Positions 1 to 64,000 of a DNA stretch of 64,000 nt are shown piece by piece. Positions within the stretch are counted from its first letter, which is position 1. Each line of letters begins with the position of its first letter. The notes beneath the pieces were generated by a model. It saw nothing but the letters and a program-made list of their open reading frames with translations, did not search any database and was not told the DNA's origin. Source of the stretch: an uncultured Bacteroidota bacterium (GTDB taxonomy: Bacteria > Bacteroidota > Bacteroidia > Chitinophagales > Chitinophagaceae); NCBI GenBank assembly GCA_903927185.1, contig CAIYLW010000007.1, positions 1-64,000 on the forward strand, written 5' to 3'. Position numbers and translations under genes: made by a program.

Positions 1-69
1 ATTGTTATATAACATAAGCGTAACAAATAAAATCATATTTAGCTTTTATAAATATTAAAGTGTTGATTA

Positions 70-1266
70 TCAATTTGTTTTACCCGGATAGATATTAAGA
101 GCCTTTTCTAAAAGGTCCATAGATTTATTTATATCATTTATATTTAATACATAAGCGATTCTAACTTCTTGTTTTCCTAATCCTTCCGTTCCATAGAAGC
201 CGGAGGCTGGTGCCAGCATAATAGTTTGGCCATCATCTTCAAAACTTTCTAATAACCACTGACAAAACACATCTGCGTCATCCACTGGCAATTTTGCCAT
301 TGCATAAAATGCACCACCTGGATTAGGACAGTAAACACCTCCGATTGCATTTAAACGTTTAACTAATAAATCTCTGCGCGATTTATATTCAGCTTTTGTA
401 GTATCAAAATAGTCTGCTGGTAAATCGATGGCGGCTTCACCGGCAATTTGGGCAAAACTTGGTGGGCTAAGTCGAGCTTGTGCAAATTTCATGACAGCTT
501 CCATCAGTTTTGCATTTTTACATACAAATGCTCCGATCCTACCTCCGCATGCACTATATCTTTTACTAATAGTATCCATGATTACTACATTGTTATCGAT
601 ACCTGTTAAATGAAGTGCGCTTATTTGTTTGCCTTCGTAACAAAATTCACGGTAGGCCTCATCAGAAAATAAATAAAGATTGTATTTGAGAATAATGGCT
701 TTTAATTGTTCCATTTCTTCTTTACTGTACAAATACCCTGTTGGATTATTTGGATTGCAAATTACGATTGCTTTAGTTTTTGAAGTAATCTTTGCTTCGA
801 AGTCGGCAATTGGAGGAAGTGCAAATCCATTTTCTATATTTGAAGTAATAGGAACAACTGTAACCCCAGCTGCTACTGCAAATCCATTGTAGTTTGCATA
901 AAAAGGTTCCGGAATAATTACTTCATCTCCTGCATCTAAACAAGCCAGAAAACCAAATTGAATAGCTTCACTTCCACCAGTTGTGATGATGATTTGATTT
1001 TCATTTACCTCTATTCCTACAGAAGCATAATAAGTCACTAATTTTTTTCTGTAACTCTCATTACCCGCGCTGTGACTATATTCCAACACTTTGAAGTTGC
1101 TGTTGCGTACAGCATCCAAAACCATCTTCGGAGTTTCAATATCAGGCTGACCAATATTTAGATGGTATACTTTGATACCTCTTTTTTTAGCAGCCTCTGC
1201 AAATGGTACAAGTTTTCGTATGGGTGAAGCAGGCATTGCCTGACCCCTCTGACTGATTGTTAACAT
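70..1266 (-). CDS. PLP-dependent class I/II aminotransferase (aspartate/aromatic type)
   Basis: A 398-residue fold-type I aminotransferase, expected to move an amino group between an amino acid and a 2-oxo acid in the cytoplasm. Visible landmarks are the NPNNPTG cofactor loop (residues 171-177), the DEAY segment with Asp202 and Tyr205 that contact the pyridine ring, and the Schiff-base lysine in SKR at Lys235. A C-terminal Arg (QEVRIAY) would bind the substrate carboxylate. Full family length. The start is the ATG at 1266; 91 bp and a hairpin separate it from the DUF1573 genes upstream, so it is probably its own unit. Substrate specificity (Asp, aromatic or branched chain) cannot be decided from sequence alone. 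Confidence 0.9.
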   Translation of the reverse strand: MLTISQRGQAMPASPIRKLVPFAEAAKKRGIKVYHLNIGQPDIETPKMVLDAVRNSNFKVLEYSHSAGNESYRKKLVTYYASVGIEVNENQIIITTGGSEAIQFGFLACLDAGDEVIIPEPFYANYNGFAVAAGVTVVPITSNIENGFALPPIADFEAKITSKTKAIVICNPNNPTGYLYSKEEMEQLKAIILKYNLYLFSDEAYREFCYEGKQISALHLTGIDNNVVIMDTISKRYSACGGRIGAFVCKNAKLMEAVMKFAQARLSPPSFAQIAGEAAIDLPADYFDTTKAEYKSRRDLLVKRLNAIGGVYCPNPGGAFYAMAKLPVDDADVFCQWLLESFEDDGQTIMLAPASGFYGTEGLGKQEVRIAYVLNINDINKSMDLLEKALNIYPGKTN

Positions 1267-1303
1267 CTAACAAAGATACTTGCTGTAAAAGCATACACAA
1301 AAG

Positions 1304-1331
1304 AAAAGCGTAAAGATTTCGTTACGCTTTT
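1304..1331. terminator. Bidirectional hairpin terminator
   Basis: A perfect 10-bp inverted repeat (AAAAGCGTAA / TTACGCTTTT, 8-nt loop) lies between the downstream end of the DUF1573 pair and the start of the aminotransferase. It is T-rich on both sides. On the - strand it would end the DUF1573 transcript before the aminotransferase. Confidence 0.7.
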
Positions 1332-1357
1332 TATAAAATTGTTGATGAGAAATTAAC

Positions 1358-1747
1358 TTAGGATTTAGTTTTTCCGTTTTTTGTATCGGCTAACACTTCA
1401 CCTTCTAAGGTTAATATATAAGGTTGGTTGCTATTCGTAAATTTTACATTCACTGATTTCTTGAAAACACCTTCTACCGCAGCATTATAAGTTACTTTGA
1501 TGGTAGCTTTCTGTCCCTTAGGAACTGCAGACTGCAGATATTCAGGGGTTGTACAACCACAATCAGCATTTGCAAATTCAATGACAATTGGTTTAGCTGA
1601 TACATTCTTGTATTCAAATACAAAACTAACCGGCACTCCCTTTTTTACTTTTCCAAATTGGTGACTGATTTCTTTAAATTCAACACCAGTCTGAGCCATT
1701 GCAAATTGGCCAATCATGAGACTTAAAGCGAACAGAATTCCTTTCAT
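1358..1747 (-). CDS. Secreted DUF1573 domain protein (first of tandem pair)
   Basis: A 129-residue protein with a signal peptide (residues 1-19, ending in AMAQ) followed by a single DUF1573 immunoglobulin-like domain. The domain signature CGCTTP is present (Cys63, Cys65). The family is abundant in Bacteroidota and its molecular role is not established. It sits 12 bp downstream of a second DUF1573 gene on the same strand, so the two are almost certainly co-transcribed and probably arose by duplication, though they have diverged well beyond simple copies. Expected in the periplasm or outside the cell. Confidence 0.85.
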   Translation of the reverse strand: MKGILFALSLMIGQFAMAQTGVEFKEISHQFGKVKKGVPVSFVFEYKNVSAKPIVIEFANADCGCTTPEYLQSAVPKGQKATIKVTYNAAVEGVFKKSVNVKFTNSNQPYILTLEGEVLADTKNGKTKS

Positions 1748-1759
1748 AATTATGTTAGT

Positions 1760-2215
1760 TTAATTTTTTGTATTGATTTTCTGAGTGGCAGTTGCAGGAG
1801 CCGTTGCGGGAATTTCTTGAACTCCTTCTCCACTGAAAGTGAATTTTTTAGTTAATCCTCCAGTAAAATAAACGTCTGTGTAACGGGTAAACGCACCAAT
1901 TACACTACCATTGAAACGAATGGTCATTTTAACGGTTTGACCTGGTCCAAATTTTTCATTTGGTTTAAAACTTGGTGTGGTACAGCCGCAACCAGGTTGA
2001 GCGTTCAAAATAGACAAACTATCTTTTCCAATATTTTTCATCTCTACGATGTATTCAACAGGTTTACCAAAAGTAATCTTGCCAAAACTATAAGTGTCGT
2101 TTTTGAATTCAATTTGAGAATTTACGTCTTTTGTTGGGGTTGTATTTGTGGTAGCTTGACTAAATCCTGCAAGTGCAACAAACAGGGTCATTACCATTAC
2201 ATATATTTTCTTCAT
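1760..2215 (-). CDS. Secreted DUF1573 domain protein (second of tandem pair)
   Basis: A 151-residue protein with a signal peptide (about 1-20, ending GFSQ), a Thr/Asn-rich linker, one DUF1573 domain with the GCGCTTP signature (Cys76, Cys78), and a short Ala/Thr-rich tail. It is the upstream gene of the pair and shares the pattern FGK...PV.....KN...........GCGCTTP with its neighbour, so a beta-sandwich fold is expected. Function unknown. It is divergent from the E1 fusion gene with 185 bp between them. Confidence 0.85.
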   Translation of the reverse strand: MKKIYVMVMTLFVALAGFSQATTNTTPTKDVNSQIEFKNDTYSFGKITFGKPVEYIVEMKNIGKDSLSILNAQPGCGCTTPSFKPNEKFGPGQTVKMTIRFNGSVIGAFTRYTDVYFTGGLTKKFTFSGEGVQEIPATAPATATQKINTKN

Positions 2216-2400
2216 AAAGTATTATTTATACCTAAAAGTAGTGAATCTAAAATTTCTGAAACTGGTATTAAGCTATTTTTAAGAGAATCTAGAAAAAAAC
2301 ACGGTAATGGCTTAATTTGTAGTTGGTTAGATTTGAAAATAGGTACTATAAAATACTAATTTCTGTTAGCCTATTCATTTACTAATGTTATTTTTGTTTT

Positions 2401-4785
2401 ATGGAACTAAATACTTCTTTGGAGCAAACAAGCGATATGCTATCTTTTGAAGGCTTTCGTAAAGCCGTATTAGAAGATTATCGTTTTGCAGTCATTAGCC
2501 GCGAAACAAGTTTATTAGGGAGAAGGGAAGTGTTAACGGGTAAAGCAAAATTTGGCATTTTTGGTGATGGCAAGGAAGTAGCCCAAGTGGCTATGGCCAA
2601 ATTTTTTCAACCAGGTGATTTTAGAAGTGGCTATTATCGTGATCAAACTTTTATGTTCGCAACAGGATTAGCCACTGTAGAACAATATTTTTCGCAATTA
2701 TACGCAGACATCAAAAATGATCCATTTAGTTTTGGCAGGCAAATGAGTTCGCATTTTGCTACTCGTTTCGTGGATGATAATGGGAATTGGATGGACCTTG
2801 CAAATCGTAAAAACGTTTCATCAGATATAGCACCGACCGCCGGACAAATGCCTCGAGCATTAGGTCTGGCTTTCGCATCTAAATGTTTTAGACAATCTCA
2901 TGAATTGCGCAAACTTGATGCGTTAAGTCATAATGGAAATGAAATTAGTTTCTGTACTATCGGAGATGCAAGCACAACTGAAGGACATTTTTTGGAGACT
3001 ATCAATGCTGCGGGAGTATTGCAGGTACCATTGGCCGTATTTGTTTGGGATGATGGGTATGGTATTTCAGTACCTACCAATTTTCAAACTACCAAGGGGT
3101 CGATTTCTGAAGCATTAAAAGGGTTTGAGAAAAAAGCAGACACCAACGGAATTAGAATTTATAAAGTCAAAGCCTGGGATTATGCAGGCATGTGCGAAGT
3201 GTTTGAAGAAGCTTTGCAACGAGTTAGAGAAACTCATGTGCCAGTTTTATTTCATGTGGAAGAAGTTACACAACCACAGGGGCACTCTACAAGTGGCAGT
3301 CAGGAGCGTTATAAAAGTGCCGAAAGATTAGAATGGGAACGTGAATGGGATTGCATCAAAAAAATGCGTCAATGGGTGATTGATAATAATATTGGCTCTG
3401 AAGAAGAATTAACAACCATTGAATCTGAAGCAAAAGAACACGTAAGAAATCAGAAAAATTCTGCCTGGGAAAAATACATTCAGCCGATTAAAGAATTAGC
3501 TAATCGTGCAGCTTCATTGATACAATCTACTGTGGTAAATGATATGGAAGTGTATAATCAATTGCAGAAAATGGCAAGTGAATTAACATCAAATAGAGAA
3601 CCACTTCGAAGAGATGTTATGCGATCCTTAGCCATTACCATGGAGCTGGCACCTCATTCTCCTACAAAACAAGAGACAAATGCTTATTATGATTATTTAC
3701 TTTCAGAAAATAGTTATCAATATAATAGTCATTTATATAATGAAGGTCCAAAAAGTGCTTTGAAAGTTGAACAAGTAAAACCCCTTGTTTCTTTTGATGC
3801 ACCATTGGTGAATGGCTATGAAATTTTGAATAAATATTTTGATGCATTATTTACAACCAACCCAAAAGTTTTTGCTTTTGGAGAAGATGTTGGACATATT
3901 GGTGATGTGAATCAAGGTTTTGCTGGGTTACAAGATAAACATGGCGGAGATAGAATTCTTGATACTGGGATCAGAGAATTAACAATAGTTGGACAGGCCA
4001 TCGGGTTATCGTTACGTGGGTTGAGGCCTATTGCTGAAATACAATACCTCGATTATTTATTATATGGTTTGCAACCTTTAAGTGATGATGTAGCTACAAC
4101 GCATTTTAGAACTAAGGGAATGCAAAGTGTACCTTTGATTATAAGAACAAGAGGTCATCGATTAGAAGGTATTTGGCATAGTGGATCCCCATTAGGAATG
4201 GTGATTAATGCCTTGCGTGGATTATATGTTTGTGTACCCAGAAATATGGCACAATCAGTGGGAATGTATAACACATTATTACAAGGGAATGACCCGGCTG
4301 TAGTTATTGAATGTTTGAATGGATACCGATTGAAAGAAAAAATGCCTGCTAATTTATTAGAGTATACCACTCCTTTAGGCATACCTGAAGTTATCAGAGA
4401 GGGACAAGACATTACAATTGTTTCATACGGGTCTGTTCTTAGAATCATTCAAGATGCAGCAGACCGATTAGAGCGTGATAATATCAGTTGCGAAATCATT
4501 GATGTGCAAACCTTACTGCCTTTCGATATCAATCATTTTATTGTTGAGTCGCTTAAGAAAACGAATCGGATTGTATTTATTGATGAAGATGTTCCAGGGG
4601 GTGCTTCTTCTTATATGTATAATCAGGTAATGGAAATACAGGGAGGTTACAACTGGTTAGATGTTAATGCAAGAACAATTACAAGTAAGCCAAATCGACC
4701 TGGATATGGTAGTGATGGAGATTATTTTAGCAAGCCAAATGCAGAAGAAATTATCTCAGTCATTAAAGAAATGATGAGTGAATAA
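2401..4785 (+). CDS. 2-oxoacid dehydrogenase E1, fused alpha and beta subunits
   Basis: A 794-residue thiamine-diphosphate enzyme of the branched-chain 2-oxoacid / pyruvate dehydrogenase E1 family. The alpha half (about 1-360) carries the ThDP motif beginning GDAST near residue 188, with the closing Asn in FLETINAAG. The beta half (about 455-794) carries FGEDVGHIGDVNQGF near 492 and the transketolase C-terminal domain with DEDVPGGA. Such single-chain alpha-beta fusions are known in Bacteroidota. It would oxidatively decarboxylate a 2-oxo acid and pass the acyl group to an E2 lipoyl protein. No E2 or E3 gene lies beside it, so the partner complex is encoded elsewhere and the substrate remains open. 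Confidence 0.9.
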   Translation: MELNTSLEQTSDMLSFEGFRKAVLEDYRFAVISRETSLLGRREVLTGKAKFGIFGDGKEVAQVAMAKFFQPGDFRSGYYRDQTFMFATGLATVEQYFSQLYADIKNDPFSFGRQMSSHFATRFVDDNGNWMDLANRKNVSSDIAPTAGQMPRALGLAFASKCFRQSHELRKLDALSHNGNEISFCTIGDASTTEGHFLETINAAGVLQVPLAVFVWDDGYGISVPTNFQTTKGSISEALKGFEKKADTNGIRIYKVKAWDYAGMCEVFEEALQRVRETHVPVLFHVEEVTQPQGHSTSGSQERYKSAERLEWEREWDCIKKMRQWVIDNNIGSEEELTTIESEAKEHVRNQKNSAWEKYIQPIKELANRAASLIQSTVVNDMEVYNQLQKMASELTSNREPLRRDVMRSLAITMELAPHSPTKQETNAYYDYLLSENSYQYNSHLYNEGPKSALKVEQVKPLVSFDAPLVNGYEILNKYFDALFTTNPKVFAFGEDVGHIGDVNQGFAGLQDKHGGDRILDTGIRELTIVGQAIGLSLRGLRPIAEIQYLDYLLYGLQPLSDDVATTHFRTKGMQSVPLIIRTRGHRLEGIWHSGSPLGMVINALRGLYVCVPRNMAQSVGMYNTLLQGNDPAVVIECLNGYRLKEKMPANLLEYTTPLGIPEVIREGQDITIVSYGSVLRIIQDAADRLERDNISCEIIDVQTLLPFDINHFIVESLKKTNRIVFIDEDVPGGASSYMYNQVMEIQGGYNWLDVNARTITSKPNRPGYGSDGDYFSKPNAEEIISVIKEMMSE

Positions 4786-4824
4786 AATTACGTGCACCCT
4801 TCAAAAAGTAATTAAATTTATTTA

Positions 4825-6903
4825 ATGATAGAAAGTAATAAGGCTTTTAAGCAAACTAATAGAAATACATATTGGCAAAATGGGTTCTTATTAATAGCTA
4901 GCTACTTTTTATCTGGCTATTTTTGTATTAACCTATTAAGGGTTCCTCCAGACAATTATTCTTTATTGTGGATTCCCTCCGGAATCGGTTTGTTGATGTT
5001 TCTTGTTCTTGGTAATTCAGCATTTTTATGGGTGTTAATTGTAAATTTTATTCTGAATAAGTTTACTTATTTCCAAAATAATTCTCAGCAAATTGATTAT
5101 TATAATTTGTTTTTAGGTGTTTTAAGTGCCGCAATTGATGCATTGCAAGGATTTATTGCTTGGAAAATTGCCCTCAAATTAGAAAGCTCACAAAAGAATC
5201 TTTTATTTACTAAAAACTCTCATTTAATTTTCTTTTCGCTTTTAGTTTGTTTTCTTCCTTGTTTTTTAACTAGTGGACTTTTAGTATTGGTAAAAGGCAT
5301 ACAGAGGCCTGAAGGAATTGATATTGCTACGTTCTTTAAACTGTCCATTTATTTTACAGTAGGAAATACAATTGGTATTTTTTTGGTAGCGCCTTTATAT
5401 TGGGCAAGGAAAATGCATACTCAAATAATAACATTTAAAAGCCTATATCCTTTTGTTATTACACTTTCAATTATTTTTATTCTGTACGTATCTTTTTATC
5501 AATTTCCTCCAATAGTTTTTTTAATTATTCCGCTTTTAGTTTTATTTGCGAGAAGTGGGAATTTGTTGCATTCCATTATTGTTTCTTTTATTATTTGTAT
5601 TCTTTTATCAATTGGAACTGCAAACAGGCTTGGTTTTTTTGGAACACATATCGATTCTGATACTTCTTTTGAAACAGTACTTTTTTTGTTGACAATCATG
5701 TTTGTTCTTTATATAGCAACCATAACTTTCTCCGAACTAAAACAGAATCAAGAACAGCTTCAAATGCTTGTTAGTCAAAGTAACAGATCCATGGAAGTAA
5801 GTGAAGAACGTTATAAAATGCTCGCAGAAAATGTAGTGGATGTAATTTGGGTTTGGGATCTTTCGTTGGGAAAATTTACTTATGTCAGTCCCTCTGTATA
5901 TCAATTAAGGGGCCTTACAGTTGAAGAAGCTATGATGGAATCAATCGAATCGTCATTGGAGCCTGATTCTGCTAAAAAAGTTTTGGATAAAATGGCTACT
6001 GAACTTAAGAATTTAAAAAATTATGAAAACAGTAAAAAATATTATTATGATGAACTTCAGCAATATAAAAAAGATGGCACATTAATTTGGATAGAAACAG
6101 TAACACATCTTGTTTTCAAGAATAATGGTCAGATGGAAATTATTGGTGCTTCAAGAGATATTAATCAACGAAAGCAAGCTGAAGAAATACAAAAAGAGAA
6201 TCAGAACAAGTTAAAAGAATTAAATGCTACAAAAGATAAATTTTTCTCCATCATTGCACATGATCTAATGAACCCATTTCATACTTTGATAGGATTCAGC
6301 AGTTTATTAATTAGGCAGTCTGCAAAAAAAGATTTGGAGGGTGTTGCGGCTAGTGCAAAATTGATGAATGATTCAGCTGAAAAAACAAGAAATCTATTAA
6401 AGAATTTATTAGAATGGGCTTATACGCAAACTGGGAATATTTCCTATAATCCAGAGAACCTTGCGATACAAACGATTATTCAAGAAGTGATTGATTTATT
6501 ACAGGTAACTGCAGAGCAGAAAGGAATTGAGGTGAATATTGAATTGCCAAATGATGGTACAGTGTATGCCGATAAGCATATGTTAAGCACTGTACTACGT
6601 AATTTAATTTCCAATGCAATAAAGTATACTTATCCTGGAGGACATATTAATATATCTGCTGAAAAAAGTAAATCTAAATGGCTTTTTAAAATAAAAGATA
6701 ACGGAAAAGGAATGCCACAAGAAGTTTGTGAAAATATTTTTAAAATTGGTACACATCGATCTGAAATGGGTACTGAAAAAGAACAAGGTACGGGTTTAGG
6801 ACTCATATTGTGTAAAGAGTTTGTAGATAAGCACCAAGGGAAAATCTGGGTTGACAGTAATATTAGAGAAGGGAGTACTTTCAGTTTTACCATACCCATT
6901 TAA
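4825..6903 (+). CDS. MASE1-PAS sensor histidine kinase
   Basis: A 692-residue hybrid-free sensor kinase. Residues 1 to about 310 form a multi-helix membrane sensor of MASE1 type (about eight hydrophobic segments). A PAS/PAC domain follows at about 325-450, then a HisKA dimerisation domain with the phospho-acceptor His near 478 in AHDLMNP, then an HATPase domain with N box (NLISNAIKY, about 592), G1 (DNGKGMP, about 625) and G2 (GTGLGL, about 654). No response regulator lies nearby, so it is an orphan kinase. It starts 39 bp after the E1 gene on the same strand and may be co-transcribed with it. The signal it senses is unknown. Confidence 0.88.
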   Translation: MIESNKAFKQTNRNTYWQNGFLLIASYFLSGYFCINLLRVPPDNYSLLWIPSGIGLLMFLVLGNSAFLWVLIVNFILNKFTYFQNNSQQIDYYNLFLGVLSAAIDALQGFIAWKIALKLESSQKNLLFTKNSHLIFFSLLVCFLPCFLTSGLLVLVKGIQRPEGIDIATFFKLSIYFTVGNTIGIFLVAPLYWARKMHTQIITFKSLYPFVITLSIIFILYVSFYQFPPIVFLIIPLLVLFARSGNLLHSIIVSFIICILLSIGTANRLGFFGTHIDSDTSFETVLFLLTIMFVLYIATITFSELKQNQEQLQMLVSQSNRSMEVSEERYKMLAENVVDVIWVWDLSLGKFTYVSPSVYQLRGLTVEEAMMESIESSLEPDSAKKVLDKMATELKNLKNYENSKKYYYDELQQYKKDGTLIWIETVTHLVFKNNGQMEIIGASRDINQRKQAEEIQKENQNKLKELNATKDKFFSIIAHDLMNPFHTLIGFSSLLIRQSAKKDLEGVAASAKLMNDSAEKTRNLLKNLLEWAYTQTGNISYNPENLAIQTIIQEVIDLLQVTAEQKGIEVNIELPNDGTVYADKHMLSTVLRNLISNAIKYTYPGGHINISAEKSKSKWLFKIKDNGKGMPQEVCENIFKIGTHRSEMGTEKEQGTGLGLILCKEFVDKHQGKIWVDSNIREGSTFSFTIPI

Positions 6904-7331
6904 ACAATAAGTCTCTTATTGAAATCCTGAAGTTCCTGATCAGTTAGTAATAAACATTGATCTTTTCTGCCAAACCATTTATATCTATTTTTTGCAATCC
7001 AATTATAAACTTGATCTCTCAAAAATTTGGGTATAATCAGAGCAGCATAAAATATGGGCCAAAAGCCATTTAATGATTTAGCTATTTTTAAAGCCCCAGT
7101 AGATTTAGTATAAATTTTTCCATTCTCTATTAGTACTAAAGAGTTAAAATCTTTACTCGGAAAATGATGATCTAACAATAATTTTTGTCCGAATTCACTT
7201 TGTAAAGACCCAAAATAGAACTTCTTTTTCCTGTCGCGTTTAAGTATAAATTGAACAGCGCCACTGCATAAATTACAATAGCCATCAAATAAAACAATGC
7301 TTTTAAAATTAGTAAGTTCTTGTTGGTTCAT
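6900..7331 (-). CDS. DCC-family thiol-disulfide oxidoreductase-like protein
   Basis: A 143-residue DUF393/DCC family protein. The defining motif near the N-terminus is DGYCNLC (Asp16, Cys19, Cys22), which resembles a thioredoxin CXXC site. No signal peptide is visible, so it should be cytoplasmic. The family is annotated as putative thiol-disulfide oxidoreductase without a firm reaction. Its stop codon overlaps the convergent histidine kinase stop by 4 bp. The gene lies downstream of the YebC-family gene on the same strand, but a hairpin separates the two. Confidence 0.85.
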   Translation of the reverse strand: MNQQELTNFKSIVLFDGYCNLCSGAVQFILKRDRKKKFYFGSLQSEFGQKLLLDHHFPSKDFNSLVLIENGKIYTKSTGALKIAKSLNGFWPIFYAALIIPKFLRDQVYNWIAKNRYKWFGRKDQCLLLTDQELQDFNKRLIV

Positions 7332-7339
7332 CTAAAAAT

Positions 7340-7367
7340 AAAGGCGTCACATTTTGGTGGCGCCTTT
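7340..7367 (-). terminator. Intrinsic terminator of the YebC-family gene
   Basis: Inverted repeat AAAGGCG...CGCCTTT with an additional inner CAC/GTG pairing and a short loop. It is followed on the - strand by a T-rich tail (TTTATTTTTAGA). It sits 25 bp downstream of the YebC-family stop and just before the DCC start. Confidence 0.7.
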
Positions 7368-7392
7368 AAAGATATGTGATAATAAAAGGAGG

Positions 7393-8115
7393 TTATCCCA
7401 TATTATGAAACACTTTATTTACATCTTCATCCTGTTCTAAACGATCAATAAGTTTGCTTATATCTTCAGCCTGTTCATCGGTTACTGGAACAGTAGTTGT
7501 TGGTATCCATTCTAATTCAGAGCTTATGGTACTTAAGCCTTTTTCTTCCAATGCCTTTTGTAAATTACCAAAGTCGGTAAATGCACAACGTAAAACGATA
7601 ATGGGATGTCCATTATCATCGGTACTATCTCCCAATTCATCTAAACCAAAATCTATCAATTCTAATTCAAGGTCATCCATATTTAAGCCTTCTGGATTTA
7701 ATTTGAATACCCCCATTTTTTTGAACTGAAAGCTTACAGATCCGCTATTTCCTAATGCGCCATGACCTTTATTGAAATGGCTTTTAACGTTTGCCACAGT
7801 ACGTACGTGGTTGTCGGTTGCAGATTCCACCAAAAGTGCTACCCCATGAGGTGCATATCCTTCATAAAGAATTTCCTCATAATTACTTGTATCCTTACCC
7901 ATGGCACGCTTAATAGCAGCTTCCACACGGTCTTTTGGCATGCCTACACTCTTGGCATTTTGAAAACAACGACGAAGAGCTGGGTTAGTAGCCACATCAG
8001 GTCCACTTGCTTTAACTGCAATCACGATTTCTTTACCAATTCTTGTGAATTGCTTAGCCATTCTATCCCAACGGGCAAACATGGTGGCTTTACGTACTTC
8101 AAAAATCCTTCCCAT
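7393..8115 (-). CDS. YebC/PmpR family DNA-binding / translation-factor protein
   Basis: A 240-residue YebC/TACO1-family protein (usual length about 240-250). The N-terminus holds the typical basic region with FTRIGKEI. The [15 protein letters not shown] and [20 protein letters not shown] segments are also family hallmarks. Members have been described as transcriptional regulators and, more recently, as factors that help ribosomes at difficult sequences; the role here is not determined. Monocistronic: a terminator follows it and the divergent or upstream genes are not in the same unit. Confidence 0.92.
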
Positions 8116-8183
8116 AATGTTATATTAAATAGTACTTGTAAAAGTTGGCAAATTTAACGTATCTAAACTTAGTAGCCAAGTTG

Positions 8184-8205
8184 CAAAATTCAAAATTCAA
8201 AATTC
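8184..8205. repeat. Heptamer tandem repeat (CAAAATT x3)
   Basis: Three head-to-tail copies of CAAAATT in the YebC/permease intergenic region, beside the permease terminator. A related AAATTCA-type array occurs at 25210-25230 before the SPOR gene. Short A/T-rich array with no visible coding role. Confidence 0.6.
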
Positions 8206-8240
8206 AAAAAAAAAGCGCTCCAATGTTGATTGGAGCGCTT
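8205..8240 (-). terminator. Intrinsic terminator of the amino-acid permease
   Basis: A perfect 11-bp inverted repeat, AAGCGCTCCAA / TTGGAGCGCTT (8213-8223 and 8230-8240), with a 6-nt loop. On the - strand it is followed by a run of nine T. It lies 20 bp after the permease stop codon. Confidence 0.9.
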
Positions 8241-8259
8241 AATCATAAGTATTTTAAAA

Positions 8260-9795
8260 CTAGTGTTTCTCGAAATCAGAAGCTTTTGGAAGAACATCTC
8301 CCGGATTATGAAGCTTACTATGTTTTCTACTATAAGCGAAATACACAACAAGACCTAATGCCATCCAACCAAATGCAACTTTTAGTGTTTGACTATCCAA
8401 TGCAAAAATCATAGCCAAACAAATCACTGCACCTAAAATTGGAACTAAAGGAACCAGAGGAGTTTTGAAAGATCTTTCTATTTCCGGTGATTTTACTCTT
8501 AAAATCCAGATACCCGCACTTACTAAAACGAAAGCAAATAAAGTACCAAATGAAGTTAAATCTCCAGCAACACTTCCAGGTACAAATGCAGCAAAAGCAC
8601 CTACAAAGATGAATAAAATGATATTTGATTTGTAAGGTGTTCTGAATTTAGGATGTAAGTCAGAAAATACTTTTGGCAATAAACCATCATTAGCCATCGA
8701 ATAAAATACACGACTCTGACCCATCAACATAACTAATATAACGGAAGAGAATCCTGCTAGAATTGCCACAGTAACTGCTGTTGCAAGCCATCCATAACCA
8801 GTCATATAAGTTGAAATAGCATAAGCTACAGAAGCTTCGCGTCCTTTTAATGGATCCACAAAATCTTGCCAGTTAGCAACACCAGTCAATACATGTCCGA
8901 ATAAAATATAAAGGATTGTACAAACAACTAAGGAACCCAAAATACCTATCGGCATATCTCTCTTTGGATTTTTTGCTTCCTGAGCTGCAGTGGAAACTGC
9001 ATCGAAACCAATAAAGGCAAAGAACACGATAGCGGCACCACCTAAAACGCCACCCCAACCATGTTTGAACGTGCCAGAATAGTCGGCAATTACCTTGCCA
9101 GTGGCATCAATTAAAGGAGGTTGGTTAGCAGGAATAAAGTAAGGGGTATGATTTTCAGGTTTGATAAAATGCCATCCTAAAAAGATGAATAAGATAACAA
9201 TGGCAACTTTAATAAATACAATAACTGCGTTTACCATCGCTGATTCCTGTGTTCCCTTAATTAATAATAGGGTTAACAAAAGAAGAATCACTAATGCAGG
9301 AGCATTGATAATTCCACGATGTAATACTCCTAACTTATCAGTTATACTTTCTAAAGGCGAATGGCTCCATTCATAGGGTATGCCTCCTCCCAACAGCTTG
9401 TTTAAATATTCACTCCAAGCAATTGATACGGTAGCTGCACCAAGTGCATATTCCATAATCAATGCCCAACCAATAATCCAGGCAACGGTTTCACCCATGG
9501 TAACATAAGAATAAGCATAGGCAGATCCTGAAATAGGAATCATGGCTGCAAATTCAGCATAACACAAACCTGCAAATGCACATCCTATCGCTGCTACGAT
9601 AAAAGAAAGTGTTACAGCAGGTCCAGCTGCTTGTCCGGCTGCTGCTGCTGTTCTAACAAATAAACCAGCTCCAATAATGGCGCCAACTCCCAGTGCAATC
9701 AGGTTACCCGCACCTAGTGTGCGTTTCAAACCTTTTCCACTGTCTTCAGATTGGGCCAACATGGCTGCTAAATCTTTTTTTCTGAATAAACTCAT
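8260..9795 (-). CDS. APC-family amino-acid permease
   Basis: A 511-residue integral membrane protein of the amino acid-polyamine-organocation superfamily, with about 12 or more hydrophobic helices. The N-terminal GVGAIIGAGLFV segment is the helix-1 substrate and ion-binding signature of the family. The length and the glycine-rich start of helix 1 resemble the cationic amino acid transporter group, but the substrate is not certain. It is expected in the inner membrane as a secondary importer. Divergent from the dicarboxylate symporter gene, with about 150 bp between start codons. Confidence 0.88.
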   Translation of the reverse strand: MSLFRKKDLAAMLAQSEDSGKGLKRTLGAGNLIALGVGAIIGAGLFVRTAAAAGQAAGPAVTLSFIVAAIGCAFAGLCYAEFAAMIPISGSAYAYSYVTMGETVAWIIGWALIMEYALGAATVSIAWSEYLNKLLGGGIPYEWSHSPLESITDKLGVLHRGIINAPALVILLLLTLLLIKGTQESAMVNAVIVFIKVAIVILFIFLGWHFIKPENHTPYFIPANQPPLIDATGKVIADYSGTFKHGWGGVLGGAAIVFFAFIGFDAVSTAAQEAKNPKRDMPIGILGSLVVCTILYILFGHVLTGVANWQDFVDPLKGREASVAYAISTYMTGYGWLATAVTVAILAGFSSVILVMLMGQSRVFYSMANDGLLPKVFSDLHPKFRTPYKSNIILFIFVGAFAAFVPGSVAGDLTSFGTLFAFVLVSAGIWILRVKSPEIERSFKTPLVPLVPILGAVICLAMIFALDSQTLKVAFGWMALGLVVYFAYSRKHSKLHNPGDVLPKASDFEKH

Positions 9796-9945
9796 AGTAC
9801 AGTTAGTTTCTTTTAAATAAATAAAGACTTGGCAAAATAATCATTTATTGATTTCAAGCCGGAAAACTTTTATGAAAACTGAATTCAGGTGCTTTATATG
9901 CTTTTAACCATAAATCTTATATTGCAACACTAATTGACGGCTTCT

Positions 9946-11196
9946 ATGCAGAAATCTAACAGGCTTACTATATATATTATCGTGTCGATGATTGCGGGAG
10001 TGATTTTAGGATACTTGGTTCATACGCAATCCAGTGCTTCATTTATTGAATCCTTTTCTAAAAATATCAAGCTCTTAACTACCATTTTTCTTCGCTTGGT
10101 TCAAATGATTATTGCACCTCTAGTATTTTCTACTTTGGTGGTGGGGATTGCAAAATTGGGCGACTTGCAATCTGTTGGAAGAGTAGGTGGGAAAGCCTTG
10201 CTTTGGTTTGTTTCTGCTTCTTTAGCGAGTCTATTATTGGGGATGTTATTGGTAAATTTATTACAACCAGGAGCAGGAATGGATTTGACCAATGCCGATG
10301 TTTCAGGAGCCAAAGATTTAGTTGGCAAAACCCAGGAGTTTAGTTTAATTAAATTCGTAGAGCATGTTTTCCCAAAAAGTGTTTTCGATGCGATGGCCAA
10401 TAATGAGATATTGCAACTCGTAATTTTCAGTATATTTTTTGGTATTGCAACAGCTGCATTAGGAGATAAAGGAAAAATAGTAGTAAAGGGTCTGGATGCA
10501 GTGGCTCATGTGATATTAAAGATGGTTGGCTACGTAATGAATTTTGCACCACTTGGGGTATTCGGTGCAATTGCTGCTGTTATAGCTACAAAAGGATTAG
10601 AAGTTTTTTTATTCTACGGGAAGTACCTGCTTTATTTTATTTCCGGAATTGCGTTGCTTTGGATTTTATTAATAGCAATAGGATTTATTGTATTAGGAAA
10701 GAGAATGCCAAAATTATTAAAAGCAATTTTTCCTCCATTAATTATTGCATTTAGTACTACAAGCAGTGAAGCGGTTTTTCCTAAATTAACAGAAGAGCTT
10801 GAAAAATTTGGTTGTAAGGATAAGATTGTTGCTTTTATTTTACCACTTGGTTATTCTTTTAACCTTGATGGAAGTATGATGTATATGACCTTTGCAAGTA
10901 TTGCAATTGCACAAGCTTATAATATTCATTTAGATATTGGAACACAGTTCACGATGTTAATCGTGTTGATGCTAACCAGTAAAGGCATTGCAGGAGTGCC
11001 CAGGGCCTCTTTAGTAGTAGTTACTGCAACATGTGCCATGTTTCATATACCACCAGAAGGTATTGCATTAATATTACCCATTGATCATTTTTGCGATATG
11101 TTTAGAACTGCCACCAATGTGTTGGGAAATGCACTTGCTACCACTGTAGTTAGTAAATGGGAAAATTCTTTAGAAAACCCAACTGCCACTATTTAA
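9946..11196 (+). CDS. Dicarboxylate/amino acid:cation symporter (DAACS family)
   Basis: A 416-residue glutamate/C4-dicarboxylate transporter homologue. The serine-rich re-entrant loop is visible as FSTTSSEAV and the following ion-binding helix as NLDGS, a variant of the usual NMDGT. I place the start at the ATG at 9946; an in-frame TTG at 9934 would add only four residues. The inner-membrane protein would import glutamate, aspartate or C4-dicarboxylates with Na+ or H+. It is followed after 9 bp by the DedA gene and probably heads a DedA-MFS unit. Confidence 0.9.
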   Translation: MQKSNRLTIYIIVSMIAGVILGYLVHTQSSASFIESFSKNIKLLTTIFLRLVQMIIAPLVFSTLVVGIAKLGDLQSVGRVGGKALLWFVSASLASLLLGMLLVNLLQPGAGMDLTNADVSGAKDLVGKTQEFSLIKFVEHVFPKSVFDAMANNEILQLVIFSIFFGIATAALGDKGKIVVKGLDAVAHVILKMVGYVMNFAPLGVFGAIAAVIATKGLEVFLFYGKYLLYFISGIALLWILLIAIGFIVLGKRMPKLLKAIFPPLIIAFSTTSSEAVFPKLTEELEKFGCKDKIVAFILPLGYSFNLDGSMMYMTFASIAIAQAYNIHLDIGTQFTMLIVLMLTSKGIAGVPRASLVVVTATCAMFHIPPEGIALILPIDHFCDMFRTATNVLGNALATTVVSKWENSLENPTATI

Positions 11197-11205
11197 GTAA
11201 TTCAT

Positions 11206-11886
11206 ATGATCTATAGTTTTTTGTTAGATGCTTTTCACTGGAGTCAGTTACTACAACCCCAGTTTTATATAGAACACGGCGGACTTTGGTTGATCTTATT
11301 TGTTGTATTCGCAGAGACAGGTCTTTTTGCCGGATTCTTTCTGCCAGGGGATAGTCTTTTATTTGTAGCTGGAATTTATAGTACCAATTTAGCGAATGAA
11401 GTATTTCCGACTGGTAATGAAATGATTGATTTAGTAGTGTTGCTAATATTGATTTCTACTGCAGGTATTTTAGGAAATTCTTTGGGTTATTGGTTCGGAA
11501 ATAAAGTAGGACCTGCCATGTATCATTGGAAGGAAAACCTTTTGTTTAAAAGACATTATTTAGAACAGGCACACGATTTCTATGAAAAACATGGCGGTGG
11601 GGCCATCATCGCAGCAAGGTTTATTCCTATTGTTAGAACATTTGCCCCCATCGTTGCTGGAATTGTACAGATGAATAAAAGTCGCTTTTTTGTTTATAAT
11701 GTAATCGGTTCAGTAGCTTGGGTCTTTAGTATGTTAGTGGGTGGGCATTATCTTCAAAAATGGATTCTTTCACAATTTGGTTTTGATTTAAAACTACATT
11801 TAGAAATTATAGTTTTGGGTATTGTACTCATAACTACTGCGCCTGTTATTTTCAAATTGATCTTCAATAAAAAGAAATCTGCTTAA
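11206..11886 (+). CDS. DedA family membrane protein
   Basis: A 226-residue inner-membrane protein of the DedA / SNARE-associated family. Family landmarks are FLPGDSLLF in the first half and ARFIPIVRTFAPIVAG in the second, with the conserved Arg and Pro. Some DedA proteins flip undecaprenyl phosphate or phosphatidylethanolamine; which, if either, applies here is not clear. It lies 9 bp after the symporter and 9 bp before the MFS gene, so all three are likely one transcript. Confidence 0.88.
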   Translation: MIYSFLLDAFHWSQLLQPQFYIEHGGLWLILFVVFAETGLFAGFFLPGDSLLFVAGIYSTNLANEVFPTGNEMIDLVVLLILISTAGILGNSLGYWFGNKVGPAMYHWKENLLFKRHYLEQAHDFYEKHGGGAIIAARFIPIVRTFAPIVAGIVQMNKSRFFVYNVIGSVAWVFSMLVGGHYLQKWILSQFGFDLKLHLEIIVLGIVLITTAPVIFKLIFNKKKSA

Positions 11887-11895
11887 ATAAAAAAG

Positions 11896-13146
11896 ATGAC
11901 TGAAAAAAAATTCGGCATATTGTCTCTTCCTGTAATAGTTGCGGCACTCGGATATTTTGTAGATATCTACGACCTTCTTCTTTTTACGATTGTGAAAAAA
12001 TCAAGCATGTTAGGCGTGGGTGCCACAGATGCTACGTTATTATCGGAAAGTACCAGGGTTATAAATTGGCAAATGTTAGGGTTACTTATTGGTGGAATTG
12101 TATGGGGTGTTTTAGGTGATAAGAAAGGAAGACTAAGTGTGCTATTTGGTTCCATTATTTTATATTCAATTGCAAATATTATTACTGGTTATGTTCATAC
12201 AGTTGATCAGTATGCGGCATGTAGATTTGTGGCAGGCCTAGGTTTAGCTGGTGAACTGGGTGCTGGTATTACATTGGTGAGTGAGATTTTACCCAAGAAT
12301 AAAAGAGGAATAGGAACTTCCCTAGTAGCTGGAATTGGTTTGTTTGGTGCAGTGTTTGCTTATTTTACGTATCAATTAACGCATGATTGGAGATTGTGTT
12401 ATAAAATTGGAGGCGGACTAGGTGTTGGCTTATTATTGTTAAGAGTAAGTGTTTCTGAAAGCGGTATGTTCAAAGAATTGTCGATGGATAAAACAGTTAG
12501 TAGGGGAAACTTTTTTATGTTCTTTAATAACAAAAAGAGATTTAAGAAATATGCATTGGCAGTGCTCATAGGTTTACCTACCTGGTATGTGATAGGTATA
12601 CTTGTTAATCAAAGTGATCGTTTCGGAAAAGCAATGTTTGGTAGTACTACTATCGATTCCGGAAAGTCAATCATGTTTGCTTACACGGCCATTGCAATTG
12701 GAGATATTTTAATTGGATTTATTAGTCAGGCTTTTAAGAGTAGAAAAAAAGCTTTGCTTTTGTTTTATATTATTTGCATCATTTCTCTATTTGTATTTTT
12801 CAGCGCTGTAAATAATTCAGATAATAGTATGTATGCTATTTGTGGTGTGCTCGGGTTTAGTACCGGTTTTTGGGCGATTTTTGTAACGATGGGCGCAGAG
12901 CAGTTTGGATCAAATTTAAGAGCAACTGCTGCTACTACTATTCCAAATGTGGTAAGGGGAATTTTACCCTTGATTAATATGTTATTCCTAGACCTTTTTC
13001 AAAAAACCTGGGGATGGGATATTATAAAAAGCGGGATGATTACTGGCGCCATTGTAATGACTATTACAATGATTGCTTATTACTTTACTGAGGAGACATT
13101 TAGCAAAGATTTGAATTATCTGGAGCCTGAAGAAATGCTACCCTAG
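11896..13146 (+). CDS. MFS transporter
   Basis: A 416-residue major facilitator superfamily protein with 12 predicted helices. The loop 2-3 motif appears as GDKKGRLSVLFGS and the central loop is short. It resembles the metabolite:H+ symporter group. The substrate is not predictable. It is the third gene of the probable symporter-DedA-MFS unit. Confidence 0.85.
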   Translation: MTEKKFGILSLPVIVAALGYFVDIYDLLLFTIVKKSSMLGVGATDATLLSESTRVINWQMLGLLIGGIVWGVLGDKKGRLSVLFGSIILYSIANIITGYVHTVDQYAACRFVAGLGLAGELGAGITLVSEILPKNKRGIGTSLVAGIGLFGAVFAYFTYQLTHDWRLCYKIGGGLGVGLLLLRVSVSESGMFKELSMDKTVSRGNFFMFFNNKKRFKKYALAVLIGLPTWYVIGILVNQSDRFGKAMFGSTTIDSGKSIMFAYTAIAIGDILIGFISQAFKSRKKALLLFYIICIISLFVFFSAVNNSDNSMYAICGVLGFSTGFWAIFVTMGAEQFGSNLRATAATTIPNVVRGILPLINMLFLDLFQKTWGWDIIKSGMITGAIVMTITMIAYYFTEETFSKDLNYLEPEEMLP

Positions 13147-13173
13147 AGATTGGGTTATGTTTAAATTTGTTGC

Positions 13174-14166
13174 ATGAAATTTTTGGTTATTCGTTTTTCT
13201 TCCATTGGGGATATTGTTCTTACAACTCCTGCCATTCGTTGTTTAAAACAACAGGTGAATAATGCTGAAGTACATTTTCTTACAAAATATAATTTCAAAT
13301 CGGTCACTGAAGGAAATCCATATATCGATAAATTCTTTTATTTTAAAGACAATTTATCATCTCTTATTAAAGATTTGAAATTAGAGGAATACGATTATAT
13401 CATTGACCTGCATCATAATTTTAGAACAAAAAGAATTGCCTGGGCATTGAATGTTAAAGTGCTGACTTATGACAAGGAACGGTATGAGAAATTTCTGCTT
13501 ACGAAATTGCATATCAATAAAATGTCTGGTAGACATATTGTAGATCGTTGTTTGGATACCTTGCTTCCACTTGAGGTAAAAAATGATGGTAAAGGAATGG
13601 ATTATTTTATTCCGAAAAACTGCGAAATAAAAATTGAAGATCTTCCTATGCCGCATATGGTTGGATATGTAGCAATAGTAATTGGTGCTTCTTACTATAC
13701 AAAAAAATTGCCTGTACACAAATTGCAGGAGCTTTGTAGAAAATTAGATTACCCCATTATTCTTGTTGGCGGTAAAGAAGATTTTAAAGAAGCGCATGAA
13801 ATTGCCTCAGTTGATTCCATTAGAATTTATAATGCTTGCGGAAAATTTAATCTACATGAATCTGCTGATCTGGTGCGTAAATCGAAACTAGTAATATCAC
13901 ACGATACGGGTTTGCAATATATAGCCTGTGCTTTTAATAAACCAGTACTTGCTATCTGGGGAGGGACTTCGCCATTATTAGATGTGGAGCCTTATTATGC
14001 AAATGGGAATAAAGAGCGGTATCAAAACTTTTTGGTAGAGAAACTTTCCTGTCAGCCCTGTTCAAATTTTGGAACTAAAGCCTGTCCTAAAAAACACTTT
14101 AAATGTATGGAAGGTCAAAATATTGACTTGATTGTTATAGCTGCTAAATTATATTATAATATATAA
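13174..14166 (+). CDS. Glycosyltransferase family 9 (heptosyltransferase-like)
   Basis: A 330-residue GT9 protein of ADP-heptose:LPS heptosyltransferase type. The N-terminus RFSSIGDIVLTTPAI and the nucleotide-binding segment HDTGLQYIACAFNKPVLAIWGGTSP are typical. A cysteine-rich tail (CQPCSNFGTKACPKK) is also seen in this group. It would add a sugar to lipopolysaccharide core or another surface glycan on the cytoplasmic side of the inner membrane. Its stop codon lies inside the arm of a bidirectional terminator. Confidence 0.88.
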   Translation: MKFLVIRFSSIGDIVLTTPAIRCLKQQVNNAEVHFLTKYNFKSVTEGNPYIDKFFYFKDNLSSLIKDLKLEEYDYIIDLHHNFRTKRIAWALNVKVLTYDKERYEKFLLTKLHINKMSGRHIVDRCLDTLLPLEVKNDGKGMDYFIPKNCEIKIEDLPMPHMVGYVAIVIGASYYTKKLPVHKLQELCRKLDYPIILVGGKEDFKEAHEIASVDSIRIYNACGKFNLHESADLVRKSKLVISHDTGLQYIACAFNKPVLAIWGGTSPLLDVEPYYANGNKERYQNFLVEKLSCQPCSNFGTKACPKKHFKCMEGQNIDLIVIAAKLYYNI

Positions 14167-14197
14167 AAAAAGCAGGCTCGAAGAGTCCGCTTTTTTT
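14165..14197. terminator. Bidirectional terminator between GT9 and the Lys-rich peptide gene
   Basis: A-run, hairpin (AGC.GG.CTC-GAA-GAG.CC.GCT with one bulge) and T-run, symmetric on both strands. It sits between two converging genes and can end both transcripts. Confidence 0.85.
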
Positions 14198-14213
14198 ATA
14201 TCAAAGAGGTATT

Positions 14214-14480
14214 TTATTTACCTGCCTTTTCTTTCTTTTCGCCTTTCTCTTTCTTTTCTGGTTTCTCTGCTTTTTCTTTCTTTTCTGCTTTTTCTTTTTT
14301 CTCTACCTTTTCTTTTTTCTCTTCGTGCTTCAATTCTTTTGCTTCTTTAGCATCATGCTTTGCATCTTTAGCATCGTGCTTAGCTTCTTTTGCTTCATGT
14401 TTTGCTTCTTTTTTTTCTTGAGCCATTGTAGTCAAACCTAGCATTAAAGCCATTGCTGATAAGAATAATGTTTTTTTCAT
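14214..14480 (-). CDS. Small exported Lys/Glu/Ala-rich low-complexity protein
   Basis: An 88-residue protein with a clear signal peptide (about 1-20, ending TTMAQ). The mature part of about 67 residues is almost entirely Lys, Glu, Ala, His and Asp, built from imprecise repeats such as KHDAKEA and then KKEKAE. It has no hydrophobic core and should be a highly charged disordered or helical peptide in the periplasm. It may resemble acid-shock-type basic peptides in composition, but no family can be assigned. It is downstream of mdh on the same strand and separated from it by a terminator. Confidence 0.75.
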   Translation of the reverse strand: MKKTLFLSAMALMLGLTTMAQEKKEAKHEAKEAKHDAKDAKHDAKEAKELKHEEKKEKVEKKEKAEKKEKAEKPEKKEKGEKKEKAGK

Positions 14481-14544
14481 GACAAGTCGTTTTTGATGAT
14501 TTATTAATATTTATAAATGTATTAAAATTTAATTGAAAAAAAAA

Positions 14545-14578
14545 CCGATCCAAATTCCGAGCATTCGGTAGGGATCGG
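14545..14578 (-). terminator. Intrinsic terminator of mdh
   Basis: Outer arms CCGATCC / GGATCGG enclose an inner CCGA-GCAT-TCGG hairpin. On the - strand a T-run of about nine follows. It lies 22 bp past the mdh stop. Confidence 0.85.
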
Positions 14579-14599
14579 CTTAAAATGATATAGGAAATA

Positions 14600-15529
14600 T
14601 TATAAAGTTTTCAATACTTCATTCATATTTCTAACAGCATCTGCGCTCTTATTGAAGGCAGCTTGCTCTTCTTCGTTTAATTTGAAATCAAGGATTTTTT
14701 CCCATCCGTTTTTACCTATCACAACTGGAACGCCTAAACAGATATCTTTTTGACCATATTCACCATCTAATGCAACGCAGCAGGTAAATAATTTTTTCTC
14801 ATCGCGTAAGATGCTTTCCACTAAAGCAGCTCCAGCAGCACCAGGTGCATACCAAGCTGATGTGCCAATTAATTTAGTTAAAGTAGCGCCGCCTACCATT
14901 GTATCAGCAACGATTTGGTCTTGTTGTTCTTTGGTAAGAAAATTAGTAACTGGAGCACTGTTCCAAGTTGCGTGACGAATTAAAGGGATCATCGTAGTAT
15001 CCCCATGTCCACCTACAACAACTGCGTTTAAATCTGCAGGACTACATCCTAAATGTTGACTTAATTGATATTTAAATCTGGCGCTATCTAAAGTACCACC
15101 CATTCCAATAATACGGTTTTTAGGTAATCCTGTGGATTGTAAGGCTAAATAAGTCATAGTATCCATTGGATTACTAATCACAATGATAATTGCGTTAGGG
15201 GAATATTTCAGGATATTTTCTGCTACACCTTTTACAATTCCTGCATTTGTACCAATTAAGTCTTCGCGGGTCATACCTGGCTTACGAGGAATGCCTGAAG
15301 TAATTACTACCACATCAGATCCTGCAGTTTTGCTGTAATCGTTAGTGCTACCACTGATTCTTGTGTCAAAACCTAATAATGCAGATGTCTGCATCATATC
15401 CTGTGCTTTACCTTCTGCCAAACCCTCTTTAATGTCGAGGATTACCAATTCCTGTGCCAAAGCAGCACGGGCAATATTATCGGCACAGGTTGCACCAACG
15501 GCACCAGCACCTACAACAGTAACTTTCAT
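14600..15529 (-). CDS. mdh: Malate dehydrogenase
   Basis: A 309-residue NAD-dependent malate dehydrogenase of the lactate dehydrogenase-like type. It interconverts malate and oxaloacetate in the citric acid cycle. The Rossmann glycine motif GAGAVGATCAD is at residues 7-17. The substrate-binding arginine loop reads RKPGMTREDL, and the catalytic His-Asp context is GGHGDTTM. Full length. Followed by its own terminator; upstream gene spacing suggests its own promoter. Confidence 0.95.
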   Translation of the reverse strand: MKVTVVGAGAVGATCADNIARAALAQELVILDIKEGLAEGKAQDMMQTSALLGFDTRISGSTNDYSKTAGSDVVVITSGIPRKPGMTREDLIGTNAGIVKGVAENILKYSPNAIIIVISNPMDTMTYLALQSTGLPKNRIIGMGGTLDSARFKYQLSQHLGCSPADLNAVVVGGHGDTTMIPLIRHATWNSAPVTNFLTKEQQDQIVADTMVGGATLTKLIGTSAWYAPGAAGAALVESILRDEKKLFTCCVALDGEYGQKDICLGVPVVIGKNGWEKILDFKLNEEEQAAFNKSADAVRNMNEVLKTL

Positions 15530-15612
15530 AAATGAAGCTATTTAGAGATTGATTAATTTTTTAACGCCGTAAAGGTACTACTTGCTTGTTTCTTATAGAT
15601 GATAAAAATCAA

Positions 15613-16119
15613 CTAATTAAGTTTTAACACAGCTAATAATTCCTTCATTTCTGCTCCTCCGGGGAAAGCCTTAATGAATAGGTTGTTTTTGTCGTATACT
15701 GCCACAAATGGTGTAAATTTTACTCTGTAAAAACTTGGAAGTTTATAATCTAAGTCTCTTCCTATAAACATATTGGGGTATTTACTTATTTCATATTTCA
15801 AATAGAACTCAGAGATTTCAGGCATTGATTTAAAACTTACCCAAACAAAATTTACTGTACTGAATTTATCAATGCTTTTGATGATCTCTTTCATTTCATG
15901 TTGGCAGTGTCCACAATCAGGCGCGAAATAAATGATTACTGTATAATCTTTTTTAGGTAATTGTTCTTTTGTAAACCATGTATTATCGAGCCTCATTATT
16001 TTAAAGGCGGGCATGCGATTATCCTTTTTATAAGGTGGTATAGTATCAAATGGGGCTTGTGCATTTAACGAAGTTGCACAAAATGAAATCAAACAAAAAA
16101 CAAGTAGTTTTTGTAACAT
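15613..16119 (-). CDS. Exported thioredoxin-fold (TlpA/redoxin-like) protein
   Basis: A 168-residue protein with a signal peptide (about 1-20, ending LNAQ). Its thioredoxin-like domain has the active-site motif CGHC in FAPDCGHCQHEM near residue 73, and a cis-Pro segment FTPF later. It probably acts in the periplasm as a thiol-disulfide oxidoreductase. It starts 13 bp after the MlaF gene stop on the same strand, so the two may be co-transcribed. Specific partner unknown. Confidence 0.85.
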   Translation of the reverse strand: MLQKLLVFCLISFCATSLNAQAPFDTIPPYKKDNRMPAFKIMRLDNTWFTKEQLPKKDYTVIIYFAPDCGHCQHEMKEIIKSIDKFSTVNFVWVSFKSMPEISEFYLKYEISKYPNMFIGRDLDYKLPSFYRVKFTPFVAVYDKNNLFIKAFPGGAEMKELLAVLKLN

Positions 16120-16132
16120 GGTATTATATTTT

Positions 16133-16927
16133 CTAGTTTAATTTTTTATTTGGTAAATCATCATTTGCTTCCAGCATTCGCATCTGTTTAGCATCCTGTA
16201 AAAATTCAGAAGCGAAGATGAAATCATTCAATAATTTGTCTTTGCTAAAAATGATGTCTTTATTACTGCCTTCCCATTGTTTCGTTCCATTATATAGATA
16301 AACAATATGATCACCAATTTCCATCACACTATTCATATCATGTGTAATTACAATGGTTGTAATCTTGTATTCATCAGTAATTTCTTTGATGAGTTTATCA
16401 ATAACCATTGATGTTTGAGGATCCAGACCTGAATTTGGTTCATCGCAAAAAAGATATTTTGGATTTAGCACAATTGATCTTGCGATACCAACTCTCTTTT
16501 TCATTCCGCCACTTATTTCTGATGGAAATTTAGTATGAGCATCTTGTAAATTAACACGGTCGAGTACCTCATCTACCCGATGCATTTTTTCAGCTCTTGT
16601 CCATCTTGTAAACATATCCAATGGAAATAAAACATTTTGTTCCACTGTCATCGAATCGAATAAAGCGGTGCCCTGAAACAGCATTCCAATTTGCTGACGT
16701 AATTGTTTACGAGTATCATTGTCCATCGAAAACATATCTGCACCATCATATATAATTTGACCAGCATCAGGTTTAAATAATCCTACCATACATTTAGTAA
16801 GAACAGTTTTACCGCTACCGCTGGTGCCTATAATAAGGTTGCATTTACCTGGCTCCATGATGGCACTGATATCGTTAAGGATCACTCGGTCGCCAAATTG
16901 TTTTACTATATTTTTTATTTCAATCAT
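16133..16927 (-). CDS. ABC transporter ATPase, MlaF type
   Basis: A 264-residue ATP-binding subunit of the phospholipid/retrograde lipid transport (Mla/Mce) family. Walker A GTSGSGKT (34-41), signature SGGMKKR (139-145) and Walker B ending CDEP (Glu163) are intact. The SGGMKKR form of the signature is typical of MlaF rather than sugar or peptide importers. In many genomes it lies beside the MlaE permease; here the only MlaE-like gene is 12 kb away at 29250 on the other strand. It probably energises lipid movement between the membranes. Confidence 0.88.
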   Translation of the reverse strand: MIEIKNIVKQFGDRVILNDISAIMEPGKCNLIIGTSGSGKTVLTKCMVGLFKPDAGQIIYDGADMFSMDNDTRKQLRQQIGMLFQGTALFDSMTVEQNVLFPLDMFTRWTRAEKMHRVDEVLDRVNLQDAHTKFPSEISGGMKKRVGIARSIVLNPKYLFCDEPNSGLDPQTSMVIDKLIKEITDEYKITTIVITHDMNSVMEIGDHIVYLYNGTKQWEGSNKDIIFSKDKLLNDFIFASEFLQDAKQMRMLEANDDLPNKKLN

Positions 16928-16951
16928 TCGTATGTAAACTACATTTTTGTT

Positions 16952-18193
16952 CTATAACACCGTAATTTGGTTTCTTAATAAGTCGGTAAATTCATCTCTT
17001 TTTCTAATAAGTGAAACTTTGCCTTCTAAAACAAGCACTTCAGCTGGTTTGTATCGGGAATTATAGTTGCTCGACATTTCAAATCCATATGCTCCTGCAT
17101 TATAAATAGCAAGCAGGTCTCCTTCATGAACTTCAAGTAAATGTCGGTCTGTTCCAAATGTATCGGTTTCACAAATATTACCAGTAATTGTGTAAGTTTT
17201 TGTTTCGCCTTTTAAGTTGCTGATATTGGTAATGCGATGATATGCATCGTACATCATCGGACGAATTAAATGATTCAGGCCAGTATCAACCCCGGCAAAC
17301 ACCGTATTTTGAGAAGTTTTTAGCACATTCACTTTTGTAATTAAATAACCAGATTCACTCACCAAATATTTTCCGGGTTCAAACCAACACTGAAACTTTC
17401 TTTGGTGTTTATTTTCCAAATTGATGAGAAATTTTTCAATTTCTGATCCCAATAGAATGATATCAGTTTCATGATCGCGCTCTTTATAAGCTACCTTAAA
17501 TCCACCACCTAAATCCAGAAATTCCAATTCGGGAAAATGAGGAACCAATTCAAAAAATACTTCTGCCACTTTCATAAATACGGAAACATCTTTGATTTCA
17601 CTTCCTGTATGTATGTGTAAACCTCTGATAAAAATATGATGCTGTTGAACCAGATCTAATATCTCATTTAACTGCTCAATAGGAATTCCAAATTTACTGT
17701 TGCTATGCCCTGTTGAGATTTTAAGATTACCTCCTGCCATAATATTGGGGCGTAAACGGATGCCCACTGGGTAACTATGACCATATTTTTTCCCAAATTT
17801 TTCAAGGTTGGAAAGACTGTCGATATTAATATTAATTCCTAATCCTACTGCTTCTTCAATTTCTTTGAAATCAATTCCATTACTTGTATAGAGTATATTC
17901 TCCGGCTTAAAACCTGCATGTAGGGCTAAGTGTGCTTCGTTTACAGAACTGCAATCAATGGAACAACCAATATTTAGTATATGTTTCAGTATATTGATAT
18001 TCGTTAATGCCTTACTTGCATAGAAGAATCTGGTATTAGAATTTGAAAAGGCAGTTTGCAAATTTCTAAATTGGGCCGTTATTTTATCGGCACTATAAAC
18101 ATATAAAGGGGTTCCGTATTTATTAGCGATACTGCATAACAGTTCGGGTGACAATTCTTGCTGCATCATGCGAAGATAATTGTCTTGAGCCAT
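16952..18193 (-). CDS. lysA: Diaminopimelate decarboxylase
   Basis: A 413-residue PLP enzyme of fold type III that makes L-lysine from meso-diaminopimelate, the last step of lysine synthesis. The Schiff-base lysine is Lys61 in YASKALTN. Other motifs are HTGSEI, the glycine-rich GGGF, EPGKYLV, and CETDTF with the catalytic Cys. Full length, ATG start at 18193. It follows scpB with 20 bp between them, and a shared transcript with scpB is likely. Confidence 0.94.
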   Translation of the reverse strand: MAQDNYLRMMQQELSPELLCSIANKYGTPLYVYSADKITAQFRNLQTAFSNSNTRFFYASKALTNINILKHILNIGCSIDCSSVNEAHLALHAGFKPENILYTSNGIDFKEIEEAVGLGININIDSLSNLEKFGKKYGHSYPVGIRLRPNIMAGGNLKISTGHSNSKFGIPIEQLNEILDLVQQHHIFIRGLHIHTGSEIKDVSVFMKVAEVFFELVPHFPELEFLDLGGGFKVAYKERDHETDIILLGSEIEKFLINLENKHQRKFQCWFEPGKYLVSESGYLITKVNVLKTSQNTVFAGVDTGLNHLIRPMMYDAYHRITNISNLKGETKTYTITGNICETDTFGTDRHLLEVHEGDLLAIYNAGAYGFEMSSNYNSRYKPAEVLVLEGKVSLIRKRDEFTDLLRNQITVL

Positions 18194-18213
18194 GCTCTAA
18201 AAAATTGAGGAAA

Positions 18214-19020
18214 TTATTCTGATTTTTCTTCTCCTGCTTCATCAGCAGAATCTTTTGAATCCTCATGATTGGTAGAATCTGTGGGAGGGGCAGGGTTTGA
18301 ACTTTCTTCAGAATTTGAGTCTTCTTCAGGAATAATCAATTCTCCATCCTGATTTACGGCAATGGAAGAAATATTTTCTGTGGCTTTTTCTTCTTCTAAT
18401 GGTTCATATCCTATATGTTCAGCAATGGGGCGATCGGTAAAGTCTTCCGGGCGGGTTCCTTCCACTAATTGTTCTGCTAATACTTCACGAATTTTTGGAA
18501 GATCTGCGGCACTATTAATTCCGAAATAATCCATAAAATTTTTAGAAGTGGCGTATACCAAGGGTTTGCCGGGTGAGTGTTCGTTTCTTCCGCTGATTAA
18601 AATCAGCTCTTTTTCCAATAATTTCTGAATACTATAATCGCTATTTACACCACGAATAGCTTCAATCTCGCCTTTTGTAATAGGTTGTTTATAGGCAATG
18701 ATGGCCAATGTTTCTAATGCAGCATTGGACAATCTTTTTAGGAATTTATCTCCATTTAATTGTGCGATTGTTTTATGATATTCTTTTTTGGTAAGGAATT
18801 GCCAGCCGCCACCGCTTTCTTTTACTTCGAAAGGATAAAATTCAGAATCGTATTTTTCTTTGATACCTTCTAATGCACTCTCTACTTGATCCAGCATGAT
18901 TCTTTCTTCTAAAAAACCAAAACTGTTATTGATCAATTCAACGATGTCGAGCGATGTAAGTGGCTTATCACTTGCAAAGATCAAGACTTCAATATGTGGT
19001 ATGATAGTGCTAATTTCCAA
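18214..19020 (-). CDS. scpB: Segregation and condensation protein B
   Basis: A 268-residue ScpB, the winged-helix kleisin partner of the SMC-ScpA chromosome condensation complex. The core of about 190 residues (ETLAIIAYKQPITKGEIEAIRGVNSD is its hallmark region) is followed by an acidic, Ser/Glu/Asp-rich disordered tail of about 70 residues. The start appears to be TTG at 19020, since no in-frame ATG occurs before residue 42 and that would cut the first winged helix. scpA is not adjacent. It lies 42 bp downstream of atpG. Confidence 0.9.
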   Translation of the reverse strand: MEISTIIPHIEVLIFASDKPLTSLDIVELINNSFGFLEERIMLDQVESALEGIKEKYDSEFYPFEVKESGGGWQFLTKKEYHKTIAQLNGDKFLKRLSNAALETLAIIAYKQPITKGEIEAIRGVNSDYSIQKLLEKELILISGRNEHSPGKPLVYATSKNFMDYFGINSAADLPKIREVLAEQLVEGTRPEDFTDRPIAEHIGYEPLEEEKATENISSIAVNQDGELIIPEEDSNSEESSNPAPPTDSTNHEDSKDSADEAGEEKSE

Positions 19021-19062
19021 TTTCTGAATTTCTTTTGTGATTTGAAAGATAAGGGTTTTGCT

Positions 19063-19944
19063 TTATCCCTGCAATGCTGCTGCACCACTCACGATTTCTG
19101 TCAACTCAGTAGTAATAGCGGCCTGACGAGCACGGTTATAACTTATCTTGAGTGATTTTAATAATTCATTTGCGTTTTCACTAGCCTTATCCATTGCTGT
19201 CATACGAGCACCATGTTCACTGGCATTTCCATCTAACACTGCTTTGTATAATTGTGTATTGAGAATCTTTGGCATCAGTTCTGCTATTAGCACTTCCACT
19301 TCAGGTTCGAATAGGAAGTCAATATTTTTATTTCCTACTGGCTTTGCCACTTTTGGAATAGGCAGGAATGGCTCAGCAACAAATATTTGTGTAGCTGCAT
19401 TCTTGAACTCACTATATATGATTTCGATTGCATCGAATTCTTTATTTTCAAATGCCTTCATGGCAGCTTGAGCTGCGGCCTGAACTGTTTCGAATTTAAG
19501 ATTCAAAAAAACATCTTTATAAGTATCGTTTGTTTTATATCCTGATTTCGTTAATGCTTCAAATCCCTTTTTGCCGATATTCCAGATTTGCACTTTTCCT
19601 TTTGCAGCTTGACTATTATATTTTTCTTCAATTGTATACTTTGCTAATTTAACAAGGTTTGCATTATAACCTCCACACAATCCTCTATCACTTGTAACAA
19701 CAATTAATAACACATTTTCTATGGCTCTAACTTCTGCCAGTTTTAGTGAAATACCACCATCAATGCTACTCACAATATTGCTAAGCATTTCTTGCAATTT
19801 TTTGGCATAGGGGCGCATTTGGGTAATGCTATCTTGGGCACGACGTAATTTGGCAGCACTTACCATTTTCATGGCTTTCGTAATTTGCTGGGTGCTTTGA
19901 ACACTTTTAATCCTGTTACGTACTTCTTTTAATTGGCCTGCCAT
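19063..19944 (-). CDS. atpG: ATP synthase F1 gamma subunit
   Basis: A 293-residue gamma subunit, the central rotor shaft of F1. The N-terminal coiled coil begins KEVRNRIKSVQSTQQITKAMKMVSAAKL, and the C-terminal helix carries the conserved RARQAAITTELTEIVSGA. Full length. Unusually for an F-type operon, no other ATP synthase gene is next to it: scpB is downstream and an unrelated exported protein is upstream. It therefore seems to be expressed from its own promoter, possibly the TACTTTTG -7-like element at 20004-20011 on the - strand. Confidence 0.93.
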   Translation of the reverse strand: MAGQLKEVRNRIKSVQSTQQITKAMKMVSAAKLRRAQDSITQMRPYAKKLQEMLSNIVSSIDGGISLKLAEVRAIENVLLIVVTSDRGLCGGYNANLVKLAKYTIEEKYNSQAAKGKVQIWNIGKKGFEALTKSGYKTNDTYKDVFLNLKFETVQAAAQAAMKAFENKEFDAIEIIYSEFKNAATQIFVAEPFLPIPKVAKPVGNKNIDFLFEPEVEVLIAELMPKILNTQLYKAVLDGNASEHGARMTAMDKASENANELLKSLKISYNRARQAAITTELTEIVSGAAALQG

Positions 19945-19974
19945 ATCTTAAGTTTCAAGTTTTGCGTTGGGTAT

Positions 19975-19995
19975 AACCGGTTTATATAGCCGGTT
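19975..19995. other. Hairpin in the probable atpG 5' leader
   Basis: Inverted repeat AACCGG / CCGGTT with a 9-nt loop, 31 bp upstream of the atpG start. There is no T-run, so it is not a terminator. If the -7-like element at 20004-20011 is used, transcription would start about at the hairpin, placing it at the very 5' end of the mRNA. Confidence 0.4.
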
Positions 19996-20115
19996 TTGGG
20001 TTGCAAAAGTAGCAGAAACACCCTGAAATTCCATCCTTTTCGTCAAAAATCACGTCATGTGGAAAAAATTAGCCCATCTTAAGTATTTCAGACAGCTAGT
20101 TTACATCACAGTTTC

Positions 20116-20808
20116 TTATAGAGGTAAGACCAATCCAACCCCATTCGAGGTGCTAGCAAATTGAAGATTCCCTAAGTATTTGTTCAATAATTGACCATTT
20201 TGGCGATGTTCTATATACTGAATAATATCAAAAACCAGTAAAAAACTACCCTGTAAGATCAAACTTCCCCCATAACCTTTGGTCTGTTTATTTAATTTGT
20301 TGGTACCACGTTCTTGTAAATATAGACCGGTTGTTATGTAGGAAAGGTCTAGCCCAGAATTGAGCAAAAGCAAGGATTCTATCTTTTGTTGCTGGCGTAA
20401 ATTTTGAAGTAGGCTTAATTTCTTATTCATCTGTTTACGCACTTCATAAAGTCCATATCCTGCTATAGCCAGGTTAATAATATTGAAATAAACATTCATT
20501 TGATGAAAATAATGAGGGGAGCCTACTAAATTTCCTGCTGAAATGCTTCCTTGTATTAAATTTGCGCCGGACCAAGCCAATAAAACAGTCATATTTGTTT
20601 TATTTAATATATTTCTTCTCAAGGCAACTGAGTCTGGTATGGAAATGGGTTTTAAGCTGTCGTTCAATACCGCAGAACTATCAATTACTTTCTTAGTTAT
20701 AGGGGCCTTCGGAATGCTACTGCTAGTATCTATCAATACTACTTGGGCATTGCTAGATAGAACGATAACGGTTAGAATATAAAATAAAAAGAGAGGTTTC
20801 ATTGCCAT
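20116..20808 (-). CDS. Conserved exported protein of unknown function
   Basis: A 230-residue protein with an N-terminal signal peptide (ending SSNAQ), a Ser/Pro-rich linker to about residue 60, and then several moderately hydrophobic segments (around 70-90, 105-120, 145-160, 175-195). These suggest a small membrane-associated domain, similar to Bacteroidota proteins of the DUF6992 type; that assignment is from memory of the pattern, not a search. A second ATG two codons in (20802) could be the true start. Divergent from secA and upstream of atpG. Confidence 0.65.
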   Translation of the reverse strand: MAMKPLFLFYILTVIVLSSNAQVVLIDTSSSIPKAPITKKVIDSSAVLNDSLKPISIPDSVALRRNILNKTNMTVLLAWSGANLIQGSISAGNLVGSPHYFHQMNVYFNIINLAIAGYGLYEVRKQMNKKLSLLQNLRQQQKIESLLLLNSGLDLSYITTGLYLQERGTNKLNKQTKGYGGSLILQGSFLLVFDIIQYIEHRQNGQLLNKYLGNLQFASTSNGVGLVLPL

Positions 20809-21039
20809 AAAAGTAGATACAGAAATAACAGTTTTGGACTAGCTCATCAAAATTTACAAAATATTAGTGTTTTGGGAAATAATGCATAATGGGCCTGCTC
20901 TATTTAAAATCTTTACCTTTGTTGTCCTTTTGAAAAAAAACTTGCTGACATTTTGACGAAAGCCTTCAAATAGCATCGTTTTTGACAAAAGAAAGAAGTT
21001 TCTAAAATCACTGTTAAACGAATTATCCAATACTATTAT

Positions 21040-24000
21040 ATGTTGAAATTTATTTCTAAGTTATTTGGGGGTAGTAAGAGCGAAAAAGATGTGCAATCTA
21101 TTATGCCTATTATTCAGAAAGTAGGTATTCATTTTCAAGAATTGCAGGGGCTTTCTAACGATGCGTTAAGAACTAAAACTGTTGAATTTAAAGAGCGTAT
21201 CAATATACATTTAAAAGCTATTGATGATGTGATTGAAGGTAAGAATGCAGAAGCTGAGGCACTTCCAATCAACGATATACATGGTCGTGATATTATTTAT
21301 CAGGAGGTTGATAAATTAAAAAAAGAACGCAATAAAAAAATTGAAGAAGCACTGGCGATTATTCAACCCGAAGCTTTTGCAGTGGTAAAAGAAACGGCTC
21401 GTCGCTTCAAAGAAAACTCGGAACTCGTTAGTAATGCTACTGATTTGGATAGAAATTTAAGTGTGAAGAAAGATTATGTGAGAATTGAAGGAGATAAATC
21501 GATTTTTAAAAATACATGGATCGCAGGTGGTGGTTCTGTTACCTGGAATATGGTGCACTATGATGTGCAGTTAATTGGAGGAAGTGTATTACATTCTGGT
21601 AAAATTGCTGAAATGGCAACAGGAGAAGGTAAAACCTTAGTTTCTACATTACCTGCTTATTTGAATGCGCTTGCTGGTGAAGGTGTGCATATTGTTACCG
21701 TGAATGATTATTTAGCACGTCGTGATAGTGAATGGAATGGTACCATTTTTGAATGGTTAGGAATTACTGTGGATTGTATTGATAAACACGAACCCAATAG
21801 TGAAGCACGTCGCAATGCTTATTTAGCAGACATCACTTATGGGACAAATAACGAATTTGGTTTTGATTATTTGCGTGATAATATGGTGCATACACCAGAA
21901 GAAATGGTACAGCGTAAGCACCATTTTGCCATGGTTGATGAAGTGGATTCTGTATTGATTGATGATGCACGAACTCCATTAATTATCAGTGGTCCAATCG
22001 GACACAATACAGGCGAACAACAATTTTTTGATTTGAAACCAAGAATTGAAAAACTGGTAGATGCGCAAAAAAGAGCTACCAATCAATTCTTAAATGAAGC
22101 CAAGAAAAAAATAACTGATGGAAACGATGATCCTAAAGATGGGGGATTGGCTTTGTTCAGAGCACACCGCGGGTTACCAAAGAATAATGCATTGATTAAA
22201 TTCTTGAGTGAGCCTGGTATTCGTGTGAAATTACAGAAAGCTGAAAACTATTATTTAGCTGATCAGAGCAGAGAGATGCCGATTGCAGATCAGGAATTAT
22301 TTTTCTATATCGATGAAAAAAATAACTCAGTTGAATTAACAGATAAAGGCATTGGCTTAATCACAGGAGCCGGTGAAGATCCAAACTTTTTTGTGATACC
22401 TGATATCAGTGTATCATTAGCACAGGTAGAGCAAGAAAGTTCTTTAGAGGCAGAAGAAAAGTTACATCGCAAAGAAACTATTATAAACGATTATTCTGTT
22501 AAGGCAGATCGTATACATACTGTACAGCAATTATTAAAAGCCTATACCTTGTTTGATAAAGACATTGAATATGTGGTAATGGATGGTGCTGTTAAAATTG
22601 TAGATGAACAAACCGGACGTATCCTTGATGGTAGAAGATATTCTGATGGTTTGCATCAGGCCATTGAAGCAAAAGAGAATGTAAAGATTGAAGCCGCTAC
22701 TCAAACATATGCTACCGTTACTTTACAGAACTATTTCCGTATGTATCATAAGCTTTGTGGTATGACGGGAACTGCAGAAACAGAAGCAGCTGAATTATGG
22801 GACATTTATAAATTAGATGTTGTTACTGTACCAACAAATGTGGTGGCTATCAGAAAGGATGATCAGGATTTGGTTTTCAAAACCAAGCGTGAAAAATTTG
22901 GTGCTGTAATTGATGAGATTGTAAAATTAAGAGAAGCTGGAAGACCCGTACTAGTGGGTACAACTTCTGTGGAAGTGAGTGAATTGTTGAGTCGTATGTT
23001 ACGTCAAAAGCAGATTCCACATAATGTATTAAACGCGAAACAACACGCCCGTGAAGCACAAGTTGTTGCCGAAGCAGGTTTTGCCGGAGCGGTAACCATC
23101 GCTACAAATATGGCGGGTCGTGGTACAGATATTAAACTTGGACCAGGGGTAAAAGAAGCCGGTGGATTAGCTATTCTTGGTACAGAGCGACACGAATCAC
23201 GCCGTGTAGATCGTCAGTTAAGAGGTCGTGCTGGCCGACAAGGTGATCCAGGATCTTCTTTATTCTTTATTTCACTGGAAGATGATTTGATGCGTATGTT
23301 TGGAAGCGAACGTATTGCAAAAGTGATGGACTTTGCTGGATATAAAGAAGGGGAAGTAATTCAGCATAGTATGATTACTAAGTCTATCGAGCGGGCACAG
23401 AAAAAAGTAGAGGAAAATAACTTTGGTATTCGTAAGCGTTTGCTTGAATATGATGATGTGATGAATAAACAACGTACAGTTATTTATAGCAAACGTAATC
23501 ACGCATTATTTGGAGAACGTTTAGCGTTGGATTTAGATAATGCTTTATATTCTGTTGCAGAAGGATTAATCAATTCATTTAAAGAGTTGAATGACCATGA
23601 AGGATTTAGGCTTGCTGTAATAGTAAACTTTGGAATAGATTCAAGTATAACTGCGGAAGAATTATCGAGGGGAAATGAATCGGTACTTTCAGAGAAATTA
23701 TATGGTGAAGCGGTTGAAAATTACGAGCGTAAGAAAGCTAATCTTGCTGAACAAAGTATTCCTGTTTTCAAAAATATCAGAAGAGATCAAGGAGCTCATA
23801 TTGAAAATGTAATTGTTCCATTTACAGACGGACGCCGTGTTATACAAGTATTAGCTCCTTTGGATAAAACTTTACAAACCGGTGGAGTTGAATTATTAAA
23901 TGCACAGGAAAGAACCTGTACACTTGGCTTTATCGATGATGCATGGAAAGAACATTTGCGTGCTATGGACGATTTAAAACAGAGTGTGCAAACTGCCACT

Positions 24001-24348
24001 TACGAACAAAAAGATCCATTAGTAATTTATAAAATGGAAGCATTTGATCTATTCAAAAAAATGGATGGTGAAGTGAATCGTGAAATTGTTCAGTTCCTAT
24101 GTCATTCTGCCATTCCATTAAATGAAGGCGATACAGTAAAAGAAGGCCGCCAGCAAAAAACTGATTTGAGTAAAATGAAAACTCAGAAAGAAGACATTGA
24201 TCAGGCGCCAACTGAAAATGATTATTATGATCCAACCCCTGTAAAGCAACAGCCTATTCAAGTGGGTCCTAAAATTGGAAGAAATGATCCTTGTCCATGT
24301 GGAAGTGGGAAGAAATTTAAATCTTGCCATGGTAAGGAAGCTTCATAA
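21040..24348 (+). CDS. secA: Preprotein translocase ATPase SecA
   Basis: An 1102-residue SecA, the motor that drives unfolded proteins through SecYEG. Walker A TGEGKT lies near residue 194, the DEVD box near 300, and the MAGRGTDI helicase motif is intact. The C-terminal zinc and SecB/ribosome-binding motif [13 protein letters not shown] is at about 1084-1096. The protein is longer than the E. coli enzyme (about 900 residues); extra sequence lies within the first nucleotide-binding and preprotein-crosslinking region, as is usual in Bacteroidota. Ends before a strong terminator. Confidence 0.97.
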
Positions 24349-24434
24349 AAGTAAAATGTAAATAGTAAAAATTCAAAAATATAAAGTGTTAACCCTGGCC
24401 TTTAGCCTAGGGCTCTCACCATCTATTTGAAAAT

Positions 24435-24471
24435 AAAAGCCCTGCCCCTGATTTGGGTGCAGGGCTTTTTA
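24435..24471 (+). terminator. Intrinsic terminator of secA
   Basis: Arms GCCCTGC (24439-24445) and GCAGGGC (24459-24465), flanked by A and T runs, followed by TTTTT. It lies 87 bp after secA and just before the deoC promoter. Confidence 0.9.
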
Positions 24472-24472
24472 T

Positions 24473-24504
24473 TGAACAAGCGTTTGTTTCTTTAGCTACC
24501 TTTG
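24473..24504 (+). promoter_or_regulatory. Bacteroidota-type promoter of deoC
   Basis: A -33-like TTG at 24473-24475 and a perfect -7 TACCTTTG at 24497-24504, spaced by 21 nt. The expected start of transcription is near 24511, 11 nt before the deoC ATG. This also argues against the longer in-frame start at 24453, which would lie inside the secA terminator. Confidence 0.6.
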
Positions 24505-24521
24505 CTCCTCAATTGAATAGT

Positions 24522-25193
24522 ATGAAACTGAACCAATATATAGACCATACAGTTCTGAAACCTACTACACTAATTTCAGATGTTGAAAAGCTTTGTAATG
24601 AAGCAATTAAATATCATTTTGCAGCAGTTTGTGTTCCTCCCAATTTTGTAAAACAAGCAAAATCACTTACTCAAGGTTCAGCCGTTAAAGTAGCTACTGT
24701 TATTGGATTCCCATTTGGTTATTCGGCAGTAGAAGCTAAGATTGCAGAAATTGTTTTGGCAATGGTTGATGGTGCAGATGAATTAGATGTGGTATGCAAT
24801 ATTTCAGCCATCAAAAACAAAGACTTTACTTATCTCGCTAATGAGATTAATCATATTATGCCAATTGTTAGGAGCAGGGGCAAAACAATTAAAGTAATCA
24901 TTGAAAGTGGGGTATTAACAGACGAAGAAATAATTGCCTGTTGTGATATTTATGGTGCTGCGGGTATTGATTATTTAAAGACTTCAACTGGCTATGCCGA
25001 CAAAGGGGCTAGTGTGTCAGCAGTTAAATTGTTCAGATTACATTTGCCAGAACATGTTAAAATAAAAGCCTCAGGCGGAATCAGGGATTATGCTTTTGCT
25101 AAAGAATTAGTAGATGCTGGAGCAACTCGTATAGGTTGTAGTGCAGGTGTTGCTATTGTAGCTGGAACCCCAGTAAATGATTCAGAATATTAA
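24522..25193 (+). CDS. deoC: Deoxyribose-phosphate aldolase
   Basis: A 223-residue class I aldolase that splits 2-deoxyribose 5-phosphate into glyceraldehyde 3-phosphate and acetaldehyde, in deoxynucleoside breakdown. The Schiff-base lysine is Lys153 in YLKTSTGY, with the proton-relay partners Asp89 (ELDVV) and Lys182 (KIKASGG). The start is set at the ATG at 24522, which gives the family N-terminus MKLNQYIDHTVLKP; an upstream ATG at 24453 falls inside a terminator and promoter. Compact with the SPOR gene 41 bp downstream. Confidence 0.95.
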   Translation: MKLNQYIDHTVLKPTTLISDVEKLCNEAIKYHFAAVCVPPNFVKQAKSLTQGSAVKVATVIGFPFGYSAVEAKIAEIVLAMVDGADELDVVCNISAIKNKDFTYLANEINHIMPIVRSRGKTIKVIIESGVLTDEEIIACCDIYGAAGIDYLKTSTGYADKGASVSAVKLFRLHLPEHVKIKASGGIRDYAFAKELVDAGATRIGCSAGVAIVAGTPVNDSEY

Positions 25194-25209
25194 TTTTAAC
25201 TTACAGTAG

Positions 25210-25230
25210 AAATTCAAAATTTAAAATTCA
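25210..25230. repeat. A/T heptamer repeat before the SPOR gene
   Basis: Three imperfect copies of AAATTCA (the middle one AAATTTA) directly before the SPOR start codon. Same type as the array at 8184-8205. Confidence 0.45.
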
Positions 25231-25234
25231 AAAA

Positions 25235-25684
25235 ATGGGGAAAGGATTCATAGCTTTTAGTTTGTTTTTTGGATATGGTTTTTTGGCTTCAGCTAACACT
25301 ATAAAAGATACTGTTATTGTTCATAAGGATGCAAGGATGGATATTCTAACGAGCAAGCAAATTATTGCAAACAAAAAAGCCTCTTTATTAACTAGTTCTG
25401 GATTATATAAAGGTTATCGAATTCAAGTGGTGAGTACTTCAAATAGAGATCAGGCTTTTAAGATAAAAGGTGAATTGTTAAGTCGTTATCCCGATCAGAA
25501 GTCATACGCTTTGTTTCAATCGCCCAATTTCAAGGTTAGGATTGGTAATTTTTTAAAGAAAGCTGATGCAGAAAAGTTTAAATTACAATTGCAGAAACTC
25601 TATACAACGGGTGTTTTTGTGGTGGAAGATGCTATTGATTATACACCAACAAAAGAGGAAGAAGAACAATTACTTCAACAATAA
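25235..25684 (+). CDS. Exported SPOR domain protein
   Basis: A 149-residue protein with a signal peptide (about 1-20, LASANT) and a SPOR domain at about residues 54-135 (YRIQVVSTSNRDQAF...VRIGNFLKKADAEKF). SPOR domains bind denuded glycan strands of peptidoglycan, often at division sites. Expected in the periplasm. It is 6 bp before the M20 amidohydrolase gene and likely in one unit with it. Confidence 0.85.
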   Translation: MGKGFIAFSLFFGYGFLASANTIKDTVIVHKDARMDILTSKQIIANKKASLLTSSGLYKGYRIQVVSTSNRDQAFKIKGELLSRYPDQKSYALFQSPNFKVRIGNFLKKADAEKFKLQLQKLYTTGVFVVEDAIDYTPTKEEEEQLLQQ

Positions 25685-25690
25685 TTTTTC

Positions 25691-26875
25691 ATGGAACTGA
25701 AACAAAGTATACAACAAAAGGCGAAATCCTATTCGGAAAAATTTATTCAAATACGAAGGCATCTTCATGCGAATCCAGAACTTAGTTATCAAGAATTTGA
25801 AACTAGCCAATTCGTGCAAAAGCAATTGCAAGAAATGGGTATCTCTTTTCAAATTTTAGCTACTACTGGTATTTTAGCAATTATCAAAGGAATAAACCCA
25901 GATTCGCGAGTAATCGCTTTACGTGCAGATATGGACGCATTGCAGATCATCGAGGAAAATGAAGTGAGTTATGCTTCAAAAAATGAAGGTGTGATGCATG
26001 CATGTGGTCATGATGTACATACAACTATTTTACTAGGAGCTGCTCAAATTTTAAACGAATTAAAAGATGAATGGGAGGGTACCATTAAATTGTTATTTCA
26101 GCCTGGCGAAGAAAAAAATCCTGGTGGCGCAAGTTATATGATTCGTGATGGTGCATTAGAGAATCCGAAGCCTTCTGGTATCATTGCCTTGCATGTTCAT
26201 CCGGGTCTTGATTTTGGTAAGCTTAGTTTTAGGAAAGGGAGAGTGATGGCAAGTGCGGATGAAATTTATATGACAATTAAAGGTAAGGGGGGACACGCTG
26301 CTGCACCGCAACTTACTGCTGATACGATACTTATTGCCTCGCATTTAATTGTGAGTTTGCAACAAATTATATCAAGAAATAATAATCCACTTTCACCATC
26401 AGTGTTATCTATATGTTCCATTCAAGGCGGAAACACTACAAACGTTATTCCAACTGAGGTAAAATTGAAAGGAACCTTTCGTGCAATGGACGAAGCATGG
26501 AGATTTAAAGCTCATGAACTAATACGCAAACAAGCGAAAGGTTTGGTGGAATCGATGGGTGCAGAATTGGATTTGATAATTGATGTAGGGTATCCTACAG
26601 TTGATAACGACCCTTCATTTACAGAAGAGAATTGGCAGTTGGCTAATCAATATATGGGAATAGAAAATGTGCAAGAAACGGAAATACGAATGGGCGCAGA
26701 AGATTTTGGGTTTTACACTCAAAAAATACCGGGATGTTTTTTCCGATTGGGTGTTCGCAACGAAGAAAAAGGGATTGTTCATAATGTACACACACCCCAA
26801 TTTAATATTGACGAAAGAGCAATACAAATTGGAATGGGAATAATGGCATGGCTAGGTACGCAATCTGGTCATTAA
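25691..26875 (+). CDS. M20 family amidohydrolase
   Basis: A 394-residue metallopeptidase-fold amidohydrolase of the hippurate / N-acyl amino acid hydrolase group (M20D). Metal-binding motifs are ADMDAL, HACGHDVHTT and the GEEKNPGGA segment, and the lid domain contains GGNTTNVIPTEV. It would cleave N-acyl or amide bonds of small substrates in the cytoplasm. No signal peptide. It is 9 bp before the malic enzyme gene. Confidence 0.9.
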   Translation: MELKQSIQQKAKSYSEKFIQIRRHLHANPELSYQEFETSQFVQKQLQEMGISFQILATTGILAIIKGINPDSRVIALRADMDALQIIEENEVSYASKNEGVMHACGHDVHTTILLGAAQILNELKDEWEGTIKLLFQPGEEKNPGGASYMIRDGALENPKPSGIIALHVHPGLDFGKLSFRKGRVMASADEIYMTIKGKGGHAAAPQLTADTILIASHLIVSLQQIISRNNNPLSPSVLSICSIQGGNTTNVIPTEVKLKGTFRAMDEAWRFKAHELIRKQAKGLVESMGAELDLIIDVGYPTVDNDPSFTEENWQLANQYMGIENVQETEIRMGAEDFGFYTQKIPGCFFRLGVRNEEKGIVHNVHTPQFNIDERAIQIGMGIMAWLGTQSGH

Positions 26876-26884
26876 AATTTAATT

Positions 26885-29227
26885 ATGTCGAAACATGCTG
26901 ATTTAAGAAGAGAGCAAGCTTTGGAGTACCATGCAAATGGAAGGCCAGGTAAAATTGAAGTAGTACCTACAAAGGAAGCAAAGACTCAAAGAGATTTGAG
27001 TTTAGCCTATAGTCCTGGTGTAGCAGAACCTTGTAAAGAAATATTTAATAATATCGAAGATGTCTATAAGTATACAGCAAAAGGAAACTTGGTAGGTGTA
27101 ATTAGCAATGGTACTGCTGTGTTGGGATTGGGAGATATTGGTCCGGATGCCAGTAAGCCGGTAATGGAAGGGAAAGCGGTTTTATTTAAAATTTTCGCAG
27201 ACATCGATGTGTTCGATATTGAAATCAATGAAAAGGATCCTGAAAAATTTGTTCAAATAGTTAAAGCATTGGAACCCACTTTTGGGGGTATTAATTTAGA
27301 AGATATCAAAGCTCCTGAATGTTTTTATATTGAGCAACAGCTAAAGGAGCAGATGAATATTCCTGTGATGCACGATGATCAACATGGCACTGCGATAATT
27401 AGCAGTGCAGCTATGTTAAATGCATTGGAACTTCAAAAAAAGAAAATTGAAAAGGTTCGCTTTGTCATAAATGGAGCTGGTGCTGCAGCAATGGCTTGTA
27501 TACAATTATATGTTGCCTTAGGCGCTCGATATGAACACTTCATTGTATTCGATAAAGATGGAGTGCTGCATGAAGGCAGAACAGACCTTGGCCCAATCAG
27601 ACAAAAATTTGCAGTAAAAAAATCAGATTGGACATTGGAAACTGCGATGAAAGATGCAGATGTTTTTCTTGGGTTAAGTGTTGGAAATGTGGTAACAAAA
27701 GATATGGTACGTTCGATGGCAAAAAATCCTATTGTATTTGCCATGGCTAATCCAGATCCCGAAATAACTTATCCAGACGCAGCAAGTGTGCGGAAAGATA
27801 TTATTATGGCAACAGGCCGAACTGATTTTCCTAATCAAGTTAATAATGTATTGGGCTTTCCTTATATTTTTAGAGGTGCTTTGGATGTTAGAGCAAAACA
27901 GATTAATGAAGCTATGAAACTTGCAGCTGTGAGGGCTTTGGCTGATCTAGCTAAAACGGCAGTGCCTGATATTGTGAATATGGCGTATAATCAGCAGAAC
28001 ATGAGTTTTGGTCCTGAATACATAATTCCAAAACCATTAGATCCTCGTTTGTTATCAACTGTTGCACCTGCAGTTGCAAAGGCTGCAATAGATTCGGGAG
28101 TAGCACAAAAAACAATTGATAATTGGGATGCTTATGCAGTAGAGTTGAACAAACGACTAGGCCTCGATAATCAGTTAATGAGGGTAATTGGTAATAAAGC
28201 AAGAAAAGGTCCTAAGCGTTTAGTATTTGCTGAGGCAGACAATCAGAAAATATTGAAAGCAGCTAGTATTGTTTATGATGAAGGACTTGCCTATCCTATA
28301 TTATTAGGGGATCCTGAAAAAATCCGTCAGATAGCTGAGGAGAATAATATTGATTTGACTGATATTCCAATAATTGATCCAAGGAATGATGAAAATGAAA
28401 TGAAGCGGGAACAATATGCTGATTTGTTTTTCAAGAAACGTCAACGTAGAGGTGTGAATCATTATGAGAGTAATAAACTGATGAAAGATCGCAACCACTA
28501 TGGTTGTATGATGGTTGAAACTGGTGATGCAGATGCCATGCTATCAGGACTAACAAAAAACTATGCAGAAGCTATTCGCCCGGCATTACAAATTATTGGA
28601 ACAGAGGAAGGCGTTAAGAAAATAGCAGGGATGTATTTACTACTCACAAAGAGAGGCCCATTATTTCTTGCAGATACTACTGTGAATTTTAATCCAACAG
28701 CAGAAGAATTAGCTGATATAACCATGATGGTTGCAAAAGAAGTGCGCAATTTCAATTTAACACCACGTATTGCTATGTTGAGTTATAGCAATTTTGGAAG
28801 TAGCGATTCTCCAGAAGCTAGGCTTGTAGCAAATGCTACTAAAATATTGAAACAGCGCAATCCATCTTTAATTGTTGATGGAGAAATGCAAGGTAGTTTG
28901 GCATTTAATAAAGAAATTTTAAAAGATAACTATCCTTTTAGTGAATTGGTTGATGAAGAAGTTAACGTTTTAATTTTCCCTAATCTTACTTCGGGTAACG
29001 TAACTTACAATCTATTAAAGGAGATTGGAGGAGCAGATGCGATTGGGCCTATTTTATTAGGATTGAAGAAGCCAGTACATGTATTACAATTGGGTAGTAG
29101 TGTTAGAAATATTATTAACATGGCTATAGTTGCAGTAGTAGATGCTCAGTTAAAATGTAAGGGAGATATTAATGAAGTAGTTCAAACAAGTAGCTGGTGG
29201 AAACGATTGAAGAAAAAGAATAAATAA
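26885..29227 (+). CDS. maeB: NADP-dependent malic enzyme with phosphotransacetylase-like domain
   Basis: A 780-residue two-domain protein. Residues 1 to about 430 are malic enzyme ([12 protein letters not shown], the DDQHGTA metal site, [12 protein letters not shown] for nucleotide binding). Residues about 430-780 are a phosphate acetyl/butyryltransferase-like domain, which in studied MaeB proteins mainly serves regulation by acetyl-CoA. It converts malate to pyruvate plus CO2, giving NADPH. Full length. 22 bp before the MlaE gene. Confidence 0.95.
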
Positions 29228-29249
29228 AGGATTAATTACAAAATAGAGT

Positions 29250-29987
29250 ATGAATTTTTTTACGCATTTCGGCACCTATTTACTTATGTTGAAGGGAATG
29301 TTTACCAAGCCCGAAAACTGGCGTATGTATTGGAAAGAATTCATGCATCAATGTGTAGAAATAGGCATTGGCGCTTTACCCATTGTTGTAATTATTTCTA
29401 TTTTTTTAGGAGCTGTAACAACTGTGCAAACTGCATACCAGCTAGTGAGTCCATTAGTACCTTCTTCTACTATCGCACAAATTGTAAGAGATAGTATGAT
29501 TCTGGAATTGTCTCCAACAGTATTGAGTATTGTATTAGCTGGAGTGGTTGGAAGTAAGATTGCAAGTGAGTTAGGAAATATGCGGATTAGTGAACAAATT
29601 GATGCGTTAGAAATTATGGGGATTAATTCAAAAAGTTATTTGATACTTCCGAAAATCTTAGCAGCACTTGTAGTAATTCCCTGTTTGATTGTAATCTCTG
29701 CTGTATTAGGTATTTGGGGAGGTAGAATGGCTGGCTCCATGTCGGGCATTTTAGCTACCGATATTTTCGATACAGGCCTAAGACAAAATTTGAATTTGTA
29801 CAACATAAATTTCTCTTTATACAAGGCCTACACTTTTGCATTTATATTAAGTTCAGTACCTGCTTATTTTGGATATAATGTAAAAGGAGGTTCTCTTGAA
29901 ATTGGTCGTGCTAGTACATCAGCAGTGGTAGTAAGTTGTATTTTAATTCTTGTTGCCGATTATGCATTGGCAGCAATATTGTTATAG
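29250..29987 (+). CDS. ABC transporter permease, MlaE type
   Basis: A 245-residue integral membrane permease of the MlaE/Mce family with five or six hydrophobic segments. It carries the typical stretch ELSPTVLSIVLAGVVGSKIASELGNMRISEQIDALE. It would be the inner-membrane channel of a lipid transporter, partner to an MlaF ATPase. The likely partner is the MlaF gene at 16133-16927, which is not adjacent. The next gene is the DUF4442 protein 21 bp on. Confidence 0.9.
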   Translation: MNFFTHFGTYLLMLKGMFTKPENWRMYWKEFMHQCVEIGIGALPIVVIISIFLGAVTTVQTAYQLVSPLVPSSTIAQIVRDSMILELSPTVLSIVLAGVVGSKIASELGNMRISEQIDALEIMGINSKSYLILPKILAALVVIPCLIVISAVLGIWGGRMAGSMSGILATDIFDTGLRQNLNLYNINFSLYKAYTFAFILSSVPAYFGYNVKGGSLEIGRASTSAVVVSCILILVADYALAAILL

Positions 29988-30008
29988 ACAAAATAATACT
30001 AATTAACA

Positions 30009-30503
30009 GTGAATCCTCAATTTACAAAATTTCAAAAAATTATTCTGCATCCTATTAAGTTCAGATTCTTTCTATTGCAGAAATTACCTGCTGCTTGGAT
30101 CGCAGGATTAAGAATGAAAAAATTCGAAGCTGATGAAGCTTCTGTAACTGTTTCCTATAAATGGTTAAACCAAAACCCTTTTAAATCGATGTACTTTGCT
30201 GTTCAGTCAATGGCTGCAGAAATGAGCACGGGTATGTTGGCATTTGGGCAAATCTTCGAAAGAAATCCATCAATTAGCATGTTGGTTGTAGGAATGGAAG
30301 CTCAGTTCAATAAAAAAGCAGTTGATAAAATTACATTTACTTGTAGCGAAGGACTTCTGATTGCAAATGCTATTGAAGAAACCTTGCGAACAGGGGAGGG
30401 ACAGACCATCAAATGTTCTTCAATTGGAAAAAATGTAGCAGGAGAAATAGTATCTGAATTTTGGTTTACTTGGAGTTTTAAAGCAAAAATAAATAGGGTT
30501 TGA
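30009..30503 (+). CDS. DUF4442 (hotdog-fold) protein
   Basis: A 164-residue protein of the DUF4442 family, a hotdog-fold group related to acyl-CoA thioesterases. It has a typical central segment MYFAVQSMAAEMSTGMLA. The start appears to be GTG at 30009; no suitable ATG lies nearby upstream and later ATG codons would remove the conserved N-terminus. Reaction not established. It follows the MlaE gene by 21 bp. Confidence 0.75.
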   Translation: MNPQFTKFQKIILHPIKFRFFLLQKLPAAWIAGLRMKKFEADEASVTVSYKWLNQNPFKSMYFAVQSMAAEMSTGMLAFGQIFERNPSISMLVVGMEAQFNKKAVDKITFTCSEGLLIANAIEETLRTGEGQTIKCSSIGKNVAGEIVSEFWFTWSFKAKINRV

Positions 30504-30540
30504 TTTGATTTCACTTAGATTAAATTTCCGACTAAATCGG

Positions 30541-30547
30541 AGGGAGG
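30541..30547 (+). promoter_or_regulatory. Strong Shine-Dalgarno-like site before the beta-CASP gene
   Basis: AGGGAGG followed by six A and then the ATG at 30554. Strong purine-rich sites are rare in front of genes in this window, so this one stands out. Confidence 0.5.
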
Positions 30548-30553
30548 AAAAAA

Positions 30554-31957
30554 ATGAAAATTACATTTCATGGCGCTGCTAGAACTGTTACTGGTTCCAA
30601 ACATCTAATTACGCTTAAGTCGGGGATTAAAATATTATTAGACTGTGGGATGTTTCAGGGTATGGGCAAAGAAACAGATGCTATGAATCGCGACTTAGGT
30701 TTTATAGCATCAGAAGTGGATGTGATGATTCTTTCACATGCACATATAGATCATACTGGTTTGATACCAAAACTTGTTAAAGAAGGATTTGAGGGAAAAA
30801 TTTATTGTACTCCTGCTACAAAAGAATTGACAGCCATTTTATTGGAAGACTCTGCAATGATTCAACGCTCGGACACCAAATTTATCAATAAACGAAGAGC
30901 AAAGCAAGGCCTGCCGGAATATGACCCACTATATTCATTGGATGATGTAACTATTGCTATGGAAGCATTTGAGACTGTTGATTATGATCATTGGAAAACG
31001 GTGTTACCAGGAATTGAAGTCTTATTCACTGATGCAGGTCATATTATTGGAAGTTCTGCAATTAGTTTAAAAATTACTGAAAATAATGAAGTTGCCAGAA
31101 TATGTTTTAGTGGTGATGTTGGTAGATATCGAGATGTAATTTTAAGATCACCAGAAGTTTTTCCACAAACAGATTATCTTATTTTAGAAAGTACTTACGG
31201 GAATAAATTACACGATGAAGTCTTTAGTACGCCGGATAATTTATTAAAATGGATACAACATACCTGCACTGTAAAAAAAGGCAAATTAATTATTCCTGCT
31301 TTTAGTGTTGGAAGAACACAGGAGATTCTGTACGACTTGAATCAATTGTCCTTAGAAAAAAAATTACCTAAGATTCCAATTTATGTGGATAGCCCGTTGA
31401 GTAGAGAAGCAACTCAAATGATTAAAAACTATCCGCAGTATTTTAATAGCCGAATTAGAAAAGTGATGGAGAGCGATAATGATCCATTTGATTTTGAAGG
31501 GCTCAATTATATAAAAACAGTTGACGAAAGCAAAAACTTGAATTACCTGGAACAGCCTTGTGTAATCATATCTGCAAGTGGAATGGCAGATGCTGGTAGG
31601 GTAAAACACCATATTATGAACAATATAAGTGGGGCACAAAATACCATATTAATGGTGGGTTATTGTGAACCTCGTTCTCTTGGCGGAAGACTTGCTAATG
31701 GAGATAAAGTTGTAAGGATATTCGGTGAAGAGTTTAATGTAGTTGCTGAGGTAGGGTCTTTAAAAAGTATGAGTGCGCATGGCGACTACGATGATTTATG
31801 TCAATTTATTAGTTGTCAGGATACTTCACAAATTAAAACGCTTTTCCTGGTACATGGTGAATATAACGTGCAACAAGACTTTGCAAAAAGGTTAGAAAGA
31901 AAAGGTTTTAAAGAAGTAGTAATCCCTGATTTACATGAAGAAAAAACACTCCTTTAA
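30554..31957 (+). CDS. Beta-CASP family metallo-hydrolase (RNase-like)
   Basis: A 467-residue metallo-beta-lactamase fold protein with an inserted beta-CASP domain, the architecture of CPSF73/YSH1-like RNases. The metal motif HAHIDH is at 62-67. Later beta-CASP motifs include SGDVGRY, the IPAFSVGRTQE segment, SASGMADAGRVKHH and the terminal HGE. It is likely an RNA-processing nuclease in the cytoplasm. Unlike its neighbours, the gene has a strong ribosome-binding site. Confidence 0.9.
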   Translation: MKITFHGAARTVTGSKHLITLKSGIKILLDCGMFQGMGKETDAMNRDLGFIASEVDVMILSHAHIDHTGLIPKLVKEGFEGKIYCTPATKELTAILLEDSAMIQRSDTKFINKRRAKQGLPEYDPLYSLDDVTIAMEAFETVDYDHWKTVLPGIEVLFTDAGHIIGSSAISLKITENNEVARICFSGDVGRYRDVILRSPEVFPQTDYLILESTYGNKLHDEVFSTPDNLLKWIQHTCTVKKGKLIIPAFSVGRTQEILYDLNQLSLEKKLPKIPIYVDSPLSREATQMIKNYPQYFNSRIRKVMESDNDPFDFEGLNYIKTVDESKNLNYLEQPCVIISASGMADAGRVKHHIMNNISGAQNTILMVGYCEPRSLGGRLANGDKVVRIFGEEFNVVAEVGSLKSMSAHGDYDDLCQFISCQDTSQIKTLFLVHGEYNVQQDFAKRLERKGFKEVVIPDLHEEKTLL

Positions 31958-31988
31958 ATTTGTAATCCAAAATTTTAAACGAATTAAA

Positions 31989-32016
31989 TTGATCCTGTTC
32001 GCAAACATTAATTTTG
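31989..32016 (+). promoter_or_regulatory. Probable promoter of the HAD gene
   Basis: TTG at 31989-31991 and TAATTTTG at 32009-32016 with a 17-nt spacer. Matches the Bacteroidota TTG / TANNTTTG pattern, with 22 nt left before the ATG. Confidence 0.4.
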
Positions 32017-32038
32017 CGTAACTCTTAAATTATTATTG

Positions 32039-32704
32039 ATGTCTCTACCTATTAAAGCTTTTTTATTTGATCTTAACGGAACCATGATTGATGATATGCA
32101 GTTTCATTGCAAGGCTTGGTTTAATATATTGAATGATGATCTTGGAGCAAAGCTTTCTTGGGAACAAGTGAAGGAACAGATGTATGGGAAAAATACAGAA
32201 GTTATTGTACGTATATTTGGTAAAGACCGCTTTAGCTTGGAAGAGATGAATATACTTTCTATAGAGAAAGAAAAAAGATACCAAGCTGAATATAGTCCAA
32301 TCCTTAAATTGATTAAAGGGTTAGATGCGTTTTTATTAGAGGCAAAAGAGGCTGGAATACTCATGGGTATTGGGTCAGCAGCTATTCCATTCAATATCGA
32401 TTTTGTATTAGATGGACTGAACTTGCGCCATTATTTTAAATCAATCGTTAGCGCTGATGATGTAGTTGAAAGCAAACCTGATCCTGAAACATTCTTAAAA
32501 GGTGCATTAGAATTAGGTGTTTTGCCTAATGAATGTATCGTTTTCGAGGATGCTCCCAAAGGAGTAGAAGCTGCTCAAAGAGCAGGAATGAAAGTAATTG
32601 TCCTAACTACAATGCATGAACCAAATGAGTTTGAAGCTTATTCAAATATCATTGCATTTATAAAAGACTATAGCGATCTGCCTTTTAAGCAATTTGTCCA
32701 ATAG
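32039..32704 (+). CDS. HAD superfamily hydrolase with variant DxN active site
   Basis: A 221-residue haloacid dehalogenase-fold protein related to beta-phosphoglucomutase and sugar phosphatases. The nucleophile is Asp11 in FDLNGT, but the usual second Asp two residues on is Asn13. Cap domain about 20-85; motif III/IV is seen as KPDPETF and EDAPKGVEAA. The start is the ATG at 32039 rather than the adjacent TTG. The Asn replaces the general acid/base of typical phosphatases, so it may be a slow phosphatase or do something else. Confidence 0.85.
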   Translation: MSLPIKAFLFDLNGTMIDDMQFHCKAWFNILNDDLGAKLSWEQVKEQMYGKNTEVIVRIFGKDRFSLEEMNILSIEKEKRYQAEYSPILKLIKGLDAFLLEAKEAGILMGIGSAAIPFNIDFVLDGLNLRHYFKSIVSADDVVESKPDPETFLKGALELGVLPNECIVFEDAPKGVEAAQRAGMKVIVLTTMHEPNEFEAYSNIIAFIKDYSDLPFKQFVQ

Positions 32705-32728
32705 AATTTGAAGTAATCAGGAATATAT

Positions 32729-33589
32729 TTATTGGTGATTGTTAAAAGTTGGATAAACCAAACCTTCGCCAATTTCAAGCACTTTATATGGTACATTGCT
32801 TTTGATACATTGTTCTGCAAACAAATTGGGATCTTCGGTATTAAATTCAAACAAGTGATAATGGTGTGGTATCACCAATTTTGCATGGATTGATTTGCCT
32901 AAAGATGCAGCTTCTTCAGGATTTAAATTGCCAGCTACTTTTCGCTCAGGTTTATTACCATTAATAGGTAAAAAAGCAATATCTACATGATATGAATGCA
33001 ATATTTCTGAAAGCCCTTCAAACAGAAGTGTGTCACCAGAATGATATATTGTAAAGCCGGAAAATTGTACAATAAACCCCATGCACTTACATTCGCCTTT
33101 TTCATTGCGATCAATAGTATTATGAGCAGCAGGTAAGCCGGTTAATTTAAAACCCAAATGTTCCACACTTGATCCCTCTTTTAAACCAATGGGAAAACTA
33201 TATTCGCAACCGATTCTATCTGCAACAAAAGCCCTGTTGGCTTCAGGTATGATGAATTTAATATCAGTATTATTATTCAGCAATGGTTTCAATGTATCCG
33301 CATCTAAATGATCTGTATGATTATGGCTTGATGTTACTATATCAATAAAGTTGAGTAAGGCAGGGTCAATCACCAATTCACTCATTCTGACATGTGGTTT
33401 CTCTGTATGTTGATATTTAATAGAAAGTGAATCGGAAAGATAGGGATCGAATAATAAATATTTTCCCTGCCATTTGATTAAAAACCCACTTTGAGCCAGC
33501 CACCAAACTTTAAATGAACTGGTACTTTCAAATGAAATGATATCATTTAAAAGCATAGTATCTTTTTGTTTGGGTTGTATTAATTTCAT
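32729..33589 (-). CDS. UlaG-like metallo-beta-lactamase fold hydrolase
   Basis: A 286-residue MBL-fold protein of the UlaG/YycJ-like group. The metal motif reads SHNHTDHLDAD, with further ligands in GLPAAHNT, IYHSGDT and PHHYHLFEF. UlaG itself opens L-ascorbate 6-phosphate, so hydrolysis of a phosphorylated lactone or ester is one possibility. Start set at the ATG at 33589 rather than a TTG two codons earlier. Last gene of the five-gene - strand operon. Confidence 0.85.
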   Translation of the reverse strand: MKLIQPKQKDTMLLNDIISFESTSSFKVWWLAQSGFLIKWQGKYLLFDPYLSDSLSIKYQHTEKPHVRMSELVIDPALLNFIDIVTSSHNHTDHLDADTLKPLLNNNTDIKFIIPEANRAFVADRIGCEYSFPIGLKEGSSVEHLGFKLTGLPAAHNTIDRNEKGECKCMGFIVQFSGFTIYHSGDTLLFEGLSEILHSYHVDIAFLPINGNKPERKVAGNLNPEEAASLGKSIHAKLVIPHHYHLFEFNTEDPNLFAEQCIKSNVPYKVLEIGEGLVYPTFNNHQ

Positions 33590-33632
33590 AGACAAGCAAT
33601 TAAAAGGAAATAGGTTTAACTAATAAGAACTT

Positions 33633-34652
33633 TTATCTCATTTCTTTGGCGGCTAAACACATGTTGGTTATTTTTTGTTTTGTTGCCCAACGTGCAGTTT
33701 GCGACATACCACAATCTGAAGCAACAGCTAACTTTTCAGCTGGGATATATTTCAAACATTTTGCAATTCTTTCTTTCACATCTTCTACTGTTTCTATATA
33801 ATAACTTTTTACATCAATCACACCAACAGCCACATCCATTTTTTCTGCAAACCTCTCTAAAAGATGGATTTCCGCAAAATTTAGAACCGTCATTTCTGAA
33901 TGTAATTCATCAACATTAAGGTCTAGGAAATCAGGCAACATTGGCGCGATTGTTTTTTTACCAACAGATCGACCCTTGTAATTTCCAAAACATAAATGTG
34001 TACCAATTCTTGTTTTGCCTACAATCCCGCTCACTGTTCTGTTGAATATATCTACAAAATGTTTGGTATCTTCTTTATAAGCGTAGCAAGACATAGAAGG
34101 TTCATCTATACAAATTTCTTGTGCACCAGCAGCAACCAAATCTGCAAGTTCTTTGGCAACAAATGGCAAAATGGCTTCCGTGATTTCCCATCTATCTTTA
34201 TAAATATCTCCAGGTAGCATTCTCCCCGAAAGAGTGTAAGGCCCCGGAATAGATGCTTTCAATATCTTCCCTTTTGGTGCCAATCTTTGTAATCTTTGAT
34301 ATTCTTCTACAACACCTAATCCTTTAGGAGCAGTAAGTTTTTCAATGATGGTATGCTTTCCTCTTTGGTCATGTGCAGGTGGTCCAAATTTCCTTGTTTC
34401 TTCGTGATTGGGTGCAAGGCCTTTGATGAAACCATAGAACGATAAATTAAAATCGAGGCGTGTTTGTTCGCCATCAGTTATTACGTCTAGTCCTGCTGTT
34501 ACTTGGTCGTGTATAGCATTAACAACAGCGTCTTCAATCATTTCGGCAATATCAGCTGGACCAAATTTCTCTAAATTCTCAGAAGCAAATTCTAACCAAC
34601 TTGGGAAAGGCCATGATCCTACAACAGTTGTTTTAATGGGTATGGGTTGCAT
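33633..34652 (-). CDS. Short core-MetE family protein (cobalamin-independent methyltransferase fold)
   Basis: A 339-residue protein corresponding to only the C-terminal catalytic barrel of cobalamin-independent methionine synthase. The zinc ligands are all present by position: His219 and Cys221 in THLC, Glu253 in HSEM, Cys314 in SDCGM. The N-terminal folate half of MetE is absent. Stand-alone core-MetE proteins can use methyl donors other than methyl-folate, and relatives of the fold cleave thioethers. Here it sits among sugar-type genes (ROK, SIS, SDR), not methionine genes. So methyl or thiol transfer on a catabolic substrate seems more likely than methionine synthesis; that is inference. 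Confidence 0.8.
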   Translation of the reverse strand: MQPIPIKTTVVGSWPFPSWLEFASENLEKFGPADIAEMIEDAVVNAIHDQVTAGLDVITDGEQTRLDFNLSFYGFIKGLAPNHEETRKFGPPAHDQRGKHTIIEKLTAPKGLGVVEEYQRLQRLAPKGKILKASIPGPYTLSGRMLPGDIYKDRWEITEAILPFVAKELADLVAAGAQEICIDEPSMSCYAYKEDTKHFVDIFNRTVSGIVGKTRIGTHLCFGNYKGRSVGKKTIAPMLPDFLDLNVDELHSEMTVLNFAEIHLLERFAEKMDVAVGVIDVKSYYIETVEDVKERIAKCLKYIPAEKLAVASDCGMSQTARWATKQKITNMCLAAKEMR

Positions 34653-34743
34653 AATTTAATTATTAGATGATGGAATGATTTTATGGAAACTGAAGATCCT
34701 TGCTGGATTATCAATTGATCTTAGCTTTTTAAACATTAGTGGG

Positions 34744-35547
34744 TTAATTATTTTCTGAAACATAACTTGGGATACCTACTTTTTCATATAATCTAGAAAT
34801 GCGATGTGCGTGTTCATCATAGGCCGATTGAAATAATTCTGTAGCCCTTTCGGATCCAACAACTGCACCTGCAGTAAGCACTTTTGGTGGGTGGCCATTT
34901 TGCGTAAGGATATTTGCTAGTTCTGCTTTAATGCAATTAATAATCATACAGGAGCCAATGGTAGAACCGGGTGCCACTGGTGTTTCTAAATTTTTAATCT
35001 TAATCATAGCATCACCCACAGGTGCGCCTGAGTCTAAAACGATATCGCAGAAGTTTTGTAATTTTAGTCCGTCGGGGCGATTGCTGACACTTGCACTCGA
35101 ATGTTTTTTTGAAATAATTCCAACTGTTTTAATATTCTTATGTTGAAATATTTCAGCCATTTCTATTGGTACAATATTGCAGCCAGAGGAAGAAATAATA
35201 AGTGCGGAGTCAATATCCGAAACGTCAAAATTCCTGATAATTTGTTGGGCCAATCCAGGTACATTTTCTAAAAACATTGCTTGTCGTTGACCATTAGCTC
35301 CTACAACTAGATTATGAAAGGAAAGGGATAATTCTACAATAGGATTGAAGCCAGGAAAAGAACCATAGCGAGGCCACATTTCTTCCACCATAATCCTACT
35401 ATGGCCGCTCCCGAATAAATGCACCATTCTTCCAGCAATAATGGAATTGGAAAATAGTTGTGCTGCTTCCAGAATCTTTTCTTCTTGTTCAGTAACAGTT
35501 TCAATAAGCGAGTGACATTTTTGTAGGTATTTCTTTGTATAACTCAT
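34744..35547 (-). CDS. SIS domain sugar-phosphate isomerase-like protein
   Basis: A 267-residue protein of the UPF0309/SIS_2 type. The phosphosugar-binding loops are visible as FGSGHSR near residues 45-51 and IISSSGCN later. SIS proteins isomerise or bind phosphosugars. It lies 11 bp downstream of the ROK kinase gene on the same strand, so a kinase then isomerase sequence on one sugar is plausible. No signal peptide; cytoplasmic. Confidence 0.8.
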   Translation of the reverse strand: MSYTKKYLQKCHSLIETVTEQEEKILEAAQLFSNSIIAGRMVHLFGSGHSRIMVEEMWPRYGSFPGFNPIVELSLSFHNLVVGANGQRQAMFLENVPGLAQQIIRNFDVSDIDSALIISSSGCNIVPIEMAEIFQHKNIKTVGIISKKHSSASVSNRPDGLKLQNFCDIVLDSGAPVGDAMIKIKNLETPVAPGSTIGSCMIINCIKAELANILTQNGHPPKVLTAGAVVGSERATELFQSAYDEHAHRISRLYEKVGIPSYVSENN

Positions 35548-35558
35548 GTAAAGTTTTT

Positions 35559-36446
35559 TTATATTTTACTGAAAGCAAATGCAGCAGAACCAATAGCACC
35601 TGACATATCGCTATATTTTGCTAATTTGATGGGTGTTTGTTTGTTATTTGGTCTGTATTCATAGATATCTAGAAAATCTTTTAACGGGTTTAATAAAGTG
35701 TCTCCAGCTTGAGTTATTCCACCTGCTAAAACAATGATTTCAGGGGATAAAGAGTTTGCGAAAGAAGCAATGCTTAATGCTAATTTCCTAATTAAATCTA
35801 ACCATAACCATGAGGCAAAAGTATCATGATCTTGATAAGCTTTTACCAATTCTAGTGTTGAATGAAAACGACCGAATGACCGGCGTTTGATAGAATAATT
35901 TCCGAGTGCATATTCTAGGCTGCCTGGCATACCAATGATGCTTAATTCATCATCAGAAGGGTTGATGCAAATATGACCAAAATGACCAGCCATTTGGCTT
36001 TGACCCTGATATAGTTCACCATTAATTAAGATTCCTCCACCAACACCAGTACCCAATGTTAATAATACAGCATTTTTGAATCCCTTTATTTCTCCAAACT
36101 TAGATTCGGCAATTAAAGCAGCGTGTGAATCGTTGATGACAAAAGTTTTTGTGTTGAAATGATTTTCCCAACAATAATTTTCCAATCCTTTTAATCGGTT
36201 TGGCAGAAAGGAGATGCATTTGTTATTTTCGTTGGCCAATCCTGGGCAAGACAAGCCAATTACTTCCACAGTATTCTTTGTTTCTTTTTTTAAATAATCA
36301 ACCATAGCAAAAACGTTTTCACGCCATTTGCCATCGGAATCATCTTTGGTTGGAATGGAATGTTTTGCAAGTATTTCACCTTCTTCCGTAAGTAAGATGC
36401 CTTTAACATTGGTTCCGCCTAAATCAATCCCTATTGCTACTTTCAT
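35559..36446 (-). CDS. ROK family sugar kinase (zinc-motif variant)
   Basis: A 295-residue ROK protein. The phosphate-binding motif GIDLGGTNVKG is at residues 5-15 and the catalytic Asp lies in FVINDSHAALIAE. The usual zinc motif CXCGXXGCXE is replaced: the segment after GHFGHICINPS reads LSIIGMPGSLE, with no Cys. No DNA-binding domain precedes it, so it is a kinase and not a repressor. It probably phosphorylates a hexose or amino sugar for the SIS and SDR neighbours. 31 bp after the SDR gene. Confidence 0.85.
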   Translation of the reverse strand: MKVAIGIDLGGTNVKGILLTEEGEILAKHSIPTKDDSDGKWRENVFAMVDYLKKETKNTVEVIGLSCPGLANENNKCISFLPNRLKGLENYCWENHFNTKTFVINDSHAALIAESKFGEIKGFKNAVLLTLGTGVGGGILINGELYQGQSQMAGHFGHICINPSDDELSIIGMPGSLEYALGNYSIKRRSFGRFHSTLELVKAYQDHDTFASWLWLDLIRKLALSIASFANSLSPEIIVLAGGITQAGDTLLNPLKDFLDIYEYRPNNKQTPIKLAKYSDMSGAIGSAAFAFSKI

Positions 36447-36477
36447 TGTTTCTGTCTTTTCTTAGATGATTAGATGG

Positions 36478-37257
36478 CTAATACTGTCCTTCTGAAATTT
36501 CCCAACCCCCATCTATATACAGGGTTTGTCCAGTTGTAAATTTTGAAGCATCAGACATAAAATAGATTGCCGCCCCATCAAGGTCTTCTGGCTTTCCATT
36601 TCTCCCACCGTCTAATGGTTGTTTAGTTTTGATAAAATTTATGATGGTTTGATCTTTGCTGGCCCTTTCAGACATGGGTGTTTCAACTAATGCCGGCGCT
36701 AAAAGATTGATTCTGATATTATCTGAAGCGTAATAAGCAGCAATGGATTTAGTAAAACCAATTACGGCCGATTTAGCTGCTGCATAAGCATGTGTAACAA
36801 AATACTTAGGTGAAGGAGAGTAACCTAATACAGAGCCCATATTCAATATGGTTCCTGATTGTTTCAGCTCTCTGAATTTATTAACTGCTGCTTGATTAGA
36901 AAGCATCAGGCTTGTAAGATTCAATTCAAAGGTTTTATTCCATCCTTCCAGTGTTAACTCGTGCAAGGGGCCATCACCAAACTTTCTTCCGCTACCGCCT
37001 GCAATATGATAAAGCCCATGAAATCCACCAAAATCTTTTATGCATATTTCAATGGCAGTGATAGCAGTTTCTGGATTTGAAGCATCACCTACATAAATTG
37101 ATGCTGCATCACCAAACAATTTTTTTGCTTGAAGGCAGTTGTCGGAGTTTCTTCCAACCAAAACTACGGTAGCCCCATGTTGGGTAAAAGCTTTTGCAGC
37201 TGAAAGACCAATTCCAGTAGTACCACCAATAATAACAATAGATTTTTGTTGCAGCAT
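36478..37257 (-). CDS. Short-chain dehydrogenase/reductase
   Basis: A 259-residue classical SDR. The nucleotide motif is GGTTGIG (about 11-17), the catalytic triad Ser lies in LNMGSVLGY and the YXXXK motif in HAYAAAKSAV. The C-terminus VDGGWEIS is typical. It would oxidise or reduce a sugar or hydroxy compound with NAD(P). First gene of the - strand operon, divergent from the AraC-type regulator with 104 bp between them. Confidence 0.9.
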   Translation of the reverse strand: MLQQKSIVIIGGTTGIGLSAAKAFTQHGATVVLVGRNSDNCLQAKKLFGDAASIYVGDASNPETAITAIEICIKDFGGFHGLYHIAGGSGRKFGDGPLHELTLEGWNKTFELNLTSLMLSNQAAVNKFRELKQSGTILNMGSVLGYSPSPKYFVTHAYAAAKSAVIGFTKSIAAYYASDNIRINLLAPALVETPMSERASKDQTIINFIKTKQPLDGGRNGKPEDLDGAAIYFMSDASKFTTGQTLYIDGGWEISEGQY

Positions 37258-37361
37258 ATCGTCAGAATAATATTAGTGAAAGCAGAAAAATAGAAAGCAT
37301 AAGCAAAAAAGAACATTTTTTGCTACTTTGCTACATCATATGAACTTTAACCGATACTATT

Positions 37362-38234
37362 TTGACAATAGAGAAAATAAATAAGAATGCTCTTTATCAA
37401 AAACTTCCATTGACAAGTGGCAGTTCCTTTTTGGTAAGCCGATACATTTCGCCATACTTTGAAACGCCCTGGCATTTTCATGAGGAATACGAATTGGTGC
37501 TCTGTGAAAGTTTTGGGAAAAAGTTTATCGGCAATAGTTTTTCTTCTTATGTGGAGGGGGAGATGGTATTGATTGGAAAGAATGTTCCGCATTTATTTAA
37601 AGCAGATCAATTTTTTTATGAGGCAGAATCAGATACCAAAGCAAGTGCTGTTGTAATTCAATTTGTGGAAGATTTTTTGGGAAAATCCTTTTTTAATGCC
37701 CAAGAGATGGCAGAAATGAAGCAGGTGTTAGCGCTTTCCATGAACGGAGTAATGATTTTAGGTGAGACTAAAAAAAAAATTAAACAGCTCATGTTTCAAA
37801 TGTTGGATGAGGGGAAAGTTGAAAGGTTGAACCATTTGATAGAAATTTTCGGGCTATTATCTATTTCATCTGAATTAAAACCGCTTTCAGTTAGTATAAT
37901 AAGTGGGGTTAATATTAGCGATAGTCTTAAAATGCATAAGGTGCTCGAATATTCTTTGCAAAATTATAAAGAAGACATTTCTATTAACGAAGCCGCAAAA
38001 TTGATTAAACTGTCGGATTCAGCTTTTTGCAGATATTTTAAATCACGCACACAAAAATCTTTTCTGGATTTTGTGATAGAAATGCGCTTAAATGAAGCCT
38101 GTAAACTGCTAAAAGAAACAGAAAAGTCAATCATTGAAATATGTTATGAATCAGGGTTTAAAAATTTATCGAATTTCAATCGATTGTTCAGGAAAAAATT
38201 TAAAACAAACCCAGTTGCTTATCGTAAATCGTAA
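37362..38234 (+). CDS. AraC-family transcriptional regulator
   Basis: A 290-residue regulator with an N-terminal cupin sensor (about 20-110, with PWHFHEEYELV) and a C-terminal double helix-turn-helix (about 195-290, DISINEAAKLIKLSDSAFCRYF and IIEICYESGFKNLSNFNRLFRKKF). The start is probably TTG at 37362: an in-frame stop lies at 37341-37343 and no ATG is available before the cupin. It is divergent from the SDR-ROK-SIS-MetE-MBL operon and is its most likely regulator. Ends 138 bp before a bidirectional terminator. Confidence 0.88.
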   Translation: MTIEKINKNALYQKLPLTSGSSFLVSRYISPYFETPWHFHEEYELVLCESFGKKFIGNSFSSYVEGEMVLIGKNVPHLFKADQFFYEAESDTKASAVVIQFVEDFLGKSFFNAQEMAEMKQVLALSMNGVMILGETKKKIKQLMFQMLDEGKVERLNHLIEIFGLLSISSELKPLSVSIISGVNISDSLKMHKVLEYSLQNYKEDISINEAAKLIKLSDSAFCRYFKSRTQKSFLDFVIEMRLNEACKLLKETEKSIIEICYESGFKNLSNFNRLFRKKFKTNPVAYRKS

Positions 38235-38372
38235 AATTAAAATAAAGCAATTGGAATTAGTTTATATTCAATTACACACATTAATAGCTGTGAAAAATAG
38301 TTAAATAATAGATCTATCTCAAAGTGGATTAGTAAGTGAGATATTGATTGAAATGATTGTGATGTGATCTAC

Positions 38373-38413
38373 AAAAAAAGAGGCTATCTATTTTAAGACA
38401 GCCTCTTTTTTTT
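38373..38413. terminator. Bidirectional terminator between AraC regulator and arabinose operon
   Basis: Perfect 13-bp arms beginning AAAAAAAGAGGCT and ending AGCCTCTTTTTTT, with a 14-nt loop. It separates two converging genes and can serve both. Confidence 0.9.
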
Positions 38414-38428
38414 GCATAATTGACTCAT

Positions 38429-40114
38429 CTACCAAAACTTAACATAAAGCGAGGTAATGATAAATAACATTATCACTATCAACACTGTAGTAGAAGGAGA
38501 AAGCTTAAACATAGATTTATCTAACTCGAATGCTTTCGGATTAATTTTTGGTCCCGCTAAGCTCACTGCTATCATGGCAATCATTGTAAATAAGAAAGAC
38601 AATCCCATACAGATATGGAATGGTATTTCAAAACCACCTTTGCCATTTGGATAAGCAGTATATAATAATGTATCATTTCCAAAAATACCAGGAGCGAACT
38701 CATTAAACAAAACGGATAATAAGAACCCGGTTAAAAGGCCAACAATTGCAGCGGAGCCTGTTGTCCGCTTCCAAAACATTCCTAAAAAGAACATGGCAAA
38801 TACACCAGGGCTAATGAATCCAGTATACTTTTGGATATAAGTAAATCCTCCAACACCACCTATTCCTAATAAGTCGTTCCACGTAAATAAGACAGCTAAA
38901 ATCATAGCAGCAAATACTGCGAAGCGGCCAATATAAACCTGACTTTTTTCATTTGCTTCTTTTTGAATATATTTTTTATGGATATCCAAAGTGTAAATAG
39001 TTGAAATACTATTTACTTTTCCTGCAAGCGAAGCAACAATTGCTGCGGTAAGGGCAGCAACTGATAAACCTTTTAATCCTGTTGGGAGAAAGGTAAGTAC
39101 TGCAGAATAGGCACCATCTTTACCTCCAACTAATTGTGGTAGATGTCCGGATTTGTATAAAACAAAAGCAGCAATACCCGGAAGCATTACAATCAATGGC
39201 ATCATTAACTTTAGGAAGCCTGCAAATAAAATACCTGTTCTAGCAGTTTGCAGATCTGCTCCCAAAGCACGTTGTGTGATATATTGATTGCAACCCCAAT
39301 AGTTCAGGTTGATGATCCAAATACCTGCTGCATAGGAAAGCAATCCAGGGAAAGTGATGTATTTATCAATGTCATTTTGTGTTGATGATCCTGTTGGTTT
39401 AGGTATAATCATTTTAAAATGTTCTGGAGCTTCTCTCAATAAAACTTTAAATCCAGCAATGGCGTTTTCACCAACACCAAAATAAGCACCCACTGTTGTT
39501 AATGCAATGTAGGTAGTAACTAGTCCGCCAATGATTAATACGGCAACTTGTATCACGTCGGTGTAAGCAACTACTTTCATACCTCCTAAAGAAATCAGCA
39601 ATGCAAATATGGAAAGACCAATCATGATAATATGAAGATAACCGCCACCAGCAATACCATTAATGGCAACAGCCCCTAAATAAAGAATAGAAGTAAGGTT
39701 TACAAATACATAAAGGAATAACCAAAATACTGCCATAATTAAGGCTGTAGATTCGTTATACCTTGTTTTTAAAAATTGCGGCATAGTATAAATCTTGTTT
39801 TTTAAATAAACAGGAATAAACCATATTGCAATAATAATCAAAGCAACTGCAGCCAGCCACTCATAAGCTGCAACTGCGATGCCTAAGAAAAATCCTTCAC
39901 CACTCATTCCTATAAATTGTTCAGCAGAAATGTTTGATGCAATTAATGAGGCTCCAATAGCCCACCAGGTAAGTGTTCCTTCTGCAAGGAAATAGGCTTT
40001 TGCATCATGCTCGTTCTTTTTCCGTTTTCGATAGATGCTGTAACCATAACCGGCTACGATTATGAAGTAAATAATGAATACCAGATAATCAGCAAAGGCA
40101 AGGTTTTTGTTCAT
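38429..40114 (-). CDS. Sodium:solute symporter (SSS family), probable L-arabinose transporter
   Basis: A 561-residue inner-membrane protein of the SGLT-like sodium:solute symporter family, with about 14 hydrophobic helices. It contains GMSGEGFFLGIAVAAYEWLAA in the early helices and the sodium-site region SLAGKVNSISTIYTLDI. It is the last gene of the araR-araB-araD-GH127-araA series, 32 bp after araA. The position makes import of L-arabinose, or short arabinosides, the best guess. Substrate is inferred from context only. Confidence 0.88.
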   Translation of the reverse strand: MNKNLAFADYLVFIIYFIIVAGYGYSIYRKRKKNEHDAKAYFLAEGTLTWWAIGASLIASNISAEQFIGMSGEGFFLGIAVAAYEWLAAVALIIIAIWFIPVYLKNKIYTMPQFLKTRYNESTALIMAVFWLFLYVFVNLTSILYLGAVAINGIAGGGYLHIIMIGLSIFALLISLGGMKVVAYTDVIQVAVLIIGGLVTTYIALTTVGAYFGVGENAIAGFKVLLREAPEHFKMIIPKPTGSSTQNDIDKYITFPGLLSYAAGIWIINLNYWGCNQYITQRALGADLQTARTGILFAGFLKLMMPLIVMLPGIAAFVLYKSGHLPQLVGGKDGAYSAVLTFLPTGLKGLSVAALTAAIVASLAGKVNSISTIYTLDIHKKYIQKEANEKSQVYIGRFAVFAAMILAVLFTWNDLLGIGGVGGFTYIQKYTGFISPGVFAMFFLGMFWKRTTGSAAIVGLLTGFLLSVLFNEFAPGIFGNDTLLYTAYPNGKGGFEIPFHICMGLSFLFTMIAMIAVSLAGPKINPKAFELDKSMFKLSPSTTVLIVIMLFIITSLYVKFW

Positions 40115-40146
40115 CGTTTAATTTTGAATATTAGTAGGTAATTAAT

Positions 40147-41637
40147 TTATTTATAAGCAATTTCGTTCCAGCGTAATTCGTTTTTAAATTGATTAATCTT
40201 TGTATCCTTTCCGATTAAAAGATATTCAATTCCAGCAATTTCTGCGAAGTCTTCCATATGGTCTGCACTTAAACCCTGGCTATAACAGGTATGGTGAGCG
40301 CCTCCCGCAAGAATCCATGCTGCACAACCTGTATGCATATTGGGATAGGGTTTCCATAAAACACGAGCAACAGGAAGTTTTGGTAATGGATTAAATGAAC
40401 TCACAGCCATCACTTCATTTACTAATAATCTAAATCTATTACCCATGTCTACAATGGAGGCATTGATAGCAGGTCCGGGACCAGAATTAAAAACTAATCT
40501 TACAGGATCTGCTTTTCCCCCAATACCTAAAGGATGAATTTCACAGCTTGGTTTAGCATCTGAAATTGATTCGCATATTTCTAACATGTGTGCACCCAAA
40601 ACCATTCGGTTATCCGGATTAAAGTGGTAGGTATAATCTTCCATAAATGAAGTGCCACCCTTTAATCCACTGCCCATTACTTTCATTGCTCTTACCAGTG
40701 CCGCGGTTTTCCAATCGCCTTCTCCAGCAAAGCCATAACCTTTACTCATTAGTCTTTGTGCTGCAATGCCGGGTAGCTGAACTAAACCATATAAGTCTTC
40801 AAAAGTGGTTGTAAATCCTTTGAAATTTCCTTTTTCCAAGAATGATTCAATACCTATTTCAATTCGTGCAGCTTCTCTGAGCGACTGGTGTTCGGAACCG
40901 CCAATTTGTAATGAATCAACTAAAGTATATTCTTCTTCATATACTGCTATGAGTTCATCGATTTCTTTATCGCTTACTTTATTGATAACTTCCACTAAAT
41001 CTCCAACTCCATAAGTATTTACAGAGTATCCAAATTTCAATTCTGCTTCTACTTTGTCTCCTTCCGTTACCGCCACATACCTCATGTTGTCACCAAAGCG
41101 AACAAATTTTGTCCCTTGCCAATCGTGCCATCCTGCGGCTGCACGCATCCAACTATTTATTTTTGAAAGCGATTCATTATCCTGCCAATGACCTACTACC
41201 ACTTTCCTATTCATTCGCATCCTCGTCATGATAAATCCAAATTCTCTATCGCCATGAGCACTTTGATTTAAGTTCATGAAGTTCATATCAATGGTCGACC
41301 AAGGAATGTCTCTATTAAATTGAGTATGAAAATGCAATAAAGGTTTATGTAAAATCTTTAATCCATTGATCCACATTTTAGCAGGGGAGAATGTATGCAT
41401 CCAGGTAATTACACCAATACAGCTTTCGGAAACATTAGCTTCTTGCATGATGGCAAATATTTCTTCAGCCGATTTTACAGTTGGTTTATAAATTACTGTA
41501 ACAGGTATTTGATCTACTTCATTTAAATAAGTAGCAATTGTTTTTGAGTTCTCCGCAACTTTTTGCAATGTTTCATCACCGTATAAATGCTGGCTTCCTG
41601 TGATGAACCAAACTTCTAGTTTTTTTAAATTAATCAT
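40147..41637 (-). CDS. araA: L-arabinose isomerase
   Basis: A 496-residue L-arabinose isomerase that converts L-arabinose to L-ribulose using a divalent metal. The N-terminal [13 protein letters not shown] and the metal-ligand region with [10 protein letters not shown] and HMLEICESI are typical. Length matches the family (about 500). It is flanked by the GH127 gene 27 bp upstream and the symporter 32 bp downstream. Confidence 0.96.
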
Positions 41638-41664
41638 TTTTTTTGCTTTCGTTATTGTAGTTTG

Positions 41665-43674
41665 TTATTTTGAAATGATATCTGTAGCTGTAATTTTTTC
41701 TGGAATCCAAACAGTCATTTCTCCCTTTCCTCTATTTGCCCAAGCATAATAGGGGATAGCGGTAAAAGGTTTTGTAATAGTTTTTACTTCAAGTCCATTG
41801 GAACTTATTTCAATCTGAGAGGCCTGAGAATTTAAAACTGTTACTCCATTCAATATGTTTGGATTAATTGAAGTACTGATTGTTGCAGATTTAGAAAGAA
41901 TAATATTCGAGGTTTTTCCTGCATTATCTATCCATTCTGCACAGTACATCAGCGGACCTCTTTGAAGTGATGTTTTACCAATATTGTCTTTTAGTAAACT
42001 ATCGGATATAACTCTTCTAGCTTCCATGGGCAATATCACTTTAATTACATCATTTTTATTCCATACTCTGTTTAAAATAGCATAACCATTTTGTTTTTGA
42101 TAGTCGACTGATTTTCCATTTACACTAATTGATACCATTGAATTGGAATGATTACTGAAATGATAGAGATTATTAGGTATTGCCTGATTAATAGACCAAC
42201 CAGGAATACGAATTTGCATACTAAAAGCTGTTGCTTGATCAGTTAGAATTGTAAAATTCAAATTGCCATCCCATGGGTAATTATTCTCTTGCTTAATTTG
42301 TATTTTTTGATTGTTTACTAGCAGAGAAGCTGTGCCGGAAATAAATAAATTAGCGTAAACGATGTCTTTTTTTTGCGCATAAATATATCCAGGGATGGAT
42401 GGCATGAGGCGAGCGATATTGGTAGGACAACAAGAACATTCAAACCAACCCGACCTTTCTGCTTCCATATCTGGATGTTGCAAGAAATGTTGAATTTGCA
42501 TAGCATTTGTATAAAAAAATGTTTTGCCATCTAAACCCACCCCAGAAAGAAAACCATTGTAGAGTACTTTTTCCAATATATCAATATATTTTGCGTCGCC
42601 ATGCAATAGAAACATTCTTTGGTTAAAATAGATATTCGCAATGGCAGCACAAGTTTCATTATATGCAGTGGTGTTTGGTAGTTCATAATTAGCGCCAAAT
42701 CTTTCTCCATCTCCAATTGCTCCAACTCCGCCCTGCACATACATTTTCTTGCTGGTTTCATTATTCCATATTCTATCAACGGCTGCCAGCATTTCTTTAT
42801 CTTCTGTGAGAGCTGCAATATCTGCCATGGCAGAATATAAATATCCAGCTCTCACTGCATGTCCTTCTGCTTCCTGTTGTTGTTTTACCGGAATATCGTC
42901 TTGCCAGTATGCGCCATTCTTAAAAGGATCTTTGCTTTTTGCATCGTATCCTTTAAAATTGCCTCTCTCTTCAATAAAAAATTTAGCCGTATTTAAGTAA
43001 GCTAATTTTCCTGTGATTCTATATAATTTTATCAGCCCCATTTCGATAATTTCATGACCGGGTGCTACCTGAAGTTTATCGGCACCAAATACTGAACAAA
43101 CTAAGTCGGCATTTTTTAAAGCAATATTTAGAAGTGCCGTTTTTTTAGTAGCAAGATAATGTGCTGCAGCAGCTTCATACAAATGGCCGGCATTGTATAA
43201 TTCATGACTACTTTCTCTCTCCTTAGCCCATCTTTCTTTTCCGAAATAGGGATTCACATTTATTTTATCAATAGTTCGAGCAGTATACAAATAGCCATCA
43301 GGTTCTTGTGCGTTAGCTATAATTTGAATCATGGAATCAACATAGGCGTCGAGTTTTGCATCATAGTGCATCGCCAAAGAAAACGAAGCGCCTTCAATTG
43401 TTTTATAAATATCAGTATCGTCAAATGGATATCTTGTACAATATTTACCTGTTTTTGATGCTGCCATTAAAAAATTTTTCACCCGACCTGTACTTTCACA
43501 TCTTGCGAATGAAGTTGGTATAGTTACTAATCTATTTGTTTCAATTCGTGGAGTCCAGAAATGATCATGTAAAGTAACTTTTGTAAAATCTAATGCCTGG
43601 ATAGGATAATCCTTTTGTTGTGCATTTACAACAAGGAGCAACTTGAATGAAAAAAAAAGAATTAATAGTTTCAT
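41665..43674 (-). CDS. Secreted GH127 beta-L-arabinofuranosidase
   Basis: A 669-residue glycoside hydrolase family 127 protein with a signal peptide (about 1-19, VVNAQ). The zinc and catalytic residues can be mapped onto the studied Bifidobacterium enzyme: Glu340 and Cys342 in NETCA, Cys415 and Cys416 in ECSCCP, and an acid/base Glu324 in GDGERFG. It would release L-arabinose from beta-linked arabinofuranosyl ends, probably in the periplasm. Encoded between araD and araA, so its product enters the pathway directly. Confidence 0.88.
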   Translation of the reverse strand: MKLLILFFSFKLLLVVNAQQKDYPIQALDFTKVTLHDHFWTPRIETNRLVTIPTSFARCESTGRVKNFLMAASKTGKYCTRYPFDDTDIYKTIEGASFSLAMHYDAKLDAYVDSMIQIIANAQEPDGYLYTARTIDKINVNPYFGKERWAKERESSHELYNAGHLYEAAAAHYLATKKTALLNIALKNADLVCSVFGADKLQVAPGHEIIEMGLIKLYRITGKLAYLNTAKFFIEERGNFKGYDAKSKDPFKNGAYWQDDIPVKQQQEAEGHAVRAGYLYSAMADIAALTEDKEMLAAVDRIWNNETSKKMYVQGGVGAIGDGERFGANYELPNTTAYNETCAAIANIYFNQRMFLLHGDAKYIDILEKVLYNGFLSGVGLDGKTFFYTNAMQIQHFLQHPDMEAERSGWFECSCCPTNIARLMPSIPGYIYAQKKDIVYANLFISGTASLLVNNQKIQIKQENNYPWDGNLNFTILTDQATAFSMQIRIPGWSINQAIPNNLYHFSNHSNSMVSISVNGKSVDYQKQNGYAILNRVWNKNDVIKVILPMEARRVISDSLLKDNIGKTSLQRGPLMYCAEWIDNAGKTSNIILSKSATISTSINPNILNGVTVLNSQASQIEISSNGLEVKTITKPFTAIPYYAWANRGKGEMTVWIPEKITATDIISK

Positions 43675-43698
43675 AAAGATTATTGAGCGTTCAAAGTA

Positions 43699-44397
43699 TT
43701 ATTGGCCATAATATGCAGCGGGGCCATGTTTACGTTCAAAATGTTTTTTTATTAATGAGTCTTTCAATCGTAGTGCGTTCACATTAATTTGTTCAGTTAA
43801 AAATGCCATTCTTGCAAGTTCTTCTAGAACCGCAGCATTATAGACTGCTTTGCTGGCTGTATTACCCCAGGTAAATGGAGCATGATTACCAACCAGTATC
43901 ATTTCAACCTCTTGATAATTCAATCCGTTTTCTTGAAAGTGTTGCATGATTTGAAACCCTGTTTGATATTCATAATCTCCAGCAATCATCTCATCGGTCA
44001 TAGGCGCTGCGCAAGGCACATCAATTGTTAAGTGGTCGGCATGAGTAGTGCCATAAATTGGAATAGCCCTTTGTGATTGCGCCCAGGCAGTGGCATAAGT
44101 AGAATGAGTATGTACAATGCTATGGATATGTTCCCAATGCTTATATAAAAAAGCATGAGTTTTAGTATCAGAAGAAGGTCTTAAACTACCTGCAATAATT
44201 GTTCCTTTAAAATCTACTATTACCATTTTATCTGGTGATAATTCATCATAAGGAATACCACTAGGTTTAATAGCAAACACATTAAGTTCCCTATCCGCCA
44301 CACTCACATTTCCAAACGTAAATAAAACCAAACCAAGTTTTGGTAATTGCATGTTAGCATAATATGCTTCCTGTTTTATTTTTTCGAATTGTTTCAT
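43699..44397 (-). CDS. araD: L-ribulose-5-phosphate 4-epimerase
   Basis: A 232-residue class II aldolase-fold epimerase that makes D-xylulose 5-phosphate. Metal-binding His residues are in HSTYATAW and THADHLTID, and the C-terminus HGPAAYYGQ is a family signature. It lies 6 bp after araB and 24 bp before the GH127 gene. Confidence 0.95.
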   Translation of the reverse strand: MKQFEKIKQEAYYANMQLPKLGLVLFTFGNVSVADRELNVFAIKPSGIPYDELSPDKMVIVDFKGTIIAGSLRPSSDTKTHAFLYKHWEHIHSIVHTHSTYATAWAQSQRAIPIYGTTHADHLTIDVPCAAPMTDEMIAGDYEYQTGFQIMQHFQENGLNYQEVEMILVGNHAPFTWGNTASKAVYNAAVLEELARMAFLTEQINVNALRLKDSLIKKHFERKHGPAAYYGQ

Positions 44398-44403
44398 ATT
44401 CGT

Positions 44404-46071
44404 TTAGTTTAATTCAATAAATGCCCCTAGTTTTTTATATAACTCCATTCTTTTGGTATAATAGGCTGTTCTAGTTGGGTTAGGATGATAGGTTAATTCA
44501 AAACCTTGTCCCATTGCAATCATAGCATCATCAACTTTTTCATATTTACCTGCAGCTGTTGCTGCAAACATGGCTGCACCTAATGCACAGGTTTGTTCGC
44601 TTTTATGAATACGAATTGGCATATTCATCACATCACTCATTACCTGCATGATATAACTTGATTTTTTTGCAACTCCACCTAAACCTATTAATCCTTTTAT
44701 TGGAACACCTTCTTCTTTAAATCGATCTACAATCGCTTTAGCTCCAAAGCAAGTTGATTCTACAATTGTTTTAAATAGCATTACTGCATCAGTGGAAAGA
44801 TTCAAACCAATGACACCACTTTTCAATAATTGATTCGCGTCTGGTGTTCTTCTGCCATTTAGCCAATCTGTAGCAATTGGGTCGGTTAGTGATAAAGTCA
44901 ATTCATTTGCCTTTTTACTTAATTCAACCAATAATTGTTCAGAAAGTTCTTCGGATAATTTTACGATTGTTTCTTGATCAGTATTTTTTGTTTTTGCGAG
45001 TATATCTAATACTGGTGTAAGAATCATTTTCTTTAACCAGGCATAGCTATCGCCAAATGCAGATTGACCTGCTTCTAAGCCAATCATTCCGGGAATAATT
45101 GATCCATCAACCTGACCGCAAATACCTTTTACCAAAGTATCCTGAATACTATCTTTTGGAGCAACAAGCATATCGCAAGTTGAAGTGCCCATCACTTTGC
45201 TTAAATGAAAGGGTTCAATCTGTCCACCCACTGCACCCATATGTGCATCGAAAGCCCCAATTGCAACAACGGTATCAATTGGCAAACCTAATTTATCTGC
45301 CCATTCTGGAGAGAGTGTGCCAGCTGATTTATCAGAGGTAAAAACCTCTTTGCCTAATTTATCAACATGACCATCCAATAAATTATCTAAGGATGCAAAA
45401 AAATCATTTGGTGGATACCCTTCAAAATTTAAGGACCATAAACCTTTATGTCCTGCAGCACATACACTTCTTTTTAAAAGATTGGCATCAGTTTGTCCAG
45501 TTAATAAAAAAGGAATCCAGTCGCAATGTTCTACCCAAGTATAGCATGCTTTTCTAACTGCCTCATCAACTTTTAGTATATGTAATAATTTAGCCCAAAA
45601 CCATTCGGAAGAATAAATTCCCCCTACAAATTTTAAATAATTGATAGGAAATTTTGTAGCATGCTCATTGATTGCTGCTGCTTCTGCAACTGCGGTGTGG
45701 TCTTTCCATAAAACAAACATCGCATTGGGATTATCTTCAAATTCTTTAAGTAATGCTAAGGGCTGACCTTTGCTATCTACTGCAACTGGGCTACTTCCTG
45801 TAGTATCCACTCCAATTGCTTTAACTGCAGAAGCAATAGAGGGTCCCGCAGTTTCAATACATAATCGAATAGTATATTCTAGTCCATCGATATAATCCTG
45901 TGGATGCTGACGAAATTGATTTTTTGAAGGGTTACAAAATTTACCTTTTTCCCATCTGGTATAATAAAATACAGAGGAACTAATTTCTTTACCATTACTA
46001 CTGTCTACCAGTATTGATCTAACAGAATCTGTTCCAAAGTCAACTCCAATTACGTATGCTTTTTTGGTCAT
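44404..46071 (-). CDS. araB: Ribulokinase
   Basis: A 555-residue FGGY-family kinase that phosphorylates L-ribulose. It opens with GVDFGTDSVRSILVD, has VDTTGSSPVAVD, and ends with the FGGY-type region GLIGLGGVAKKSSYIMQVMSDV. Length fits AraB (about 560). It follows araR by 60 bp, where an inverted repeat that may be an operator is found. Confidence 0.95.
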   Translation of the reverse strand: MTKKAYVIGVDFGTDSVRSILVDSSNGKEISSSVFYYTRWEKGKFCNPSKNQFRQHPQDYIDGLEYTIRLCIETAGPSIASAVKAIGVDTTGSSPVAVDSKGQPLALLKEFEDNPNAMFVLWKDHTAVAEAAAINEHATKFPINYLKFVGGIYSSEWFWAKLLHILKVDEAVRKACYTWVEHCDWIPFLLTGQTDANLLKRSVCAAGHKGLWSLNFEGYPPNDFFASLDNLLDGHVDKLGKEVFTSDKSAGTLSPEWADKLGLPIDTVVAIGAFDAHMGAVGGQIEPFHLSKVMGTSTCDMLVAPKDSIQDTLVKGICGQVDGSIIPGMIGLEAGQSAFGDSYAWLKKMILTPVLDILAKTKNTDQETIVKLSEELSEQLLVELSKKANELTLSLTDPIATDWLNGRRTPDANQLLKSGVIGLNLSTDAVMLFKTIVESTCFGAKAIVDRFKEEGVPIKGLIGLGGVAKKSSYIMQVMSDVMNMPIRIHKSEQTCALGAAMFAATAAGKYEKVDDAMIAMGQGFELTYHPNPTRTAYYTKRMELYKKLGAFIELN

Positions 46072-46094
46072 GATATATTTGGTTTCTAAATCAT

Positions 46095-46112
46095 TTTGAT
46101 AGCTTGATCAAA
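46095..46112. promoter_or_regulatory. Candidate AraR operator before araB
   Basis: Inverted repeat TTTGAT-N6-ATCAAA in the 60-bp gap between araR and araB, 24 bp upstream of the araB start. On the - strand, one arm supplies a TTTG that could be the -33 box. Whether AraR binds it is not known. Confidence 0.45.
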
Positions 46113-46131
46113 CTATTTAAATGGTTTTAAA

Positions 46132-46842
46132 TTAAAGCCTATTAAATATCACAGGATTCGGAATAATATTTAAGAATGCATGTAGATTAGCAGCATAACG
46201 CCGTTTATCTAATTTATAATAATAAGCACCCTTTTTGGAGCTCTCTTTATCTTTATCTTTTTGTTTAACAAGTAATTTTGTGGAATGGATTTTTCTACTA
46301 AAGTTTCGTTTGTCAAACTCTGTATCAAAAATTCCTTCGTAAAGACTTTGTAATTGAGGCAGCGTAAATTTCTCTGGTAATAATTCAAAAAGTATAGGAT
46401 GGAAAGCAGATTTATAGCGAAGACGTTCTCTAGCTTTTGCTACCATAATGCCATGGTCGAAAATTAGTTTGGGAATCTTTTTTACAGGAAACCATTCAGC
46501 ATGATAATTAGTATTTATTTGATTTTCGAATTTATGGATATCAATCAACGCAAAATAGGCAACAGAAATGGTTCGTTCACTTGGATCTCGGTCCGGTTGT
46601 CCGAATGCATGAAGCTGCTCCATATACACCCCTTCAAGGCCAGTTAGTTGATTTAGAATGCGAGCACCACCTCTATCGAAATTTTCTCGTTCAGTAATGA
46701 ACCCTCCCATTAAACTCCATTTCCCTTTTTCAGGTTCAAGGGCCCTTTTTACTAATAAAATCTTTAGCTCAGCTCCATCGAAGCCGAAAATAATGCAGTC
46801 AACTGCAACAAGAATTCGGAATTGTTTTTGATACTTTGGCAT
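46132..46842 (-). CDS. araR: NUDIX-domain transcriptional regulator AraR
   Basis: A 236-residue protein with an N-terminal NUDIX domain (about 8-145) and a C-terminal winged-helix domain (about 150-235, ending in a basic, DNA-contacting stretch). The NUDIX box is degenerate: after GGFITERENFDRGGARIL the REUXEE residues needed for hydrolysis are missing, so it should be a sensor and not an enzyme. A NUDIX-type AraR that responds to L-arabinose is known in Bacteroides. Its place at the head of the araB-araD-GH127-araA-symporter series and beside galK supports that role. Confidence 0.88.
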   Translation of the reverse strand: MPKYQKQFRILVAVDCIIFGFDGAELKILLVKRALEPEKGKWSLMGGFITERENFDRGGARILNQLTGLEGVYMEQLHAFGQPDRDPSERTISVAYFALIDIHKFENQINTNYHAEWFPVKKIPKLIFDHGIMVAKARERLRYKSAFHPILFELLPEKFTLPQLQSLYEGIFDTEFDKRNFSRKIHSTKLLVKQKDKDKESSKKGAYYYKLDKRRYAANLHAFLNIIPNPVIFNRL

Positions 46843-47007
46843 AAATCGTTTTGGAATTTAAGCAAGAGTTATGACATAGCGAAAACTTCAGCAATATATT
46901 TTTATAATAAGTGTTGTAATTACATTTATTTATAAAATAAACCTATTTTTAACAGGCTATTTTACTATTTTAGTGAGTATCCAAATAAGCTTGACGATTA
47001 TGAATTT

Positions 47008-47038
47008 GAGCTAGGATTGATTCCTGGCTCGATTTTTT
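47008..47038 (+). promoter_or_regulatory. Stem-loop with T-run in the galK leader (attenuator or operator)
   Basis: Arms GAGCTAGGA and TCCTGGCTC (one G-U pair) with a 5-nt loop, followed by a run of six T. It looks like an intrinsic terminator but lies 22 bp upstream of galK with no + strand gene before it. It could be a transcription attenuator, or a dyad operator. Confidence 0.45.
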
Positions 47039-47059
47039 CATATAAAGAAAATATTTTTT

Positions 47060-48235
47060 ATGTCGACTGAAAGTCAAACCTGTATTTCCAGGGTTCAATC
47101 AATTTATCAGCAGAACTATGGATATCCTGAATTATGCGTAAAATCGCCTGGTAGGATTAATTTAATTGGTGAGCATACAGATTATAATTTAGGTTTTGTG
47201 TTACCCGCAGCAATTGATAAAGCTATTTATATTGCAATGGGTAAAAGAACTGATGCTGAGATTCATTTAATTGCGGCTGATGTAAATGAATCCTTCTCCG
47301 TTTCAATAACTGAGTTATCAAAATCGTCTTTAGAATGGCCTAATTATATTATGGGTATTGTAGACCAACTGTCTAAGTTGGGTTTGCCTATAGGAGGGTT
47401 TAATGCAGTTATTGCCGGGGATGTTCCGTTAGGTGCAGGCCTTTCTTCTTCCGCGGCTTTAGAGTGTGCTGCAGTGTTTGCGCTTAATGAACTATTTGGA
47501 CTTGCATTGTCGAAACTTGAAATGGTTAAATTGGCTCAACGGGCCGAAAATCAATTCGTAGGATTGCAATGTGGAATCATGGATATGTTTGCGAGTATGT
47601 TTGGAAAAGCAGGTGAAGTGATCAGGCTGGACTGTCGTTCACTGGAATATCATTACACGCCATTTAATCAAAGGGGGATAAAGATTGTTTTATTAGATAC
47701 TTGTGTAAAACATTCATTGGCATCTACCGAATATAATGTTCGTAGAAAAGAATGTGAATTTGGTGTTTCTGAAATTCAAAAAAATCATCCAGCCGTTTGT
47801 TCATTGAGAGATGTTAATACTGACATGCTTCTTGCTATTCAAAATAAGGTTGATAAAAAAGTATTCAATAGGTGTAAGTTTATAGTGGAAGAGATTAAAA
47901 GATTACAAGATGCTTGTATTGATTTAGAGCATAATGACATGATTGCTTTTGGTGAAAAAATGTATATGACACATGCTGGTTTGAGTAATTTATATGAAGT
48001 GAGTTGTAAGGAACTGGATTTTCTGGCAGCATTTTCAAAAGGTAAAGAAAGTGTGTTAGGAGCAAGAATGATGGGTGGTGGTTTTGGAGGATGTACCATT
48101 AACTTAGTAAAGGAAGAACTGGTAGAAGAATTTATTTTAGAAGCTGAATTTGCTTTTGAAAAAGAGTTCGACACCAAATTGAAATCGTATATTGTATCCA
48201 TCGGGGATGGTACATCTCTAGTATCGATTGACTAA
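47060..48235 (+). CDS. galK: Galactokinase
   Basis: A 391-residue GHMP kinase that phosphorylates D-galactose at C1. The galactokinase signature GRINLIGEHTDYN, the ATP loop GAGLSSSAALE and the C-terminal ARMMGGGFGGCTI are present. Length is normal. Neither galT nor galE is in the window, so the rest of the Leloir pathway is elsewhere. First gene of a + strand unit with galM, GH51 and a lipoprotein, divergent from araR. Confidence 0.93.
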   Translation: MSTESQTCISRVQSIYQQNYGYPELCVKSPGRINLIGEHTDYNLGFVLPAAIDKAIYIAMGKRTDAEIHLIAADVNESFSVSITELSKSSLEWPNYIMGIVDQLSKLGLPIGGFNAVIAGDVPLGAGLSSSAALECAAVFALNELFGLALSKLEMVKLAQRAENQFVGLQCGIMDMFASMFGKAGEVIRLDCRSLEYHYTPFNQRGIKIVLLDTCVKHSLASTEYNVRRKECEFGVSEIQKNHPAVCSLRDVNTDMLLAIQNKVDKKVFNRCKFIVEEIKRLQDACIDLEHNDMIAFGEKMYMTHAGLSNLYEVSCKELDFLAAFSKGKESVLGARMMGGGFGGCTINLVKEELVEEFILEAEFAFEKEFDTKLKSYIVSIGDGTSLVSID

Positions 48236-48251
48236 CAAATAAATAAGCCAT

Positions 48252-49406
48252 ATGTATATGATTAAAAGGCTCTTGCCAGTTTTTATGTTATTTTTTGCGC
48301 TCGCTTGTAAGAATATAAATAACAAATCAGAAGTAATAAAAGATTCAAGTAATCAAATTTCTGCAGCAGCCTATCAACAAGAAATAAAGGGTAAAAAAGT
48401 AGATTTATTTTTGCTTACGAACAAAAATAAAATGTCTGTTTATATCACCAATTATGGGGGAAGAATTGTTTCAGTAAATGTGCCCAATAATTCCGGAAGT
48501 TTTACTGACGTTGTTTTAGGGTATGATAGTTTGAAGCATTATTACGAACGAAAAGAAAATTATTTCGGGGCGTTGATTGGTAGATACGGAAATCGAATTG
48601 CAAAAGGAACATTTCAAATTGAAGGGAAATCCTTTCAATTAGCTATTAATAATTCACCAAACGCATTGCATGGTGGACCAACTGGTTTTCATAATCAGGT
48701 CTGGGATGCAAAGAAAATAGATAATCAAACTTTGGAACTTAATTATATTTCGAAGGATATGGAAGAAGGGTATCCTGGAACGCTAACTGTTAAAGTCTTG
48801 TATCGATTAACTGATGATAATAGTATTGAAATAAGTTATCAAGCAAATACTGATAAAAAAACAATTGTTAATTTAACCAATCATAGTTATTTTAATTTGA
48901 ATGGTGCAGGATCGGGTACTATAAATAATCATCTGCTTGCTATTAATGCGGATAAGTTCACACCAGTTGACTCAACATTAATTCCTACAGGAATACTTGC
49001 TGATGTTGCAGGTACTGCTTTTGATTTTAGAAAACCTAAAGCCATTGGAGATAGTGTTAATTCATCCTCTGAACAAATAAAAAATGGTAAAGGATACGAC
49101 CACAACTTTGAGATAAATAGGAAATCTAGTGCAGGTATGGAATTAGCCGCAACAGTTTACTCTGCTAATACTGGTATTAAATTGGAAGTATTTACACAAG
49201 AACCTGGTATTCAGTTTTATGGTGGTAATTTTTTAGATAGCACTTTATTAGGTAAAAGTGATTTGCATTATAGTTTCAGAACTGCATTCTGTTTAGAAAC
49301 ACAACATTTCCCAAATGCACCTAATCAAAGTTCATTTGCAAGCACAGTACTGGATCCAGGTAAGACCTATGAAACAAAAACAATTTATAAATTCAGTGTG
49401 CAATAA
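48252..49406 (+). CDS. galM: Aldose 1-epimerase, lipoprotein
   Basis: A 384-residue mutarotase that interconverts alpha and beta anomers of galactose or related sugars. Signal peptide with lipobox FALAC (Cys about 19), so it is a lipid-anchored envelope protein. Catalytic His lies in TNHSYFNLNG and catalytic Glu in CLETQHFPNAPNQ. 16 bp after galK. Anomer exchange at the envelope would feed both arabinose and galactose uptake. Confidence 0.92.
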   Translation: MYMIKRLLPVFMLFFALACKNINNKSEVIKDSSNQISAAAYQQEIKGKKVDLFLLTNKNKMSVYITNYGGRIVSVNVPNNSGSFTDVVLGYDSLKHYYERKENYFGALIGRYGNRIAKGTFQIEGKSFQLAINNSPNALHGGPTGFHNQVWDAKKIDNQTLELNYISKDMEEGYPGTLTVKVLYRLTDDNSIEISYQANTDKKTIVNLTNHSYFNLNGAGSGTINNHLLAINADKFTPVDSTLIPTGILADVAGTAFDFRKPKAIGDSVNSSSEQIKNGKGYDHNFEINRKSSAGMELAATVYSANTGIKLEVFTQEPGIQFYGGNFLDSTLLGKSDLHYSFRTAFCLETQHFPNAPNQSSFASTVLDPGKTYETKTIYKFSVQ

Positions 49407-49428
49407 ATATTGCTTCTAAAATAATTAT

Positions 49429-50988
49429 ATGAAAAAATATTTTCTGAATATCATTTGTATCACTTTAGGGTTAGTCATAATTATTTCTAATTCTCTACGA
49501 GCACAACAAGTAGTTAACATACAAGTACAAGCCGCAAATCCAACTACTACAATTAGTAAACATATCTATGGACATTTCTCTGAACATCTTGGCAGGTGCA
49601 TATATGATGGTTTTTGGGTAAAGGATAGTATGAATATTCCTAAACAAGATAGAATTAGATTGGATGTTGTGGAAGCTTTAAAAAAGATTCAAATTCCTAA
49701 TCTTCGCTGGCCTGGTGGTTGTTTTGCTGATGAGTATCATTGGAGAGATGGGATTGGAGTTCGCGATCAACGCCCTAAAATGATTAACACAAATTGGGGT
49801 AATGTAACGGAGGATAATAGTTTTGGTACACACGAATTTTTAGAACTCTGTTCCTTGTTGAAATGCGAGCCATATATCACTGGGAATGTGGGAAGCGGAA
49901 CAGTAGAGGAAATGTCTAAATGGGTAGAGTATTTAAATTTTGATGGGTTAAGTCCAATGACCGTTATTAGAAAACAAAATGGCAGAGACAAACCTTGGAA
50001 TGTACATTTCTGGGGAGTAGGAAATGAAAGCTGGGGTTGTGGGGGAAATATGATTGCTGATTTTTATGCTGATCAGTATAAGAGATATGCAGGATTTACC
50101 AAAAACTATCCAGGAAATAATTTAAAACGTATTGCATCAGGGGCAAATGCAGATGATTATAATTGGACAGAAACCATGATGAAAAAAGTGGGTCCATGGA
50201 TGATGTGGGGATTAACCCTGCATTATTATACGGTGCCTAAAAACTGGGGGGATAAAGGATCTGCCACTTCATTTGATGAGTCGGAATATTTTACTACAAT
50301 GAAAAAGACCCTGTTCATGGAAGAGTTAGTTAGCAAACATTCCACAATTATGGATCAATATGACCCAGAAAAAAAAGTAGCATTAGTAGTTGATGAATGG
50401 GGTATATGGACAAATGTTGAGCCTGGAACGAATCCTGGATTTCTATTTCAACAAAACAGTTTAAGAGATGCTTTAATTGCAGGAACCAATTTAAATATCT
50501 TTAATAATCATGCCGACCGTGTTAAAATGGCCAACCTTGCACAGACAATAAATGTGTTGCAGTCATTGATTTTAACTGAGGGTAATAAAATGATTCTTAC
50601 TCCAACCTATCATGTATTTGATTTATTTAAAGTACATCAGGAAGCAAAGCTATTGCCAGTGCAATTTATTAGTCCTGATTATGTAAATGGAAAAGAAAAA
50701 ATACCTGCTTTGAATATTTCAGCTTCAAAAGATAGTAATGGTGTGGTTCATATTACATTAATTAATCTTGATCCAAACAAATCGATAAACCTACGTACTT
50801 CTTTGCAGACAATTAATTGGTCGAAAGTGGATGGGTTGATATTATCGTCTGCAAAATTAACAGATGTGAATTCATTTGATAAGCCAGATTCGGTCATTCC
50901 AGTTACTTTTATTGGAGCTAAAAAAGAAGCAAATGATTTAATAGTAAATATGCCTGCTAAGTCAATTGTAATGCTCACTATTAAATAA
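49429..50988 (+). CDS. Secreted GH51 alpha-L-arabinofuranosidase
   Basis: A 519-residue family 51 glycoside hydrolase with a signal peptide (about 1-25, SLRAQ). The acid/base is Glu200 in GVGNESW and the nucleophile is Glu323 in VVDEWGIW. It removes alpha-L-arabinofuranosyl side chains from arabinan, arabinoxylan or arabinogalactan. With GH127 it covers both anomeric linkages. 22 bp after galM. Confidence 0.92.
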
Positions 50989-51004
50989 TTTAATGCCAAA
51001 TATC

Positions 51005-51463
51005 ATGAAGAAGTTAGCTTTTATATTTTTTTTAATTGCATCACTGTTTGGTTGTAATTCAAAACAAGAACCCATCGAAAAAATTAAACTTCCTATTTCA
51101 GGTACCTGGAAATTACTTTCAGGTACTTTAATAGAACGGGGGGATACTATTATAACCGATTATACTAAATCTGTTTCTTTTATTAAGATAATTAATCAAA
51201 CCTACTTCTCTTTTTTAAAACACGATTTAAATAAAGGTAAAATTTCTACTGCAATATTCGAAGCTGGTGGAGGTACCTATTCTTTAATAGATAGTACATA
51301 TACAGAAAACCTGGACTATTGCAGTGCTCGCGAATGGGAGGGGAATACTTTTACCTTTACAATTACTATTCATAACGATACCCTCATACAACAAGGGATT
51401 GAGAAAATAGAAAAGTCGGGAATTAACCGAATGAACATCGAAAAGTATATCAGAATTAAGTAA
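51005..51463 (+). CDS. Lipoprotein, lipocalin-like
   Basis: A 152-residue lipoprotein, lipobox SLFGC near residue 17. The body, with ISGTWKLLSGTLIERGD near the start and alternating beta-type segments, resembles lipocalin-like Bacteroidota proteins. The chosen start is the ATG at 51005, whose product begins with a regular MKK signal peptide; an ATG at 50993 would add MPNI in front. Last gene of the galK unit. Function unknown. Confidence 0.7.
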   Translation: MKKLAFIFFLIASLFGCNSKQEPIEKIKLPISGTWKLLSGTLIERGDTIITDYTKSVSFIKIINQTYFSFLKHDLNKGKISTAIFEAGGGTYSLIDSTYTENLDYCSAREWEGNTFTFTITIHNDTLIQQGIEKIEKSGINRMNIEKYIRIK

Positions 51464-51485
51464 AAGTCATATTTTGGCGTATTAT

Positions 51486-51504
51486 ACTAACGAAAGTTAG
51501 TTTT
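51486..51504 (+). terminator. Short hairpin terminator after the lipoprotein gene
   Basis: ACTAAC / GTTAGT with a GAAA tetraloop, followed by TTT. It is 22 bp past the lipoprotein stop and upstream of the sulfur operon. The T-run is short, so termination may be partial. Confidence 0.5.
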
Positions 51505-51535
51505 CTGTGTCATAAAAGCGACTTTATTTAGAAGT

Positions 51536-51550
51536 CTACTAAAGAAATAG
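51536..51550 (+). promoter_or_regulatory. CTACT palindrome, site A (upstream of cysH promoter)
   Basis: CTACTAAAGAAATAG, with the left half-site intact and the right half degenerate. It ends 9 nt before the -33 box of the cysH promoter. One of six related sites in the sulfur locus. Confidence 0.55.
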
Positions 51551-51559
51551 GAATTATTT

Positions 51560-51589
51560 TTTGATGTCTCTCTCGAAATCGTATATTTG
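51560..51589 (+). promoter_or_regulatory. Bacteroidota-type promoter of the cysH operon
   Basis: -33 TTTG at 51560-51563 and a perfect -7 TATATTTG at 51582-51589 with an 18-nt spacer. Transcription should start near 51596, about 20 nt before the leader ORF and about 130 nt before cysH. It lies between palindrome sites A and B. Confidence 0.75.
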
Positions 51590-51590
51590 T

Positions 51591-51605
51591 TGACCGTTTA
51601 AGTAG
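51591..51605 (-). promoter_or_regulatory. CTACT palindrome, site B (overlaps cysH transcription start)
   Basis: On the - strand it reads CTACTTAAACGGTCA, with the extended half-site AGTCTACT intact and the other half weak. It starts 1 nt after the -7 box, covering the expected start point, a typical repressor position. Confidence 0.5.
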
Positions 51606-51617
51606 ACTATTACGAGT

Positions 51618-51680
51618 ATGAACCGATTTTCGCATAATAAACCTATGCCTTTCTGTTGCAAGAGCAAATGTTGCTGTTAG
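51618..51680 (+). CDS. Cysteine-rich leader peptide of the sulfate assimilation operon
   Basis: A 20-codon ORF: MNRFSHNKPMPFCCKSKCCC, then TAG. Five of the last eight residues are Cys, using both Cys codons. It begins about 20 nt after the expected transcription start and ends 47 nt before cysH. Short leader ORFs rich in the end-product amino acid are the known sensors of ribosome-mediated attenuation; polycysteine leader ORFs with this role have been described in mycobacteria. The downstream RNA can form competing stem-loops. I therefore infer a cysteine-responsive leader. A small thiol or metal-binding peptide is the alternative. No Shine-Dalgarno, as usual here. Confidence 0.75.
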   Translation: MNRFSHNKPMPFCCKSKCCC

Positions 51681-51723
51681 TTCTAACAGAATAACACAAT
51701 GCATATCATATTCACAACAGAAA
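51650..51723 (+). promoter_or_regulatory. Alternative RNA structures in the cysH leader
   Basis: The segment TTTCTGTTG at 51650-51658, within Pro11 and the Phe12-Cys13-Cys14 codons, is perfectly complementary over 9 nt to CAACAGAAA at 51715-51723, 4 nt before the cysH ATG. Its TTCTGTT part can instead pair with AACAGAA at 51685-51691. A separate hairpin CTGTTAG-TT-CTAACAG (51674-51689) contains the leader stop codon and excludes that second pairing. No T-run follows, so control of translation start or Rho-dependent termination is more likely than intrinsic termination. Confidence 0.5.
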
Positions 51724-51727
51724 TCAA

Positions 51728-52444
51728 ATGAACCACTCGCTACAACAAAATATTCCTAGTTTACAAAACCTACTTAGAGAGCTACCCCCTAATTTGTTTT
51801 TGCAAAAACTTTCTAAAGACTACGCAGGTGCTATAGTATTTTCTTCTAGTTTTAGTTTTGAAGATCAGGTGATTACTCATTTAATTGGTGATCAGCAATT
51901 GCCAATTCAAATCTTTACTTTAGATACAGGCAGATTATTTGCAGAAACCTATAGTGTATGGAGTAATACACTTGACAGATATAAAATATCGATCAAAGCA
52001 TATTATCCTAATGCTACTATTTTAGAGTCTTTTGTTGAAAAAAAAGGTCCAAATGCTTTTTATGAATCTGTAGAAAATAGAAAAGATTGTTGCTTTATAC
52101 GTAAAGTGGAGCCTTTGAAAAGAGCTTTATCTGGAAATGCAATTTGGATTACGGGTTTAAGAGCCGAACATTCTTCTGATCGCGGAGATTTACAATCTAT
52201 CGAATGGGATGAAAGTAATCAAATAATTAAGTATCATCCTTTATTGCACTGGACTACTAAACAAGTAACTGACTTTATTGCAACAAATAATATACCCTAT
52301 AATCCTTTACATGATAAAGGTTTCGTAAGCATTGGATGTGCTCCTTGCACACGAGCTATTAAAGAAGGAGAAGATTTTCGTGCTGGACGATGGTGGTGGG
52401 AAGATGCTAACAAAAAAGAGTGTGGTTTACATGTGCATCAATAA
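51728..52444 (+). CDS. cysH: Adenylyl-sulfate (APS) reductase, iron-sulfur type
   Basis: A 238-residue thioredoxin-dependent reductase of the CysH family that makes sulfite. The paired cysteines Cys121-Cys122 (in DCCFIRKVEPL) and Cys204/Cys207 (in GCAPC) are the [4Fe-4S] ligands that mark the APS-using bacterial type; PAPS reductases such as the E. coli enzyme lack them. The catalytic Cys is Cys232 in ECGLH. APS use agrees with the absence of an APS kinase (CysC) in the locus. First full gene of the operon cysH-cysD-cysN-cysE-cysK; preceded by a Cys-rich leader ORF. Confidence 0.92.
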   Translation: MNHSLQQNIPSLQNLLRELPPNLFLQKLSKDYAGAIVFSSSFSFEDQVITHLIGDQQLPIQIFTLDTGRLFAETYSVWSNTLDRYKISIKAYYPNATILESFVEKKGPNAFYESVENRKDCCFIRKVEPLKRALSGNAIWITGLRAEHSSDRGDLQSIEWDESNQIIKYHPLLHWTTKQVTDFIATNNIPYNPLHDKGFVSIGCAPCTRAIKEGEDFRAGRWWWEDANKKECGLHVHQ

Positions 52445-52490
52445 TGATGATTTTTAAATCTAAAAATTGGCTTAGCCTTTAATATAGAAG

Positions 52491-53399
52491 ATGAGTAACT
52501 ATCAATTAAATTATTTAGACCAGTTAGAATCTGAGGCCATTCATATTATGCGTGAAGTTGCTGGTCAGTTTGAGCGTCCTGCACTTTTATTTAGTGGTGG
52601 TAAAGATTCCATAACATTAGTTCATTTGGCATTAAAAGCTTTTCGCCCGGGTAAATTTCCTTTTCCCTTGGTGCATATTGATACTGGACATAATTTTCAG
52701 GAAGCTTTAGATTATCGAGATGCAATGGCAGAGAGAATTGGTGAAAAATTAATTGTTCGTCAGGTTACAGACACTATCAAATCTAAAAATCTAACTGAGC
52801 CAAAAGGAAAGTTTGCCAGCAGAAATGCTTTACAAACCTATACACTTTTAGATACAATTGAAGAGTTCAAGTTCGATGCTTGTATTGGTGGTGCTAGAAG
52901 AGATGAAGAAAAAGCAAGAGCTAAAGAGCGCATTTTTTCTGTGAGAGATGAGTTTGGTCAATGGAACCCCAAATTACAAAGACCTGAATTGTGGAATACC
53001 TATAATGGAAGAATCGATAAAGGAGAGAATGTACGCGTATTCCCGATTAGTAATTGGACAGAATTGGATATCTGGAATTATATCAAAAAGGAAAAAATTG
53101 AATTACCCTCTATTTACTTTTCACACGAAAGAGAAGTGATAGAACACGAAGGTCAATTAGTAGCTATGTCTGAATTTGTTCAACTAGAATCTACTGATAA
53201 GATCTCTCGTAAAAAAGTTCGATATCGCACTGTAGGTGATATGACTTGTACTGCTGCGATTGAAAGCAATGCCAGTACACTAGATGATATTATTACAGAA
53301 ATAATTGCCACTAAAACCAGCGAGAGAGGCGAGACAAGGATTGATGATCGTGTTAGTGAAGCTGCTATGGAAGATAGAAAAAAGAATGGTTATTTCTAA
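52491..53399 (+). CDS. cysD: Sulfate adenylyltransferase subunit 2
   Basis: A 302-residue ATP sulfurylase small subunit, which forms APS from sulfate and ATP together with the GTPase CysN. PP-loop SGGKDS at 35-40; the family stretches LVHIDTGHNF and GGARRDEEKARAKERIFS are present. Normal length. 46 bp after cysH and 35 bp before the chosen cysN start. Confidence 0.96.
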   Translation: MSNYQLNYLDQLESEAIHIMREVAGQFERPALLFSGGKDSITLVHLALKAFRPGKFPFPLVHIDTGHNFQEALDYRDAMAERIGEKLIVRQVTDTIKSKNLTEPKGKFASRNALQTYTLLDTIEEFKFDACIGGARRDEEKARAKERIFSVRDEFGQWNPKLQRPELWNTYNGRIDKGENVRVFPISNWTELDIWNYIKKEKIELPSIYFSHEREVIEHEGQLVAMSEFVQLESTDKISRKKVRYRTVGDMTCTAAIESNASTLDDIITEIIATKTSERGETRIDDRVSEAAMEDRKKNGYF

Positions 53400-53434
53400 G
53401 GGGATTGAAATTTTTTAAAGTAGAAGAATTTAAA

Positions 53435-54676
53435 ATGGATATATTAAGATTTATAACAGCTGGAAGTGTAGATGATGGGAAGAGTACCCTGATCGGTAGA
53501 CTTTTGTATGATAGTAAGTCGATCTTAATTGATCAACTAGAAGCGATTGAAAAGCAAACAAAAAATAGAGAAGACGGGGAATTGGATCTCGCTTTATTGA
53601 CAGATGGTTTGCGTGCAGAAAGAGAACAGGGAATTACTATTGATGTAGCGTACAAGTATTTTTCTACACCAAAGCGTAAATTTATTATTGCTGATGCACC
53701 TGGACATATTCAATACACAAGGAATATGGTAACCGGAGCTTCTAATTCTGATTTAGCTATTATATTAGTGGATGCCAGACATGGTGTTGTAGAACAAACC
53801 AGAAGACACTCCATTATTGCATCACTGCTAAATATTCCTCATGTGGTGGTTGCAGTGAACAAAATGGATTTAGTGGAATATTCTCATGATGTGTATAATA
53901 ATATTTTAATTGATTATGCAGCTGTTGCAAAATCATTAGGATTAAAAGATATTAGATATATCCCAATTAGCGCTTTAAATGGCGACAATATTGTAGATAG
54001 ATCTACCAATATGGACTGGTATGAAGGTGAGGGGCTTTTGCAAATATTAGAAAATGTTACATTAACAGATGATATTAATTTAACTGATGCTCGTTTTCCC
54101 GTGCAATATGTAATTCGCCCTCAAACTGAAGCGCTGCATGATTATCGCGGATATGCTGGTAAAGTGATTAGTGGAATTTATAAAAAAGGGGCTTCTGTAA
54201 CCATACAGCCATCAGGATTAACAACTACTATTTCAGCAATTGAAGTTGGTGGGGTAGAAGTGGATGAAGCATTTGCACCACAAAGTGCAGTACTTCATTT
54301 AGCCGATGATGTGGATGTAAGCAGAGGTGACTTAATTACTTTAACCGAAAATCAGCCATCAGTATCTAATGAATTAGAAGTTTTATTATGCTGGATGGAT
54401 AACAAACCTTTAATTGAAGGGAATAAATATCAACTACAAATTAATAGTCGCCTAGTTAGGGCAGTTGTGAAAGAATTCAAATATAAGGTGAATGTAAATT
54501 CATTAGAAAAAGAAACTGCTCCAGATAAGGTTCAATTAAATGATATTATCAAGGCAACTATAAAAACGGCTTCTCCCATACCATTTGATTCTTACCAACA
54601 TTTAAGAGTAAATGGTGGAGCAATATTAATCGATGAAACAAGTCATGTTACAGTTGGTGCATGCATGATCCAATAA
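53435..54676 (+). CDS. cysN: Sulfate adenylyltransferase subunit 1 (GTPase)
   Basis: A 413-residue EF-Tu-like GTPase that drives sulfate adenylation. G1 GSVDDGKS is at 10-17, G3 DAPGH near 88 and G4 NKMD. The start is placed at ATG 53435, which gives the usual short N-terminus; a TTG at 53405 would add 10 residues. The length leaves no room for a fused APS kinase (CysNC), consistent with an APS reductase. 6 bp before cysE. Confidence 0.94.
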   Translation: MDILRFITAGSVDDGKSTLIGRLLYDSKSILIDQLEAIEKQTKNREDGELDLALLTDGLRAEREQGITIDVAYKYFSTPKRKFIIADAPGHIQYTRNMVTGASNSDLAIILVDARHGVVEQTRRHSIIASLLNIPHVVVAVNKMDLVEYSHDVYNNILIDYAAVAKSLGLKDIRYIPISALNGDNIVDRSTNMDWYEGEGLLQILENVTLTDDINLTDARFPVQYVIRPQTEALHDYRGYAGKVISGIYKKGASVTIQPSGLTTTISAIEVGGVEVDEAFAPQSAVLHLADDVDVSRGDLITLTENQPSVSNELEVLLCWMDNKPLIEGNKYQLQINSRLVRAVVKEFKYKVNVNSLEKETAPDKVQLNDIIKATIKTASPIPFDSYQHLRVNGGAILIDETSHVTVGACMIQ

Positions 54677-54682
54677 AATTTT

Positions 54683-55516
54683 ATGACACAGAAAGAATTT
54701 ATAAATAATCTATTTAATCATAACTCGAAGAACTTCAATTTTTTTCCTGATAAAGAATTGGCAGAAGAGTTTATTGATAAGCTTTTTGCGTTCCTTTTTT
54801 TACCAAAAACTGTTAGGCATAAACAAGCTGCTGATTTAGAGAAAGAATTTGAATCATTGAAAAGTCATTTTTCCAGCTTAGTTTATGATGTTATTCCTGA
54901 TAGTGTGAAGACACAAGAAATTACGGATCAATTCTTTGAATCAATTCCTGATTTATACGATGGGTTAATATCTGATGCAAATACTATTTTACAATTTGAT
55001 CCTGCGGCTGTTTCAGTGGAAGAAGTATTGGTAGCATACCCTGGATTTTATGCTACTGCTATTTATCGGTTATCTCATTTATTGTGGATCCTGAATGTAA
55101 AAATCATACCCCGAATTTTTACAGAATATGCACATGGCAAAACGGGTATTGATATTCATCCAGGAGCAACCATTGGGAAGTCTTTTTTCATTGATCATGG
55201 AACGGGTATCGTAATAGGTGAAACAACAGTGATAGGAGATAATGTAAAAATTTATCAAGGAGTTACCTTGGGTGCATTAAATGTTTCAAAAGATAAAGCA
55301 AGTACTAAAAGACATCCCACGATTGAAGACAATGTAATTATCTATTCTGGGGCAACCATCTTAGGTGGAGAAACCGTTATAGGGCATGATAGTGTGATTG
55401 GAGGAAACGTTTGGTTAACCTATAGTGTTTTACCAAATTCTATTGTATACCATAAAAGTGAAGTAGCAGTAAAGGATAAATATCCTGATACAGAAGCTTT
55501 AAATTTTGTCATTTAA
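54683..55516 (+). CDS. cysE: Serine O-acetyltransferase
   Basis: A 277-residue enzyme that acetylates L-serine, giving the acceptor for sulfide. It has an alpha-helical N-terminal domain and a left-handed beta-helix with hexapeptide repeats (GIDIHPGATIGKSFFIDHG...GIVIGETTVIGDNVKIYQGVTLG), including the catalytic His in IDHGTG. The longer N-terminus resembles the EpsC type. 6 bp after cysN and 19 bp before cysK. Confidence 0.93.
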   Translation: MTQKEFINNLFNHNSKNFNFFPDKELAEEFIDKLFAFLFLPKTVRHKQAADLEKEFESLKSHFSSLVYDVIPDSVKTQEITDQFFESIPDLYDGLISDANTILQFDPAAVSVEEVLVAYPGFYATAIYRLSHLLWILNVKIIPRIFTEYAHGKTGIDIHPGATIGKSFFIDHGTGIVIGETTVIGDNVKIYQGVTLGALNVSKDKASTKRHPTIEDNVIIYSGATILGGETVIGHDSVIGGNVWLTYSVLPNSIVYHKSEVAVKDKYPDTEALNFVI

Positions 55517-55535
55517 AATATTAAAAATATAAATT

Positions 55536-56447
55536 ATGAAAGCAAATAATATTCTCGCAACAATTGGTAACACACCTCATGTGCGGTTAAACAAATTATT
55601 CGGATCTAATCACGAAGTATGGATTAAATTAGAAAAAACAAACCCTGGATCAAGTATTAAAGATCGTATTGCATTAGCAATGATTGAAGATGCAGAAGAA
55701 AAAGGATTGCTTAATAAAGACAGTATTATTATTGAACCAACATCCGGAAATACGGGTATAGGATTGGCATTAGTAGCTGCAGTAAAAGGATATAAAATAA
55801 TACTGGTAATGCCTGAAAGTATGAGTATTGAACGTCGAAGATTGATGTCATTATATGGCGCAGAGTTTGTATTAACCCCACGTGAAAAGGGAATGAAAGG
55901 AGCAATTGAGAAGGCAGGTGAACTGGTAAAATCAACTCTTAATGCTTGGATGCCACAGCAATTCGATAATCCAGCAAACACTGAGATACATCGTAAAACT
56001 ACTGCACAAGAAATTATGGCAGATTTTCCTGATGGGTTGGATTATATAATAACTGGGGTTGGTACGGGAGGACATATCACCGGTGTTGCGGAAGTTTTAA
56101 AAGCAAAATTTCCTAACCTGAAAGTATTTGCTGTTGAACCAGAATTGTCACCAGTTTTAAGTGGAGGTGCTCCAGGGCCCCATCCATTGCAAGGGATAGG
56201 AGCTGGTTTTGTTCCTTCTATTTTAAATACAAAAATATTGGATGGCATTATTACTGTTTCAAAAGAAGAGGCATACGAATATGCACAACAAATTGCTAAG
56301 CAGGAAGGTATTTTAGTTGGTGTTTCTACAGGGGCTTCTCTTGCTGCTGTTGCTAAGAAGCTTTCTGAGATTCCTGTTTCATCAAAAGTGTTGACTTTTA
56401 ATTACGATACCGGAGAAAGATATTTATCAATCGAAGGATTATTTTAA
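55536..56447 (+). CDS. cysK: Cysteine synthase A (O-acetylserine sulfhydrylase)
   Basis: A 303-residue PLP enzyme that joins sulfide with O-acetylserine to make L-cysteine. The Schiff-base lysine is Lys42 in GSSIKDR; SGNTG and [10 protein letters not shown] bind substrate and phosphate. The [18 protein letters not shown] segment favours CysK over CysM. Ends the first sulfur unit; a palindrome and 64 bp follow before cobA. Confidence 0.93.
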
Positions 56448-56491
56448 TGGCCTCTTGAAAGTAGTAAACGAATTTCGCGTAAATTAAAAAC

Positions 56492-56506
56492 CTACTTAAA
56501 TAGTAG
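56492..56506. promoter_or_regulatory. CTACT palindrome, site C (before cobA)
   Basis: Perfect arms CTACT / AGTAG around TAAAT, 5 nt before the cobA ATG. It separates the cysHDNEK unit from the cobA-cysJ-cysI unit and would block or control the latter. Confidence 0.6.
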
Positions 56507-56511
56507 ACTAT

Positions 56512-57348
56512 ATGCATAAAATTGTAAGTTTTGGAAAAGTGATTTTAGCAGGTGCCGGTTGTGGCGATCCCGAATTAATTACGGTAAAAGCTGCACGCTA
56601 TTTACAAGAGGCTGACTTAGTAATAACAGACAGGCTTGTAAGTAAGGCTATTCTGGATACTTATGTGTCGGCTAACACGCCTATTATTTATGTAGGGAAA
56701 CAGTGTAAGCAAAAGGGTTCTACGCCTCAAGAAAATATCAATCAATTATTAGTGGATTACGCTGCGGATAAAAAATTAATTGTACGATTAAAAGGTGGTG
56801 ATACTGCTTTCTTTTCTAATATTCTAGATGAGTTACAAACTCTGATGGATGCAGGTATTAGATATGAAATAATTCCAGGAATTACAGCAGCTTCAGGAGC
56901 TTCTGCTTATGCGGGTATTCCATTAACAGCAAGGGGGTATGCCACTTCAGTTAGATTTTTAACTAGTTATAATGATAAAGTTTTAGATGAGAATTATTGG
57001 CGGGAAATTGCTAAAACACCTGATACACTTGTCTTTTATATGTCATCAAACACATTAGATCAACTCGTTGATAAATTAAAAGAACATGGTATTTCAAATG
57101 ATAAGAAAATTGCTGTTGTTTCACAAGCAACTACACCCTTTCAACAAGTTCAGTTAGGAAGTTTTGATGCGTATGAAACGGAGTTAAAAGGGAAATTATT
57201 TATATCTCCATCATTAGTAATAGTTGGAAAAGTAGTGACACTACACGAATCTTTCCATTGGTATAATAATAAAAAAAAGGATGAATACTATTTTAAACCG
57301 GTAGAAGAACTGGTTCAAAATGTGTTACCAAAAAAAGCGATATGTTAA
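56512..57348 (+). CDS. cobA: Uroporphyrinogen-III C-methyltransferase
   Basis: A 278-residue SUMT that methylates uroporphyrinogen III twice to precorrin-2, the start of siroheme synthesis. The N-terminal GAGCGDPELITVKAARYL and later VVSQATTPFQQ are typical. Siroheme is the cofactor of the sulfite reductase encoded two genes on. It lacks the dehydrogenase/ferrochelatase domain of CysG, which must be supplied elsewhere. Its stop overlaps the cysJ start by 7 nt, so the two are translationally coupled. Confidence 0.93.
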   Translation: MHKIVSFGKVILAGAGCGDPELITVKAARYLQEADLVITDRLVSKAILDTYVSANTPIIYVGKQCKQKGSTPQENINQLLVDYAADKKLIVRLKGGDTAFFSNILDELQTLMDAGIRYEIIPGITAASGASAYAGIPLTARGYATSVRFLTSYNDKVLDENYWREIAKTPDTLVFYMSSNTLDQLVDKLKEHGISNDKKIAVVSQATTPFQQVQLGSFDAYETELKGKLFISPSLVIVGKVVTLHESFHWYNNKKKDEYYFKPVEELVQNVLPKKAIC

Positions 57349-59039
57349 CAGCGGAAAAGCATGCAATTTTAAAATCCTTGATCGATACTTCTTCTCCAGA
57401 TGAATTGAAATGGATCAAAGAATATTTATCTAGTTTAATAAGTGATAAAAATATAATCACTTTAAATGCTGGCGCGAATGCATCAGTGAAAAAGTTGACA
57501 ATTGTTTATGGAACTGAAACAGGAAATTCGAAAAAATTAGCAACAGACTTTGCTAGCAAAGCGAAGAAGAAACAGATACAAACAAAGCTGGTTAGTTTAG
57601 ATCAATATAGGCTCAATGATTTATTGAAAGAGGAATTATTTGTAACTGTTATTAGTACTCAGGGTGATGGAGAACCACCAGCGGCTGCACTAAAATTTTA
57701 CGATCATATACATCAAAATGGATTTAAATTACCTAATCTTCAATATGCGGTACTAGCTCTAGGTGATAGTTCTTATCCACTATTTTGTAAAGCCGGAGAA
57801 GATGTAGACGAACAACTTTCAGCGTTAGGAGGTAAAAGAATCGTAACTATTCAGAAATGTGATGTTGATTATGAAGTTGAGGCAGATGCATGGTTTGAAA
57901 GTTTGCTTAGTGAACTTAATTCTTCCGTACCCCATTTTAATCAAACTGAAAAGAAGCCAGAATCAGTTACAAAAACTTCCAGCAAAATAATTTATCAAGG
58001 AAAGGTACTTACACATCTTAATTTAAATGATAGGGGATCGAATAAGGAAACCTGGCATATTGAAATTGCAGCAGATTCTCTTGTATACGAATCTGGAGAT
58101 TCTGTAGGTATTGTTCCAAAAAATAATGAGGAACTTGTTCATTCAATAATACAACTGGTTAAAGTTAATCCCAATCAGCTGGTCAACTATAAATCAGAAT
58201 CATTAAGTATTTACGATTTATTAAAATATAAACTCAATATTTCCAATCTGAATGAAAAGGTTGTTAAACGTTATGCTGATATTACGCAACAAACAATTCC
58301 AATTACAAAGAGTGATTTATTAGAACTTTTAAATAATTATTCATTAAAATCGGGAGATCAATTTATTGAGGTACTGCAAAGTTTAAATCAACAATCTCCC
58401 AGATTATATACGGTCTCTTCCTCTCCTGTAGCAACAGATGGGGAAGTACATATCACTGTGGCAAGAGATATTTTCTGGATTGAAGAGAAAAAGAAATTTG
58501 GATTATGTTCTGATTATTTAAGTACTATTAATGAGAATGAAACCATTGAATTCTTTATACAAAAAAACAAACGGTTTAAACTTCCTTCAGAAGATAAAGA
58601 TATCATTATGATTGGTCCCGGTACTGGTATTGCTGCATTTCGTGGATTTCTTTCTGAAAGAGAAGCTATAGGTGCCACCGGAAGAAGTTGGTTATTCTTC
58701 GGGGAACAGCATTTTGAAAAGGATTTTTTATATCAAACAGAAATTCAAAATTGGGAGGCTACTGGTACACTTACGAAAGTGAACGTAGCTTTTTCGAGAG
58801 ATCAGAAAAATAAAATTTATGTACAAGATCGAATGTTGAGCAATGGGGCTGAGCTCTATCAATGGATACAAAATGGGGCTTATATATATGTATGTGGAAA
58901 GAAAGACCCTATGAGTTTGGATGTAGAAAAAACTTTAATTGAGATTGTTCAACAATATGGTAATAAAACATTGGAAGAATCTAAACAATTCATCACTGAA
59001 TTAAAGGATACTCATCGCTATCATAAAGATGTTTATTAA
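57342..59039 (+). CDS. cysJ: Sulfite reductase flavoprotein subunit
   Basis: A 565-residue diflavin reductase that passes electrons from NADPH to the hemoprotein. An FMN flavodoxin domain (about 50-190, VYGTETGNSKKLA and STQGDGEPP) is followed by an FAD domain (RLYTVSSSPV) and an NADPH domain (GPGTGIAAFRGFL, YVCGKKDPM). The family-typical C-terminus DVY is retained. 39 bp before cysI. Confidence 0.94.
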   Translation: MLTAEKHAILKSLIDTSSPDELKWIKEYLSSLISDKNIITLNAGANASVKKLTIVYGTETGNSKKLATDFASKAKKKQIQTKLVSLDQYRLNDLLKEELFVTVISTQGDGEPPAAALKFYDHIHQNGFKLPNLQYAVLALGDSSYPLFCKAGEDVDEQLSALGGKRIVTIQKCDVDYEVEADAWFESLLSELNSSVPHFNQTEKKPESVTKTSSKIIYQGKVLTHLNLNDRGSNKETWHIEIAADSLVYESGDSVGIVPKNNEELVHSIIQLVKVNPNQLVNYKSESLSIYDLLKYKLNISNLNEKVVKRYADITQQTIPITKSDLLELLNNYSLKSGDQFIEVLQSLNQQSPRLYTVSSSPVATDGEVHITVARDIFWIEEKKKFGLCSDYLSTINENETIEFFIQKNKRFKLPSEDKDIIMIGPGTGIAAFRGFLSEREAIGATGRSWLFFGEQHFEKDFLYQTEIQNWEATGTLTKVNVAFSRDQKNKIYVQDRMLSNGAELYQWIQNGAYIYVCGKKDPMSLDVEKTLIEIVQQYGNKTLEESKQFITELKDTHRYHKDVY

Positions 59040-59078
59040 TAAGAATTCCAATCACAATATTATAACTTAATATAAAGC

Positions 59079-60755
59079 ATGTCAAAGCAAGAGAAACTAT
59101 CAATCATAGAAAAAATAAAAACTGAAAGTAAGGGACTCCGAGGGTCAATTATCGAAAGTTTACAGGATGAATTAACAGGAGCTATCCGTGAAGAAGATCA
59201 AGCTGTGATTAAATTTCATGGGATGTATCAGCAAGATGATAGGGATCGTAGAGAAGAAAGAGCTGAGAAAAAGTTAGACCGCCTGTATAGTTTTATGATT
59301 CGTTTGAGATTGACCGGTGGGTTTCTCAAACCAGAACAATGGGTTGCCACGCATGATATTGCTGGTGAACATAGCACGGGAGTGATTAAAATTACCAGTC
59401 GGCAAACTGTTCAATTACATGGTCTGATTAAGTCGCATATTAAACCAACTATACAAGCTTTTAATGCAGCTAAATTGAATTCAATTGCAACTTGTGGAGA
59501 TATTAATCGCAATGTACTTTGTAGTTCACATCCTGGAGAGTCGCCAATTCATGAACAAATATTTGCGTATGCAGATAAGATCAGTGAATTGCTTTTGCCC
59601 AAAACGAGAGCTTATTATGAAATTTGGCTGGATGAAGAAAAGTTGATAGATAAAAAAGAGGAAGAAGATCCATTATATCAAGATAGATACTTACCAAGGA
59701 AATTTAAAATTGCTATTGCCATTCCTCCTAATAATGATGTAGACGTATATGCCAATGATTTAGGTTTGATAGCGGTGATTGAAGATAATAAGTTGATTGG
59801 ATTTAATATTGCGATTGGTGGTGGATTAGCTACCACACATGGCAATCCTGAAACTTATGCTCGTTTAGCTACCGTAATTGGGTTTTCGGATAGTGAAGAA
59901 AAAATAATGTCGGCTATTTATGAAATACTAACTATTCAAAGGGATTATGGCAACCGTTCTGACCGTAAATTATCTCGTCTAAAATATACCGTTGATAAAT
60001 TGGGCGTGCCATGGTTTAAAGCAGAATTAGAAAGAAGAATTGGATTTAAACTTGGTAAAGAACGCGATGTAAAAATGACTCAAAGAGTTGATCATTTTGG
60101 TTGGAAAAAAAATATGGCAGGTAAATGGTTCTATACCATTTTAGTTGAAAATGGAAGAATACTTGATACAGTTGATTTGCCTTTAAAAACAGCTTTGTTG
60201 GAGGTGGCAAAAACAGGGAAAGCAAATTTTAGATTTACCTGTTCACAGAATTTAATATTGAGTGATATCGCAGCAGATGATAAAAAACTGATTCATGAAA
60301 TACTAGATCGTTTTGGAATTATTAATTATACCGAAACCAGTTCTGCAATTCGAAAAAATAGTATGGCTTGTGTGGCGTTGCCTACCTGTCCGTTGGCATT
60401 AGCGGAAGCACAAAGATATTTCCCTGATTTAATTACTAAGTTGGAGCCCATTTTATTGAAACATGGATTAGAGGAAGATGGCATAGTGATGCGCATGACA
60501 GGTTGCCCGAATGGATGTGCCAGACCATATGTAGCAGAAATTGGTTTTGTTGGAACAGCTACTGGTAAATATAACTTGCACCTGGGCGGTGATAGGCAAG
60601 GGGAAAGACTTAATAAAATATATCGTGAAAGTTTAGATGAATCACAAATTCTCCACACACTCGATAAATTATTTCACATCTATTCTAAAGAAAAAATGGT
60701 TGATGAAACCTTTGGAGATTTCGCGGTGAGAAAAGAATGGGTGGAATACGATTAA
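59079..60755 (+). CDS. cysI: Sulfite reductase hemoprotein subunit
   Basis: A 558-residue siroheme and [4Fe-4S] enzyme that reduces sulfite to sulfide with six electrons. The cluster ligands follow the C-X5-C...C-X3-C pattern: Cys431, Cys437 (ACVALPTC), Cys476 and Cys480 (TGCPNGC). The duplicated ferredoxin-like halves are present. Full length. Ends the cobA-cysJ-cysI unit. Confidence 0.95.
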   Translation: MSKQEKLSIIEKIKTESKGLRGSIIESLQDELTGAIREEDQAVIKFHGMYQQDDRDRREERAEKKLDRLYSFMIRLRLTGGFLKPEQWVATHDIAGEHSTGVIKITSRQTVQLHGLIKSHIKPTIQAFNAAKLNSIATCGDINRNVLCSSHPGESPIHEQIFAYADKISELLLPKTRAYYEIWLDEEKLIDKKEEEDPLYQDRYLPRKFKIAIAIPPNNDVDVYANDLGLIAVIEDNKLIGFNIAIGGGLATTHGNPETYARLATVIGFSDSEEKIMSAIYEILTIQRDYGNRSDRKLSRLKYTVDKLGVPWFKAELERRIGFKLGKERDVKMTQRVDHFGWKKNMAGKWFYTILVENGRILDTVDLPLKTALLEVAKTGKANFRFTCSQNLILSDIAADDKKLIHEILDRFGIINYTETSSAIRKNSMACVALPTCPLALAEAQRYFPDLITKLEPILLKHGLEEDGIVMRMTGCPNGCARPYVAEIGFVGTATGKYNLHLGGDRQGERLNKIYRESLDESQILHTLDKLFHIYSKEKMVDETFGDFAVRKEWVEYD

Positions 60756-60778
60756 AAAATCTATAAATTATTTAAAGT

Positions 60779-60793
60779 CTACTAAAATAGTAG
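60779..60793. promoter_or_regulatory. CTACT palindrome, site D (upstream of TonB receptor)
   Basis: CTACTAAAATAGTAG, a perfect palindrome with TCTACT...AGTAGG context, 24 nt after cysI. Paired with site E, 64 bp downstream. Confidence 0.65.
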
Positions 60794-60842
60794 GAAATGT
60801 AATATCTTCGCAAAGATTTAAATATTATTGCATTTATTAAGT

Positions 60843-60857
60843 CTACTAAAATAGTAG
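60843..60857. promoter_or_regulatory. CTACT palindrome, site E (upstream of TonB receptor)
   Basis: A second identical 15-mer, CTACTAAAATAGTAG, 15 nt before a short leader ORF. The pair D/E repeats the layout of sites A/B at cysH. Confidence 0.65.
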
Positions 60858-60871
60858 AGTAAAATATAGTT

Positions 60872-60901
60872 ATGATTGAGAATTTGAAGTTTCGATGTTG
60901 A
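60872..60901 (+). CDS. Possible short leader ORF before the TonB receptor
   Basis: Nine codons, MIENLKFRC, then TGA. It starts about 22 nt after the centre of site E, as the cysH leader starts 20 nt after the centre of site B, and it ends in a Cys codon. With one Cys only, it could be chance. Confidence 0.3.
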   Translation: MIENLKFRC

Positions 60902-60916
60902 AGCATTCTTGTTAAT

Positions 60917-60935
60917 AAGGGATTTATTCCCTTTT
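60917..60935 (+). promoter_or_regulatory. Weak hairpin in the TonB receptor leader
   Basis: AAGGGA / TCCCTT with a 5-nt loop, followed by TT. It lies 15 nt after the short leader ORF. It may be a weak terminator or attenuator. Confidence 0.3.
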
Positions 60936-61020
60936 CTTCCCATTACAATTTAAAATTAAAACTGATATCTAATTGGGTATAAATAAAATTTTACCCTAAC
61001 CCCACAATTAAATAGTTATA

Positions 61021-63897
61021 ATGAAAAAAATAATTTCCCTTCTTTTTTTGGTAGCACCATTTTTAACCCAAGCTCAATTAAATGGAACTCTTTTATTGAG
61101 TGGCAAAGTAGTGGGCGAAAATCATGATGGCATTCCCTCTGCAAGTATTTCCATAAAAGGAACAAAGCTTGGAACAGTTTCTGATTCAAGCGGAAAATTT
61201 TCTTTAGTGATTAATCAAAAGCTACCCTTCCGAATTGTTATTTCCTCTTTAGGATTCACTGATCAAGAAATTGAAGTAAAATCAACAACTGATAAATTAG
61301 CTATTCAATTAACAACACAAACCTATATTGCTAATGAAGTGGTTGTTACTGCAAGTAGAACTTCAGAGAAATTAATGCGATCTCCTGTAAGTATTGAAAA
61401 GCTTGATCTCAAAGCATTGAAAGAAACTCCGGCAGCCTCATTTTATGATGCATTAGGAAATGTAAAAGGCATTCAACTAACAACTTCATCTCTTACCTTT
61501 AAAATTCCGAATGCAAGGGGATTTAATATACCGAATAATTTCCGATTCATGCAATTGGTTGATGGGGTTGATATGCAAGCTGCTACTCTAGGTGTGCCAT
61601 TAGGTAATGCAATCGGACCTACAGAACTGGATATACAAAGTGTAGAAATTACTCCAGGCGCAGCCTCTGCTTTATATGGTATGAATGCCATTAATGGGAT
61701 GGCCAATTTGATATCAAAAAATCCATTTACGAATCAAGGATTAAGTGTTTTTCAGCGAGTTGGTGTAAACCATATAGATGGAATAGATCATGCGCCAAGT
61801 ATGTTAACTGAAACTGCTTTTCGGTATGCCCGAGCTTTTAATAAAAAGTTTGCACTCAAATTGAATTTTGGATTTATGCGAGGTACTGATTGGTCGTCTA
61901 ATACCCAAAATGATCAGAACCCCAATAATTTAAATACTGCTAATCCAGCATATCCTGCACTAAATGGATCAAATAATCCAGCTGCCGATTTATGGAATCG
62001 ATATGGTGATGAAAGTAATAATTCGGTTACTATTAATGGAGTTAATTATGGGGGTGGAAGTAAAACATTTATCTTAAGAAGAACTGGATATCTAGAAAAA
62101 GATCTGGTAAAACCAATTGTTGCTAATATAAAATTTGATGTTGCTTTACATTATAAAATAACTCCTAATACCGAGCTGTCTTATGGTTATAGGTTCGGAA
62201 AAATGGATGGCGTATTTCAACGTGGTAACAAAGTTCAATTAGATAATGCATCTGTACAAAATCATAAATTAGAATTGAAAGGCAAAAACTTTTTTGTCAG
62301 ATCATATGTTTCGATTGAAAATACTGGAGACTCTTATAACCTAAAACCTTTAGCTGATAATCTTCAATTAACCCAATCATCAAATTCGGTTTGGGGTTCA
62401 AAATTCAAGTCGGTATTACAAAGCTCATTGAACGCAGGACAGGATCTTGCTACTGCTATGAAAACTGCACGAGTAGCTGCAGACCTCGGTAGAGTTGAAC
62501 CGGGTACTTCAGCATTTGATGCCCTTCGTGATACCATTATTAAAATAAATAATTGGGATCATATTAATGCTGGGATTGCTGGTGCACCTAGAACCGGTGG
62601 TGCATGGTTGCTTCAAAAAAGCAGAATGTATCAAACCGAAGCTCAATGGGATTTGACTAATGCAGTAAAGATTGTGAACTTATTAATAGGACTTGATTAT
62701 CGTTTATATGAAGTAATTCCGGATGGTAATAATTTTGTTGACTTTTTCAGACCTGTAGCAGATCGTAATATACCATTACCTGATGGAAGCTTTGGGAAGC
62801 TGATACATTATCGTAAATATGGTGCTTTTGCACAGATTACAAAAACATTTTTTGATGATCATTTAAAATTATTTGCTTCAATTAGATATGATCGAAATCC
62901 AGAATTTAGTCCGAAAATTAATCCTCGAATTGCTGCAGTTTATACAGTTGCAAAAAATCACAATTTTCGTGTTTCTTTTCAAAACGGATTTAGATTCCCT
63001 TCTTTATTTGAAGCATTATCTTTTGTGAATAATGGAGGTGTAAGAAGAGTTGGTGGATTATCGTTTATAAATCAAGGATTAGGATATCTTGAAAATTCTT
63101 ATACACTTAATTCCATAAATAATTTCAATGCTGCTGTTAATACAGACGTCACTTCTGGCTCAACAGCAAATGCAGCGGCTTTGAAAAATAGAGGATTATT
63201 AGAAGTAACTAATTTAGCAACTACAAGACCTGAAAAAATTAATTCTTTAGAAGCTGGTTATAAATCTTCTATTTTAAATAATAAATTAGTGATTGATTTT
63301 GATGCTTATTATAATGTATATGATGGATTTTTAGGGCAGGTGGATGTGGCTGTGCCTGAAAATAATGCAATACAGGTAGGAACTGATGCAGCAGTAGTAG
63401 ACATGCTTGCAAGTAATAAAAGTAAACAAACACGTTATCGTGTTTTTACAAATGCAAAAAACAAGTATACAAACTATGGATCGGCATTAGGTCTGTCCTG
63501 GAATTTTTATAAAACTTTCAGCATATCGGGTAATATCAATTATAATGATATTAAGAAAAATAACACAACCGACATTTTCGTAACAGGATTTAATACAGCC
63601 AAATGGGGAACTAACTTTGCATTTGGTAATAGAGAAATCTTAAGAAATTTTGGATTTAATATTGTGTGGAAATGGCAGGATGCTTATGTGTGGGAAAGCC
63701 CATTGGTTAATGGCGATGTTCCTGCGTTCAATACGGTAGATGCACAAGTTACTTTACGTGTTCCTTCACTTAAAGCAACTATCAAAGTTGGAGGTGCTAA
63801 TATATTGAATATTAGATATATTCAATATGCTGGTGGACCTACTATAGGAGCACTTTACTATACTGCCATTACATTGGATGGATTATTAACCAAATAA
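61021..63897 (+). CDS. TonB-dependent outer-membrane receptor
   Basis: A 958-residue receptor with a signal peptide (about 1-18, LTQAQ), a carboxypeptidase-regulatory-like domain at about 23-100 (LSGKVVGENHDGIPSASISIKG), a plug (about 115-235, with ELDIQSVEITPGAASALYGMNAINGMANLISK) and a 22-strand barrel. No SusD partner follows in the window. Large loops suggest a bulky ligand. It is controlled, by position, by the same palindrome as the sulfur genes, so an organosulfur compound, or a cofactor needed for sulfur metabolism, is a reasonable guess for its ligand. Confidence 0.9.
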   Translation: MKKIISLLFLVAPFLTQAQLNGTLLLSGKVVGENHDGIPSASISIKGTKLGTVSDSSGKFSLVINQKLPFRIVISSLGFTDQEIEVKSTTDKLAIQLTTQTYIANEVVVTASRTSEKLMRSPVSIEKLDLKALKETPAASFYDALGNVKGIQLTTSSLTFKIPNARGFNIPNNFRFMQLVDGVDMQAATLGVPLGNAIGPTELDIQSVEITPGAASALYGMNAINGMANLISKNPFTNQGLSVFQRVGVNHIDGIDHAPSMLTETAFRYARAFNKKFALKLNFGFMRGTDWSSNTQNDQNPNNLNTANPAYPALNGSNNPAADLWNRYGDESNNSVTINGVNYGGGSKTFILRRTGYLEKDLVKPIVANIKFDVALHYKITPNTELSYGYRFGKMDGVFQRGNKVQLDNASVQNHKLELKGKNFFVRSYVSIENTGDSYNLKPLADNLQLTQSSNSVWGSKFKSVLQSSLNAGQDLATAMKTARVAADLGRVEPGTSAFDALRDTIIKINNWDHINAGIAGAPRTGGAWLLQKSRMYQTEAQWDLTNAVKIVNLLIGLDYRLYEVIPDGNNFVDFFRPVADRNIPLPDGSFGKLIHYRKYGAFAQITKTFFDDHLKLFASIRYDRNPEFSPKINPRIAAVYTVAKNHNFRVSFQNGFRFPSLFEALSFVNNGGVRRVGGLSFINQGLGYLENSYTLNSINNFNAAVNTDVTSGSTANAAALKNRGLLEVTNLATTRPEKINSLEAGYKSSILNNKLVIDFDAYYNVYDGFLGQVDVAVPENNAIQVGTDAAVVDMLASNKSKQTRYRVFTNAKNKYTNYGSALGLSWNFYKTFSISGNINYNDIKKNNTTDIFVTGFNTAKWGTNFAFGNREILRNFGFNIVWKWQDAYVWESPLVNGDVPAFNTVDAQVTLRVPSLKATIKVGGANILNIRYIQYAGGPTIGALYYTAITLDGLLTK

Positions 63898-63912
63898 AAA
63901 TTATTGGAAAGT

Positions 63913-63927
63913 CTACTAAGAAATCAG
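63913..63927 (+). promoter_or_regulatory. CTACT half-palindrome, site F (after TonB receptor)
   Basis: CTACTAAGAAATCAG, left half-site intact with AGTCTACT context, 15 nt after the receptor stop. It may serve the gene beyond the window. It lies inside a GGAAAG/CTTTCC hairpin, which lowers confidence. Confidence 0.3.
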
Positions 63928-64000
63928 AGGCTTTCCGATAAAAATATAATTTACTCACTTACTTCATCCAGTAAATACAAAATCGAACGATAATTTTTTG

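Follow-up and report, generated by a model that had tools for sequence, protein, structure and literature searches.

A cysteine-tailed leader ORF upstream of cysH is a probable cis-acting attenuator of the cysteine operon in Chitinophagaceae

Results

The cysteine operon and the short ORF ahead of it

We analyzed a 64,000-nt stretch of DNA (hereafter, the window) from an uncultured Bacteroidota bacterium that is assigned in GTDB to the family Chitinophagaceae. The window carries a presumed operon in which eight genes lie on the same strand in the order cysH-D-N-E-K-cobA-J-I (Table 1). The product of the first gene scored above the NCBIfam cut-offs for phosphoadenylyl-sulfate/thioredoxin-dependent adenylylsulfate reductase (CysH). 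The names of the operon genes are those of the best NCBIfam matches; the match to the cysJ model was under the model's own cut-off, and cysE was above the cut-off for the EpsC serine acetyltransferase model only. Since the operon contains cysE and cysK and makes cysteine from sulfate, Cys codons would be a fitting sensor and cysteine the right feedback signal for its control. Directly after the operon, behind two operator-like palindromes, lies a gene for a TonB-dependent receptor (61021-63897) that, at a guess, could serve in the uptake of sulfur compounds.

A sequence-only reading of this DNA had proposed that a Cys-rich leader peptide is encoded ahead of cysH. Translation reproduced the proposed ORF to the exact base: it encodes MNRFSHNKPMPFCCKSKCCC followed by a stop codon, five of its last eight codons are Cys codons, and 47 nt separate its stop from the cysH start. 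The same reading had placed a consensus promoter upstream of the ORF. The elements present there (TTTG and TATATTTG) are of the Bacteroidota kind; a scan for E. coli–type promoters found none on the + strand at this place. TAnnTTTG is the Bacteroidota promoter consensus quoted in PMC9723704, and the promoter stretch GTATATTTGT showed no variation in an alignment of the window with eight close relatives. Transcription is predicted to start a few bases 3′ of position 51589, which would leave a 5′ UTR of about 20 to 25 nt before the leader ATG.

A search of Rfam gave no match at E ≤ 1 in positions 51000-53000, so no known riboswitch or RNA family was matched and a known riboswitch was ruled out for this region. 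No NCBIfam model matched the leader ORF. The whole case for the leader made below is computational.

Table 1. Features of the leader region and the cysteine operon (window coordinates)
Feature	Position	Strand	Basis or remark
Inverse copy of AGTAGACT, possible distal operator half-site upstream of the promoter	51533..51540	-	Sequence search
Bacteroidota-type promoter	51560..51589	+	TTTG at 51560-51563 and TATATTTG at 51582-51589
AGTAGACTA, within the predicted 5′ UTR; likely operator of an Rrf2-type repressor	51601..51609	+	Invariant in nine aligned sequences
Cys leader ORF, MNRFSHNKPMPFCCKSKCCC	51618..51680	+	20 codons and stop; conservation in relatives
P1 5′ arm, UUCUGUUG, in Phe-Cys-Cys codons 12-14	51651..51658	+	Invariant in 9/9 aligned sequences including the window
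P2, a local hairpin spanning the final Cys codons and the stop, CTGTTAGTTCTAACAG	51674..51689	+	Predicted fold; conserved in part
P1 3′ arm, CAACAGAA, 13 to 6 nt upstream of the cysH ATG	51715..51722	+	Most conserved eight gap columns
cysH, phosphoadenylyl/adenylyl-sulfate reductase, first gene controlled	51728..52444	+	NCBIfam
cysD, cysN, cysE, cysK, cobA/cysG, cysJ, cysI, remainder of presumed operon	52491..60755	+	NCBIfam, ORFs
CTACTTAAATAGTAG palindrome immediately upstream of cobA, candidate Rrf2-type operator	56492..56506	.	Pattern search
First of a pair of CTACTAAAATAGTAG palindromes separating cysI from the TonB-dependent receptor gene	60779..60793	.	Pattern search
CTACTAAAATAGTAG palindrome, second of the pair, before the TonB-dependent receptor gene	60843..60857	.	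Pattern search

Cys-tailed short ORFs precede cysH far more often than by chance

CysH relatives came from named genome contigs (80 loci), from 13 of 60 relative genomes, from 114 of 394 genomes of the phylum (E ≤ 1e-50) and from 183 of 294 genomes of the family. Upstream regions, taken from the loci that the searches returned and from 100 regions, were inspected for 31 of the 114 phylum and 135 of the 183 family genomes matched; the lower-scoring CysH matches, including all of families f36 and f37, were left out at this step. Dropping 14 identical upstream regions reduced the 247 loci to 233, and dropping two regions under 250 nt (L041 and L206, each with a Cys tail) reduced them to 231. We counted as a leader an ATG-started ORF of 8 to 45 codons that has at least three Cys among its last ten codons and ends 20 to 160 nt before cysH, a definition that overlooks some likely leaders (L006 and L221).

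A Cys-tailed short ORF was found in 97 of the 231 distinct regions, which are related by descent, so that the leaders counted are not independent events. By comparison, 30 sets of dinucleotide-shuffled regions averaged 1.5 positives and never exceeded 4, and the reverse strand gave 2. When at least five of one amino acid were required in the ORF tail, Cys gave 59 ORFs and each other amino acid none; when at least three were required, the runner-up after Cys was Leu, with 25. These figures bear out the earlier claim that the Cys run is very unlikely by chance. A chance ORF, a reading that the very short length and the lack of an NCBIfam model might favor, was rejected as extremely unlikely, being contradicted both by the excess over the shuffled regions and by the conservation described below.

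The positives comprised 66 of the 127 distinct loci in the GTDB family of the window (the other 61 having no leader as defined here), 31 of 76 named loci and none of 28 loci from other families. In total, 30 of the 49 genera sampled in the family, plus Rufibacter, contained leaders. We also scanned 8340 short ATG ORFs (8 to 45 aa, both strands) from the window and 94 loci: those with at least four Cys in the last nine codons were the ORFs ahead of cysH, with the exception of L033-, L049+2595, L094+ and seven minus-strand Chryseobacterium frames. TGYTGYTGYTRR matched 53 places in the window's genome. Among the 30 of these that were inspected, three ended an ATG-started ORF, namely the cysH leader and two ORFs antisense inside genes, and no second Cys leader was present.

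The Cys tail is the conserved part of the leader

The sequence-only reading had staked the leader on conservation in close relatives, and the frame and the Cys run were kept in all eight of the closest relatives aligned. The leaders of the window and these eight relatives align codon by codon. Across genera, little but the Cys tail appeared by eye to be retained, as in MVSISLHMRCCCCCSCC, MTYQTIYCCCCCFC and MKNLAHIKYICCCCC. The leaders have a median length of 20 aa (range, 13 to 45), a median of 5 Cys and a median gap to cysH of 58 nt, and their Cys codons are TGT (349) and TGC (179). Since only the Cys tail is kept between genera, it seems to be the codons being read, rather than the peptide product, that are under selection.

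In a CysH tree of 136 rows, 57 of which have a leader, 53 of the leader-bearing rows fell into one group of 60 rows (support 93/89). Inside this group are four Rufibacter (Hymenobacteraceae) rows with a Cys leader (L043, L046, L048 and L051). Their position amid rows of Chitinophagaceae and of unnamed Bacteroidota, together with the presence of the leader, suggests that the operon was passed to Rufibacter along with its leader.

None of the 40 Weeksellaceae loci had a leader; at the one of these that was checked, Chryseobacterium locus L053, an Rrf2 gene precedes cysH. A divergent Rrf2 gene adjoins cysH in two Chitinophagaceae loci without a leader (L040 and L047), and in some of 22 other leaderless loci inspected by eye cysH lies behind another gene or has an operator-like site directly before it. 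In L262, a member of the family without a Cys leader, a SAM riboswitch (L262:443-550; Rfam RF00162, 90 bits) is followed by an operator-like site and cysH; the riboswitch is a different RNA sensor in the leader's place. Seven Ferruginibacter loci (L024, L026, L029, L031, L036, L038 and L039) have in common a long conserved sequence in the leader–cysH gap (GGCTAAATTTTTTGCAGACT and similar), and in several Ferruginibacter loci a U-run follows it.

A conserved complementarity could couple the Cys codons to the cysH start

In all nine members of the window's clade (the window and the eight close relatives), the 8-nt sequence UUCUGUUG is complementary to CAACAGAA, which begins 11 to 13 nt before the cysH start; we refer to the predicted helix as P1. 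Both arms were invariant (9/9), whereas the gap columns 127-162 of the alignment averaged 60% majority identity. As P1 never varies in these nine related genomes, it yields no covariation, and no compensatory changes were found in the nine sequences. The covariation of the three-helix structure as a whole did not differ significantly from that of shuffled columns (0.074 against 0.064, with 121 of 500 shuffles as high), and folding of the 86-nt region was unremarkable (z −1.35; 15 of 200 shuffles folded as well).

The effect of a ribosome on this fold was examined with a footprint model, in which about 28 nt around the ribosomal A site were masked. The cysH start of the window was 0.52 unpaired without a ribosome. 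With the A site at codons 9-19, which include Cys 13, 14, 18 and 19, it was 0.67 to 0.71 unpaired, and with the A site at Cys 20 or at the stop codon it was 0.58 unpaired. In this model, a stall at four of the five Cys codons of the window opens the cysH start to a modest degree. The other eight members of the clade gave similar results, their limits lying at codon 18 or 19. When the stall was placed at the first Cys of the tail, the start opened beyond shuffled gaps (p ≤ 0.05, 30 each) in eight of the nine loci of the clade, as compared with 13 of 88 loci outside it, where 4.4 were expected.

Perfect helices of at least 8 bp joining the leader tail to the final 24 nt ahead of cysH were found in 9/9 members of the clade (0.2 expected) and in 4 of 89 loci outside it (1.6 expected), one of these four being without Cys codons. 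A proximal duplex test was positive in 6 of 88 loci outside the clade. A P1-like helix common to the whole family was thus unsupported by the stall, duplex and helix tests. Other sequences stand in the role of P1 in g242 (UGCAAUUGUU/AACAAUUGCA, two loci) and L041 (GUUGUUGU/ACAACAAC), as does a 7-bp helix, CGUGUUG/CAACACG, in L137 and L231; these possible alternative helices in a few other loci are suggestive and not clearly above chance. A general "anti-Cys" motif before cysH (RCARCA) was weak, occurring in 11 of 97 leader-bearing loci versus 10 of 150 others.

Rho-dependent termination as a rival or partner

The Cys leader might act together with Rho. When cysteine is plentiful, the ribosome would come off at the leader stop, Rho would load on the unstructured, pyrimidine-rich gap, and transcription would be ended before or early in cysH, which a stalled ribosome or an altered fold would prevent. 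The composition of the gaps is consistent with this scheme: their C/G ratio is 2.08, and C outnumbers G in 92 of the 97, whereas control regions (the 58-nt stretches ahead of other genes at these loci) have a ratio of 1.12, with C in excess in 40 of 74; the trinucleotides TCC, CCC, TTC and TCT are 2.4 to 3.2 times as frequent as in the controls. Moreover, the same genome encodes Rho, and a similar idea has been proposed for mycobacterial cys leaders (PMC1262725). The gaps of the window's clade are, however, A-rich (23 A, 10 C, 3 G and 11 T in the window) and poorer in YC dimers (0.105 versus 0.132 elsewhere), and a low G content may simply serve to leave the cysH start open. Any rut site in the gaps is putative. 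Because the gaps are C-rich and G-poor and Rho is encoded, a Rho step must be taken seriously as a rival or partner in most of the family, and it may act outside the window's clade, where the P1 helix is mostly absent. As an account of the leader we consider it rather unlikely, although of appreciable weight.

Candidate Rrf2-type operators and the peptide reading

The window contains six exact copies of AGTAGACT, every one of them within 51532-63917; when one mismatch is allowed, the 9-mer shows no over-representation (11 versus 9.4 by chance). The pattern CTACT-N5-AGTAG occurs at six places in the genome, not above the reversed control pattern (8). Three of the six (56492, 60779 and 60843) fall within the operon or ahead of the gene that follows it, and one precedes a peroxiredoxin gene (L132); such sites could possibly mark an Rrf2 regulon of sulfur and redox genes. 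A search with a paired-operator pattern gave no match. The genome encodes two Rrf2 proteins, one of which (L287) shares 48% identity over 95 residues with the Rrf2 encoded beside cysH in Chryseobacterium L053, and the members of the Rrf2 family include the cysteine regulator CymR (PMC5015018). Since Rrf2-type palindromes are present in the operon, the leader is probably not its sole control, and a repressor and the codon-sensing leader would probably act in series.

These operator candidates and the two Rrf2 proteins, including the one resembling the Chryseobacterium protein, could also be taken to mean that regulation proceeds by Rrf2-type sites only and that the ORF encodes a working Cys-rich peptide with a role in metal or thiol chemistry. 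We regard this as highly improbable, given that between genera the Cys tail alone is kept in ORFs of widely differing length whose remainder looks unrelated by eye, and that the place just ahead of cysH is conserved.

No intrinsic terminator was found in the window's gap

The leader and the gene order resemble those of classical attenuators, in which an intrinsic terminator would lie between the leader and cysH. A strict terminator scan flagged none of the 97 leader–cysH gaps. A looser scan, which recovers the E. coli trp control, flagged terminator-like sites in 17 of 97, some of them in Ferruginibacter and Rufibacter; the window, whose 47-nt gap is without a U-run, was not among them. With no intrinsic terminator found on the + strand of its gap by either scan or by a separate terminator scan of the window, the window's leader is not a trp-type transcription attenuator, and a switch of cysH translation fits better. 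An intrinsic-terminator attenuator was therefore rejected for the window, and classical transcription attenuation has, in our estimate, a very slim chance of explaining the leader.

A poly-Cys uORF before a PhyH gene in another family

We scanned 119 genomes of the class for five Cys codons plus TRR and inspected 30 loci. Four ATG-started ORFs ended in a Cys run, of which three were antisense to long ORFs and one was a clear new leader; a search of plasmids gave no hit. A poly-Cys uORF unrelated to the cysH leader lies before a PhyH-domain gene in a genus (g40; at a guess, Flavobacterium) of another family (f24), at L305/L320 (3638-4444) and L321-L331. In the 81 genomes searched, a run of 4 to 8 Cys was kept in all 11 loci with the PhyH-domain gene. 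The uORF stops right after the Cys tail, 52 to 54 nt before the gene, in four of them, and in the other seven it continues past the gene start in another frame, overlapping the start. A CTACTAA-N3/4-ATAGA-like (Rrf2-like) site at the promoter, defined by a pattern of our own, precedes 10 of the 11 loci.

Discussion

The ORF ahead of cysH is very likely a Cys-sensing leader. We put at roughly 75% the probability that it is a cis-acting attenuator of the cysteine operon, most likely operating through cysH translation, and within the window's clade the footprint model and the conserved complementarity make a translational switch via the P1 helix somewhat more probable than not. Such a switch would work as follows. 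The leader ORF would be translated, and with ample charged tRNA-Cys the ribosome would pass both Cys clusters and reach the stop codon. The vacated Phe-Cys-Cys codons (UUCUGUUG) could then pair with CAACAGAA, concealing the cysH start; cysH would be left untranslated, and the operon would in addition become open to Rho-type polarity. In a cysteine shortage, the ribosome would stall on uncharged tRNA-Cys with a Cys codon in the A site and cover the 5′ arm, so that the cysH start would be freed and the operon expressed. Cysteine starvation would thereby derepress cysH, and the effect would presumably reach over the whole operon.

The sequence-only reading had pointed to polycysteine leader ORFs of mycobacteria as a precedent, which is indeed found in the literature (PMC1262725; PMC13236596, citing Canestrari 2020). 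Leader ORFs with Cys runs were predicted in 2005 before cys operons (Mycobacterium, P. acnes) and, in B. longum, before cbs (PMC1262725). The mycobacterial ORFs of Canestrari et al. (2020, Mol Microbiol) are cited in PMC9094748 and PMC13236596, the latter of which describes the M. smegmatis genes as being under translation attenuation. As far as these sources describe them, the mycobacterial leaders resemble the present one in being short ORFs that precede a cys operon, have Cys codons close to the stop and lack a conserved terminator hairpin; here, too, the Cys run lies near the stop before cys genes and is kept across species, and no terminator was found in the window's gap. They differ in belonging to another phylum and, going by the title of the 2020 paper, in being leaderless, whereas a 5′ UTR is predicted here. 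In addition, the cysH start would be hidden here without a Shine-Dalgarno site, and Rrf2-type sites stand alongside.

Among other presumed sensors of tRNA-Cys charging, the uORFC-8-2 motif before cysS in Rhodobacterales has tandem Cys codons in a uORF (PMC8632094). As described there, that motif controls cysS and has two Cys codons and a terminator-like U-run, whereas the present leader precedes an operon for sulfate reduction and cysteine synthesis and no terminator was found. Within the same phylum, leader-peptide attenuation has been suspected in Flavobacterium psychrophilum, where pheA and hisG are among the conserved structured elements (PMC9723704); that case likewise concerns amino acid operons but differs in being one of transcription elongation control, and the section describing it does not mention cysteine. 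Short ORFs reminiscent of leader peptides have been noted in B. thetaiotaomicron (PMC7366714). We found no report of a Bacteroidota cysteine leader in the open-licence PMC papers searched.

In ermC, a ribosome stalled on the leader frees the start of the next gene; that system senses an antibiotic and hides a Shine-Dalgarno site. The proposed switch is like ermC in that a leader-stalled ribosome would free the next start, and unlike it in what is sensed and in what is hidden, translation in Bacteroidota starting mostly without Shine-Dalgarno pairing. This type of translational attenuation is named in PMC2965389. Viewed by kind, the terminator hairpin and U-run that follow a trp-type leader were not found, and the conserved complementarity between leader codons and the next start that marks a hidden-start attenuator is present in 9/9 of the window's clade, the pairing itself being predicted.

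We tentatively propose, as an idea with somewhat less than an even chance of being correct in full, that Bacteroidota evolved Cys-codon leaders apart from Actinobacteria, that these hide a start lacking a Shine-Dalgarno site to switch its translation and act beneath an Rrf2-type repressor as a second layer, and that the device was used more than once: before cysH in Chitinophagaceae, from which it was passed with the operon to Rufibacter, and as the unrelated uORF before the PhyH-type dioxygenase gene in another family of the class. If this is true, amino-acid sensing by leader codons would extend to cysteine in Bacteroidota, and the control of a start mostly without Shine-Dalgarno pairing by a stalled ribosome would become testable at one defined helix. 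It would also mean that an unannotated family of 20-codon genes stands before a central metabolic operon in many genera, and would offer a reporter route to reading the cysteine status of these cells.
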